Shown in pieces: positions 1-40,657 of a stretch of 40,657 nt of DNA. A program made the position numbers and the translations under genes. Location of the stretch: IMG/VR virus record IMGVR_UViG_3300047170_000085, positions 1-40,657 of that record, one strand, 5' to 3'. The DNA comes from a virus. Under the pieces are notes generated by a model that had not been told where the DNA came from, searched no databases, and saw nothing but the letters and a program-made list of their open reading frames with translations. Position 1 is the stretch's first letter. Every line of letters begins with the position of its first letter.

Positions 1-292
1 TAGAACCATCAGAAAGGGTATTCAAAGCACCTGCTGCACCTGCTGTAACAGCCACCCAGTTAGGTGTACCTGCGGTATTACCTGCTTGAACATACAAATT
101 ACCTGAGCCGTAAGTTGGCACTCCTGAGATTATTTGATATTGATCTAGACTAGAGAGCCATAAATAACCCGCTTGATATTGGTTATCTACTGTGTTAGAT
201 GGGTTTCTTGCTGAAACAACCATTGGCATCACAGAACCGCCTTGGGGAGCATCTGAATAGGTCAGAGGGCATGGTACAAAAGGACTTGTCAT
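1..292 (-). CDS. Tail-fibre N-terminus, partial (runs off window start)
   Basis: The minus-strand reading frame starts at ATG 292 and is still open at base 1, so only about 97 residues are present. The protein begins MTSPFVPCPLTYSD and continues with a segment on sample-like YQAGYLWLSSLDQYQII. It is nearly the same as the first part of the complete fibre gene at 38652-40625. The differences are mostly synonymous, with a few replacements such as V/I, A/S, S/Q and N/K. The start has a GAGG-type ribosome site upstream. Either this is a second, paralogous fibre gene, or it is the same gene seen from the other end of a circular assembly with strain variation. I favour the second reading. Confidence 0.75.
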   Translation of the reverse strand, partial: MTSPFVPCPLTYSDAPQGGSVMPMVVSARNPSNTVDNQYQAGYLWLSSLDQYQIISGVPTYGSGNLYVQAGNTAGTPNWVAVTAGAAGALNTLSDGS

Positions 293-324
293 TTTAAACC
301 TCGCTGTTGTTTTTTTTAACAATC
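1..324. repeat. Terminal imperfect repeat, left copy (pairs with 40334-40657)
   Basis: Bases 1-324 align without gaps to 40334-40657, with about 23 mismatches (roughly 93% identity by eye). The repeat reaches exactly both window ends. It covers the fibre gene start and its upstream T-rich leader. An exact terminal repeat would mean simple circularity. The scattered, mainly silent differences instead suggest two haplotypes of one locus, or a true duplication. Confidence 0.85.
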
Positions 325-332
325 CTCTTCTT

Positions 333-363
333 TATATAAAATAAAAAGTGTTACGATTGACAA
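333..363 (-). promoter_or_regulatory. Candidate sigma70-type promoter for the tail-fibre gene
   Basis: On the minus strand TTGTCA (363-358) lies 19 bases upstream of TATATA (338-333), in a very AT-rich stretch that leads into the fibre start at 292. The same bases hold a TTGACA reading on the plus strand, but no well-spaced -10 follows it. Spacing is longer than ideal. Confidence 0.35.
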
Positions 364-392
364 TGAAGCATAGGTATTAACAAGTGTGAAAA

Positions 393-602
393 ATGGAATG
401 TGAATTTTTAACAATAAAAGAAGTTGCTGTCATCTTTAGTTGCCATCCAAACACGATTAGACGTGCTGTTAGACTTGGATATTTAATAGCAATTCGCGTT
501 GGTAATGGTTCTAAAAGCCCTTATCGAATTAGTAGACGTTCTCTTGATGCAATTCACACCTCAATCATTTCCGAACTTTCAAAAAAATCACAAAAAACTT
601 GA
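393..602 (+). CDS. Small helix-turn-helix protein, excisionase/MerR-like
   Basis: This 69-residue protein has FLTIKEVAVIFSCHPNTIRRAV near the N-terminus. That is the layout of the HTH_17 (excisionase-type) winged helix: a helix with TIKEVA, then a recognition helix with the SCHPNTIRRAV segment. RISRRSLDA follows, where the family places its wing and third helix. Such proteins bind DNA as recombination directionality factors or as small transcription regulators. No integrase is seen in the window, so a regulatory role is more likely than excision. It is the first gene of a plus-strand island inserted beside the minus-strand late genes, about 50 bases ahead of an HNH endonuclease gene. Confidence 0.7.
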   Translation: MECEFLTIKEVAVIFSCHPNTIRRAVRLGYLIAIRVGNGSKSPYRISRRSLDAIHTSIISELSKKSQKT

Positions 603-653
603 TTTAATTCTGAAAAACCCCCTATTATGGTATATGACTAATAAAGGAGGTTT

Positions 654-1301
654 ATGCAAGATTTATCAGGATTAGTTTTCGAGAGATTGACTGTTATAGA
701 ATTTGATTATTTATCTTCATCGAAAAAATATTTTTGGAAATGCTTGTGTTCTTGTGGAAAAATTGTTTCATATCGTGGTGATGCTCTGAAATCTGGTCGT
801 AGAAAAAGTTGTGGATGTATTAAGTCGCCAAATGATTTTGAATATCGACAAAGATTACAATTGCGACTATTGAAATATTCTAAAAATAATGGAAGTTGTT
901 TGGAATGGCAAAAACAATGCAATCCTAATGGTTACGGATTAATAAAATTTAGAAAAGGAACAAAAAACGTGCCTAGAGCTGCTTGGATAGCTTGGAATGG
1001 TGATATTCCAAAAGGTATGTATGTTTTACATAAATGTGATAATCGAAAATGTTTAAATATAAATCACCTTTTTCTAGGAAATCATCACGATAATATGAAA
1101 GATATGATATCAAAAAATAGACAAAACAAACGTCCTGGAGAATTACATCATATAAATATAATGAAAAATGAAGATATTATTGAAATGAGAAATTTATGGG
1201 ACTCAGGAAAGGAAACGCAAACGAGTTTAGCTAGAAAATTTAAATGCTCTTTAACAAACGCTCATAATATTGTGAAAAGAAAATCATGGAAGCATATTTA
1301 A
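654..1301 (+). CDS. HNH homing endonuclease with N-terminal zinc motif
   Basis: This 215-residue protein starts at an ATG preceded by a strong AAAGGAGG site. The N-terminal third has a cysteine cluster (CLCSCG ... SCGC, about residues 33-60), as in freestanding phage HNH enzymes. The catalytic region is about residues 122-155: LHKCDNRKCLNINHLFLG followed by NHHDNMKDM, giving the first His, a zinc-type CxxxxC and the Asn/His that complete the beta-beta-alpha-Me fold. A C-terminal helix-turn-helix (about 185-212, ending SWKHI) probably binds the target. The gene's last 16 bases overlap another reading frame starting ATGGAAGC at 1286, matching the way other HNH genes here overlap the next start codon. 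Function in self-mobility is inferred. Confidence 0.85.
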   Translation: MQDLSGLVFERLTVIEFDYLSSSKKYFWKCLCSCGKIVSYRGDALKSGRRKSCGCIKSPNDFEYRQRLQLRLLKYSKNNGSCLEWQKQCNPNGYGLIKFRKGTKNVPRAAWIAWNGDIPKGMYVLHKCDNRKCLNINHLFLGNHHDNMKDMISKNRQNKRPGELHHINIMKNEDIIEMRNLWDSGKETQTSLARKFKCSLTNAHNIVKRKSWKHI

Positions 1302-1333
1302 TCAGAGATTTAGCAGCAAAGGCAGGAAAATAA
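1286..1333 (+). pseudogene. Short peptide frame after the HNH gene, possible remnant
   Basis: A 15-codon frame (MEAYLIRDLAAKAGK) starts inside the end of the HNH gene. Its TAA shares a base with the ATG of the following membrane-protein gene (TAATG). It reads like the surviving start or end of a gene displaced by the HNH insertion. It could also be chance. Confidence 0.3.
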
Positions 1334-1509
1334 TGGAATGGTATCAAGTAGGAACAATAGTTGCGGCCAACTTTGGTTTGTTTTTATGGACTGTACGACA
1401 GAGTAGGACGGATTTTTTGCATGTTATGAGAGTCATTGATGAAATTAAAAAAGAACAAAAAGATTTTCACGGTCGTTTATGCGCTATTGAGGAAAGAAAT
1501 AAGAAATGA
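1333..1509 (+). CDS. Small membrane-anchored coiled-coil protein (58 aa)
   Basis: The protein opens MEWYQVGTIVAANFGLFLWTV, a single hydrophobic segment over about residues 5-21. A charged helical tail rich in Lys and Glu follows (VIDEIKKEQKDF ... IEERNKK). There is no signal cleavage site. The start overlaps the previous short frame (TAATG) and the stop overlaps the next gene (ATGA), so it is translationally coupled. Two other genes (6236-6457 and 32608-32805) have the same plan of one N-terminal membrane helix plus a coiled-coil tail, and also lie next to HNH genes. A holin, spanin-like or membrane-sensing role is possible. I do not recognise a named family. Confidence 0.65.
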   Translation: MEWYQVGTIVAANFGLFLWTVRQSRTDFLHVMRVIDEIKKEQKDFHGRLCAIEERNKK

Positions 1510-1769
1510 AGAGGGGTCCTAATTTTACGCCTAAAATGTATGAAGATATAAAAAATCTTTACATAAAAGGAATGACTGTTCAAAAAATAGCAATAAAATA
1601 CGAAAAAAACTTATCTTCCATCCACAGGGTTTTAAATAAATTATTCACAAAAGAAGAGCTTGAAAAAGTAAAAGAAAATAGATCTTGGGGTAATATTTCA
1701 ACGAAAGATGAGGAGGATATTATTTCTTTGTTAAAAGAAATAAGAGATCTTCTTAAAAAAAATAATTAA
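1506..1769 (+). CDS. Small helix-turn-helix protein (87 aa)
   Basis: Residues 7-45 (FTPKMYEDIKNLYIKGMTVQ, then IAIKYEKNLSSIHRVLNKLF) have the spacing of a homeodomain/resolvase-type helix-turn-helix. Similar DNA-binding tails end the HNH endonucleases in this window. The C-terminal part is a Lys/Glu-rich helix. The gene starts at an ATGA overlap with the membrane-protein gene and ends the plus-strand island. The next gene on the right is on the minus strand and converges with it. It may be a regulator or a detached target-recognition module. No catalytic residues are visible. Confidence 0.6.
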   Translation: MKRGPNFTPKMYEDIKNLYIKGMTVQKIAIKYEKNLSSIHRVLNKLFTKEELEKVKENRSWGNISTKDEEDIISLLKEIRDLLKKNN

Positions 1770-1852
1770 TCACTTCTTCTTTTTCTTTTTCTTCCCATAA
1801 GCTTGAAGAAATCTTAGAAGAGTCCCAAGTTCATCTTTTTCTTTTTTTGGCT

Positions 1853-3220
1853 TCATTTTTTCTTCTTCTTTTGTTTCTTGAATTCGATTGCAGGCTCATA
1901 GGCGCTATAAATAGGTTCATGAGTCTCTTCATACTCATTCCCTTTGCCACCACGCTCTGACTGAAGTTTACGGATTAATTTTGATAGTGCTGCACCAATG
2001 GGAGATTTAGAATCCTTTTTCCATGCACCTATAAAGTTTGATCCGCTTGTTTTACGAACTGAAAGGATATCGGTCAATAAAGCCGCATCTTCAGGAGATA
2101 TATTAGCATATTTGTATAGTTTGCCTGTATGAGGTAGGAATTGAAGAGTGTTGGTCTCAGGATTATAGCCAGCCCATTGAACCATTCGGGATACATCTTC
2201 TCCTGTTTCTGATTCTATACCCCTTAAAAGATCGTCATGAAGTTCGGCTAGATCTTTCTCTGGGATTGGAGATTCTTCTAATTCGCTTTCATCTACCTTA
2301 TGAAGCTTGCCGTCAATGTCAATGAGTGCTTTCCCATTGCGGATCTCTTTAACTTCACCTATGCCTTGTGGAGCGGAAACAATGGATGATTTCTCAATCT
2401 TAGGAGAAATTTTCTCTTGATTTTGCGGAATATCTGCGTTTTCAAACTTATTTTCTACCGATTCGTTAGATATTGGTAACTCATTGGTAATTGGCGCTTG
2501 TTTTGCATATTCTTCGATGTTTTTGAGTAGTTCGGGATCTATCTTACCCTTAACTTTACCCTTCTTTTCTAAATTAGCACCTAACAGCGCTGTGATACCT
2601 TCTGGAGAGGTTCCACGCTTAAGATGATCGTCCACAACCTCTCTTACGCCTAGTTTCTCAAGAAATTCCTTAGGATTAGAAATTACTTCAGGTTGCACAG
2701 GTTGAGCAGGTTGTGTTATATTAGGCGTAACTTGATTAACTGGAGGTTGTTGTGATAAATACGATTGGGGGTTTTCTATTGGGGGCTGTTGTTGCTGTTG
2801 TTGCCCAGGCTGCATACCTTGACCTGACAATGATGAGCCAATGGCGCTCGGAATCTGCGGAGCTAGCTTGTTTAAAATCGGAGGTAAAGCGCGTGAAAGA
2901 GACTGTTGTACAGCTCCAGCAGCAAGTGGAGCTACTATAGAAGTTCCTGCTAACGCAGCGGCTCCTAAAGCTCCTTGATTGACTTTTTGCCTTTTTTGAA
3001 TATCAGCTTCTCTAGTGTTTTCATGTTCTGTAAGAGCACCAGATTGATTAGATTTCCCTTTTTCTTTTCCGAAATAATTAAGGATTTGATCGACTGTGAA
3101 TCCTGAGGCTAAAGCCTTTTTTATTTTTCCTGAATGCTCGGGAAATTGCTTTAAAATGAAGTCAATCACTTGCTTTGAAGTAAATCCGCTCGATAAAGCT
3201 TTTGCAATCTGAGGTATCAT
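1853..3220 (-). CDS. Probable DNA-ejection protein, third of three
   Basis: This 455-residue protein begins with two tandem helical repeats (IAKALSSGFTSKQVIDF and IKKALASGFTVDQILNYF). An Ala/Gly-rich hydrophobic segment follows (about residues 85-110), then a Gln/Pro-rich linker, an acidic middle and a terminal KKQKKKKK run. Gly/Ala-rich membrane-active segments and low-complexity linkers are typical of ejected virion proteins. It is last in a cluster of 214, 470 and 455 residues, the order and rough size pattern of P22 gp7, gp20 and gp16. Its start overlaps the upstream gene's stop region at 3220. The functional call rests on position and composition, not on a recognised motif. Confidence 0.5.
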   Translation of the reverse strand: MIPQIAKALSSGFTSKQVIDFILKQFPEHSGKIKKALASGFTVDQILNYFGKEKGKSNQSGALTEHENTREADIQKRQKVNQGALGAAALAGTSIVAPLAAGAVQQSLSRALPPILNKLAPQIPSAIGSSLSGQGMQPGQQQQQQPPIENPQSYLSQQPPVNQVTPNITQPAQPVQPEVISNPKEFLEKLGVREVVDDHLKRGTSPEGITALLGANLEKKGKVKGKIDPELLKNIEEYAKQAPITNELPISNESVENKFENADIPQNQEKISPKIEKSSIVSAPQGIGEVKEIRNGKALIDIDGKLHKVDESELEESPIPEKDLAELHDDLLRGIESETGEDVSRMVQWAGYNPETNTLQFLPHTGKLYKYANISPEDAALLTDILSVRKTSGSNFIGAWKKDSKSPIGAALSKLIRKLQSERGGKGNEYEETHEPIYSAYEPAIEFKKQKKKKK

Positions 3221-4632
3221 TATCTTCCTATCAAGTTTAATCCATGTAAGATCTTTTGAAGATCATTTAGAGGTGGAGTATCTAAATATGTTTTTTGGTT
3301 ATTTTGATCATCTTCAAGAGTAAAACCTTCTCTTTCCAATTCGTTCAATGCATCCTTAAACATTCTCCAATCATACCCTTTATCTTCAAAAACTTTTCTT
3401 GCTAAAACTAGACTAAAGTTAGGATCGGCTTTCTTTAAATCTGTTAATCCTTCTTTAATATTTTGAAGTTGGCCGGGAGCATATTTATATGTTGGAGATA
3501 ATGTTATTGGAGCACCGTGAGGCTCTTCTCTAGTTTTTACAGCCTGAGGAACTTTATTAAGAACAACTTTTTCATGTTCACTTAAAGGATTGATGATAGC
3601 TTCTCTTTCTTCAGGTCCATAATCTAGATCTTTTAAGAGGTTTCTTGCTTTATCATAGAGACCAAGGTCAAGCATCGGTTTAAGATGAGATCTTAAATCA
3701 GCTGAGGCCTTTTCTAAATCCTTATAAGTCCCTTCAAAACCTCTTGTAATTTTATTCAAAGCTCTAGGAGCAGACATTTCTTTTTTAACATTTACAATGG
3801 CGTTCTTGAAGTTTTTTGCATCATTTGCTAACTTTCTATCAATTTCCGCTTCACTATCACCGCTTAATGCTGCCTGCTCACCTTTTTTCTTGAAAATAGC
3901 TAAGTCTTCTGGGGTAGCTTCGGGATAGACATCTTTTAAATGCTTTTCGCCTATAGCTCCATAATTAGTCTGAGATGCGACATGAGCTTTTCTTTCATCT
4001 TCAATAGATTGATTGTATATTTTTTTGTATTCTTCTTCCGCGCGGATTTGATCTAAAGCATCTTTCTTTGTCATTGTTCCACCAGCTGCGCGATCTGCAT
4101 TATATAGATCTCCAGCGGCTTGACGTTCCTCGGCAGGTGTTTTAAGAGGTTCTACCTTTCTTTGTGTGGCAGGTTGGAAAGCGTGGCCTGGTCCCCCCTG
4201 AGGTCCGTTATTTGTCGGAAAGAATTGTGATGTTTGCTCTGGTTGATTTAAATAAGAAGGTAATTGCTGTCTAGGTTGCATTCCTTCATGCTCTTCTCTT
4301 TGTCTTTGTTGTGGTTGTTGCACATCCCCTGCTAAAGGAACATTAGAAGAACGTCGAGCTTCTGCTTGTTTAATCAATTCTGGAATGATTTGACCTAAAT
4401 ATCTTTCGCTTCCTGGTATTCCTGCCCCTGCTTGCATAGCTGCTAGCATAATATCAAGATTAGAAGAATTGGGATTTTGAGAAGTTTGAGCAATATTACC
4501 TATACCTTGCTGAAGCATTCCGCGATTATAACCTTTTTCCACTGCACCTGGAAGAATTCCTTGAAGTGCTTGGCCTACATCTGCGCCGATAACGTCCCAA
4601 GGAGTGCGTGCGCTGGGTAAAATAGAAACCAT
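3220..4632 (-). CDS. Probable DNA-ejection protein, second of three
   Basis: This 470-residue protein has an N-terminal segment with ILPGAVEKGYNRGMLQQGIGN and MLAAMQAGAGIPGSERYLGQ, a Gln/Pro-rich linker around residues 100-160 and a long charged helical remainder. There are no membrane helices of normal length and no enzyme motif. The length is almost that of P22 gp20, and it sits between the 214- and 455-residue genes as gp20 sits between gp7 and gp16. It shares bases with the next gene's start and follows the upstream gene by only 7 bases, so the three are probably translated as a unit. An alternative is an internal head or scaffolding protein. Confidence 0.5.
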   Translation of the reverse strand: MVSILPSARTPWDVIGADVGQALQGILPGAVEKGYNRGMLQQGIGNIAQTSQNPNSSNLDIMLAAMQAGAGIPGSERYLGQIIPELIKQAEARRSSNVPLAGDVQQPQQRQREEHEGMQPRQQLPSYLNQPEQTSQFFPTNNGPQGGPGHAFQPATQRKVEPLKTPAEERQAAGDLYNADRAAGGTMTKKDALDQIRAEEEYKKIYNQSIEDERKAHVASQTNYGAIGEKHLKDVYPEATPEDLAIFKKKGEQAALSGDSEAEIDRKLANDAKNFKNAIVNVKKEMSAPRALNKITRGFEGTYKDLEKASADLRSHLKPMLDLGLYDKARNLLKDLDYGPEEREAIINPLSEHEKVVLNKVPQAVKTREEPHGAPITLSPTYKYAPGQLQNIKEGLTDLKKADPNFSLVLARKVFEDKGYDWRMFKDALNELEREGFTLEDDQNNQKTYLDTPPLNDLQKILHGLNLIGR

Positions 4633-4639
4633 AGTATCC

Positions 4640-5284
4640 TCAATAAGTTAAAGGCGATTGTCCTGGATTTGCAGATTGTTGGCCTGCTCTTTGTCCATAT
4701 ATTTGCGAAGCTCCTTGGGCAAATGGAGCTGCTAAACCACCAAAGAAACCAGATGAAGGAGGTTGATAAACGTTTTGAGTAGGAATCAAAGACGCTTGTA
4801 ATTGTTGCATCCAATTTGACACAGGTTGTTGAGCATAACTTTGAAGTTGAGGTATGCCTTGTTGCTGCATTCCGCCACGCAAAGCACCTATATTTGTCGA
4901 TAAATCTGCACCAGCTCGAGTAATAGCATTTCTAAAGCCTGTACTACCCAAACTTCCGCCACTTCCTTGAGATGCAAACCTGTTGGCTATGCCAGGCGCT
5001 ATTTCTTCATTAAATTGTCTTAAAAGAGGACTTTCAAAGGCATCAAAAAAACTTGGATCATTATATAATCCTTGTAACCAATCCATACCAGTCTGATAAC
5101 CTGGTTGTTGATTTATATCTTGATTTTGACCACCGACACCACCTTTAAGATATTGTTGGACTTGATCCAGAAGATTTAGCGTACCTTTATCATAAGTAGA
5201 TTTGGTTTCTCCTTTGCTTCCTGTAAGACCTCCTGCGACACTTGTGGCTAAGGATAAAAGAGTCATTATCATTGCTGGATCCAT
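4640..5284 (-). CDS. Probable DNA-ejection or neck protein, first of three
   Basis: This 214-residue protein opens MDPAMIMTLLSLATSVAGGL, a hydrophobic Gly-rich helix. Gly/Gln-rich stretches follow, with the phrase FNEEIAPGIANRFASQGSGG and a later PSSGFFGGLAAPFAQGAS. Small Gly/Gln-rich proteins with an N-terminal hydrophobic helix are common as internal virion proteins (P22 gp7, T7 gp14). It is the first of three closely packed late genes, and the start has a clear ATG. Upstream is an intergenic region with a plus-strand HNH gene facing away. Confidence 0.5.
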   Translation of the reverse strand: MDPAMIMTLLSLATSVAGGLTGSKGETKSTYDKGTLNLLDQVQQYLKGGVGGQNQDINQQPGYQTGMDWLQGLYNDPSFFDAFESPLLRQFNEEIAPGIANRFASQGSGGSLGSTGFRNAITRAGADLSTNIGALRGGMQQQGIPQLQSYAQQPVSNWMQQLQASLIPTQNVYQPPSSGFFGGLAAPFAQGASQIYGQRAGQQSANPGQSPLTY

Positions 5285-5350
5285 AAATCACCTATCAAGT
5301 TTTTCCTTATACTATCATGTAATTATTTTTCATGGTATTATATTTCTTAC

Positions 5351-5397
5351 TGCGTCTAGGAGGCATCCAAAAAGCCGATTCTGACGGCCTGACGCAG
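5351..5397. other. Long hairpin upstream of the HNH gene at 5429
   Basis: CTGCGTC (5351-5357) pairs with GACGCAG (5391-5397). The stem continues through AGG/CCT after one bulged T, with an inner GCCG/CGGC pair. It lies between divergent genes in a 144-base gap, about 30 bases before the HNH start. It may be a leader structure or a transcription stop. It lacks a T-run. Confidence 0.45.
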
Positions 5398-5428
5398 CAT
5401 TTCAATCAGATCAACTACAGAGGTTGCC

Positions 5429-6187
5429 ATGGAAGTTATTTGTCAAAATTGCAATATTTTTTTTCATAAAAAACCACATAGAATTTTAAGAAGTAAAAAA
5501 CATTTTTGTTCTACAAATTGTCATTTTGAACAATTAAAGAAAGATTCTACAAAAACTGAGGTGGAATGTGATTTTTGTGGGAAAAAACACTATAAAAACA
5601 AATCATGTCTAAATAGAAATTCACGATACTTCTGCTCAAAAATATGTATGAAATCAAAAATAATATTGCAATGCAAAATGTGTTCAAAAGAGTTTAGAAA
5701 AGCTGGTTATCATGATAATTATGGAATGTGTAGAAATTGCTATATAAAAGATTATTATAAAAAAAATCCTGATAAACTTGAAAAAAAACGATCAATAAAT
5801 CGCATAAGGCAAAGAATAAAGAATGGAACTCCTATCGATATACCTATAAGACCTAAAAAAAACACAAAAGGTTATTTAGATTCAAGTGGATATAAGATTG
5901 TTTATAAAGATGTAACCGCAAATACATGGGAATGTGGAAGAATCCACGAACATGTATGGATTATGAGTCACTTTTTAGGAAGACCTCTCACTGACAAGGA
6001 AACTGTGCATCACAAGAATGGAATTAGGGATGACAATCAAATCGAAAATTTAGAACTTTGGTCATCTTCTCATCCTCCCGGGCAAAGGGTTTCAGATAAA
6101 ATTAAATTTTATAAAGAATTTTTAGAATCTTATGGAGCTAAAGTGGATCTTAAAGATATGGAGTTTTTTCTTCACCATAGCATTTAA
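5429..6187 (+). CDS. HNH endonuclease with tandem zinc fingers
   Basis: This 252-residue protein has a GAGG ribosome site 7 bases upstream. The N-terminal half has repeated CxxC pairs (CQNC ... CSTNC, CDFC ... CSKIC, CKMC ... CRNC), giving three zinc-ribbon-like knuckles across residues 5-105. The HNH_3 catalytic region is about residues 178-215: HEHVWIMSHFLGRPL, VHHKNGIRDDNQIENLEL, with His-His and Asn in canonical positions. Such enzymes are mobile and nick or cut DNA. It starts a plus-strand island within the minus-strand late region and is followed by a small membrane protein. Base use is AT-richer than the structural neighbours, which fits transfer. Confidence 0.88.
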   Translation: MEVICQNCNIFFHKKPHRILRSKKHFCSTNCHFEQLKKDSTKTEVECDFCGKKHYKNKSCLNRNSRYFCSKICMKSKIILQCKMCSKEFRKAGYHDNYGMCRNCYIKDYYKKNPDKLEKKRSINRIRQRIKNGTPIDIPIRPKKNTKGYLDSSGYKIVYKDVTANTWECGRIHEHVWIMSHFLGRPLTDKETVHHKNGIRDDNQIENLELWSSSHPPGQRVSDKIKFYKEFLESYGAKVDLKDMEFFLHHSI

Positions 6188-6235
6188 GGCATTTTTCGCG
6201 TATACTTTCATGAACTCATAAGATAAAAGGAAATT

Positions 6236-6457
6236 ATGGACGAAAATACTTGGCGTTTTGCGCAATTATTGATGTGGTTACTGGGTGCTCAAACAGCTTT
6301 TATCACAGCTATTTTAAGTATAATTTGGAGTAAACTGAATCGAATTGAAGAAAGAATGAATGACATAGACAAACCAGTTTTCGCTATGGAAACTATGATG
6401 CATATGAAAGATTGTTGTATGCTAAAAGAAGATAGAATGCATAAGAAAGCCGAATAA
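6236..6457 (+). CDS. Small membrane-anchored coiled-coil protein (73 aa)
   Basis: A hydrophobic segment (about residues 8-30, FAQLLMWLLGAQTAFITAIL) is followed by a short positively charged turn and a helical tail starting KLNRIEERMNDID. A Met/Cys-rich stretch lies near the end. It follows the HNH gene by 48 bases and has AAAGGA before the ATG. The plan matches the proteins at 1333-1509 and 32608-32805. It might be a holin-like or regulatory membrane protein. No named family is recognised. Confidence 0.6.
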   Translation: MDENTWRFAQLLMWLLGAQTAFITAILSIIWSKLNRIEERMNDIDKPVFAMETMMHMKDCCMLKEDRMHKKAE

Positions 6458-6497
6458 ATATTGACTTTTAAGTGAGTACTGGGATATTTTGAAGAAA

Positions 6498-6558
6498 TAA
6501 AACAAGCCGTCAAAGCTGTTTATTTCGTTAGGGGGCGTCGGCAACACGACCCTCTAAC
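6498..6558. terminator. Bidirectional terminator region between converging genes
   Basis: Two hairpins follow one another. AATAAAACAAGC pairs with GCTGTTTATT (about 6497-6525, with small bulges). GTTAGGGGGCGT then pairs with ACGACCCTCTAAC (6527-6558) and is followed by a T-rich stretch. They separate the plus-strand membrane-protein gene from the converging minus-strand gene ending at 6586. Confidence 0.6.
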
Positions 6559-6585
6559 AAACTTTCCTTTAAATACATCTAATTA

Positions 6586-7122
6586 TTACAAACCATTACG
6601 CAGATATTGCACGACAATAAATCCTGAATAGGCTGATAGATCTGTCGTTGTCGTAATGACAATCGTGTTATCGCTCATTGTAAAGGAAATTCTCGAATCA
6701 CCTTGATTATTAAACTTGAAAAAGTTTCCATTACCTGCACCGGTAACAGTTGGCGGTTTACTTGCCGTTCCATATAAATCCGTAATGACAAACTCATTAT
6801 TGACATTGGGAATTGGGTACATGGGAGTCGAAGTTAGCGTTAGCGTTAAAACACCACTGGCAGGATAGGAAGGAATATACGCTATCACGCTATAACCATT
6901 ACGAGTAATTCCTGTAGTTTTGTAAAACCACTTTTCGCCATTGAATTGACTTGACGTCTGAACTATCGTACCAATTTTCTTATCGTTGATAACATCCGAC
7001 ATATTGGCAAAGTTATCTTCTAGAAATACATTTAAACGATCATCTTCAGGCAAATTATAAGTCGTCGGAAGAAAAGGGCTGAATTGTTCAATTGGCGTGG
7101 AAATATCAATGGGTGTTGTCAT
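6586..7122 (-). CDS. Structural protein of unknown function (178 aa)
   Basis: The protein is Thr/Ser/Asn-rich with beta-type hydrophobic alternation (YSVIAYIPSYPASGVLTLTL, ISFTMSDNTIVITTT) and no enzyme motif. It ends FIVVQYLRNGL. The start forms an ATGA overlap with the 828-residue gene upstream, so the two are probably co-translated. In this setting a tail or head-completion accessory protein is the best guess. The stop is followed by the strong hairpins at 6498-6558, so this may be the end of one late transcript. Confidence 0.6.
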   Translation of the reverse strand: MTTPIDISTPIEQFSPFLPTTYNLPEDDRLNVFLEDNFANMSDVINDKKIGTIVQTSSQFNGEKWFYKTTGITRNGYSVIAYIPSYPASGVLTLTLTSTPMYPIPNVNNEFVITDLYGTASKPPTVTGAGNGNFFKFNNQGDSRISFTMSDNTIVITTTTDLSAYSGFIVVQYLRNGL

Positions 7123-9605
7123 ACCAATCTACCACCAGGTTTCAAGGTCACGACCATAGCCACGATCTCTACATCTTCTTGATTAATTACATTAACGGCT
7201 TGTTGTTGATCACTTAGGGTAAGCTGTAACTGAATTGTTTGTGCCCAACAATCAGCATAAAGGCGGAATAAAGATTCATCACCTTGTCCTACTTGTGTTT
7301 GAGATGGATAGGTAAGAACGACATTACTTTGTAAGTTATCAGGTAAAGGAGCATTTATAATTACATTTGAACTGTCTGCGAAAACATTGCATGTAAACTG
7401 ACCATTGGCCGTAGCATCTGTATAAAAATCAATTTTGCTTAGTCTGGCTCGTTTGTCGTTCTGAAAAAAGTTAAATATCTTCGTTTGAATATCAAAATTA
7501 GATATTTTAGCAATTAACCCACCGCCACTATATGTACCAGTGAGTTGCACTTCGACAATATCCTGCTCAGGACTATATGAAACAACATTAATATAAATTT
7601 CTGTGGCAACTATGGGAGAGCTAAAGTTTAAAACGAGAACACCGGAGATATAATTTATTGTTCCTGTGCTAGTGGAATCCGACCCAAATAGGTTACCATC
7701 TAAATTTGTATCTACAAATTGGAGAGTTCCAACATTGATGACAACTGAACCAGGAATAATAGGCACATAGTCCACAACATAATTAAAAATCGATCCTGTA
7801 AATGACCCAGCGTCAATGTATTCAAATTGCTGAAGTGTAAAATTGTTAGCATTATTTGTGGGATTGGCAATCTTAAAATTTCTGCCATTTAGACTATATC
7901 CCAACGAATCTGTAAGAGTGCCTGTAATACCTGTAATTGTTATCCATGTGCCATCTTTAAGGTTATTATTAGGACTTGTTATTGTCGATCCAGTCACGGC
8001 GCTAATGTAAAGGCTTGCACTATTGACAGCGCTGGTTTGTTTTAAAGATAAAACAAAACCTTGTTGGTTACCTGCAATAACTTCTTCTTCCCCTTCTTGA
8101 GATACAATACTAGATACACTGAAATCATTGTAATTAGACCATGCATCGATCAAATCACCCCATGTAGGTCCTAGCGTCGTTGGGTAATAATACCCAAAAC
8201 AAGTAAATGTATCGTCAAAATAAGACCAATTTCTTGTGTCGTAATTATATACCAAAACCTTATCAGGGAATATGCCAAGCTCGTTTTCTGGGCTAGGGTA
8301 AGTCCAATAGCATAGTTTAGTTTTAAACGTTCTAATTCCATATACACGTTGATAGCCTTGATTCGATTGACGTATGTCAAAAGCATCATCTGGAATTTTT
8401 TCATCTATCCTGATTGTGTCATTAGCATCGGAAATAATAATACCACGAGGACCCACGGCCATGAGACCTTTGTCAAAAGGAATAGTACTAAATGTCGAAT
8501 CCGAACCAAGTTCAATATTCACTCTTTCCCATACAAAAGGATTCTGAGAATTATTGACAAAGCGTAAACGCCAAGTGCTTCTTTCAAAATATACCACAAG
8601 GATATCGCGGATAAAATTAGCGCCTGTAATGACTTCCTGTGTAGGAGCATCATTCGCCCCTCCCCTTCCAAATATGTCGTCTCTTGCCGCCAATGGATCA
8701 ATAGTTTGAAGATCTGGAGTTACAGGAGCTGGAGCAGAATAATAAGGCGTTCCAATTTGCGTCCATCTAGCTCTTTGTCCAAAATTTTGAACACCAGTTT
8801 CATTACCTTCTGTAGTATTTAAAAAAACTAAATATCCACGATAAGGAAATATAAGTAATGCGCCAGCAAGAGCGTTATTAGGATCAATAGGAGGGTTATA
8901 ATTGACCCAGGTGGTTCCTGCTGTAGTCTGTGCATAATATCTTATTCCATCTTGACCTGTAATTGCTACCTGACTATTTAAGGCAATTCCACCAGAAGTG
9001 TAAGCATTTGTTGTTGTAATAGGGACAGTAAAAGTCGAAGTGCCTGTAACTGTAATTACCCCTGTTTTACCATTTAATTCAGTGGTACCCCCAACATTGA
9101 TAAAAGTCACTGTTTGTCCCGAAGTAAATCCATGAAGTGTAGATGTAGTAATAGTTGTTGTGGCTCCTGTGGTGATAGCAGAAATAGCGACACCATTCAG
9201 CCCGGGAACAGAATTAGTAGCCCAAAATGAACCAGCATAATTTGTAGTGAAGAAAAAATCAGAATTTGACCCATTCCATGTAACAGGCATTACAGAAGGT
9301 AAAGTTTGAAAAACATTTGAATTATTTAAATTGTAAGCCGAAGTAGTGTCAAATGCGATAAGCTCCTGGGCTCCGATTCCAAACAACTCCCTTGTTCTTA
9401 AACCCATTACAGGATTGCCAGAATAAGTTATTCCATCAGGAGTTAAACGTCCTAAAAGATTATATCCTTGTCTTCGTACAATCCTTCCTCTAAATTGGTA
9501 TGCGTTTGTCATTATCTCAAATGCATCTTCAGGAAGTGCCCAAGGTTTTACATCTTTGCGTGTACCTTCCTTAATTGGTCCAATGAGAAAAGATTGTGTG
9601 CTCAT
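7119..9605 (-). CDS. Large tail nozzle/stabilisation-type structural protein (828 aa)
   Basis: The N-terminus (FLIGPIKEGTRKDVKPWALP, then EDAFEIMTNAYQFRGRIVRR and QGYNLLGRL) is a conserved opening of large podovirus tail proteins. Later segments (VITGANFIRDILVVYFERS, ILGSDSTFSTIPFDKGLMAV-like, YGIRTFKTKLCYWTYP) look like beta-propeller blades, as in P22 gp10 or T7 gp12 nozzle proteins. Two inserted beta domains, near residues 140-205 and 530-600, resemble the FCCH-like module (HGFTSGQTVTFINVGG ... NGKTGVITVTGTSTFTV). It overlaps both neighbours by 4 bases. The exact tail position is inferred from size and order. Confidence 0.65.
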   Translation of the reverse strand: MSTQSFLIGPIKEGTRKDVKPWALPEDAFEIMTNAYQFRGRIVRRQGYNLLGRLTPDGITYSGNPVMGLRTRELFGIGAQELIAFDTTSAYNLNNSNVFQTLPSVMPVTWNGSNSDFFFTTNYAGSFWATNSVPGLNGVAISAITTGATTTITTSTLHGFTSGQTVTFINVGGTTELNGKTGVITVTGTSTFTVPITTTNAYTSGGIALNSQVAITGQDGIRYYAQTTAGTTWVNYNPPIDPNNALAGALLIFPYRGYLVFLNTTEGNETGVQNFGQRARWTQIGTPYYSAPAPVTPDLQTIDPLAARDDIFGRGGANDAPTQEVITGANFIRDILVVYFERSTWRLRFVNNSQNPFVWERVNIELGSDSTFSTIPFDKGLMAVGPRGIIISDANDTIRIDEKIPDDAFDIRQSNQGYQRVYGIRTFKTKLCYWTYPSPENELGIFPDKVLVYNYDTRNWSYFDDTFTCFGYYYPTTLGPTWGDLIDAWSNYNDFSVSSIVSQEGEEEVIAGNQQGFVLSLKQTSAVNSASLYISAVTGSTITSPNNNLKDGTWITITGITGTLTDSLGYSLNGRNFKIANPTNNANNFTLQQFEYIDAGSFTGSIFNYVVDYVPIIPGSVVINVGTLQFVDTNLDGNLFGSDSTSTGTINYISGVLVLNFSSPIVATEIYINVVSYSPEQDIVEVQLTGTYSGGGLIAKISNFDIQTKIFNFFQNDKRARLSKIDFYTDATANGQFTCNVFADSSNVIINAPLPDNLQSNVVLTYPSQTQVGQGDESLFRLYADCWAQTIQLQLTLSDQQQAVNVINQEDVEIVAMVVTLKPGGRLV

Positions 9606-10228
9606 TGCGCTCCTATAGCCATCCAGTTGTAAGTAACAGGACCAAAAACATTATTTTTATAAATTGTAAAAGAATTATTTGTTGTAATTGATGCTGAAAC
9701 AAAAAAACCAGCCGTTACAATTAATGTTGTGGGTATAGCTATTACGGAATAAAGAGTTGAGGTTGCTGGGGAAAGAGTTATTGTAGTTGAATTTCCCGAA
9801 AATGACGTTTGACCAAAAAAAATAACATATCCTCCTATCAAAAAACTCTGATATTGAGGTCCAGTGGTATTAACTTGGTCGTAGGAAATTTGCATACGCA
9901 AGTTTCCGATCATTGTATTATCTAATGTTGTAGGCAAAAACTTTGGAATTTTCACGAAAAGTTGGGGATTTGTTCCAAGTTGATTTGTATTAGAAAGAGA
10001 AAATAATTGTGAAAATCCATTAGGATTTGCTTGCTCGCTTGCTTGTTGCTGAAATATGACACAACCGTGCTTACCCTGGTTAGGGTCATTCATGGGCATG
10101 TGATTGTAAACTACCCCTCCAATCGTATTGGAAAAAATAGACGCATATTGAGCAAAATTAGTTTGAATTTGTGGTTGAATCAAATCAGGGATATTTGAAC
10201 TTTGAGGAACTGTTGGTGAATAAGTCAT
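9602..10228 (-). CDS. Tandem paralogue 3 of a structural family (208 aa)
   Basis: The N-terminus has VPQSSNIPDLIQPQIQTNFA, then IFSNTIGGVVYNHMPMNDP and QGKHGCVIFQQQ. The same pattern (Pro-Gln-Ser, a helix with NF/NY and IF, Asn-His, Gly-x-His) is found in the next two genes. The C-terminal two thirds is Thr/Ser-rich beta sequence ending TYNWMAIGAQ. Start and stop overlap neighbours by 4 bases. It is likely a virion protein of the tail or capsid surface. The family is known to me only as hypothetical phage proteins. Confidence 0.65.
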   Translation of the reverse strand: MTYSPTVPQSSNIPDLIQPQIQTNFAQYASIFSNTIGGVVYNHMPMNDPNQGKHGCVIFQQQASEQANPNGFSQLFSLSNTNQLGTNPQLFVKIPKFLPTTLDNTMIGNLRMQISYDQVNTTGPQYQSFLIGGYVIFFGQTSFSGNSTTITLSPATSTLYSVIAIPTTLIVTAGFFVSASITTNNSFTIYKNNVFGPVTYNWMAIGAQ

Positions 10229-10833
10229 ATATTAGCCAAAACCACATAAAAAAAAGTTGCTGAAGGACTATTTATTGTTAAAGCGATTGATTTATACACG
10301 CCTCCTACAGGGGTAGGAATTGTAACAGTAGGTGGCTGCCCCACAGTCGAACCCTGTCTTACAAAATTCATTGTAATAATATTTAAAGCCACTGGCGGAA
10401 GTAGATTAAAATTATATGTTGCTGATGTGGCAGTAAATTGACCAAAATAAATTAAAATTCTCCCTGGTAACATTGAAAAGTATTGATTGGTTGCAGGAGT
10501 GTATATTTGATAGCATGTTAAAGGTACTTCCAATCCGTTGCCTTGATATCTCAAGACCAATTGATCTGTTTGACCAGCAATACCATTTTCTTGGGGTGAG
10601 GGGTTTAAGCGAGTATAAAGTGCGATTTCCCCAGCACCAGTTTGTAGAGCCATTGATTGTTCTTGTAACAAAGCATATGTATGATTACCTGCTGTTGAAC
10701 CAGCATCAAGAGATACATGATTTGTCATAAATGCATTAAATAGCTGCTGGAAATTTGCCAGCATGGGAGGTTGCCAATCAGAAAATGTTTGTTGAGGTGT
10801 CGGAATTGCCGGATTATAAAATAATGTCATCAC
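10225..10833 (-). CDS. Tandem paralogue 2 of a structural family (202 aa)
   Basis: The protein shares the N-terminal plan of its neighbours: IPTPQQTFSDWQPPMLANFQ, QLFNAFMTNHVSLD, then GNHTYALLQEQS and IALYTRLN. The rest is beta-rich and ends FFYVVLANI. It is most like the 192-residue gene upstream in the NHVS and LYTRL/LYNKL segments. It is coupled to both neighbours by ATGA-type overlaps. Local gene triplication followed by divergence explains the cluster. Confidence 0.65.
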   Translation of the reverse strand: MMTLFYNPAIPTPQQTFSDWQPPMLANFQQLFNAFMTNHVSLDAGSTAGNHTYALLQEQSMALQTGAGEIALYTRLNPSPQENGIAGQTDQLVLRYQGNGLEVPLTCYQIYTPATNQYFSMLPGRILIYFGQFTATSATYNFNLLPPVALNIITMNFVRQGSTVGQPPTVTIPTPVGGVYKSIALTINSPSATFFYVVLANI

Positions 10834-11408
10834 ATTCCTATAGCTAAATAATAAGCATCTAACGTAGTTCCTGCAACCAATGTTTGATAACCAATGGTAA
10901 AAGTCGATCCAGTCATTGAAGTTGGAATTGCTCCTGCACCACCCACGTTAGTCGCTGGCTTAGATAAATTTGCTGACGTAAGTCCAACATATAAAAGCGT
11001 TGTCGTAGGAGTTAATGTAACAACTTGGCCGCTTGTTATATTTTTTAACAACCCTCCATATATCACGAATGGCCCTGCAACGAACGTATATTGAGCTGTA
11101 AGCGATGATCCAGTAGAAATTGAGGGATATGTCATCTGAATAGGTGTTGCGCTGTTGGCGGGTCTATAAAACAATGCAGGAATGTTGCTTGATAATTTAT
11201 TATATAAACTTACTTGCGCTGATGATGTTGTAGGATCTCCTGATTGAGCACGCAAAAGAAGAGATGTATGTATTCCTTGATCATTTTGATTAATAGAAAC
11301 ATGATTTTGCGCAAATGTATTAAAAATAGAACTATAATTAGATCTAAGCTGATTTTGTGATACAGCGATAGGATCTGAATTTTGTGGAATCAAAGGGTTG
11401 AAACTCAC
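10830..11408 (-). CDS. Tandem paralogue 1 of a structural family (192 aa)
   Basis: It opens with IPQNSDPIAVSQNQLRSNYS, IFNTFAQNHVSINQ and GIHTSLLLRAQS, and then has VSLYNKLSSNIPALFYRP. These segments align by eye with both downstream genes. The remainder is Thr/Gly/Ala-rich beta sequence ending LDAYYLAIGM, close to the YNWMAIGAQ ending of the 208-residue paralogue. It follows the 360-residue gene by 3 bases. A homo- or hetero-oligomeric virion component is likely. Confidence 0.65.
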   Translation of the reverse strand: MSFNPLIPQNSDPIAVSQNQLRSNYSSIFNTFAQNHVSINQNDQGIHTSLLLRAQSGDPTTSSAQVSLYNKLSSNIPALFYRPANSATPIQMTYPSISTGSSLTAQYTFVAGPFVIYGGLLKNITSGQVVTLTPTTTLLYVGLTSANLSKPATNVGGAGAIPTSMTGSTFTIGYQTLVAGTTLDAYYLAIGM

Positions 11409-11411
11409 CTA

Positions 11412-12494
11412 TCATACTCCTGAATACTCGGTGCCATAAAACCAACTTGCAGCATTTCTTGACCATCCTGGGGAACTGAAAATAGTATTAGCCCGTTGAG
11501 TGCTTAACTGCTTTAAAGTTCTTCTTTGAGCCAGTTGAAGCTGTTCTTGCCATATTGGCATGAGATATGCCATTCCTTCCTCATCTGGAAAATCTGCATA
11601 GATAAGTTTAGCAGCTCCAGCGCAGATAAAAAGATACCATTCATTAAGTTCAGGCGCTTGTCCTGTAGTAAGAAGTTGAAGAGGTTGTTGACTAATCTGA
11701 AATTCAACTTGATATACTTGTAAAGGACAAGGCCTAAAAACAATTTGTTGACTGTAAAAAAGAACGTCAGTAGGTCTTGATGCTTGGAATGGTACTACAG
11801 CTGCATAGATTACAGCATCGGCAGGAATGACAGCACTATTTGCCGGAGTGAAGGTGTAATATCCTGTGGTATAATTTACAATTCCAACGACATTTTGTTC
11901 AGCATCCACTAAATTTCCAATATTACTCCCTTGTTGAGATATATCAGTTAACACATAGGTGTAACCACTATTGGTATAGTTATACTGAGCCGGAACAATA
12001 GCTGAAATGATAACCGCTGCTTCTGTAACCTTTCCAAATATATCCAATTGTGCCCTGTAGAACGGCGTAGATGGTATGATCCCTGTATAAGCAACACCCG
12101 AAGCTTTTCCACCTGTATTTATCTGTTGATTGACAGACAAGTTGGGCCAACGGTTATAAAATGTGGTTTTGTCTTGGTAATATCGAAGAATATAACCTTG
12201 ACAATATGCCGGAGGTGTCAATTGTATATTACCAGGAATTGCATTTCCTGCTGGATCAGTGACTAACCCCCCTTCATAAACGAAATCATAAGTGTCTACA
12301 AAGGGAACTGTTGTAAAAACATAAGGTTTCGTTAACTTGATGTTCTTGAAATGCTCTGGGAGCATTAAAGTCATAAAAAGATTCAGGTAATTATATATCT
12401 GTTGGGTTGTCATCTGCTGCTGTGTATAGCGAGCAGATAATCGCCTTGTGGTATTTTCCATTAAACTGGCATTGACAAGCACTGGAAGTGTCAT
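11412..12494 (-). CDS. Structural protein of unknown function (360 aa)
   Basis: The protein begins MTLPVLVNASLMENTTRRLS, with a helical N-terminus (QQMTTQQIYNYLNLFMTLML). A beta-rich centre follows, with ADAVIYAAVVPFQASRPTDV and VLFYSQQIVFRPCPLQVYQ. The C-terminal section is helical (WLP-like MAYLMPIWQEQLQLAQRRTL ... WYGTEYSGV). The late position, between capsid and nozzle genes, is where podoviruses keep head-to-tail connector (gatekeeper) genes, so an adaptor role is plausible. I see no diagnostic motif. It is 6 bases from the next upstream gene. Confidence 0.55.
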   Translation of the reverse strand: MTLPVLVNASLMENTTRRLSARYTQQQMTTQQIYNYLNLFMTLMLPEHFKNIKLTKPYVFTTVPFVDTYDFVYEGGLVTDPAGNAIPGNIQLTPPAYCQGYILRYYQDKTTFYNRWPNLSVNQQINTGGKASGVAYTGIIPSTPFYRAQLDIFGKVTEAAVIISAIVPAQYNYTNSGYTYVLTDISQQGSNIGNLVDAEQNVVGIVNYTTGYYTFTPANSAVIPADAVIYAAVVPFQASRPTDVLFYSQQIVFRPCPLQVYQVEFQISQQPLQLLTTGQAPELNEWYLFICAGAAKLIYADFPDEEGMAYLMPIWQEQLQLAQRRTLKQLSTQRANTIFSSPGWSRNAASWFYGTEYSGV

Positions 12495-12500
12495 AATAAC

Positions 12501-12950
12501 CTACATACCGTTTACAGAATCGCCGAAAGGTCCGTTATTGTAGACAACCCCCTCAAACGAATCATTGTTACCGTAAGGTAAGGGCGGAGGAGGCGACAAA
12601 TAAGGCCCTGAACTAACAGCAAAAACGGTTGGGTTTGTGAATGCCGTAGGTTGCTGTGCTGGATATGCAAAAGGTGTATAACCCAGCGAATTTACATTAA
12701 GGGTTAAAGTATTTGTTGTCACTGCCAATACTTGAATTACTCTATTGTTTAATTGCTGCATTCCATATTGAGGTGGAATGAGCAACGAAACCGTCATTCC
12801 TGCCACATAAAAATGAGGATATTCGGTGGTAACAACGCACGGATTGGAATTAGTAATTGAAGAAATAGTCTTTGTAAGCAAGTTGGGGTGGACCTGAAGC
12901 TGACTGTATCCCTTGTAATACTCTACCACGGGTACTAAATAGCTAGTCAC
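12501..12950 (-). CDS. Small structural protein with FCCH-like beta module (149 aa)
   Basis: The likely start is GTG at 12950, within a GTGA overlap with the HNH gene upstream. The segment NSNPCVVTTEYPHFYVAGMT ... NRVIQVLAVTTNTLTLNVNS matches the order of elements in the FCCH-like domains of the 377- and 828-residue proteins: opening strand, xYHFyVAG turn, x-Asn-x-Val strand, then the TNTLTL strand. The C-terminus is Pro/Gly/Asn-rich (PPPPLPYGNNDSFEGVVYN) and resembles the end of the 377-residue protein (FGVTPSPLPYANQDVLSF). It is probably a head- or tail-associated protein. Confidence 0.6.
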   Translation of the reverse strand: MTSYLVPVVEYYKGYSQLQVHPNLLTKTISSITNSNPCVVTTEYPHFYVAGMTVSLLIPPQYGMQQLNNRVIQVLAVTTNTLTLNVNSLGYTPFAYPAQQPTAFTNPTVFAVSSGPYLSPPPPLPYGNNDSFEGVVYNNGPFGDSVNGM

Positions 12951-13510
12951 TTATTTTCTCTCATGATTAAATCCTCTTTCCTATGACATTTTGTGCAAAG
13001 CCATGTAACCTCTAAAGGCTTCTCATAATCGTGATGATGAGCTTCTATTTTACCTTGATTGTCACATTTTGAACATATTTGCGGTTTTATAATCTTTCCT
13101 GCTTTTATATGACGGTATATTTTTGCGCGAGCATTATGTTTTTTTCTATTCTTTTCTAAATTTTTTTTACCATATTCCGCGTATTTCTCTTTATTTTTAA
13201 AATATACTTTTCTGTAATATTCTGGATCTTCTTTTAATTTTTTTTCTAATTTTATTTTTTGATATTCAGAATAACTTTTTTTAAATTTTATATATTTATT
13301 TTTATAGAAGTTTGGGTTTTCACTTTTTTTCTTATCTCTCCAATCTTTAGTCCTTTTATTCCAAGCTGCGCGATCCTTTTCTATATATTTCTTCATTTTC
13401 TTACTTGAACATGATTTGCAGCGATATTCACGTCCAAGTTTTTCTTTTTTAGATTTATAGAATTCTTTTAAGTCTTTTTCTATTTTACAAACTGAACAAA
13501 CCCGATTCAT
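12947..13510 (-). CDS. HNH-type endonuclease inserted in the late operon (187 aa)
   Basis: The N-terminus has a zinc knuckle (CSVCKIEKDLKEFYKSKKEK ... CKSC), followed by a long Lys/Glu/Tyr-rich basic helix. The C-terminal domain has CSKCDNQGKIEAHHHDYEKP and CTKCHRKED. This is the recombination-endonuclease-like HNH form with two CxxC pairs and a His triplet. It is AT- and Lys-rich, unlike its structural neighbours. The stop TGA overlaps the GTG start of the next structural gene by 4 bases. A small hairpin (AAAGCC/GGCTTT) encloses the ribosome site just before its ATG. Mobility is inferred from the family. Confidence 0.75.
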   Translation of the reverse strand: MNRVCSVCKIEKDLKEFYKSKKEKLGREYRCKSCSSKKMKKYIEKDRAAWNKRTKDWRDKKKSENPNFYKNKYIKFKKSYSEYQKIKLEKKLKEDPEYYRKVYFKNKEKYAEYGKKNLEKNRKKHNARAKIYRHIKAGKIIKPQICSKCDNQGKIEAHHHDYEKPLEVTWLCTKCHRKEDLIMRENK

Positions 13511-13535
13511 AAAGCCTCTTTTTGGCTTTATTTTA
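13511..13535 (-). promoter_or_regulatory. Hairpin over the ribosome-binding site of the HNH gene
   Basis: On the minus strand AAAGCC, a loop AAAAAGA, then GGCTTT and the ATG at 13510 place the purine-rich ribosome site inside or beside the hairpin. This could hold back translation of the endonuclease. On the plus strand the same bases look like a weak terminator with a T-rich tail. Confidence 0.4.
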
Positions 13536-13575
13536 GCGTATAATCAGGTTTATTTCCAGGTTATTCCCTAAAAGT

Positions 13576-14169
13576 CTAGAGGAACGATGTTGGCACAAAA
13601 GCATATTTTTTATTTGAATTGTCTATACTAGCAATTGCTGAATTCTCTCCTAGTTCTGAACTTAGAACTTGCTGGCCTTCTTTTTGAACAAACCTAGGGA
13701 TGTGATAATGCTCATTGATCTGATCAGCAAAACCTCTAGGAATTGTGTAAACCTTTCCTTCTTCAAAAGTATGCCATTTTACTGGATCATCGGCATACTT
13801 AATATAAGGCAATTTAACTGTTTGACCTGGATTACGACGATTCATAAATTTACCCGTTACAGGGACCTTATCGTAGGCTTTTTGACGTTCTAATATATCA
13901 CTCTTGACCTTGGTTTCGTCTATACGAGAGATTTGCTTATCAATAATTGCTCTTTCGTCTTTATCAATCTCTCTTCGGGCAATTACTTCAGCAATTTCTT
14001 TTTTAGTTTTCTCCAATTCCAGTCTTGCTGCGTCAATCTCAGCTTGCAATGTTTCAAGTTGTTCTTCTTCTCGGATTGCGACTGCTGTCTCTTGTGTCAT
14101 AGGAACCTCTTTTTTTGTTTCATCTGCAAAATCTAACTGTATGTTTTTAATTTTTTTTTGTCTTCCCAT
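13576..14169 (-). CDS. Coiled-coil structural or assembly protein (197 aa)
   Basis: Residues 25-90 are a charged heptad-like helix (LETLQAEIDAARLELEKTKK, EIAEVIARREIDKDERAIID). A compact C-terminal domain follows, with GKFMNRRNPGQTVKLPYIKY and a segment ending YTIPRGFADQINEHYHIPRF. The first 20 residues are basic (MGRQKKIKNIQ). It sits between the 377-residue structural gene and the HNH insertion. The compact domain resembles small head-associated phage proteins, but I cannot name the family. Translation starts 7 bases after AAGGAATC-like sequence. Confidence 0.6.
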   Translation of the reverse strand: MGRQKKIKNIQLDFADETKKEVPMTQETAVAIREEEQLETLQAEIDAARLELEKTKKEIAEVIARREIDKDERAIIDKQISRIDETKVKSDILERQKAYDKVPVTGKFMNRRNPGQTVKLPYIKYADDPVKWHTFEEGKVYTIPRGFADQINEHYHIPRFVQKEGQQVLSSELGENSAIASIDNSNKKYAFVPTSFL

Positions 14170-14197
14170 TTTTGATTCCTTAGGGTGACGGTACTAA

Positions 14198-14227
14198 TTA
14201 GCGAAAGGGTTTTATCCCTTTCGCTAA
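14198..14227. terminator. Perfect 12-bp stem-loop between late genes
   Basis: TTAGCGAAAGGG pairs perfectly with CCCTTTCGCTAA around a 6-base loop. It lies 13 bases past the stop of the 377-residue gene in the minus-strand direction. No T-run follows on that strand. It may act as a partial terminator or as an mRNA-stabilising or processing hairpin that sets the ratio of capsid-region to downstream proteins. Confidence 0.6.
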
Positions 14228-14239
14228 CATTATTATTAT

Positions 14240-15373
14240 CTAAACATATTTAGGACCGATCAAAGCCGGAAATTCCTGCGAACTTGTTAAAGCGCGCCAT
14301 TCCCATACATCAACGGTGCTGCCTATAATTCCGCCGGTTGTCGCTGCTGACGTCCCGTCTCCAGCGCCCACTAGCACACCATTAGCTCCAGTACCTTGCT
14401 TAGCAAAGCTAAGAACGTCTTGGTTAGCATATGGAAGAGGGCTTGGTGTAACACCAAAGGCTTGGAAGTTATTAATATTACCTTCGCCTTGAGGTACCAT
14501 GATTGGCAAGCCAAATGGATAATTGGCTGAACCTGGCCATCCATTTGTACCACCAAACACTCCAAATCCAGTGCTGTTTACAGCTAGCGTGACAGTTTGA
14601 GTACCAACAGCGTTATTGGCTGCGATGACAGTTGCTTGGAATGGCAAGCCTGTAATCGAATTTGTAAGCTGTGGAATACCAAATACTGATGGAACGCTAA
14701 ATGTAACGACATCACCAACAAAATAATTCTGTTGAACCAATGTTGTTACCACCATTGGATTGGCGTTTGTAATAGCAGCAATCACTCTGTTATCTGGATA
14801 TGTTCCTGTTCTTGTAGGAAGAAGGAAATTACCAGTTTTAATAACAGATCCTACGGATGTTGTCGCACCAGTAGAATTCAGAAGTGTTGTGAAGGTTGTT
14901 GTCGAACCAACAGCTGTAACAGTCATTGATAGACCGCTAAACTGAGGAGCGCTAACTAGTCCATAAACGCGGACTGTATCCCCCACTTGGTAGCCATGCG
15001 CCGTACTTGTAGTCCAAACAGTTGTCGTGCCTGGAGTAAACGAAGCAATTGCTATAACTGGATATGAAGGTTGGTTATATGAATTAAAAATGGTAATCCC
15101 ATTTTGAGCCAAATTACCAATATTCATAGGTGCTAAAATGCCAGAAACAGTTCCCGTTTGAATAATTTGAGCAGTCCCAGCATTCTGGTATGCCTGATTA
15201 AAGAATGCTTCGACAATTCTAGCAGATGTCAAAGCGCCAGCTACGGAACCCACTGTAACACCACTACGAGTTAAGTTCTTTATTCTGAACTCTGAAACAT
15301 ATTGTTCCAGCGGAATAAAGAAAGGAGTTGACGCAACGTTTGTAAACGAGCCTGTACATACTTGTGTAGACAT
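14240..15373 (-). CDS. Head-associated structural protein with FCCH-like repeats (377 aa)
   Basis: The gene lies directly after the major capsid gene, with a strong AAGGAGGTACGTATATG start. The N-terminus (FTNVASTPFFIPLEQYVSEF) is followed by two beta modules. One is IASFTPGTTTVWTTSTAHGY with QVGDTVRVYGL ... and the other is ITNANPMVVTTLVQQNYFVG with DVVTFSVP .... Both end in Thr-rich strands. These match FCCH-like domains in the 149- and 828-residue proteins. The C-terminus is Gly-rich and ends SQEFPALIGPKYV. The position next to the capsid gene suggests a decoration, vertex or head-fibre protein. This is inference. Confidence 0.6.
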   Translation of the reverse strand: MSTQVCTGSFTNVASTPFFIPLEQYVSEFRIKNLTRSGVTVGSVAGALTSARIVEAFFNQAYQNAGTAQIIQTGTVSGILAPMNIGNLAQNGITIFNSYNQPSYPVIAIASFTPGTTTVWTTSTAHGYQVGDTVRVYGLVSAPQFSGLSMTVTAVGSTTTFTTLLNSTGATTSVGSVIKTGNFLLPTRTGTYPDNRVIAAITNANPMVVTTLVQQNYFVGDVVTFSVPSVFGIPQLTNSITGLPFQATVIAANNAVGTQTVTLAVNSTGFGVFGGTNGWPGSANYPFGLPIMVPQGEGNINNFQAFGVTPSPLPYANQDVLSFAKQGTGANGVLVGAGDGTSAATTGGIIGSTVDVWEWRALTSSQEFPALIGPKYV

Positions 15374-15386
15374 ATACGTACCTCCT

Positions 15387-15914
15387 TTATACCGCTACTT
15401 GGAGAGTGCAACGTAAGTTGACAATCCAAGAGGTGTTAGTGATGTTAAACACTTGAGCCATCTTCCATCCAGCTGTTTGGTAGAGTCTCAAACGTGGCGA
15501 CGCAATCTCTGGCGGCGCATAGATGAATTGGGCGCTATAGCCATCCAAATCCACCATATCATATGATTCTTGGCCTGGTAAGAAGATGTTATATACATCG
15601 TTACCATTAGCTGAAGAACCAGGTGTTACGCTACCAACTGATGACAAAAGGAATCGAATGTTTCTAATCGAACCCCATTCAGCCATCAACAAGTTGGAGT
15701 TATTCGCGTAATTAACTACGTTGATAAATCCAACCATTTGGTCTAGGTCAGCCGACAGATTCGTGTGGCATAAACCAAAGAATGCTGTACGTACTGGAGC
15801 TGTACCAAATTTCAGCTCACCTTCAATCATGTCCATAATGAACTGCGCATTGGCTGTTCTTAGCAATCTAACAGCTTTAGAGCAATCCAATGGGCTGATG
15901 TTAGTTGGGTTGTC
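15387..15914 (-). CDS. Major capsid exon 4
   Basis: This exon encodes the 175 C-terminal residues from DNPTNISPLDCSKAVRLL to WIVNLRCTLQVAV. A TTG codon at 15890 could be mistaken for a start. The preceding eight codons also match the family. The first bases GACAA can pair with intron bases TTGTT (17051-17047) as P10. With this boundary the intron ends in A rather than the usual G. Starting at 15917 (one extra Ile) would give a terminal G. Confidence 0.8.
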   Translation of the reverse strand, partial: DNPTNISPLDCSKAVRLLRTANAQFIMDMIEGELKFGTAPVRTAFFGLCHTNLSADLDQMVGFINVVNYANNSNLLMAEWGSIRNIRFLLSSVGSVTPGSSANGNDVYNIFLPGQESYDMVDLDGYSAQFIYAPPEIASPRLRLYQTAGWKMAQVFNITNTSWIVNLRCTLQVAV

Positions 15915-18900
15915 TATCTCTATTACTTATTGACTCAAATGCTGGGGAAATGCTATCATAAACTCATTATGAATAGTAACCCTACTGACCTAGCTTATTT
16001 TGCAGGATACATTGACGGAGATGGATGCTTCTCACTGAGAAAAACACAAACTGGGAGAGGAACAAAGTTCCAATCCGAGCTTATCATCAATACAGTCAAT
16101 GAAGAAAACGTTCTTTGGATGGTTAAAACCATAGGGGGAAGATATATCTTCTCTCCTTCTTATAGAAAAGGTCATAAACCTATTCACAGATACGTTCTCA
16201 GTGGTCCTTCTATAGAATCTATTGGATTTGATAAATACCTTGTCCAAAAGTCCAAGGAATTTGAAATATTCCAAAAATTTAGAAAGACAACTTCCAAAAA
16301 GGAACGAAAAGAACTGATTGAACAAATGCAATTTGCCAAAGAATCTTTGGGTGTGATCATTAGCAACATGAAAGAATCGATTGAAGCTGTTAGAAATACA
16401 ATTGTTCCTTCTATTGAGGACATTGCATATCTTGCAGGATTCATTGATGCTGAATGTTGTTTGGGTATTCAGAGAAATTTCACTCCAAATAGACCTAATC
16501 CTACCTATAAAATTCAGTTGCAATTGAATGACACTAAATTTCCTTGCCTTTTTTGGATTTCTGAACGTTTTGGAGGACAATTCCATTTTGTTGATAGAAG
16601 TCGTCTTAAAACATTTCATCGAAACCAAATGTGTTGGAGATTGAGTGCACTCGCACTTGTTCCACTTCTTCCTAAAATACTTCCGTTCCTTAAACATAAA
16701 AAGCCAGTTTGTGAAACATTGATCAAATTCGCGGAATTGACATTTCTTAGACAAGGAAGTCCTAGCCCAAATAGTCCTAAATTCTCTGAATTTTATAAAC
16801 CCATTCTCGAAGAAAGGGCTAAACTTTTTGATCATGTTACACATCTCAATAAAAAAGGCATTTAAGCGGGTGATCATTTCTGTCACCTCTTCATGTTTCC
16901 ATGAAGCTTAGTACTATCGCTTCACTCTTTCAAGTGTCTGACCGCTTTAGTCGTTCAGGCTGCACGGTTTCCCTGCTTGCCCCCTGTTGTCCGTCTGCTT
17001 ACGCAGCGAGGAGTTCCAAGTCGATTAGGTCTGATTTTACAACGGCAACAAATCTACCGTTGGTACCTGAGGTACAATTTACGGGAGGAGCGCCACCCTC
17101 CATCATGCTACGAGCCAATTGGTCTTCCGTCTCACGGAGCGACTGGCCAAGGACAGACACTGCACTGTTTAATACCGTTTGTTACTCACCTTATGGTGGG
17201 AATGGTCATTTCTGCCATTCTCCAGACCTTTCGTCGTCTGGGCCGGACTATCGCACCATCCTTGCGGATGCCCTCTCACTTAGTCTCTCAGGCTGCAATT
17301 ACGCTTGCCCCTTGTCGCCATGCTTTCGTTTAGGCTTCCAAGTCAATCAGAGCGGGTTTATAGACCCCATATTTATTTAGATTTTTTACATATTCATAGC
17401 ATTTTTCTCTAAATTCGAGTTCATATTCATCTACACCACCTCTATTATAGGTTGTAGGTGTATATTTTTGACAAAACTCGAGCATTTTTATTGCTTGTTT
17501 CTGTTTGATCTTAAGAAAAGGGATACATTTTTCTAAGAAAGGGATTGCTTGATCTCTTGTATAGATACCAAATCTATAAACCATACTGTTTGATGCTGTT
17601 CTACCTTTTAGGGTAAAGACAGAACCATTAGCACAATTTTCAACAATATAATTTATTCCCTTTATATCAGTCATGGAAAGCAAAATAGCTGGTCGATATT
17701 TGGAATTTACCATTCCTTTATCACCACTATCTTTAGCTATCGAAAAAGATCCATCAGTATCTAATAAACCAGCTACATATGCCCAAAATAGTGGATTATC
17801 ACTATCTTTTCCGCTTCGTCTGGAATAAGTTTGATGTGAAACGCGACTATCATTAAAAGATCTCATTTTAATATAGTCTTGCTCTTTTTTCTGCAAAAGT
17901 TCTTCAGATAATTTTATTCTTCCTGCTCTAGGATTATTTATAATAAAATCTGTTAAAAATTTTGCCCTTTCTTTTTTTATGACTAAAAAAGGAATAATTT
18001 TTTCCAGAAATGGCAAACATTTAGGAGCTTTTTCAAGCTTCCATTGATGAGAATCTTTTCGATTATGCCCATCTTTGGCTATGTGTGCTTTTCTGGTGAA
18101 AATTGAACCTGTATATTCACCAAGAAAAAAATCAATCAATTCTTTGTTCCAATTGGCAATCTGGATCACTGGATAATAAAGAGGTGAATATCCTTCTTTA
18201 TCTCCCTTTTTCTTCATGATAGAAAAACTTCCATCACCATCTAAGACACCAGCACTATAAGCCAATTTTACCTCTTCTATATTCACATTCCCTCCTTGCG
18301 GTTATGCAAAAAGGGTAACACAATCTAACATTAACTGCAATAGGCGAGTAATTTTAAGCAGCTATTTCATATTCATTTAAATCCAAAAAACGCCCTCTAG
18401 GGTCTTCGTTGATCAACATTATTTGCTCTTGTAACACGATATACGTTCCGTACCAGTCGATCCTTGCGTCGATGTCCAGAGCAGTAAGTTGTTGCGCAGC
18501 TGGGTCTACAATACCGTTGCCAAGAGGCACTGGTGCTGTTAGTAGGTTCTGATATCTACGTCTACGTAGAATATCGCCTGCTTGCTGATCCATCGTAATG
18601 GGATACACGGATTGTTACTCCCTTTCGGGGGGCACATCATTTCTGTATGCCTCTTACGCTCTCACGTAAGGTCAGACTCTATCTTCGCCATTTGGCGTTT
18701 GACGTATAGTCGTTGAGGATTCCAGGTTGTTGAAGTCGCAAAATCTCATTTATAAGTGCCATTTCTTGATCATTATATTTTACACCCTTAAATTTACCTA
18801 CTGTATTTTCATGCCTTAATAAGCTAAATTCTAGAATTTTTTCTGCTAGAACTCTTTTCTTACTCCTCAATTCAGGTAGTATCCAAGGGAGGAATTTCAT

Positions 18901-19407
18901 ATTTCTTGTTAAACCGAAAATATTGATGGCAAAACTTTCTTTGTGATGTTCCGCTCTTTTTTTTCGATTAACAAAATTATATTCCATTCCTTTTTCATCA
19001 AGTATTCTTTTGCACTCATTTAGGATTTCTTCATCCGTATTCGTGATGGTGGTACATGGTACAATAGTGACGTTATATCCTACAGTCTTTCGACTACATT
19101 TTGTTGCGGATATACATCCCTCTCCATCTACTATTCCACCTAACCACGCTCTATCTAAACCTGGCCTTTCCTGCTGATTGTCCATTGTTCCATCTCCTGG
19201 ATTGTCACACTACGAAGTTAATGTCTCTTGTAGTGTACCAGAAAGCTTTAGGAGTTTCCAGCATATAGTCAAATTTTACATGGGCTACCCAGTATTTCAA
19301 CCCATCGTTGTATGGATCAGGTCTGGCATCGGTCTTGCTAGCAGTTTCATGCTTAATTGCTGTTGAACTGCTGGAGGCAAGATCGAGGTTGTAGTAGGAC
19401 CTGACAT
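15387..19407 (-). CDS. Major capsid protein, N4-gp56-like, split by three group I introns
   Basis: Four exons read as one 320-residue protein: 19407-19300 (36 aa), 18605-18399 (69 aa), 17175-17056 (40 aa) and 15914-15387 (175 aa). Every junction is codon-exact. The joints restore family motifs: MPDLIHTTMG+YPITMDQQ, QIMLINEDP+VLNSAVSVLG and NCTSGTNG+DNPTNIS. Family landmarks include RRRRYQNLLTAPVPLGN, LDIDARIDWYGTYIVLQEQ, LGQSLRETEDQL, ELKFGTAPVR, LSSVGSVTPG and DGYSAQFIYAPPEI. The protein forms the capsid shell. It follows the scaffold gene by 27 bases, as expected. Without splicing only a 36-residue peptide would be made from the start codon, so splicing is required for virion formation. Confidence 0.85.
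15915..17055 (-). ncRNA. Group I intron 3 of the capsid gene (1141 nt)
   Basis: P1 is exon CAACGGU (17062-17056) with GCCGUUG (17046-17040), seven pairs with U.G at the splice site. The core carries GGGGGCAAGC, GCAGCCTGAACGACTA (ending 16948) and GCGATAGTAC (from 16920). P9 hairpins follow: CTTCATG-GAAA-CATGAAG and GGTGA/TCACC. A 9-pair stem (16866-16858 with 15942-15934) then closes a loop holding an endonuclease gene on the other strand. The core is clearly related to that of intron 2. Confidence 0.83.
15969..16865 (+). CDS. LAGLIDADG homing endonuclease of intron 3, antisense to the capsid gene
   Basis: The preferred start is ATG 15969 (MNSNPTDLAYFAGYIDGDGC). In-frame ATG 15939 and TTG 15930 lie upstream. 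This gives about 298 residues with two LAGLIDADG motifs: LAYFAGYIDGDGCFSL near the N-terminus and IAYLAGFIDAECCLGI about residue 157. It is therefore a monomeric double-motif enzyme. The second motif has Glu as its acidic residue. The enzyme cuts intronless alleles at the insertion site to spread its intron. It is encoded opposite to the capsid mRNA, so it needs its own promoter or readthrough from the left. Its stop codon falls in the closing stem. Confidence 0.87.
   Translation: MNSNPTDLAYFAGYIDGDGCFSLRKTQTGRGTKFQSELIINTVNEENVLWMVKTIGGRYIFSPSYRKGHKPIHRYVLSGPSIESIGFDKYLVQKSKEFEIFQKFRKTTSKKERKELIEQMQFAKESLGVIISNMKESIEAVRNTIVPSIEDIAYLAGFIDAECCLGIQRNFTPNRPNPTYKIQLQLNDTKFPCLFWISERFGGQFHFVDRSRLKTFHRNQMCWRLSALALVPLLPKILPFLKHKKPVCETLIKFAELTFLRQGSPSPNSPKFSEFYKPILEERAKLFDHVTHLNKKGI
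17056..17175 (-). CDS. Major capsid exon 3 (40-codon mini-exon)
   Basis: This exon encodes VLNSAVSVLGQSLRETEDQL, ARSMMEGGAPPVNCTSGTNG, sandwiched between introns 2 and 3. It has no start codon of its own in a useful position and would be missed by simple gene calling. The family match is strong (VLN ... LGQSLRETEDQL). Confidence 0.82.
17176..18398 (-). ncRNA. Group I intron 2 of the capsid gene (1223 nt)
   Basis: The 3' core shows GGGGCAAGC, GCAGCCTGAGAGACTA (ending 17281) and GCGATAGTCC (17254-17245), the R and S parts of P7. A GGTCTGG-type P9 region and ...GAGTAACAAACG at the end follow, closely like intron 1's GAGTAACAATCCG. The preceding exon ends in T (CCT) and the intron ends in G. I could not find a convincing P1. 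The boundaries therefore rest on the capsid protein alignment. Confidence 0.8.
17330..18286 (-). CDS. LAGLIDADG homing endonuclease of intron 2 (318 aa)
   Basis: The start ATG 18286 is preceded by AAGGAGGG. Two motifs are visible: LAYSAGVLDGDGSFSI (about residues 8-23) and WAYVAGLLDTDGSFSI (about 167-183), each with the catalytic Asp. Each half repeats PFLEKIIPFLVIKKERA / PFLEKCIPFLKIKQKQA, showing an ancestral duplication. It lies in the same direction as the capsid gene, between the intron 5' end and the catalytic core. The sequence is AT- and Lys-rich compared with the capsid exons. It mobilises intron 2. Confidence 0.9.
   Translation of the reverse strand: MNIEEVKLAYSAGVLDGDGSFSIMKKKGDKEGYSPLYYPVIQIANWNKELIDFFLGEYTGSIFTRKAHIAKDGHNRKDSHQWKLEKAPKCLPFLEKIIPFLVIKKERAKFLTDFIINNPRAGRIKLSEELLQKKEQDYIKMRSFNDSRVSHQTYSRRSGKDSDNPLFWAYVAGLLDTDGSFSIAKDSGDKGMVNSKYRPAILLSMTDIKGINYIVENCANGSVFTLKGRTASNSMVYRFGIYTRDQAIPFLEKCIPFLKIKQKQAIKMLEFCQKYTPTTYNRGGVDEYELEFREKCYEYVKNLNKYGVYKPALIDLEA
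18399..18605 (-). CDS. Major capsid exon 2
   Basis: The 69 codons run from YPITMDQQAGDILRRRRYQN to QIMLINEDP. The reading frame continues into intron 2 for 14 further codons that do not resemble the family before a TAA. The 5' edge is set by P10 pairing (TATCC with GGGTA) and the 3' edge by the family sequence and a terminal T. Confidence 0.82.
18606..19299 (-). ncRNA. Group I intron 1 of the capsid gene (694 nt)
   Basis: P1 is exon AUGGGU (19305-19300) with GCCCAU (19285-19280), ending in the required U.G. P10 is GGGTA (19290-19286) with exon 2 TATCC. The P7 strands are CAACGACTA (18715-18707) and AAGATAGAGTC (18685-18675), the classic phage group I consensus. A TTACG/CGTAA hairpin and a CCCC-GAAA-GGG hairpin follow (P9 elements). 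The last intron base is G. The endonuclease frame runs from P2 into the P7 region. Confidence 0.85.
18679..19185 (-). CDS. Single-motif LAGLIDADG homing endonuclease of intron 1 (168 aa)
   Basis: The start ATG 19185 follows GGAGATGGAACA. One motif is present, RAWLGGIVDGEGCISA (about residues 12-27), with Glu in the acidic position, so the enzyme should act as a homodimer. Basic clusters (NRKKRAEHHKES) and a hydrophobic LPWILPELRSKKRVLAEKIL segment fit the fold. The C-terminal codons (GILNDYTSNAKWRR) are read from the intron's own P7 region, so the RNA core constrains the protein tail. The enzyme promotes homing of intron 1. Confidence 0.88.
   Translation of the reverse strand: MDNQQERPGLDRAWLGGIVDGEGCISATKCSRKTVGYNVTIVPCTTITNTDEEILNECKRILDEKGMEYNFVNRKKRAEHHKESFAINIFGLTRNMKFLPWILPELRSKKRVLAEKILEFSLLRHENTVGKFKGVKYNDQEMALINEILRLQQPGILNDYTSNAKWRR
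19300..19407 (-). CDS. Major capsid exon 1
   Basis: The exon encodes MSGPTTTSILPPAVQQQLSM followed by KLLARPMPDLIHTTMG. GAGG lies 9 bases before the ATG. The frame hits TGA at the codon after the splice site, so an unspliced message gives a truncated peptide. The last six bases, ATGGGT, form P1 with intron bases 19285-19280. Confidence 0.82.
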
Positions 19408-19434
19408 TGTCTTAACCTCATGTTAAGACGAAGG

Positions 19435-20157
19435 CTATTTACGAGCTGCTGAGATAGTTTCTTTCCAAAGAGCGGCTTTTTGTTCCTTAGACATCTTTGA
19501 ATTAGAAAGCTGAGCAGCTGTTGTGATAGCTTCAGAGCGAACTCCTAGGCTGCCAGTTTTAGGCTTAGCTTCTTTATCATCGACACGTTTTTGTTCTTGA
19601 GAGATGATTTTCTCTTTTAAAGCCTTATCCTGCTGATAAGCAGTAGACTTTTTGATGAGATTATACACCTTTCTCAAAGGATTTGCCCCGCTCTTGTAAG
19701 CATGCTCTACAGCTACGGTATAGTCTTCGTCACTTTTGATATATTTTTCAATATTATCAGCCGTAACGACCTCTTTAAAGTCAGGGAACTCTTGTGCAGT
19801 TTCAAGAACTTGAATTTTTTGCTCTTTTTCAGCTAGTTTTTGCTCATATGCAGATAACTTTTTGTTAAACTGCCCAAAAGCTTTAACAAGTTTCTTTCCG
19901 TCAGGGAATTCTTCTTGTTCTAACTGTCTAAAATCATAATCTTCTTCTTGAGGAGAATGATTTTGAGATTGCATTTGCTGATTACGCATTTGCATTTCAA
20001 TTTCACGCTCCTTTTTAACCTGCCAGAGCTGACGTTCGAGATCTTCTTTGGCTTTTCGAAGTTCTGCAAACGACTCGGATGCAGACTTCTTTTCATGGGT
20101 TTCTACAGCCTGATTGACCATTTCAGGTATTTGGGTCTCAATTTCTGTTTGACTCAT
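19435..20157 (-). CDS. Scaffolding protein (240 aa)
   Basis: The protein is almost wholly helical and charged: KKSASESFAELRKAKEDLER, QLWQVKKEREIEMQMRNQQM, then FNKKLSAYEQKLAEKEQKIQ with coiled-coil spacing. The C-terminus is basic (SKMSKEQKAALWKETISAAR), as in P22-type scaffolds where a basic tail binds the coat. The position between portal-proximal genes and the major capsid gene is the classic scaffold location. It would guide procapsid assembly and leave before or during packaging. ATG 20157 sits after AAAGGGAAAC. Confidence 0.8.
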   Translation of the reverse strand: MSQTEIETQIPEMVNQAVETHEKKSASESFAELRKAKEDLERQLWQVKKEREIEMQMRNQQMQSQNHSPQEEDYDFRQLEQEEFPDGKKLVKAFGQFNKKLSAYEQKLAEKEQKIQVLETAQEFPDFKEVVTADNIEKYIKSDEDYTVAVEHAYKSGANPLRKVYNLIKKSTAYQQDKALKEKIISQEQKRVDDKEAKPKTGSLGVRSEAITTAAQLSNSKMSKEQKAALWKETISAARK

Positions 20158-20231
20158 GTTTCCCTTTGAGATTGGCGAAATCTCTTTTTGCGCCTATGAT
20201 GGGATAACCACTTCCCGATTGGGTTAAAACA

Positions 20232-20260
20232 CGTATAATCAATATATTAATTTGGTACAA
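20232..20260 (-). promoter_or_regulatory. Candidate promoter for scaffold and capsid genes
   Basis: On the minus strand TTGTAC (20260-20255), a 17-base spacer and TATACG (20237-20232) precede the scaffold start by about 75 bases. The leader also holds GAGATT/AATCTC repeats near 20167-20188. The match is moderate. Confidence 0.4.
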
Positions 20261-20279
20261 CTTAAAAGTTTAGGGTTAC

Positions 20280-20459
20280 ATGGCTAATGAAATAGACACG
20301 CTGGCATATATGATGGCTGCTGAGAAGATGATAAACTTGCTTTTTGTGATGGAACAGACGGTTCAATTCATGCAAGAATATAAGATTGAACCTGACGAAG
20401 AGGTGAAGAAGGCTTTAATACCGATGATAGAACAATTAAAAGAATGGCTTAAGCAATAA
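20280..20459 (+). CDS. Small helical protein (59 aa), opposite strand in late block
   Basis: The frame reads MANEIDTLAYMMAAEKMINL, LFVMEQTVQFMQEYKIEPDE, then EVKKALIPMIEQLKEWLKQ. It is Met- and Glu-rich and amphipathic, with no zinc or membrane motif. The upstream region has GGGTTAC and TATAAT at 20234-20239. Its last 11 bases overlap the converging minus-strand gene that ends at 20449. The short size and lone plus-strand position lower certainty, but composition looks coding. Confidence 0.5.
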   Translation: MANEIDTLAYMMAAEKMINLLFVMEQTVQFMQEYKIEPDEEVKKALIPMIEQLKEWLKQ

Positions 20460-20949
20460 AATCGATCTTTTTACTTAAGTTATATTTTTCATATACTTTT
20501 TTATCGACAAGGTAATCTGAGGTCTTTTCTAGAGTGTCTTTGCAGTAACGTTTGAGCATCCTAACATAATTAGGATCAAATTCTGAAGGATTGTTTAAGA
20601 TATAACCAAGGATTTCTTTTGAAGGAATGCACCATTCGAAATTGATCTTTCCACCATCTTCCACTGACCAGAGATAGTGATCACTGCCTTGATATGGAGA
20701 TGGGCGAGTGCGCCGGCATTGTGGGTAAATTCGCATTGCATTTGCGGCATAGGGTTCTTTTTGTAGCCAGATATGTATGTAGTATTTGCCAGTGACGCCG
20801 TTTTCATAGTTCTTTTGGACGGCTTCTTCGATGATATCGATAAAACGCGACTGAACACCTTCTAGCGTCTCGCCTACTTCTTGACGATCGGTCATAGAGC
20901 GAGCTTGCTGCATTAGCTCGCCGTAGGTTTTCGATGATCCTTTAACCAT
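20449..20949 (-). CDS. Conserved phage protein of unknown function (166 aa)
   Basis: This is a mixed alpha/beta protein with SMTDRQEVGETLEGVQSRFI, YYIHIWLQKEPYAANAMRIY and CRRTRPSPYQGSDHYLWSVE. It has a helical end (RYCKDTLEKTSDYLVDKKVY). It looks like a soluble folded protein, with scattered Trp and Tyr. I do not recognise the family. It sits among small late genes between portal and scaffold, with a terminator-like stem just upstream. Confidence 0.55.
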   Translation of the reverse strand: MVKGSSKTYGELMQQARSMTDRQEVGETLEGVQSRFIDIIEEAVQKNYENGVTGKYYIHIWLQKEPYAANAMRIYPQCRRTRPSPYQGSDHYLWSVEDGGKINFEWCIPSKEILGYILNNPSEFDPNYVRMLKRYCKDTLEKTSDYLVDKKVYEKYNLSKKIDFIA

Positions 20950-20968
20950 ATTAATCCTTTAAAAAAGA

Positions 20969-20992
20969 AAAATGATCCTAGCGGATCATTTT
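20969..20992. terminator. Bidirectional terminator-like stem
   Basis: AAAATGATCC pairs with GGATCATTTT across the 4-base loop TAGC, with A/T tracts on either side. It lies about 20 bases before the ATG of the 166-residue gene and after the small-gene cluster in the minus direction, where it could stop upstream transcripts. Confidence 0.6.
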
Positions 20993-21029
20993 CGATCCCC
21001 CCATATAGAGTGAGCGGTTAGAATGTGAA

Positions 21030-21080
21030 GAACCTTGCTGTGGCTTATCTATATAGCCACCCTGAGCCTTATGAAGGTTC
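21030..21080. other. Nested hairpin in a gene gap
   Basis: GAACCTT (21030-21036) pairs with AAGGTTC (21074-21080), enclosing GTGGCT (21040-21045) with AGCCAC (21055-21060). It overlaps the stop of the small zinc protein at 21069. It may be a processing or termination structure. Confidence 0.45.
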
Positions 21081-21248
21081 GGTAGCTTCTTTATCTTCGG
21101 GGGTATCATTGTCATCGTTTATACCTGTTACCATTCTATGAATAAATTTTCTGCGAGATTCTTTCTCTTCGCAATATTTACATTCCATTTTGCAGCAAGG
21201 ACAAATAGGTTCTAAATTACTGGCGTTTTTTTCTTCCATTTTCTTCAT
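21069..21248 (-). CDS. Small cysteine-cluster protein, probably frameshifted at its start
   Basis: From ATG 21248 the frame gives 59 residues, with the knuckle CPCCKMECKYCEEKES and an acidic tail ending KEATEPS. Coding quality continues upstream in the same frame (HTELVIDNKVYHITNPEWIK) to about 21316 but without an ATG. A well-placed ATG at 21322, with GGGAGAATTAAA before it, opens a different frame and stops after MAATPN. The simplest reading is a one-base frameshift, real or from sequencing, separating the true start from the body. It is a probable zinc-binding protein. Confidence 0.5.
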   Translation of the reverse strand: MKKMEEKNASNLEPICPCCKMECKYCEEKESRRKFIHRMVTGINDDNDTPEDKEATEPS

Positions 21249-21323
21249 AAGATTCTTTATCCATTCTGGATTAGTTATATGGTAAACTTTATTATCAATA
21301 ACTAATTCGGTGTGGCTGCCATT

Positions 21324-21482
21324 TTAATTCTCCCTTTGCTTTTTAGCTTGAGGGCTATAGCTGCTTGTCAAAGGAAGAGGTGGTTTACCAGTATTTTGGT
21401 AACGAGGCTGCTCTGTGGTGAGCTCTTTATTCTTTGGAACCATAGGCTTCTTTGCCTCTGGCACGATCTTTATTTTAGGCAT
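21324..21482 (-). CDS. Small basic proline-rich protein (52 aa)
   Basis: The frame is MPKIKIVPEAKKPMVPKNKE, LTTEQPRYQNTGKPPLPLTS, then SYSPQAKKQREN. ATG 21482 follows AAAAGGAACA. There is no membrane segment and no cysteine. It ends immediately before the start of the next small gene and continues the portal-region operon. The extended, Pro/Lys-rich character suggests a disordered virion or assembly accessory. Confidence 0.5.
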   Translation of the reverse strand: MPKIKIVPEAKKPMVPKNKELTTEQPRYQNTGKPPLPLTSSYSPQAKKQREN

Positions 21483-21551
21483 GATTGTTCCTTTTAAAAT
21501 GATAAGGAGCGTCTACCTTCCGAAAACCGTCTGGTCTACTCCTTATCAAAC

Positions 21552-21764
21552 TTATTTATTCATCATCTTTTCACGAGTATATGGACGCTTAGCAAGTGAT
21601 GCTTCATCATGACGATCAATCTTCTCGCGCACTTTCTCATATGAATTAGATGCGCCAGCTGGTGGCTTCGGATCTACGTTTTCTTTGATTTTAGAATAAT
21701 CAGGTCCAGAATTGCCTCTGCCCTCACGACCACCCATAGATGTATTTTTATGGCTGTGACCCAT
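21552..21764 (-). CDS. Small hydrophilic protein after portal (70 aa)
   Basis: The protein opens MGHSHKNTSMGGREGRGNSG and continues with a charged helical stretch (SYEKVREKIDRHDEASLAKR). It is likely disordered at the N-terminus. It overlaps the end of the portal gene by 17 bases, so translation is coupled. No family is recognised. It may be a head accessory protein. Confidence 0.6.
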   Translation of the reverse strand: MGHSHKNTSMGGREGRGNSGPDYSKIKENVDPKPPAGASNSYEKVREKIDRHDEASLAKRPYTREKMMNK

Positions 21765-23781
21765 TTTTTACCCCTTGTTGTTGTTCTTTTTCATCTTGAC
21801 TGTTTTTAATATTTTCTATCAATGAAAATACCTTGACGAAATCATCTATTCCCATGCTCTCAATTTCTTTGGCGGCTTTGACTTTGTCTAGTACAGCAAG
21901 GGATTTCATGTGTTCACTTTCATTATGCTTAGTAACCATTTCAAACTGTTCTAATCTACCACGCATTTCTCTTTCATTTGCAAGGCTTCTGTCGCTCAAA
22001 GCTTTAGATTGGAGGCTTTCGTTGACGATCTGTTGATTCTCCATCTGAAGTTTAGCCATCTGTTCTTGCTGATGCTGTTGGCTTTGTTGTTGTTGTTTAA
22101 TAGCTTCCATGAGCTGGTCTTTATCTTGAATATCAAGATCAACAAGAACTTGATCGGGTGGAATTGGGAATCCATCCTTCCATAAGAAGTAACGCTCTCT
22201 AAATGCAAGCTGACGAGATGTATCTGTAAGAGGTGCCCGCGTAACGCAAGAATCATATTTTTGAAACGATTTATCCCTGAACTCGTTTGTTGGCTCTTCC
22301 TCGATCATTTTACGGATTTTGCCGAGAGTATAATTCTTTTGAATAAGTGCCCAATGCAAGCGTCCTGCGTTAGTCTGGGACAAATCCAGGTTATCAAATA
22401 GCTCTTGTAACGTTGTGAGAGCAGCACCTTGGCGTAACTGCTCGGTAATTCCCACGTCACTGTCCTCAGCCTGTCCGAGCAACTCTGGTGTAACACCAGC
22501 ATTTGATTGTATATCCTCTTTTAAAAACTGTGTTGCTTGATAATTAGCTGGGTTGATGTTGGCTCCTGGCTTATCAGCTATAGCCTGCATACGACCACGC
22601 TTAAAGAATCTAACCTTGCCAGGTCCTACTTTAAATGCATCTTGATCATCAATAAGAGCATCTTCCTCAACATCAACACCGCTGAATTGAGCGGCAAGTA
22701 AATCAAGCTCTAGCTGCTTCCTGTAGTTATAAAGGTATTGCGGATCACGAATATTTCTAATAATTCCTTGATAACGAAAACTATAGTTATTATTTGCTAA
22801 ATCGTGGTATCCCACGAATGGGGTGAATGGATAGAAATCCACACCCAAGGGATTAGGACCATCATAGAAGCACACATTGTTAACAATAATTGCAAGGTGT
22901 ACTGTGGGCACTTTTTCATGAACTAATACCAATTGAGGAAACTGAGCTTTAAGGTGAGCTATTTCGTCTTTAGAACCTTCGAATTCTACATTCTCATATG
23001 TTTCAGGATCGACTAAGAATGTAGCTTTACGCTCAGCTAGATACCAATATTCATCATAAGCAAGGAAGCCTTTACGCCTGATATTGTATTGTTGAGGCAT
23101 AAATGTAAACTTAGTATCAAAATAAGCTTGATCATTGAGCATGTCTATCTCATGCTCACGACCAGGAAGCATTTGCTTGACTTGCTCTTTGTGAATATAC
23201 TTACGTGTACGTATAAACTGACAATCGCTTAGATCCATTTCTCGCCAGAATGCATCCATCATCACCATATCAGCGCTGAAGCATTCTGTACGTAGATCGC
23301 CACAGATAGGATCTCGTCTATAATCTATCCATGAGTGCATCAGAGATAGGCCTGTAATGCCCGCAGCCTCTTTGAAGCAATTACTTATAGTATTATATGT
23401 ATTGTCGTTAGAATAGGCTAACTGAAGGGCTTTCGTTGCTTGCGATGCAGTGTGGGAACTCGAACCATGGACAGGTATAATCTTCGTTCCCTTTCGATGC
23501 TGCCTTTGTCTTCCGCATACCATGTTGACGACTGGCATGGATACATTGAAAATGTACTTTTGGTGCTCATAGTTAAGCCCTGAATAGAGGTTGAGATATC
23601 TCTGATCACCTAAATATACCTTCCTATCTATTAATTGTTCCCAAAAGAAGAGTTGCCATGCTGAAAGATTCATCTGGTATCTTTCATCGGCTTCGGCTAC
23701 TATATCCCGACGGCCATCCTGCATGTATTGGTTGTATATGTTCGGAATTACCTGGTTTCTTTCCATCATACCGCTGGTCAT
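21748..23781 (-). CDS. Portal protein, P22-type (677 aa)
   Basis: The length and layout match P22-like portals. The N-terminal part has DERYQMNLSAWQLFFWEQLI and VSMPVVNMVCGRQRQHRKGT. The clip/stem region includes GITGLSLMHSWIDYRRDPIC, and a core segment has LLGQAEDSDVGITEQLRQGA. The C-terminal 150 residues are a long Gln-rich coiled helix (QQQQSQQHQQEQMAKLQMEN), the barrel-like extension. It forms the dodecameric vertex through which DNA is packaged and ejected. ATG 23781 has AAAGGATGC upstream. It lies directly after terL. Confidence 0.85.
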   Translation of the reverse strand: MTSGMMERNQVIPNIYNQYMQDGRRDIVAEADERYQMNLSAWQLFFWEQLIDRKVYLGDQRYLNLYSGLNYEHQKYIFNVSMPVVNMVCGRQRQHRKGTKIIPVHGSSSHTASQATKALQLAYSNDNTYNTISNCFKEAAGITGLSLMHSWIDYRRDPICGDLRTECFSADMVMMDAFWREMDLSDCQFIRTRKYIHKEQVKQMLPGREHEIDMLNDQAYFDTKFTFMPQQYNIRRKGFLAYDEYWYLAERKATFLVDPETYENVEFEGSKDEIAHLKAQFPQLVLVHEKVPTVHLAIIVNNVCFYDGPNPLGVDFYPFTPFVGYHDLANNNYSFRYQGIIRNIRDPQYLYNYRKQLELDLLAAQFSGVDVEEDALIDDQDAFKVGPGKVRFFKRGRMQAIADKPGANINPANYQATQFLKEDIQSNAGVTPELLGQAEDSDVGITEQLRQGAALTTLQELFDNLDLSQTNAGRLHWALIQKNYTLGKIRKMIEEEPTNEFRDKSFQKYDSCVTRAPLTDTSRQLAFRERYFLWKDGFPIPPDQVLVDLDIQDKDQLMEAIKQQQQSQQHQQEQMAKLQMENQQIVNESLQSKALSDRSLANEREMRGRLEQFEMVTKHNESEHMKSLAVLDKVKAAKEIESMGIDDFVKVFSLIENIKNSQDEKEQQQGVKNGSQP

Positions 23782-23822
23782 GACGCATCCTTTGTAAAAT
23801 CACTCTTATATATAAATTATAA

Positions 23823-25190
23823 TTATCTTCCTACAAAAGGATTAGCGTTCATTACTTGATGCCTTAAAGGCACAGCTTTCGGCCCAAGCCCTGCATTTGA
23901 TCTCATTTGAGCCAGCTTTTCAGGTGTAAGAGTACCAGGGCCACGACCATACTGAATACGAGCGTTAGCCATATAGCGAACGCTATCGGCAGCATGGCTA
24001 CACCAATTATGGTTGGGTAAATCCGAGTAACTTTGTGTTTTTTCATTATATTTCTTGTGATAGTTCTCTAGACATTTGATGAGATGATTGCATTTGGTTT
24101 GATCAATATATGCGATGCTAAGAAGACCTCTAGTCGCTTCAATTCCAATACCGATATCGTTTTCACGTTCTAAAATAATAGATTTTATTCCTAGCTCATA
24201 GGCGATGTCTTGCATAGTGCGACCCGTTTGTAATGATCCATTGCCAGCATCATGAGGCATATAGTGAGAACCATAAACATAAGGTTTGGACTGAATGATT
24301 TTTGCGTAATGAGCAAGTTTTTCCCCATGTGCTTCATAGAAGTCTATAATGCGAACTTCACCACCTATTTCTTGCCAGAAGGTTATTGCTGTACTATCTC
24401 CATAACCTAGATCCCAGGCAGTATTAACAGGGCTACGAGGTTCATAAGGCACATTACATATTCTTTTCTCTTCATATGCTTTGCTGATAATTTTTCCATA
24501 ATACGACCCTTCCACACCTCTTTCAAACGAGCAATAATATTCTTGCTGCATATGTTCGTCAGAGAAATTGTTTTCGTTTTGAATATTTTTTACCTGCTCA
24601 TCGGAAAGAACTCCCGTATCTTTTACAGAAAGTATCTCACAGAACCAATTAGGATTGGATTTAGCCTTCTTGACAAGCTCATAAAAATGATTCTTACCTC
24701 TTGGAGTAGATATAAATATAGCATAGCCCCCATTGACTTCTAGAATAGGGTTAAGATATTCCCAGGCCTGAGGTGATTGTATAGCATATTCGGAAAAAAC
24801 GATTATTTTTGGATTAGAACCCACCAAGCTGTCAATATTGTCAGAGCCGATAAGCTGATATAATGATCCATTATTGAACCTTATTTTCATTTCCTGGCCG
24901 TTTTTGGACTCTATAAGTTCTTTAGGAATGTAATCGAGAATTCTTTGACCATCATTTGTGGATGAATCCCAAATAACCTTTTTGGCTTGGCTATAAGTGG
25001 GTAATATGTGAAAGGCTGTCCAACCAGGGTTAAGAAGTAATTGAAGTATGCACCAATTGAAAACCGTGACATCTTTGCCTCCGCGTCGGTGTACAACCCA
25101 AACAGCACGTTTTGTACCGCTATTTAGAGCCTTTATTATTGGTAATTGGTATGGTCTGGGTTGGAATGTTAGAGCCAATGGCGAGGTCAT
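23823..25190 (-). CDS. terL: Terminase large subunit
   Basis: At 455 residues it is of usual length. Walker A is HRRGGKD (residues 34-40), Walker B is IIVFSEYA with catalytic Glu 134, and the coupling motif is STPRG (161-165). The RNase H-like nuclease follows, with AWDLGYGDSTAI (Asp 260 and Asp 265), HDAG and a final HAADSVRYM. It cuts and pumps concatemeric DNA into the procapsid through the portal. The first 71 bases overlap the end of terS. The start was chosen because FQPRPYQLPII near the N-terminus is the family opening. Confidence 0.93.
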   Translation of the reverse strand: MTSPLALTFQPRPYQLPIIKALNSGTKRAVWVVHRRGGKDVTVFNWCILQLLLNPGWTAFHILPTYSQAKKVIWDSSTNDGQRILDYIPKELIESKNGQEMKIRFNNGSLYQLIGSDNIDSLVGSNPKIIVFSEYAIQSPQAWEYLNPILEVNGGYAIFISTPRGKNHFYELVKKAKSNPNWFCEILSVKDTGVLSDEQVKNIQNENNFSDEHMQQEYYCSFERGVEGSYYGKIISKAYEEKRICNVPYEPRSPVNTAWDLGYGDSTAITFWQEIGGEVRIIDFYEAHGEKLAHYAKIIQSKPYVYGSHYMPHDAGNGSLQTGRTMQDIAYELGIKSIILERENDIGIGIEATRGLLSIAYIDQTKCNHLIKCLENYHKKYNEKTQSYSDLPNHNWCSHAADSVRYMANARIQYGRGPGTLTPEKLAQMRSNAGLGPKAVPLRHQVMNANPFVGR

Positions 25191-25566
25191 TAGGCACCAT
25201 GATGTTATAAGTGGATTGTTTAGAACCTTCCTCGTCTTTTCTTAGAGAGGATTCGAATTGTTTTGATTCACGTACAATACCATCATAAGCTGGTGCTGTA
25301 AGGTCATAAGCTTTCTGATGCAAGAGCTGTTTACTAAGCCATTCCTCTCTACGAAAGGCTATAAAGGACTTAGCAGTATTATACGATCTCCGAAACCCGT
25401 CATCTTCTTTTGCCCAATCAGATAAATTAGTGACAGGAAAAGGAGGATCATAATAAGCGCAGAACTTGTTTACATTAATACTATCGTCTTTTTTAGCCCA
25501 TTCGATAAGATCTTGAGCAACTTTATCGCGATCATATTCTCTTGGTCTACCGCCTAGATTTACCAT
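25120..25566 (-). CDS. terS: Terminase small subunit, putative
   Basis: This 148-residue protein has an N-terminal DNA-binding-like segment (GGRPREYDRDKVAQDLIEWA, KKDDSINVNKFCAYYDPPFP, then VTNLSDWAKEDDGF). This arrangement of a GRP-basic start plus a helix-turn-helix is found in small terminases. The C-terminus is a charged helix and a Thr/Pro tail. It is immediately upstream of terL and overlaps it. It would recognise the packaging site. The call depends partly on gene order. Confidence 0.7.
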   Translation of the reverse strand: MVNLGGRPREYDRDKVAQDLIEWAKKDDSINVNKFCAYYDPPFPVTNLSDWAKEDDGFRRSYNTAKSFIAFRREEWLSKQLLHQKAYDLTAPAYDGIVRESKQFESSLRKDEEGSKQSTYNIMVPNDLAIGSNIPTQTIPITNNKGSK

Positions 25567-25605
25567 GCAATCCTCAATTTATTTTTAGGATATAAATAGG
25601 AGGTG

Positions 25606-25815
25606 TTAAGGGCAAGGATTATTTTCTTTAAGCATTTTAATTTCCATACACATGGCTAGGAAAGCTCTGCAAATATTGAAATCCATGCTGTAAGGTAATT
25701 TTTGACCATATTCTTTAAAATATTTTTCCTCTAAATCAAGATGATTTTTTTCTGCTAAGATAGCATCCCGAGAGAATGTTTTGATGAGTTCGTCTATGGA
25801 GTAGGGGTCTGTCAT
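25606..25815 (-). CDS. Small helical phage protein (69 aa)
   Basis: The protein starts MTDPYSIDELIKTFSRDAIL and is helical throughout (NHLDLEEKYFKEYGQKLPYS, ICRAFLAMCMEIKMLKE). Its first residues, MTDPYS, echo MIDPYE of the next upstream gene, and both are of like size, so they may be distant paralogues. It lies between terS and other tiny early genes. No function is apparent. Confidence 0.55.
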   Translation of the reverse strand: MTDPYSIDELIKTFSRDAILAEKNHLDLEEKYFKEYGQKLPYSMDFNICRAFLAMCMEIKMLKENNPCP

Positions 25816-25847
25816 TTCGTTTAGTCCTTATATTCTTAAGCAAAATA

Positions 25848-26039
25848 TTATTTTTTATCTTCAAAAGCAATTTGATTAAGGCGTCTAATTATTTCCTCAA
25901 AGGAAGGGTTGATGTTATTTTCTAATAAAATGTCCATAAACACTTTTTTTTCAGCTTTATAACGAAAAGCCATTTGCATCCAATAGAAGGCTAATTCACG
26001 ACATTCGGATAAGTCGTTGCATTCATAAGGGTCTATCAT
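25848..26039 (-). CDS. Small helical phage protein (63 aa)
   Basis: The sequence begins MIDPYECNDLSECRELAFYW and continues with helices including AFRYKAEKKVFMDILLENNI and SFEEIIRRLNQIAFED. The start overlaps the previous gene's stop by 4 bases, showing it is co-translated. It has no zinc or membrane motif. It resembles the 69-residue neighbour in its start and size. Function is unknown. Confidence 0.55.
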   Translation of the reverse strand: MIDPYECNDLSECRELAFYWMQMAFRYKAEKKVFMDILLENNINPSFEEIIRRLNQIAFEDKK

Positions 26040-26317
26040 TGCGGCTGGTCCTTATCTCTAAACATAGGTTCATCAGGATTCTGCATATTCAAGCGTCTCA
26101 TGAGTTCATCAACGAGTCTGATGATCTCCATTGGGGTAAGACGAAAATTATCAATACCTGGGGCAATAGATTGTCTGAGCACATCATATCCTCTGAATTC
26201 AGTTTGTAGATATCCTCGCCATATAGCTGCTATTTCATCATTTTCCAATTTGTTCCATGATCTGACCATTGCGTTTAATGCCTTCGTTGTGTATATTTGT
26301 GCTTCCCCATCAAACAT
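26036..26317 (-). CDS. Small helical phage protein (93 aa)
   Basis: A GAAGGAT ribosome site precedes ATG 26317. The protein is helical, with TKALNAMVRSWNKLENDEIA, IWRGYLQTEFRGYDVLRQS and FRLTPMEIIRLVDELMRRLN. It overlaps its downstream neighbour by 4 bases. The amphipathic pattern suggests a compact helical bundle. I do not recognise a family. Confidence 0.55.
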   Translation of the reverse strand: MFDGEAQIYTTKALNAMVRSWNKLENDEIAAIWRGYLQTEFRGYDVLRQSIAPGIDNFRLTPMEIIRLVDELMRRLNMQNPDEPMFRDKDQPQ

Positions 26318-26398
26318 TTATCCTTCAGATCTTAAAGAGATCCACCCAGAAAGAGACTTACGTCTGATAATCATAGTTATGTTGCAAATTACTGAAAA

Positions 26399-26629
26399 TC
26401 AAAGACTTAAATTGATTTTATTTTCATTATTAAAGTCAATTCTTTTAATTGTTTTATTAAAATATGAAATACAGCCGTTACATAGCCATATTAATTTTTC
26501 GGTGATGTTAGCGGGATCTCTATAATCCATTAACTTTCCATAACGGATAATTTTCGTGTGACCACATGAATCACAAGTGCTTTTTTTTTCATTTCCTGCG
26601 CCTTTTTTTAAGAAATCGTCATCAATCAT
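26399..26629 (-). CDS. Small zinc-ribbon protein (76 aa)
   Basis: CDSCGHTKIIRYG (about residues 19-31) and LWLCNGCISYF-like (CNGC about 50-53) form a four-cysteine zinc ribbon. The rest is basic. The start overlaps the upstream 68-residue zinc-finger gene by 8 bases. Small zinc ribbons in phage early regions often modulate host polymerase or nucleases. No specific role is claimed. Confidence 0.6.
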   Translation of the reverse strand: MIDDDFLKKGAGNEKKSTCDSCGHTKIIRYGKLMDYRDPANITEKLIWLCNGCISYFNKTIKRIDFNNENKINLSL

Positions 26630-26828
26630 TATCGTTAAGAACCCATTTTTCGTTGATGTTAGGAAGCAAATTAATTTTCTTGAAACATTTTATGGAACAA
26701 ATGTAAACGCGTTCGCTGAGTAAATTATGTATTGGTAAAAAAGATTTATTTTTTTTTGAACATACACGACATGGGATTTCGTGTGAAGTTGTGATAAAAT
26801 AACGTTCACGTGCTAAAGACAAAATCAT
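26622..26828 (-). CDS. Small zinc-finger protein (68 aa)
   Basis: The pattern CRVCSKKNKSF ... YICSIKCFKKI gives a CxxC-x(n)-CxxxC knuckle, similar to MYM/TRASH or FCS-type fingers. It is the first gene of the minus-strand run leading to the terminase genes. It has a purine-rich AAGGAAATTAC before the ATG. A divergent plus-strand gene begins 160 bases away. Function is unknown. Confidence 0.6.
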   Translation of the reverse strand: MILSLARERYFITTSHEIPCRVCSKKNKSFLPIHNLLSERVYICSIKCFKKINLLPNINEKWVLNDND

Positions 26829-26987
26829 TTTGTAATTTCCTTATATTTTTTAAATTTACGAAAGTTCCGGAATTTTGAGAAATATTAATTGTCATTTAAA
26901 AAAACGTAAAAATGTGTTGAGTTTTAAAGCATAACACATTAAGTTTTTTGTTGCAAGAAAATATAATAGACGATAGGAAGTGAGATT
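26829..26987. promoter_or_regulatory. Divergent intergenic region, candidate promoters
   Basis: This AT-rich gap separates divergent genes. A good TATAAT (26962-26967) faces the plus-strand gene at 26988, with TTAAGT 17 bases upstream as a poor -35. The minus side has no clear pair. It is likely to hold both early promoters. Confidence 0.4.
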
Positions 26988-27284
26988 GTGTCCAGTGCAG
27001 ATCAAATGGATTTCGAAATGTTAAACATGTCGAATATAGAAATAAAAGTGTACATATTGGAACAATATGTACAGAATTTAATCAAATCTCAAGAAAAACA
27101 GCGTAAATCAATGTTTGCAAGAATGGGAGTTCTTGAAAAAAGATTAATAGATGTAGAACAAGAAAATTTTGAACTAAAGCGAGAAATTTGGCAATTAAAA
27201 CGAGGAAATGCTAAAAATGAAAATCAAACAACATGGGCATACGGAAAATCAGATACTCTTTTTGTTAGTGAACGCATTGGTTGA
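26988..27284 (+). CDS. Coiled-coil protein (98 aa)
   Basis: The start is GTG 26988 with AGGAAG upstream. Residues 18-75 form a strong coiled coil (YILEQYVQNLIKSQEKQRKS, MGVLEKRLIDVEQENFELKR, EIWQLKRGN). There is no enzyme motif. Such proteins can be transcription-associated or structural adaptors. It overlaps the next plus-strand gene in a different frame. This short plus-strand pair sits in otherwise minus-strand early genes. Confidence 0.55.
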   Translation: MSSADQMDFEMLNMSNIEIKVYILEQYVQNLIKSQEKQRKSMFARMGVLEKRLIDVEQENFELKREIWQLKRGNAKNENQTTWAYGKSDTLFVSERIG

Positions 27285-27420
27285 ACGAAAAGAAGAAATT
27301 ATTCGTTTAGCTGAGGAAAATCCTGAAGAAGTGATATATCAATTTTATCGTGAATATCGACGACTTCTTGAGAATTGTCATAAATCTCAATTCGAAATCC
27401 GTCAGGTCGTTTCTTTTTAG
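27217..27420 (+). CDS. Small helical protein overlapping RusA gene tail (67 aa)
   Basis: The ATG at 27217 is preferred because GAGG lies 11 bases before it. ATG 27208 is too close. The protein (MKIKQHGHTENQILFLLVNA, LVERKEEIIRLAEENPEEVI, YQFYREYRRLLENCHKS) is helical and highly charged. It overlaps the upstream coiled-coil gene by 68 bases. Its 3' end overlaps the converging RusA-like gene by 122 bases, an unusually long antisense overlap. Confidence 0.5.
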   Translation: MKIKQHGHTENQILFLLVNALVERKEEIIRLAEENPEEVIYQFYREYRRLLENCHKSQFEIRQVVSF

Positions 27421-27736
27421 GTTCTTGTTTATATTCCCATTGAAGACGTGAATCTGAATCTGCTTGACCTGGCGCTTGCCCAGGAAAGATTAGGTCCGCT
27501 ATTTCGTCTCGTATTGGTTTAAAAGCAAAAACAAGATTATCAAAGTCAAGTTTTCGGCCAATTCTGACAAAGACAATCATTACGGGAAACTTGGATATTT
27601 TTAATTTTGCATTTAAAGCTATTCTGGTCTCCCATTTAGCTTTAGCCCCCCTTTTCCATGGTTTAGACCAATGTTCTTGTATGTTGGCTTCAGATTTAAG
27701 TTTAATTGGTATCGTGGTTGATACAACCAATTTCAT
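27299..27736 (-). CDS. rusA: RusA-like Holliday junction resolvase (145 aa)
   Basis: The core GRKLDFDNLVFAFKPIRDEI ADL is the RusA signature, with Asp 64 and Asp 66 in LDFDNL, Lys 73, and Asp 77. A later acidic DSDS near residue 93-96 completes the metal site. The N-terminus has the usual strand (IPIKLKSEANIQEHW). It resolves branched DNA before packaging. The family body ends near FRIEIYD (about residue 118), and the extra 27 residues lie in the antisense overlap with the plus-strand gene. It is translationally linked (ATGA) to the upstream small gene. Confidence 0.82.
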   Translation of the reverse strand: MKLVVSTTIPIKLKSEANIQEHWSKPWKRGAKAKWETRIALNAKLKISKFPVMIVFVRIGRKLDFDNLVFAFKPIRDEIADLIFPGQAPGQADSDSRLQWEYKQEPKKKRPDGFRIEIYDNSQEVVDIHDKIDISLLQDFPQLNE

Positions 27737-27921
27737 TGTTTAACCTTTAACTTTTGAAGCTGTATTTCCAGATATTCGATTTTATCCAGCATGTTTTCAA
27801 TTAAAGCGATGAATGGGCTTTCGTAAAGCTCTAAATCTAATTCCGCTAAAAGGTCATCGCATTCCATTTCAAGAAAGTCTTCATATTCCATTTTTTTTAT
27901 GTCCTTTTCGTTTAAATTCAT
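27733..27921 (-). CDS. Small acidic protein (62 aa)
   Basis: The sequence is rich in Glu and Asp (IKKMEYEDFLEMECDDLLAE, LDLELYESPFIALIENMLDK) and ends with a basic-hydrophobic helix (IEYLEIQLQKLKVKQ). It looks like a short coiled coil. It overlaps rusA by 4 bases and the upstream zinc protein by 41 bases. Acidic small phage proteins can mimic DNA or inhibit host factors. No specific target is suggested here. Confidence 0.5.
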   Translation of the reverse strand: MNLNEKDIKKMEYEDFLEMECDDLLAELDLELYESPFIALIENMLDKIEYLEIQLQKLKVKQ

Positions 27922-28144
27922 CCTCTAATAATTTAATCAAATTTGGAATGTGTTGATATTCAACAACAAAATCTGTTTTAGGAGAATCTTTGGTAGGAAC
28001 ATAAGTTACTCGCAACATTGTTGGTTGGCACTCTTCACAAATCATCCAAAATTCATCACGATAATGTTTTCGTAACCTAGGTGGACAAATACATTTTTTA
28101 CATTTTTCGCAATAGACGCCACCGCATCTAATTTTTTGATCCAT
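27881..28144 (-). CDS. Small zinc-binding protein (87 aa)
   Basis: The first half has CGGVYCEKCKKCICPPRLRK and a later ICEECQP, giving at least four paired cysteines for one or two zinc sites. The second half is a beta/helix segment (RVTYVPTKDSPKTDFVVEYQ, HIPNLIKLLEDEFKRKG). It overlaps both neighbours. It is part of the minus-strand early operon of replication and recombination genes. Function is unknown. Confidence 0.55.
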   Translation of the reverse strand: MDQKIRCGGVYCEKCKKCICPPRLRKHYRDEFWMICEECQPTMLRVTYVPTKDSPKTDFVVEYQHIPNLIKLLEDEFKRKGHKKNGI

Positions 28145-28340
28145 TTTCTTTACACCCGTTTAAGTGATGATCGAACGCCTCTTGCCATCCCTTTTTCCAT
28201 AGATCAATATTCTCATATGACCCATCATTTTTAGCTAAAATCAATTTAGCGGCTTGTTTAAGCAAATCGTTGATTTCGACTTCCCCTTTTTCCTTAAAAC
28301 CCTTTGAGGGGCGTGAGGCCCCACAGCATCTACACGGCAT
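28128..28340 (-). CDS. Small protein with CRCC zinc motif (70 aa)
   Basis: The protein begins MPCRCCGASRPSKGFKEKGE and then is helical (INDLLKQAAKLILAKNDGSY, LWKKGWQEAFDHHLNGCKEN). AGGAGG lies 7 bases before ATG 28340, and it overlaps the end of the tiny membrane-protein gene's ribosome region. The role is unknown. The Cys-rich tip and late His/Cys pair could hold zinc. Confidence 0.55.
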   Translation of the reverse strand: MPCRCCGASRPSKGFKEKGEVEINDLLKQAAKLILAKNDGSYENIDLWKKGWQEAFDHHLNGCKENGSKN

Positions 28341-28343
28341 AAT

Positions 28344-28445
28344 TTACCTCCTAAAATTATTTAAAATCATTTGCATCAAAACAAGCGCAATAAAAACTCC
28401 ACCACAAATAATGACAAAAGGGATAGTAATTGCTGGTGGTATCAT
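28344..28445 (-). CDS. Tiny single-span membrane protein (33 aa)
   Basis: The sequence is MIPPAITIPFVIICGGVFIA followed by LVLMQMILNNFRR. One strong hydrophobic helix ends in a basic tail, which fits an inner-membrane protein. GAGG precedes the ATG. Its last codons (TTTAGGAGGTAA) supply the ribosome site of the next gene. It could act in lysis timing, since no other lysis gene is recognised. That is speculation. Confidence 0.5.
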   Translation of the reverse strand: MIPPAITIPFVIICGGVFIALVLMQMILNNFRR

Positions 28446-28451
28446 AAAACC

Positions 28452-28835
28452 TCAAAATGGGAGATTTGGATCTGGCATCTGGGTCATATTGGGTATTCCG
28501 TTACTTGTGTATTGTGTTGGAACATCTTGCATTGACGGATTAGATGGCATTTCCTGTCCTTTCATAGCCAATGCTACGTTAGCACGAATGGCAGCAATGA
28601 GTGTTTCCTCTTCATCGCGATCGTTTAGCATAAAGGCGCTGACGTATTTGTCTTTACCGTCGTCCGTTTTGCCAAGCTGGTAGGACGCTGGAATTGGAAA
28701 CCATCCTTGGCCGTCTTTTGTTGTTACGATTTTGTAACGAAGCTTTATTTTGCCGTAGAGTTTAACGGTCGCCACTCCCATTTGTTTTGGGTTTTCGTGT
28801 GTAGGTTCATAGCTGATAAATTGAAAAAATGTCAT
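28452..28835 (-). CDS. Probable single-stranded DNA-binding protein (127 aa)
   Basis: The protein is beta-rich for its first 85 residues (GVATVKLYGKIKLRYKIVTT, WFPIPASYQLG, KYVSAFMLNDRDEEETLIAA). A flexible Pro/Asn/Gln-rich tail follows and ends MPDPNLPF. A tail ending in a hydrophobic-Pro-Phe is the hallmark of bacterial and phage SSB proteins, which dock partners through it. It lies between the replication initiator and the RusA-like resolvase, which fits a role in replication and recombination. The fold itself is not proven by motif. The start overlaps the 62-residue gene by 4 bases. Confidence 0.6.
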   Translation of the reverse strand: MTFFQFISYEPTHENPKQMGVATVKLYGKIKLRYKIVTTKDGQGWFPIPASYQLGKTDDGKDKYVSAFMLNDRDEEETLIAAIRANVALAMKGQEMPSNPSMQDVPTQYTSNGIPNMTQMPDPNLPF

Positions 28836-29020
28836 GGTTTTTGCTCTTTCATAAATGCTGAAAAATCTGGTTCTATTTGATATTTGATAATGAAAATATA
28901 AATATCACCATGAGGAATTATTTTGTCTATTTCAAACACACACAAACTATTTTCCCTTAAAAAATCATTGATTTGCATTTCGATTATTTCAAAATAATCC
29001 AAAAATATTTTAATTCTCAT
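28832..29020 (-). CDS. Small protein (62 aa), start set by ribosome site
   Basis: ATG 29020 has AGGAG 7 bases upstream and gives MRIKIFLDYFEIIEMQINDF, LRENSLCVFEIDKIIPHGDI and YIFIIKYQIEPDFSAF. A longer frame begins inside the upstream gene, but its start has no ribosome site. It is a mixed alpha/beta protein of unknown function. It sits directly after the replication initiator and overlaps the SSB-like gene by 4 bases. Confidence 0.5.
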   Translation of the reverse strand: MRIKIFLDYFEIIEMQINDFLRENSLCVFEIDKIIPHGDIYIFIIKYQIEPDFSAFMKEQKP

Positions 29021-29027
29021 AAGACTC

Positions 29028-29966
29028 CTAGTAGTTTTTGCTAAGTTCAAACATTGAATAAAGTTGCTCTGCAAACTCTTTATTATCAAGGTCTAATGAT
29101 ATTTCTTTTCCTGTTTTCTCGCAAATACAATATTTATCAAAAATAGATAGGGATGACCACTGACCTTTTTCTTTAGCTTTTTGTGCCCAAGATTTATTTT
29201 TACTCGCCCTTTCGCTGATGATGCTTACATCCCCTTTGAGCAAGTGTCTAAAAAAAGCGATACGTCCTTTTCGGAATGTGGTTCCCCTCTCGATCTCTAT
29301 TTTCATGTGATTAATGGCATCTAAGAGCTTTTGTTGCGAATTGGTTCGAATGAGAACAAATAGCGTCCCATCACTAGCACCTAATTCTAAAGCGCAAAGA
29401 GCATCGAATAAAGGAATCTGCTCTTTTTTTAGGGGGAATTTTGCATTGTCTTCATTTGAGGAACGAAAAGGCATTGTCTTGTCATTGCCTTCAATGTCTA
29501 GTATCTGCTTAGGCATAGTATCTGGTATAGGTGTCGCGATTCCGCGGTCTCGATTCCGCGATTTCGCGGTATCGGCCAAACCATCTTGTAGAGGCTTTTT
29601 TTCAACCTTAACCGTCTCACATTCATTATCGGCGATTCCGCGATTTCGCGGTTTCGTAAACATTTCTTCATTTTTAAACGCATACCATGTTGTTTTATCA
29701 AAATTAGATTTGTTATAATCGCCCTTAATAATTACTTCATATTCTTCAAGTTTTTTAAGAATGCGAGCTACCGCATCTTCACTCCAATAAGAATAAACGG
29801 CAGCAATTTCTTTTTGAGTCTGATACATCCATGTTCGACCATCATGAAAGTTACGATTCATTGCTTGATTTTGTTCGATCCAGAATTGAAAATGAGAAAT
29901 TATGATAGCGCATTCAACGCCATATATTTCAGCAAAACGTTTTGAGAATGCATGTGAGAGGGACAT
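29028..29966 (-). CDS. Replication initiator with winged helix (312 aa)
   Basis: The N-terminus (AIIISHFQFWIEQNQAMN, FHDGRTWMYQTQKEIAAVY, SEDAVARILKKLEEYEVIIK) is the winged-helix domain typical of phage replication proteins of the lambda O/DnaD-associated kind. A poorly conserved linker (about residues 100-165) carries the DNA repeats at 29535-29652. The C-terminal domain has IPLFDALCALELGASDGTLF and a segment ending KGRIAFFRHLLKGDV. It should bind its own internal repeats and recruit host replication enzymes. GGAG precedes the ATG. Confidence 0.75.
   Translation of the reverse strand: MSLSHAFSKRFAEIYGVECAIIISHFQFWIEQNQAMNRNFHDGRTWMYQTQKEIAAVYSYWSEDAVARILKKLEEYEVIIKGDYNKSNFDKTTWYAFKNEEMFTKPRNRGIADNECETVKVEKKPLQDGLADTAKSRNRDRGIATPIPDTMPKQILDIEGNDKTMPFRSSNEDNAKFPLKKEQIPLFDALCALELGASDGTLFVLIRTNSQQKLLDAINHMKIEIERGTTFRKGRIAFFRHLLKGDVSIISERASKNKSWAQKAKEKGQWSSLSIFDKYCICEKTGKEISLDLDNKEFAEQLYSMFELSKNY
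29535..29652. other. Candidate replication origin: iterons inside the initiator gene
   Basis: CGATTCCGCGATTTCGCGGT occurs exactly at 29551-29570 and 29633-29652. A shorter copy, CGATTCCGCGGT, is at 29537-29548. Each full copy contains a palindrome CCGCG-ATTT-CGCGG. The copies are 82 bases apart, so they fall in different reading frames and encode different residues (PRNRGIA versus AKSRNR). Such GC-rich motifs stand out in AT-rich DNA. Lambda O carries its origin in the same place. Confidence 0.65.
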
Positions 29967-30000
29967 TTAAAATCTCCGTTGTAAATGTTTTATTTTTACA

Positions 30001-30095
30001 CAGGAAACGCTTGAACTTTATTGCGAGATTTCGTAGTCTATGCATAGTTGTAAGAGTCTTTGGTGTCTCGCAAGTGAAGTTGCAAGCGCTTCCTG
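30001..30095. ncRNA. Long imperfect inverted repeat, candidate structured RNA
   Basis: CAGGAAACGCTTG (30001-30013), AACTT (30014-30018) and TTGCGAGA (30021-30028) pair in order with CAAGCGCTTCCTG (30083-30095), AAGTT (30077-30081) and TCTCGCAA (30066-30073). The one mismatch in the outer stem becomes a G.U pair if the RNA is read from the minus strand, so a leader of the initiator mRNA is possible. The top holds a CTATGCATAG palindrome. Read on the plus strand it runs straight into a terminator. It is not a tRNA. Confidence 0.55.
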
Positions 30096-30100
30096 TTAAT

Positions 30101-30136
30101 GGCCTGGTCATCCGTGACCGGGCCGTTTCATTTTAT
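30101..30136 (+). terminator. GC-rich terminator after the inverted repeat
   Basis: GGCCTGGTCA and TGACCGGGCC (30101-30124) pair around TCCG. The single U.G is allowed only on the plus strand. GTTTCATTTTAT follows. It would end a plus-strand transcript of the 30001-30095 structure. Confidence 0.6.
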
Positions 30137-30189
30137 GGGGATATCTTATCCCGTCATTCTAAAAAGTCAACCGTAATATCACTTTTTCA

Positions 30190-30219
30190 TTGACTTTTAT
30201 GTATGGCACACTGTATATT
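30190..30219 (+). promoter_or_regulatory. Strong sigma70-type promoter
   Basis: TTGACT (30190-30195), an 18-base spacer and TATATT (30214-30219) are each one base from consensus. No plus-strand gene starts in the next 400 bases. The expected transcript begins near 30226 and meets a 9-bp hairpin at 30256-30276, which suggests a short RNA. Confidence 0.6.
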
Positions 30220-30255
30220 TCCGTGCGAATTTGGTCTCGGTAGTAGAATTCAAGG

Positions 30256-30276
30256 GCTTACGCATTGTGCGTAAGC
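30256..30276. terminator. Perfect 9-bp hairpin with 3-base loop
   Basis: GCTTACGCA and TGCGTAAGC pair around TTG, followed on the plus strand by TCGTTTAAA. It lies 20 bases beyond the stop of the minus-strand gene at 30297. It may terminate that gene as well as the transcript from the promoter at 30190. Confidence 0.55.
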
Positions 30277-30296
30277 TCGTTTAAATGGTTATGAGC

Positions 30297-30584
30297 TTAT
30301 CTGCAAAAGACTAAACAATTCTCTTCGGGATCGAATATTCCTTTTGCCTTAACCCTTACCATATCAGCGGAATAAAGCGAATCGCAGGTGATTAGATAAC
30401 CCATCTGCTCTAGAAACCGCACAACTTGAGCTTTCTCGGGTTCGCATTCAACATGCAAATAACTATATCCAGTCATCGTCTGCATAGCGCAGATTTCCAT
30501 GTAATCGTCTAACAACTCAGACTCTTCATCATCACCCTTAAAATTGTTATAGCACTGCTGGCACACGTTAAACTGACGCAACAT
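30297..30584 (-). CDS. Small Cys-rich protein (95 aa)
   Basis: The protein begins MLRQFNVCQQCYNNFKGDDE with a CxxC pair. It continues with an acidic helix and a beta/alpha part (YSYLHVECEPEKAQVVRFLE, QMGYLITCDSLYSADMVRVK), ending NCLVFCR. A single zinc knuckle plus scattered cysteines is visible. Its neighbours are the repressor upstream and the initiator downstream. Function is unknown, and a regulatory role is possible. Confidence 0.55.
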   Translation of the reverse strand: MLRQFNVCQQCYNNFKGDDEESELLDDYMEICAMQTMTGYSYLHVECEPEKAQVVRFLEQMGYLITCDSLYSADMVRVKAKGIFDPEENCLVFCR

Positions 30585-30662
30585 AATGCTCCTTATATTA
30601 ATTTTATTTTAATATCTAGACAGTAATCTTTTTTTTCGCAAATATAATCGCATAGGTGAAGC

Positions 30663-30791
30663 GTGAAAGAAATTTTAAAAGAGATTTTTTCTGGTCTTTC
30701 AAAAGACCCCATGATGATTACAATCATTGCTTGTTATATATTGATTTTTTTATCTATCGGAGTTTTCGCTGCTTTTCAGCTTTGTAAGTGA
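30663..30791 (+). CDS. Tiny membrane protein (42 aa)
   Basis: A GTG start at 30663 with AGGTGA upstream gives MKEILKEIFSGLSKDPMMIT, then IIACYILIFLSIGVFAAFQL CK. An amphipathic start is followed by one membrane helix. A TATAAT (30643-30648) lies just ahead. The last 42 bases overlap the converging repressor gene. Short membrane proteins beside the repressor can be superinfection or lysogeny-control factors, but nothing here proves it. Confidence 0.45.
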   Translation: MKEILKEIFSGLSKDPMMITIIACYILIFLSIGVFAAFQLCK

Positions 30792-31004
30792 CTTTTTAGG
30801 CCTCCCCTTTCCTTTGCTTACTTTGCCAAGTAAATCAGTCCCCTTGACCAATCTATGGGTGTAATTTTCAATCAAAATAGCTACGCTTAGAGAAGGCTCA
30901 TAACCTCTAATAATTCGTCGTACTGTTTGAGGATCTATGCCGATTTCAGCTGCAAATTGTGGAGGAGACATATCTGCTTGATCTAAAAATTCGCTAAGAT
31001 TCAT
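30750..31004 (-). CDS. Cro/CI-type helix-turn-helix repressor (84 aa)
   Basis: The region LSEFLDQADMSPPQFAAEIG followed by IDPQTVRRIIRGYEPSLSVA is a clear XRE-family helix-turn-helix (about residues 3-45). The tail is basic (KVSKGKGRPKKSLTKLKSSE). It is transcribed away from the plus-strand recombination operon. The gap between them carries a near-perfect inverted repeat overlapping a promoter, so it probably represses that operon and perhaps itself. Confidence 0.75.
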   Translation of the reverse strand: MNLSEFLDQADMSPPQFAAEIGIDPQTVRRIIRGYEPSLSVAILIENYTHRLVKGTDLLGKVSKGKGRPKKSLTKLKSSENSDR

Positions 31005-31024
31005 ATCTTTTTTCCTTTTCTGAT

Positions 31025-31082
31025 GTTTATATGTTGCACGTAAATCGTTTATGTGTTATGCTATCAATCATAAAACATAAAC
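31025..31082 (+). promoter_or_regulatory. Early promoter with operator inverted repeat
   Basis: TTGCAC (31034-31039), a 17-base spacer and TATGCT (31057-31062) face the recombination operon. GTTTATGTGTTATG (31047-31060) is mirrored by CATAAAACATAAAC (31069-31082), 13 of 14 matching. A third half-site GTTTATATGTTGCA covers the -35. These are likely repressor sites. Confidence 0.6.
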
Positions 31083-31110
31083 CAATGCAGAATAAAAATC
31101 AAGGGGTATC

Positions 31111-31287
31111 ATGAACAACCAAGATTTAGTGACATTAAGGGCACAACTTCACATATCAAAACTTAGAGCAAAACAATTAGAAGCTTCGCTTGATCGTTTA
31201 TTTAATATGATCGATGAGATTCAAGAACGCATTTATGATGAAGAAGAAAAATACTTTGATTACTACACATCTGCAAAGGAGGCTTAA
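31111..31287 (+). CDS. Small coiled-coil protein, first gene of the recombination operon (58 aa)
   Basis: The frame reads MNNQDLVTLRAQLHISKLRA, KQLEASLDRLFNMIDEIQER, then IYDEEEKYFDYYTSAKEA, a single amphipathic helix with an acidic tail. AAGGGG lies 7 bases before the ATG. It is the first product of the early plus-strand operon, downstream of the operator. Its stop region holds the AAGGAGG of the next gene. Function is unknown. Confidence 0.6.
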   Translation: MNNQDLVTLRAQLHISKLRAKQLEASLDRLFNMIDEIQERIYDEEEKYFDYYTSAKEA

Positions 31288-31288
31288 A

Positions 31289-31567
31289 ATGATTGACCCA
31301 AAAATATATGAAGACGCAAGAGATATAGCTAAAAACTTCGTGTTTAGAACACTAAAAGTTGCAGGAATCCCAAAGGATTTTGAAATACAAATAGCTTACG
31401 GAATGGCATGTGCTTATATTTCTAATGACCAATATGCCTTGGATTTTTGGCATGATCTATACCTAACTGAACTTCATGCGTGGGCTTTTGTCGGTGATGA
31501 CGCAGAGTTTGAGAGAGAATATGACAATTATCAACTACAATTAGCTCTAGACAGAGCAGAAGATTAA
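31289..31567 (+). CDS. Small phage protein of unknown function (92 aa)
   Basis: ATG 31289 is preferred because AAGGAGG is 6 bases upstream. A longer frame from 31214 would overlap the preceding gene. The protein (MIDPKIYEDARDIAKNFVFR, VAGIPKDFEIQIAYGMACAY, FWHDLYLTELHAWAFVGDDA) is largely helical with an acidic end. No motif is recognised. It precedes the HNH remnant and recT. Confidence 0.55.
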   Translation: MIDPKIYEDARDIAKNFVFRTLKVAGIPKDFEIQIAYGMACAYISNDQYALDFWHDLYLTELHAWAFVGDDAEFEREYDNYQLQLALDRAED

Positions 31568-31568
31568 A

Positions 31569-31749
31569 ATGAGTAAAGAATTAATGGCGATGCCACAAGA
31601 TGATTTGCGATCGTCCTCAATGTTGTAATCCTGAACATTTATTTTTAGGAACACATCAAGATAATATGCGCGACATGGCTTTAAAAGGTAGAGCATGTCA
31701 AGGTGAAAAATCACATTTACATAGAAATAATAGGGGTAAAAATGTCTAA
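31569..31749 (+). pseudogene. HNH endonuclease remnant before recT
   Basis: From ATG 31600 the frame gives [35 protein letters not shown] and a short tail. This is the central HNH segment of the enzymes at 654 and 32960 (CDNRKCLNINHLFLGNHHDN; CDNKKCVNPEHLYIGTPQDN). The N-terminal domain and the first catalytic His are missing. Just upstream another ATG (31569, [12 protein letters not shown]) opens like recT's own start (MSKEIV) but stops after 19 codons. The remnant's end overlaps recT's start codon by 8 bases. Confidence 0.7.
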
Positions 31750-32608
31750 GGAAATAGTCACTAAATCTGAATTTACAATCCAATTAGAAGAATTTGATAA
31801 AATACAAGAAACATGCCGAAAATTATTACAGACAAAACATTATCAAAACTTGGGGGAATCAGGTATTCACGCTATAATGGCACGTGCAAAAGCTTTAGGA
31901 ATTCATCCATTTGAAGCTCTTAATGGATCTTTTTATGTGGTGCAAGGACGAGTAGGGATGAGTACTGAGATGATGGCAGCTCTTGTAAGACAAAGAGGTC
32001 ATAGTATTCAAAAAGACCCAAAGAGCACAAACGAGTGCGTTATCCTTCATGGCAAGCGTGGCGATAATGGAGATACATGGACTTGCACTTTTAGCAAAGA
32101 CGATGCTATAGCCGCCGGTTTATGGGGAACTGCGACGTGGAAAAAATATCCTACTGTAATGCTTTATAATCGCTGCATGAGCCAATTATTTAGACAGCTT
32201 TTTCCAGATTTGAGTCTTGGCGCTGGATATGTTGAGGATGAACTTAAAGAGATTGCTAAAGTTGATGAATATAGCAAAAATTCTATTGATGTGTCTGTTG
32301 AGCATGTAAAGCAAGATGTAAAGCCGCTTTACATAGCGAATGCTGACACAACACTGTCACAACAAAAAGTTGACACAAACTTATCACAAGAAGTTGTTGA
32401 GACGATCACATCAGACCAATGCAATGATCTTCGTGAAATTTTATTAGAGTGCGAGAAAGGGCTAATAGAAAAGCTTTGCAAGCACTTTAAAATCGACGTG
32501 CTTGATGACATGCCAGCTAAACGTTTTGACGAGGTTAAAGCGCGTTGTGTTGAGGCTAGAGTTATATACCAAGGCGCATTGCTGAAAGCTGCTCAGGATG
32601 GTGAGTAA
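31742..32608 (+). CDS. recT: RecT-family single-strand annealing protein (288 aa)
   Basis: ATG 31742 follows AGGGGTAAA. The conserved RecT/Bet-like core is clear: [40 protein letters not shown], then [40 protein letters not shown] and [13 protein letters not shown]. The C-terminal quarter is a variable linker plus a helical end. It anneals complementary strands made by the partner exonuclease, here the YqaJ-type nuclease downstream. It is coupled to the next gene (TAATG). Confidence 0.88.
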
Positions 32609-32805
32609 TGGAAACTTTGAAGAAACACGTTGATACCGTAGTAGTTTTAGGTGGCATTCTTGCATCTGTTCTATGGATGAATGGAAAATTCAATGATGTC
32701 GAAAAGGATATTAATTCTTTAAAGACAGATATCGCTGTCATGAAAACAGTCCTTATTATGAAAAATATTATGCCTACTGAATTAGCACAGAAAGTGGATG
32801 AGTGA
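32608..32805 (+). CDS. Small membrane-anchored coiled-coil protein (65 aa)
   Basis: [27 protein letters not shown] forms one N-terminal membrane helix (about residues 8-24). A coiled-coil tail follows (FNDVEKDINSLKTDIAVMKT). The start shares bases with recT's stop, and its stop overlaps the next ATG (TGATG). It has the same design as the proteins at 1333 and 6236. A recombination operon is an odd place for a membrane protein, so it may tether or regulate rather than lyse. Confidence 0.6.
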   Translation: METLKKHVDTVVVLGGILASVLWMNGKFNDVEKDINSLKTDIAVMKTVLIMKNIMPTELAQKVDE

Positions 32806-32960
32806 TGGATGTAAAACTAATAGTTTCTATAGAAAATCTAGTGGAGATAATCGACTGTTTGGATTCTTATGAGTGTGAATATGGACCAAAGAATTACGTT
32901 CTTTTGAACCAATTAATAGATTATTATAATTTAATAAAACCTATTGAGGATGGTGAGTGA
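32805..32960 (+). CDS. Small acidic protein (51 aa)
   Basis: The frame is MDVKLIVSIENLVEIIDCLD, SYECEYGPKNYVLLNQLIDY, then YNLIKPIEDGE. It overlaps the previous stop and ends TGATG into the following gene. Its ending EDGE shares the bases GAGGATGGTGAGT with the end of recT (QDGE), so a small duplication may have occurred. There is no motif. It is probably a helical accessory of the operon. Confidence 0.5.
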   Translation: MDVKLIVSIENLVEIIDCLDSYECEYGPKNYVLLNQLIDYYNLIKPIEDGE

Positions 32961-33432
32961 TGGAATTCGTAACAGGCCCCGCGGCGACTATACGTAAAAA
33001 TATGCTAGGTTTTAAAACTGGAAGATTAACAGTGATTGCTTTTTCTCATAAGGAGAAAAAGCAATCCTTTTGGAAAGCTCAGTGTGAATGTGGCAACATT
33101 CGCACGATTTCTACGGGAGAATTAAACCGCGGGCGCTTTCCAGTTCCTTCATATTGTGACAATAAAAAATGTGTGAATCCTGAGCATCTTTATATAGGAA
33201 CTCCCCAAGACAATTCTAACGATATGGTTGAGCGTGGTTTAATTCCTTGTGGACCTAACAAAAAGAAAGGAAGTCCTGGAGAAAAAAACGTCAAAGCAAA
33301 ATTAGACACTGAAAAAGTAAAATACATTCGTTATCTATGTGAGAATGGTTTTAAAAGATCAGTAATGGCTTCATTCTTTCACGTTCATCCTGAAACAATA
33401 GCACGAATAGCACGAGGTCAATCATGGAATTC
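32960..33432. repeat. 9-bp direct repeat bracketing the HNH gene
   Basis: ATGGAATTC lies at 32960-32968 and at 33424-33432. The first is the HNH start and the second is the start of the exonuclease gene. Removing one copy and the intervening DNA restores a TGATGGAATTCTTAG junction, like the other stop/start overlaps of this operon. Confidence 0.6.
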
Positions 33433-33436
33433 TTAG
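32960..33436 (+). CDS. HNH endonuclease, internally shortened (158 aa)
   Basis: The N-terminal domain (GFKTGRLTVIAFSHKEKKQS FWKAQCECGNIR) parallels that of the enzyme at 654. The sequence then jumps directly to SYCDNKKCVNPEHLYIGTPQ and DNSNDMVERG. It therefore lacks the central section that holds the first catalytic His (LHKC in the other copy). A C-terminal helix-turn-helix ends IARGQSWNS. It may be inactive. The first nine bases, ATGGAATTC, recur at 33424 where the exonuclease gene begins, so the gene is bracketed by a direct repeat. Confidence 0.75.
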   Translation: MEFVTGPAATIRKNMLGFKTGRLTVIAFSHKEKKQSFWKAQCECGNIRTISTGELNRGRFPVPSYCDNKKCVNPEHLYIGTPQDNSNDMVERGLIPCGPNKKKGSPGEKNVKAKLDTEKVKYIRYLCENGFKRSVMASFFHVHPETIARIARGQSWNS

Positions 33437-34263
33437 ATATGGAACAAGGATCTGATATTTGGATTCAGACAAGGAAGCGATACATTACAAGCACAGATGT
33501 CGCAAACATTATGGGTATAGGGTTTAAAACGCCCTACCAGCTTTATCTTGAGAAAATGGATTTAGTGCCTCCTCAGGAAGTTAATGAGAAGATGAAGGAA
33601 GGTACACGACTTGAACCTATTGCGAGGGATTGGATTAACAATAACGGATATTACAAATTCGAACCTAAAGTTGCTATAAAAGATATTTTCATGGCTTCCT
33701 TGGATGGTATAAACGATAAATTTGTATTGGAAATAAAATGTGGGGCTAAATCATATACTCAAGCTCAAAATCAGGAGGTACCACCTTACTATTATTCTCA
33801 AATACAACAGCAGTTATATGTAAGCGGATTTGAAACTTGTGCATATTTAGCATTTAACGGGGAAACAGGATTGATTATACCTGTCCAACGCGACCAAGAA
33901 TTCATAGACCGGATGATCCCGGCATGCGAAGCTTTTTACAAATGTCTGATGACTTACACGCCTCCACCGATGACGGAAAAGGATTACGTGCAGAACGACG
34001 ATCCCGAGGTTATATTGTCAATGGACAGATGTATAGAATATCAAAAACAAATAAAATTTCTAGAAGGTCTATTGCAAGCGGAAAAGTCATTTCTAATCCA
34101 ACATGCTGGACAATCGAGCATGAAGAGTGGAAGCGGTAAGATTACGCGTATTATGCGCCGTGGCGCAATTGACTATGGCCAAGTGGAGCAATTGAAAGGG
34201 ATAGATTTAGAACTTTACAGGAAGCCTGTAATTGAGAGTTGGAGAATTAGCAGTGGAGAATGA
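33424..34263 (+). CDS. YqaJ-type recombination exonuclease (279 aa)
   Basis: YqaJ/lambda-exonuclease motifs are present in order: KRYITSTDVANIMGI (residues 19-32), EGTRLEPIARDW (59-70), MASLDG with Asp 94, VLEIKCG with Glu 103 and Lys 105, and YYSQIQQQLYVSG (124-135). It degrades one strand of duplex DNA and loads RecT. The family length is usual. It is the last gene of the recombination operon and overlaps the end of the HNH gene by 13 bases. Its ribosome site must lie within that HNH gene. Confidence 0.88.
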   Translation: MEFLDMEQGSDIWIQTRKRYITSTDVANIMGIGFKTPYQLYLEKMDLVPPQEVNEKMKEGTRLEPIARDWINNNGYYKFEPKVAIKDIFMASLDGINDKFVLEIKCGAKSYTQAQNQEVPPYYYSQIQQQLYVSGFETCAYLAFNGETGLIIPVQRDQEFIDRMIPACEAFYKCLMTYTPPPMTEKDYVQNDDPEVILSMDRCIEYQKQIKFLEGLLQAEKSFLIQHAGQSSMKSGSGKITRIMRRGAIDYGQVEQLKGIDLELYRKPVIESWRISSGE

Positions 34264-34381
34264 TTGTTGGTACGAATTTATAAACAAAGATTTATTTTTT
34301 ATTTTCGGCAATTATCGACTTATTTATTAGAAATTAATAAATTAAATTAAAATATTTACCAATAAATTAATAATAAAGACA

Positions 34382-34402
34382 GGGGCGGCAACCAACCGCC
34401 CC
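34382..34402. terminator. GGGGCGG/CCGCCCC hairpin
   Basis: A perfect 7-bp stem lies around CAACCAA. On the minus strand it is followed by TGTCTTTATTATT, and on the plus strand by TTCGCACC. It likely stops transcripts between the two converging operons. Confidence 0.6.
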
Positions 34403-34470
34403 TTCGCACCATAGATTAGGAGTCAATAAAAAAACTGACAATTCTAGACATATCATTCTTTAAATTTGAT

Positions 34471-34512
34471 GACAATAAAAAACCCCCGTTTGCACTATTG
34501 CCAACGGAGGTG
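34471..34512 (-). terminator. Rho-independent terminator of the small-gene operon
   Basis: On the minus strand CCTCCGTT (34510-34503) pairs with AACGGGGG (34490-34483) around a 12-base loop. TTTTTTATTG follows directly. It lies about 200 bases past the last minus-strand gene and is the clearest terminator in the window. Confidence 0.75.
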
Positions 34513-34713
34513 TGTATCTAAAAACGGTACTGCTTGCATACATAACTTACAAAATATGTGAATTTAAAAATAGTGTATTTACGTTTTTTCAGTTTTCAAA
34601 AATTTAATTAACAAATTAATAAAAATATTTTTTGGTTCGAATTGTTTGTCTAGTAAAATTTGCCAAATTACCACCATTTTTTTTATCAATGCGTAAAGTT
34701 TTTCGATTTAAAC

Positions 34714-34827
34714 CTACTTTTTCTTTTTAGCTTTCATGTCTTTTTCCATCTTCTTTTCGAATTTCATGTCCTTCTTTTCGTGGGACTTTAATTCTTTCTT
34801 CATTGTTCCGCATGATGCTTTTGCCAT
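34714..34827 (-). CDS. Lysine-rich mini-protein (37 aa), out of frame with its neighbour
   Basis: AGGAAGGATAT precedes ATG 34827. The product, MAKASCGTMKKELKSHEKKD followed by MKFEKKMEKDMKAKKKK, is nearly half lysine. It overlaps the 3' part of the 96-residue gene by about 100 bases in another frame. Small basic proteins of this kind may bind DNA or be head-packaged. The good ribosome site supports translation. Confidence 0.55.
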   Translation of the reverse strand: MAKASCGTMKKELKSHEKKDMKFEKKMEKDMKAKKKK

Positions 34828-35017
34828 ATATCCTTCCTATTGTTGGATTGTTTTGTATTCGTATATCTGGATTTTCAAATGTCCAGCACTCCCCTGTATC
34901 ATCCATGAAAACAATCCAAAATAAATGTTCTTCAATGGAGTAATCCAAAAGGAAATGAGCATATCCTTTGCCTTTGATAGTATCCAAGGGTAATGGTGGA
35001 TTCAGTTGTATAATCAT
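34727..35017 (-). CDS. Conserved small phage protein (96 aa)
   Basis: The first 65 residues look folded: MIIQLNPPLPLDTIKGKGYA, HFLLDYSIEEHLFWIVFMDD, TGECWTFENPDIRIQNNPTI. The tail is charged and overlaps the lysine-rich mini-gene. The opening resembles small phage proteins encoded near tail or lysis genes whose function is unknown to me. The ATG overlaps the stop of the DUF6496-like gene (ATGA). Confidence 0.6.
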   Translation of the reverse strand: MIIQLNPPLPLDTIKGKGYAHFLLDYSIEEHLFWIVFMDDTGECWTFENPDIRIQNNPTIGRIYGKSIMRNNEERIKVPRKEGHEIRKEDGKRHES

Positions 35018-35181
35018 TTCTTTTTCTTTGATACGCCAGCTTCACTTAAAGCAATGGCAATGCCTTGTTTGGGTTTTTTCACTATTGGTCCCTTCTTAGA
35101 TCCACTGTGGAGTTTTTTTTCTCCAAATTCTTTCATAACTTTTTTTATTTTAGCTTTCGCTTTTGGACTTTCTTTTGCCAT
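35014..35181 (-). CDS. DUF6496-like small basic protein (55 aa)
   Basis: The protein reads MAKESPKAKAKIKKVMKEFG, EKKLHSGSKKGPIVKKPKQG, then IAIALSEAGVSKKKK. The core KVMKEFGEKKLHSGS ... KKPKQGIAIALSEAG is the conserved pattern I associate with DUF6496, a basic domain found in phages and bacteria. Function is not established. It lies between a putative lipoprotein gene and the 96-residue gene, with tight spacing on both sides. Confidence 0.65.
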   Translation of the reverse strand: MAKESPKAKAKIKKVMKEFGEKKLHSGSKKGPIVKKPKQGIAIALSEAGVSKKKK

Positions 35182-35184
35182 GAT

Positions 35185-35340
35185 TTATCTCGAATATCTG
35201 ATTTCTGGATCTATTGAAGAAAATGTTTTAGTAGTATCGTCAACCACATCTGAAGCAACGCTATGAGTGTCTGTTTGAATAACATTTACAATACAACCCA
35301 TTAAGGATAGCGCTAAAACGATGTTTATGAGATATTGCAT
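35185..35340 (-). CDS. Small putative lipoprotein (51 aa), possible outer spanin
   Basis: The protein is MQYLINIVLALSLMGCIVNV, then IQTDTHSVASDVVDDTTKTF and SSIDPEIRYSR. A hydrophobic signal-like start is followed by LSLMGC, a plausible lipobox with Cys 16 as the acylated residue. The mature part is short and hydrophilic. Phage outer spanins are of this size and type, but no inner spanin is evident next to it. It is the first gene of a small minus-strand operon. AGG precedes the ATG. Confidence 0.55.
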   Translation of the reverse strand: MQYLINIVLALSLMGCIVNVIQTDTHSVASDVVDDTTKTFSSIDPEIRYSR

Positions 35341-35415
35341 AATCTAAACCTTTTTAATTTAAATTATGGAGTCGAGAATATGAATGCAATGAAATATTTA
35401 AAAATAGGTTGATTT

Positions 35416-35658
35416 ATGCCAGGAATTCAAAAAAGAAAAATTGTTAATACCATGTACAGGCTAAGATTTAGACCGGATGGTTTGCCTCCTTTGTCAATGA
35501 CTTTTTCTAGTGAAAAAGAAGCTAAAGATTGGATAGAAAAACACGAACAAAGTTACCTTGATAACCCTAAAAAATATCATAATTGGCTAAAAGCAAATAG
35601 AAAATCTCTTAAAATAAATGGAATTTTTCATGTTCACATACCATTACGATTTTTTTAA
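35416..35658 (+). CDS. Small basic protein (80 aa)
   Basis: AGGTTGATTT precedes the ATG. The sequence (QKRKIVNTMYRLRFRPDGLP, MTFSSEKEAKDWIEKHEQSY, KKYHNWLKANRKSLKINGIF) resembles AP2/integrase-arm type short DNA-binding folds in its strand-strand-helix order, though weakly. It stands alone on the plus strand, divergent from the lipoprotein gene and converging with a tail-fibre gene. Function is unknown. Confidence 0.55.
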   Translation: MPGIQKRKIVNTMYRLRFRPDGLPPLSMTFSSEKEAKDWIEKHEQSYLDNPKKYHNWLKANRKSLKINGIFHVHIPLRFF

Positions 35659-35676
35659 ATTACGTAAAAAATATTT

Positions 35677-36924
35677 TTATCTCGGTGTAGTTAATGCCTG
35701 TGAATAGTAGAATAAATCTATGACTACTGAACTAGCTGCAATTGTTCCAGCAGATTGAACAATACTCAATGTTGGATCTAAATCAGCATTGGTTGTACCC
35801 GTAGGGATATGTGTTGTGATTGTCCCTTGCGAAACAGTATTAATGAAAAATTCCACTGAAGTAGCGCTTGCATTTACAGTAAAACCTAAATTAAAGAAAG
35901 AAGATGTTGATGGAGCAACAGTAGTATTTATAGTTGTGGTAACGCCAGATGCTTCACAAGTACAAACCCAATTACCAGAATTTACGTTATCATTATATGA
36001 AAAATAAATTCCGTTATAAGCACTTCCAGTATCACCCACCCCTAAGCCAGCATATAAAGTATAACGATTTGTGGAATTTGATAAAGTGGCTGTTTTTAGC
36101 ACCCAATTGCAATTAATAACTCCCCCACCCAATATTATATAACCACTTCCGGTTGCCAAACTAGCGTGTGTTGTGATTGAACCATGAGTGATTAACCCTG
36201 GGTTACCTGTTGTTAAAACAGAGTCTGCAACGTCTTGCCAAGTTCCTGTAGTTGACCAGGGCAAAATACTTAAAATGATGGCTGACGGGGTTGTAATATA
36301 TCCTATAGCATATGTAAGAAAATCATCTGATAAACTCAGCGTAGAATTTGGAGTGGATCCACCACTACTTATCAAAGAAACGTATCCATTGCTATCAACG
36401 GTAAATTCAGTTGAATTAAATGCAGCTAAACCTACATTTGATGCATTTGTTGATGCAATAGCCTGTGATTTTTGAATGTTTAATGTGACGGTACTTCCCG
36501 AGGCAGTTGAAGAAACAGGTGTTGAACCGGCAGATGTGGAAGAGCCAAATATATTAATATTTCCAGAAGAAGGTGAAGCTGTGGTTCCTGTATTGCCTGT
36601 AAATTGAATCGGAATTGCACCTGTAGCACTTACATATCCATTAGCATCAACTGAAAATTGAACATTATTAAATGAGGCTAGTCCAACGTTATTGATGTTA
36701 GAACTTGCAGCAGCCTCGGCAACCTGTACTTCTATACTATCGGTACTTGTAGAAGTTTGTTTTAAATAAACTGGTACAGCATTTGTAGCGTTTGCAACGG
36801 TCAAACCAAAAATATTAATATTATTGCTTGTCGGTGTTGTAGCTATGCCGTCATTACCTGTTATTGTTTGTACGGGAGTTCCTGGGCCACCACCACCAGC
36901 AGGATTTTTATAAATTTGGCTCAT
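35677..36924 (-). CDS. Tail-fibre protein with Gly/Ser-rich repeats (415 aa)
   Basis: It opens MSQIYKNPAGGGGPGTPVQT, the same start as the next fibre gene (MSQIYKNNSGGSGSG), so both probably attach to the same tail component. Repeats follow, in the form SNINNVGLASFNNVQFSVDA NGYVSATG / ASNVGLAAFNSTEFTVDSN GYVSL, separated by INIFG units. The last 200 residues are a beta-rich globular domain (YTLYAGLGVGDTGSAYNGIY, STSSFFNLGFTVNASATSV) like a concanavalin-type lectin. It is a likely receptor-binding fibre. Confidence 0.7.
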   Translation of the reverse strand: MSQIYKNPAGGGGPGTPVQTITGNDGIATTPTSNNINIFGLTVANATNAVPVYLKQTSTSTDSIEVQVAEAAASSNINNVGLASFNNVQFSVDANGYVSATGAIPIQFTGNTGTTASPSSGNINIFGSSTSAGSTPVSSTASGSTVTLNIQKSQAIASTNASNVGLAAFNSTEFTVDSNGYVSLISSGGSTPNSTLSLSDDFLTYAIGYITTPSAIILSILPWSTTGTWQDVADSVLTTGNPGLITHGSITTHASLATGSGYIILGGGVINCNWVLKTATLSNSTNRYTLYAGLGVGDTGSAYNGIYFSYNDNVNSGNWVCTCEASGVTTTINTTVAPSTSSFFNLGFTVNASATSVEFFINTVSQGTITTHIPTGTTNADLDPTLSIVQSAGTIAASSVVIDLFYYSQALTTPR

Positions 36925-36942
36925 TTTATAATTCCATGTTTT

Positions 36943-38040
36943 TTAAGCAACTTTATAACCACTAAACATTGATGAGGTATTAAATGGAGTATTTGATGGT
37001 CCTTCTCCGAAAATTTCAAATGTTCCAGAACCATCAGCAAACGGTTGCAATTGAATTGTATCACCAGCAGTCATCGGAATTGCAAAACTTGGTGTTAAAA
37101 TAATATATTTTGGAGAAGTTCCACTGTAAGATCCAGATCCTTGTTGAATTAGACGTAAAGATTGAGAATTTCCTGTATAACTTAAAATAACTTCTGAATT
37201 TCCACTTAATGAATCCAAAAAATCAAAATAAATTGTAGCTGAAAAACTATAAAATCCTGTTGTTGGAGCTGTAAAAATTCCTGTTGATGTATTATATCCC
37301 CCCCCAACATTTGTCAAAGCATCATTAAAAATTATTGTAGAAGAAGTACTATTACCGCTAACACCTTGACTTACGGTTAGATATGCTTGAAAATAAACAG
37401 GTGAACCCACATTTGAAGTAACACCTAGTTGACCTGTAGATGAATTTATTGTTACAAATTCTTGATTTGAAACAGTATTTCCTGTAATACCTGCAATAAA
37501 ACATTGAGTTTGTCCCGAACTAGAAGCCGGAGTACCCAAACGAATTACATTTGATTCACCAATAACACCATTATTTCCTATTACAATATTATTGCTTTCA
37601 TTAGTTTGATAATTTATTCCTGCCAAAAGGCCCAAAGCAATATTGTTTGAACCAGAAATTAAAGATTCAAGAGCAGATGTTCCTATTGCAGTATTATTGA
37701 AAATAATAGTTCCATCAAACAAAGCTTTAAAACCAAAAGCAATGTTACCATTAGCTGTAGAAACAGATCCCATGCTTTGATAACCTACTGATGTATTACT
37801 TCCTCCTATAGTACTTAATGCTCCAGCTCCGTTACCTAAAAACGTATCTCCATTAAAACCACTTAATTCTAATGTGCTAACTGTTCCTAAATTTACAAAT
37901 TTTACCGTTCCACCAGCAACTTTTGCAGCATTGTCTGCATAAATGGTTACCGTAGATCCTGTTATAGATCCACTATCACCATCAATAGTAATTATGCCAG
38001 ACCCCGAACCACCAGAATTGTTTTTGTAAATTTGACTCAA
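36943..38040 (-). CDS. Tail-fibre protein with YadA-like repeats and C1q-like tip (365 aa)
   Basis: The probable start is TTG 38040, since GAGG lies 7 bases upstream and it restores the MSQIYKN opening shared with the neighbouring fibre. A longer upstream frame is not needed. Residues 60-200 contain short trimeric-adhesin-like repeats (SNTSVGYQSMGS, NNTAIGTSALESL, NNIALGLLAG, NNIVIG). The last 135 residues fit a C1q/TNF-like jelly roll: FTAPTTGFYSFSATIYFDF, IPMTAGDTIQLQPFA and a terminal SSMFSGYKVA. Trimeric host recognition is likely. Confidence 0.72.
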   Translation of the reverse strand: MSQIYKNNSGGSGSGIITIDGDSGSITGSTVTIYADNAAKVAGGTVKFVNLGTVSTLELSGFNGDTFLGNGAGALSTIGGSNTSVGYQSMGSVSTANGNIAFGFKALFDGTIIFNNTAIGTSALESLISGSNNIALGLLAGINYQTNESNNIVIGNNGVIGESNVIRLGTPASSSGQTQCFIAGITGNTVSNQEFVTINSSTGQLGVTSNVGSPVYFQAYLTVSQGVSGNSTSSTIIFNDALTNVGGGYNTSTGIFTAPTTGFYSFSATIYFDFLDSLSGNSEVILSYTGNSQSLRLIQQGSGSYSGTSPKYIILTPSFAIPMTAGDTIQLQPFADGSGTFEIFGEGPSNTPFNTSSMFSGYKVA

Positions 38041-38047
38041 AATAACC

Positions 38048-38365
38048 TCAAATAAGTTTTGCGTAAAAATATGAAATGGAAAAATTACCAGACGCACCAT
38101 TACCAAAAAAGGTAGCACCTTTGGATAAAGTGTAAATATCATCATCTATAACCATAGCTTCCCCTGCGGGAAAAGTATGCCATTGAATAAGTGTGGATCC
38201 TGCATCGTATGAAATATATAAAACGATAGGAACAGTACTTTGATTATCCATGATTAATTTTACAGGAGGATATAAAAGCGTGCCTATTTTAACATTTGAT
38301 CCTGTCATAGTTGCAATCAATTCAGGAGCCGGAAGCATTACTGCATTATTCCATATATTTGACAT
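38048..38365 (-). CDS. Small beta-rich tail protein (105 aa)
   Basis: The sequence MSNIWNNAVMLPAPELIATM, TGSNVKIGTLLYPPVKLIMD, VPIVLYISYDAGSTLIQWHT and FPAGEAMVIDDDIYTLS is all beta in character and ends with FSISYFYAKLI. It lies 7 bases from the C1q-like fibre gene and is probably co-expressed. It may be a small baseplate or fibre-attachment protein. No family is recognised. Confidence 0.55.
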   Translation of the reverse strand: MSNIWNNAVMLPAPELIATMTGSNVKIGTLLYPPVKLIMDNQSTVPIVLYISYDAGSTLIQWHTFPAGEAMVIDDDIYTLSKGATFFGNGASGNFSISYFYAKLI

Positions 38366-38374
38366 TTTGCACCT

Positions 38375-38575
38375 TTATTTTGCTTCGTCTGTGACAGGAG
38401 GTGAAGGCTGAAGCGGTTGATCTTGCTTTTGTGCTTCATTAATGCGGTCAACAATATATGAACGCATTTGAAAAAGCACATCATGAACTTCTCCCAAAGG
38501 ACAATTATTAGGTAAACTTAACTGATAGACGCGGTCATCTTTAACGATTTCAAGTTGAACTGAATGTTTTAACAT
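38375..38575 (-). CDS. Small tail-region protein (66 aa)
   Basis: The N-terminus is a short beta hairpin (SVQLEIVKDDRVYQLSLPNN). A helix follows (LGEVHDVLFQMRSYIVDRIN), then a Gln/Pro-rich tail (KQDQPLQPSPPVTDEAK). It sits between the two fibre groups with 9-base spacing to the next gene. A chaperone or assembly role for the fibres is possible given its size and place, but this is only inference. Confidence 0.55.
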   Translation of the reverse strand: MLKHSVQLEIVKDDRVYQLSLPNNCPLGEVHDVLFQMRSYIVDRINEAQKQDQPLQPSPPVTDEAK

Positions 38576-38651
38576 ATGTCACCGTTGGTTAATTTTACTT
38601 TTTTTATATAGAAGATTTGGAGTTTTGTCACTCCAAATCTTCAAATTATCA

Positions 38652-40625
38652 TTAGTTTACGATAAACCATGCTATTGTACTTGTATCAGTAACTTGAGAC
38701 GCTGTAATTACAAAACTCGTACCAGCTGTTTTTGCCGTTACTGCTAGACCAGAAGCTACTGTAACTGTACCCAAAGCTTGGCAAGTTAAGAAAATTAACG
38801 AATTAGCTGTCACAGCAGTAGTCGCTACTGTGGCTGTTCCACCTACCAATGCTACGGAACCAAACGAATTAGCTCCGGCTGCTGTTGTTGTACCAACGTT
38901 TGCAGATAAAATCTTATTGCCGGCTGTCTGAAAATTGAGGTTACCAGTAACTTTTATAGTTCCTGTACCAGCTGATAAGTTTAAAGTTGATGCTCCTGTT
39001 GTGTTACCAATGGACACGGTAGTAACCGCTGCCCCCGTAGCTATGGAAACTGTTTGAGTGGTTCCTGTTGAAGCGCCTGTAAGAATATTTACAGCATAAG
39101 TTCCCGCAGTTCCTACACCAGTCATCAAGTTGAAGGTCTGCGAAGCTCCTGGAGTTGCACCAGCTAGTACGTTAACAACGTTTGTACCTGCTATTGAAGC
39201 AGCACTAGAAATATTAACGGTTTGACCAGCTGTTGAAGCGCCAAAGGTCAAGGCGCCCGTGGCTGTAGCTCCTCCTACCGTAACTGTTCCACCAACTAAA
39301 GCATTACCAATCGCAATTGAGCCAGCTGTTTGGGTATTACCTATTGTAATTACGTTGGCTGCCGTTCCACCAATCGCAATCGTTTTGACGCCTGTAGCAC
39401 CTGTGCCTATATTGATTGCCAGAGCATTTGTGCCTGTACCAATATTGGCAACTTGTGTACCGCCTGAAGCATTTCCAGAAAATAAATTGAACGTTTGTGT
39501 TCCAGCTGTTGCAACACCAGAAAGAATATTAACTGTGCTATTCGCTGCATTAGCGCCGTTATTAATGCTAGTTATCTGAGCACCTGCGGCAACACCATTT
39601 TGGATTAAAACACTATTTGCAGCTGTGCTAGATCCCAGAGTGATTGTGCCTGTCTGAGCTGTGTTACCTATTGTAATTGCAGTAGCTGCAACACCATCAA
39701 TGAGAATATTACCTGTACCTGCATTTAATGTTAGTGAGGCTGCCCCTGTTAAAGAACCAACTGTAACAGTGTTAGCTGCTGCATCAGCCCCAACAGTGAT
39801 AGCATTACCACCTCCATTAATAGCCAATCCGCCAGTACCTGCAACTAAAGTCACGGCGCCGGATGATCCACCTATGGTCGTTGTGGCTGTCCCTGTGGCA
39901 TTAATTGATGTTGTTCCAACTACAGTTAAAGACCCAAGCGTAGTCAAACCTGTAATAGTTGTACCGCCTGTGGTGTTGCCAATATTAACCGCACCAGTTC
40001 CTCCAGTCCCAATATTAGTGGTGGCTGCACCTGAAGTATTGATATTAGCTGTGCCAGTTAAGGTTGATGTTCCTGTGACAGCCAAATTTCCTGAAGAAAG
40101 TGTTAAATTGCCTGATGTTAAAGTTACGTTTCCTGATGAAACCGTTACATTACCTGTCGTTACAGTTAAACCGGTGCCTGCTGTTATTGTAGTTCCTGCT
40201 GTGACTGATCCTGGAAATGTAACACTACCTGGAAGACTGATTGCTAAACTATGAGTAGCAGCATCCCCAGTAACAACGATTTGATTAGCGGTACCAAGAA
40301 TAGCAATATTACCTCCCGCTGGACTAACTGTAATAGAACCATCAGAAAGGGTATTCAAAGCACCTGCTGCACCTGCTGTAACTGCAATCCAATTAGGTGT
40401 ACCTGCGGTATTACCTGCTTGGACATACAAATTACCTGAGCCGTAAGTTGGCACTCCAGAGATTATCTGATATTGATCTAAACTAGAGAGCCATAAATAA
40501 CCTGCTTGATATTGCTTATCTACTGTGTTAGATGGGTTTCTCGCTGAAACAACCATTGGGATTACCTGACCTCCCTGAGGAGAATCGGAATAGGTCAGAG
40601 GACATGGTACAAAAGGACTTGTCAT
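38652..40625 (-). CDS. Large repetitive tail fibre (657 aa)
   Basis: ATG 40625 (MTSPFVPC) is used. An in-frame ATG at 40655 lies in the leader and is unlikely. The N-terminal 110 residues (YQAGYLWLSSLDQYQII, GNTAGTPNWIAVTAGAAGAL) are shared with the partial copy at 1-292. Then come more than 20 imperfect repeats of beta-helix type (TNIGTGGTGAVNIGNTTGGT, LTLNAGTGNILIDG, AITIGNTAQTGTITLGSSTA). The C-terminal 75 residues (GSVALVGGTATVATTAVTAN ... TDTSTIAWFIVN) form a known fibre-end domain. It is likely the main trimeric fibre. Confidence 0.8.
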   Translation of the reverse strand: MTSPFVPCPLTYSDSPQGGQVIPMVVSARNPSNTVDKQYQAGYLWLSSLDQYQIISGVPTYGSGNLYVQAGNTAGTPNWIAVTAGAAGALNTLSDGSITVSPAGGNIAILGTANQIVVTGDAATHSLAISLPGSVTFPGSVTAGTTITAGTGLTVTTGNVTVSSGNVTLTSGNLTLSSGNLAVTGTSTLTGTANINTSGAATTNIGTGGTGAVNIGNTTGGTTITGLTTLGSLTVVGTTSINATGTATTTIGGSSGAVTLVAGTGGLAINGGGNAITVGADAAANTVTVGSLTGAASLTLNAGTGNILIDGVAATAITIGNTAQTGTITLGSSTAANSVLIQNGVAAGAQITSINNGANAANSTVNILSGVATAGTQTFNLFSGNASGGTQVANIGTGTNALAINIGTGATGVKTIAIGGTAANVITIGNTQTAGSIAIGNALVGGTVTVGGATATGALTFGASTAGQTVNISSAASIAGTNVVNVLAGATPGASQTFNLMTGVGTAGTYAVNILTGASTGTTQTVSIATGAAVTTVSIGNTTGASTLNLSAGTGTIKVTGNLNFQTAGNKILSANVGTTTAAGANSFGSVALVGGTATVATTAVTANSLIFLTCQALGTVTVASGLAVTAKTAGTSFVITASQVTDTSTIAWFIVN

Positions 40626-40657
40626 TTTAAACCTCGCTGTTGTTTTTCTTAACAATC
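40334..40657. repeat. Terminal imperfect repeat, right copy (pairs with 1-324)
   Basis: This is the counterpart of the left terminal repeat, gapless over 324 bases with about 23 differences clustered partly around codons 9-15 of the fibre. Beyond 40657 nothing is known. The left copy shows what would lie upstream if the molecule is circular. Confidence 0.85.

Follow-up and report, generated by a model that had tools for sequence, protein, structure and literature searches.

How does a phage obtain its major capsid protein (MCP) from a gene that is interrupted three times, and what becomes of protein made before the interruptions are removed? The question is raised by an uncultured tailed phage whose IMG/VR virus record, the 40,657-nt stretch analyzed here in full (the window), carries the MCP gene on its minus strand from 19407 to 15387.

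Capsid exons, introns and ribozyme cores

The original prediction, made from sequence alone, held that this gene contains three group I introns and encodes a 320-residue product, with all junctions in frame and every 5′ exon ending in T. Excision of the three intervening segments (Table 1) leaves a 963-nt frame of 320 residues, built from four exons whose lengths are each divisible by three. The joined product has a full-length profile match to PHROG 1357, major head protein (residues 5–313, E = 6.6e-31); Pfam Phage_capsid_4 matched the spliced product at E = 7.3e-4 and 20.3 bits, below its cut-off of 27. A scan of IMG/VR gave 80 relatives, and in 14 IMG/VR contigs (L001–L014) the gene is uninterrupted, at 90–94% amino-acid identity to the joined product. 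In the 13 of these 14 contigs that were aligned, all three junctions are empty sites with no base gained or lost. Because this amino-acid identity is retained at a DNA identity of only 73–76% between intact alleles and joined exons, the spliced product is under strong purifying selection. The predicted gene structure, product, in-frame junctions and T at each 5′ exon end all held, with correct coordinates and with the intact alleles in register. An AlphaFold2 model of an intact capsid relative (8-sequence alignment) was unusable, with a pLDDT of 28. A search of GTDB genomes for a prophage or host with the capsid alignment gave 128 pattern matches, of which 0 encode a relative.

Table 1 Features of the interrupted capsid gene (coordinates in the window).
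Feature	Coordinates	Strand	Description	Basis
MCP exon 1	19300..19407	-	codons 1-36, 108 nt	in register with intact alleles
Group I intron 1	18606..19299	-	site 108	sequence and covariation of 9 related introns
LAGLIDADG endonuclease of intron 1	18679..19185	-	168 aa, one motif, in P6	Pfam LAGLIDADG_3, E = 4.3e-5
MCP exon 2	18399..18605	-	codons 37-105, 207 nt	in register with intact alleles
Group I intron 2	17176..18398	-	site 315	sequence and model R1
Read-through tag, intron 2	18354..18398	-	RGRFLDLNEYEIAA-stop on MCP residues 1-105	ends ..EIAA-stop
LAGLIDADG endonuclease of intron 2	17330..18286	-	318 aa, two motifs, in P1 loop	Pfam LAGLIDADG_1, E = 3.7e-7
MCP exon 3	17056..17175	-	codons 106-145, 120 nt	in register with intact alleles
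Group I intron 3	15915..17055	-	site 435	sequence and model R1
Read-through tag, intron 3	16999..17055	-	RFVAVVKSDLIDLELLAA-stop on MCP residues 1-145	ends ..LLAA-stop
LAGLIDADG endonuclease of intron 3	15930..16865	+	up to 311 aa, two motifs, antisense to capsid gene	Pfam LAGLIDADG_1, E = 3.5e-9
MCP exon 4	15387..15914	-	codons 146-320 and stop, 528 nt	in register with intact alleles

The capsid gene is interrupted by three group I introns, as shown by their identity, junctions and structure. Each intron has a P1 with a U·G pair at the splice site together with a P10, and each has a P3–P7 pseudoknotted core with the conserved guanosine-binding site in P7, which in intron 3 includes one extra A. 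Introns 1 and 2 also have the terminal omega-G; intron 3 has an A at its frame-predicted end (discussed below). Self-splicing of the three introns is inferred, there being no RNA data for these phages.

In intron 1, P1 pairs AUGGGU (19305–19300) with GCCCAU (19285–19280), P10 pairs GGGUA (19290–19286) with UAUCC, P3 pairs UUUGAC (19273–19268) with GUCAAA (18703–18698) and P7 pairs GACU (18711–18708) with AGUC (18678–18675). The P1 of intron 3 is formed by AACGGU (17061–17056) and GCCGUU (17046–17041), and its P10 by UUGUU (17051–17047) and GACAA. For intron 2, AGACCCU (18405–18399) pairs with GGGGUCU (17368–17362) in P1 and AAUAU (17373–17369) with GUAUU in P10. This guide lies ~1 kb downstream, behind the endonuclease gene and at the 3′ end of its reading frame, which encodes the guide sequence of both P1 and P10; the gene thus sits in the P1 loop. 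A P1 adjoining the 5′ splice site of intron 2 amounted to only a 3–4-bp hairpin and was dropped once the distal GGGGUCU was found. The P1 pairings predicted for introns 1 and 3 were confirmed, and intron 2 has a P1 too, with its guide distal.

The original prediction proposed a covariance search with Rfam Intron_gpI as its check. RF00028 gave no hit on the window, nor at the gathering score on ten intron-bearing relatives, and no usable hit when the search was relaxed to E values up to 10. This outcome would have wrongly refuted the introns; it reflects a limit of the detection model, which overlooks this intron family, and not a defining feature. As Rfam Intron_gpI gave no usable hit, a covariance model (R1) was built from eight relatives, with no window sequence included. 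R1 matches intron 2 (17221–17362, 94.5 bits, E = 4.4e-22) and intron 3 (16888–17040, 66.6 bits, E = 3.6e-15), which have one core type in common, and weakly matches the P7–P9 part only of intron 1 (E = 0.028). The core of intron 1 differs, and we take it to resemble group IB introns of fungal mitochondria (AAUCAGCAGGAAA). For the intron 2/3 type (44 matches), 92.1% of cells are paired and 24 of 28 pairs have changed on both sides (0/500 shuffles); for the intron 1 type (nine introns), the corresponding values are 98.1% and 13 of 24 (0/500 shuffles). The P3 pseudoknot, which the model did not include, shows better pairing inside single sequences than across sequences (7.2 versus 4.0 shuffled, 0/2000).

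Insertion sites, endonucleases and a micro-intron

The capsid gene is a population-wide intron hotspot in this phage group. Splice-aware alignment of all loci resolved ten intron sites in the 963-nt gene across relatives, with last exon bases at 108, 235, 262, 293, 315, 353, 399, 435, 546 and 645; a single locus was assigned to 312, next to 315. Among 57 complete genes, a few of them from near-duplicate contigs, 14 have no intron, 12 have one, 15 have two, eight have three and eight have four. The predicted rarity of three introns in one structural gene holds for described phages; here, 16 of the 57 genes carry three or four interruptions. The splice search gives a slight preference to exons ending in T and introns ending in G, and neither feature is therefore independent evidence from that search. 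Of the 105 model matches in related loci, every one lies in the capsid gene or immediately upstream of it, the latter in four cases of truncation or divergence, although this gene accounts for 16% of the DNA that was searched with the intron model. The window's own pattern (108, 315, 435) recurs in L060, and many introns are homologous across sites.

Two introns, at site 399 of L050 and site 546 of L075, look chimeric, with the 5′ part (P1, P3, P4) of one core type followed by a complete core of the other. In L069, whose capsid gene is diverged (53% identity), a model hit (5864–5927) immediately precedes the capsid match and suggests that an intron lies close to the N terminus there too.

The three LAGLIDADG endonucleases of the window have the motif with its acidic residue and score 24.1, 31.4 and 37.9 bits against Pfam cut-offs of 22.5 and 23.1, and thereby pass them; their homing activity is inferred. 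The coding sequence in intron 1 overlaps the ribozyme core, from the Q element to the S element. The antisense gene in intron 3, with an internal ATG at 15969, lies in the loop of P9.2 (CUUAAAUG, 16866–16859, with CAUUUGAG, 15941–15934). The endonucleases of introns 2 and 3 are homologous over their full length (25% identity, E = 1.5e-12) despite their opposite strands, and antisense relatives occur in at least 10 further loci. LittleE provides the one precedent for a LAGLIDADG frame lying antisense in a phage capsid intron (PMC3706429). In a search for a promoter of the antisense gene, one 10/12 match was found at 15930–15959, but promoter-like sites are fewer in this region than in shuffled sequence. 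The window also contains free-standing HNH-type nuclease genes at 654–1301, 5429–6187, 32957–33436 and 12947–13510; two match Pfam HNH_3, a third matches zf-His_Me_endon weakly, and the fourth has HNH-like cysteine/histidine spacing without a Pfam match.

At site 262, a coreless insertion of 36–51 nt (the micro-intron) is found in 22 loci (e.g. L041:2172–2300; L027–L068 and others), all of which (22 of 22) have a full group I intron downstream at site 293, separated from the insertion by a 31-nt mini-exon. The micro-intron lacks a core and has a terminal G; its P1 (GAUUGGU/GCCAAUC) is present in 20 of 20 distinct sequences, the variable pair of its P10 covaries with the exon (G-C in 13, A-U in seven), and a hairpin between micro-intron and mini-exon covaries as well. 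The micro-intron is never seen without the downstream intron; in L061, site 262 is instead occupied by a full intron and site 293 is empty. Skipping of the mini-exon by direct splicing from 262 to 294 was ruled out since it would break the frame, and the mini-exon must therefore be retained. By inference, one ribozyme, that of the intron 31 nt downstream, probably excises both introns.

Ala-Ala endings in the exon frame

Read in the exon frame, intron 1 presents an immediate stop (UGA) and no tag. The frame stays open for 14 codons into intron 2 and 18 codons into intron 3, and both readings end in Ala-Ala (Table 1). Across 62 distinct introns, a count that omits sites 108 and 293, exon-frame read-through ends in Ala-Ala-stop in 58; the four others end in LKVA (twice), LVA and IDA. 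Such endings are found in 0 of 59 and 1 of 52 cases in the other two frames and in 0.26% of dinucleotide shuffles. With one exception, the site-108 introns reach a stop within two codons; site 293 lies downstream of the micro-intron, and read-through of the micro-intron itself already ends in NLLAA or CLAA. In the final two codons (GCN GCN), positions 1–2 are nearly fixed while the third positions and the stop codon vary, which argues for a conserved peptide rather than a conserved RNA hairpin. Tags occur in at least four intron parts and serve all three phases. Tags of window intron 2 and of some site-262 introns fall in the P1 loop, with further site-262 tags in P2; window intron 3 and many other introns have theirs in P5, and P6 tags occur at sites 235 and 435. 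Some of the tags overlap conserved RNA (P6/P7, GCAGCCUGA) or a hairpin with a GNRA cap (GCUGCGUAAGCAG). Because shared descent links many tags, 58 of 62 is too high as a count of independent events. The presence of the tags in frame is shown, as are their frame specificity and codon signature.

A search pattern without the tag found homologous introns in ribonucleotide-reductase (RNR), RNA polymerase and other genes; picked independently of the tag, these form a control set. In this set, introns in RNR genes stop immediately (TNP-stop, CNP-stop) with no tag, and introns in four capsid genes end in AA-stop. A pattern containing LAA-stop returned 41 further distinct introns; in 37 of them the tag continues the exon frame, which is open for at least 40 codons upstream, and the readable upstream ORFs resemble diverse capsid genes. 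Since the tag was itself the selection criterion, the frame alone counts as evidence from this set. Among nine diverged capsid introns chosen without regard to the tag, five end in AA. Two mycobacteriophage introns with RT-PCR-verified splicing (PMC3706429) offer out-of-sample comparisons: read-through ends ..WNSVATAAA-stop in the LittleE capsid intron (L230:1346–1376) and ..DDLAAAAA-stop in the BAKA tail intron (L231:1186–1219). These two introns are partly related to each other. The Tuc2009 capsid intron has an immediate stop and no tag.

For ClpXP, no element of the ssrA degron matters more than the terminal Ala-Ala-COO- (PMC7652416), and bacterial tags commonly end in LAA (PMC9382460). This C-terminal element of an ssrA-like degron is present in window introns 2 and 3 and in 58 of the 62 introns of the group. 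Degradation by ClpXP/ClpAP and clearance of the fragments are inferred, without proteolysis data. We found no described case, and hence no precedent, of an intron-encoded degron in the open-access literature searched, where subscription journals are mostly missing.

Proposed explanation, alternatives and known systems

The explanation we judge likely is that three mobile group I introns occupy the capsid gene and that two of them carry tags marking fragments made from unspliced message; splicing, homing, degradation and benefit are its inferred parts. Homing endonucleases would have moved the introns into conserved codons of the major capsid gene, and the late transcript would self-splice three times to give the 320-residue capsid protein. 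Ribosomes could start on the message before splicing finishes, so that the introns would govern the fate of premature translation. Intron 1, reached after 36 codons, would halt such translation immediately. Introns 2 and 3, reached after 105 and 145 codons, would append Ile-Ala-Ala and Leu-Ala-Ala as an ssrA-like C-terminal degron, and assembly-poisoning capsid fragments would be destroyed by host ClpXP/ClpAP. The putative benefit is protection of capsid assembly. In a bolder form, which we also hold to be probable, group I introns of phage structural genes have evolved a cis-encoded degradation tag: each stays in frame with its preceding exon only far enough to add an ssrA-like (L)AA tail, and proteins from unspliced messages are thereby born marked for ClpXP, in a system that in relatives includes the micro-intron.

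A first alternative, which we consider unlikely, is that these are ordinary mobile group I introns whose Ala-Ala endings are by-products of RNA hairpins or shared descent and have no proteolytic role. In its favor, several tags lie in hairpins like GCUGC-GUAA-GCAG or in P6/J6-7 (GCAGCCUGA), and the homology of many introns across sites is as it would expect. Against it stand the frame specificity (58/62 versus 0/59 and 1/52), the placement of tags in different phases and intron parts, the free third codon positions and stop codons, the homologous cores without tags in RNR genes, and the out-of-sample agreement of LittleE and BAKA.

Another alternative, likewise improbable, is that intron 3, and hence this capsid allele, is inactive or mis-assembled. 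Its support comes from two departures. Intron 3 ends ..AGAGAUA (..UAAUAGAGAUA followed by GAC), placing an A at the frame-predicted last base, 15915, without the omega-G expected of group I, while the remaining listed site-435 introns end in G; this is a correction to the original prediction. The 3′ strand of P7 also has an extra A (a bulge) beside the guanosine-binding pair (UAGUAC, about 16913–16916). However, exon 4 is intact and in frame, the core scores 66.6 bits even so, and the site-435 intron of L059 has an extra base in P7 too. The nearest in-frame G is 15918, and splicing after it preserves the frame and adds one Ile. These oddities could reflect weak activity of the intron, a 3′ splice site that adds one codon, or a mistake in assembly, and intron 3 may splice poorly or give the +1-codon product.

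Removal of the insertions as inteins or their skipping by ribosomal bypassing, consistent with all junctions lying at codon boundaries, is all but excluded by the in-frame stops inside each insertion, the absence of an intein domain among the Pfam hits, the P1/P10 guides and the covarying P3–P7 pseudoknot.

If our preferred reading of mobile introns with degradation tags is true, introns of bacteria-infecting viruses gain a protein-level function, flagging the products of their own splicing failure for destruction. Such quality control by introns would be one reason that a highly expressed capsid gene tolerates up to four of them, and it makes testable how a selfish element persists in a phage's most highly expressed gene. 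The group also offers a natural series: ten insertion sites with empty alleles, homing endonucleases encoded in sense or antisense, and perhaps one ribozyme serving two introns.

The introns as such add new members to a class already known. Jug and crAss-like phages likewise have essential genes (terL, nrdD, DNA polymerase) split by several group I introns per genome, partly verified with metatranscriptomes (PMC12363816). Their huge genomes spread introns over many genes, whereas the phage of the window gathers them in one 963-nt gene; no read-through tag is mentioned in the relevant sections of that report. Close parallels to the window are seen in the LittleE major capsid intron (PMC3706429; JF937101), which is group I-like, has an antisense LAGLIDADG frame and a U at the 5′ exon end, reads through to Ala-Ala (ATAAA-stop) and matches R1 weakly (E = 1.8e-5). 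In contrast to the window, LittleE has one intron and not three, in an unrelated HK97-type capsid gene, and its splicing is proven by RT-PCR and protein sequencing; the relevant sections of PMC3706429 mention no tag. Nuclear rDNA group I introns (PMC9548176) share with intron 3 an endonuclease gene on the strand opposite the interrupted gene, although theirs are His-Cys endonucleases in rDNA and not a LAGLIDADG endonuclease in a phage protein gene. Finally, the E. coli ssrA (tmRNA) tag, AANDENYALAA (PMC7652416), resembles the intron tags in placing a C-terminal (Leu)-Ala-Ala-COO- on unfinished proteins, and site 235 of L057 ends in YALAA exactly as the E. coli tag does. The two differ in origin, as the ssrA tag is added in trans by tmRNA while the intron tags are encoded in cis, ahead of a normal stop codon.
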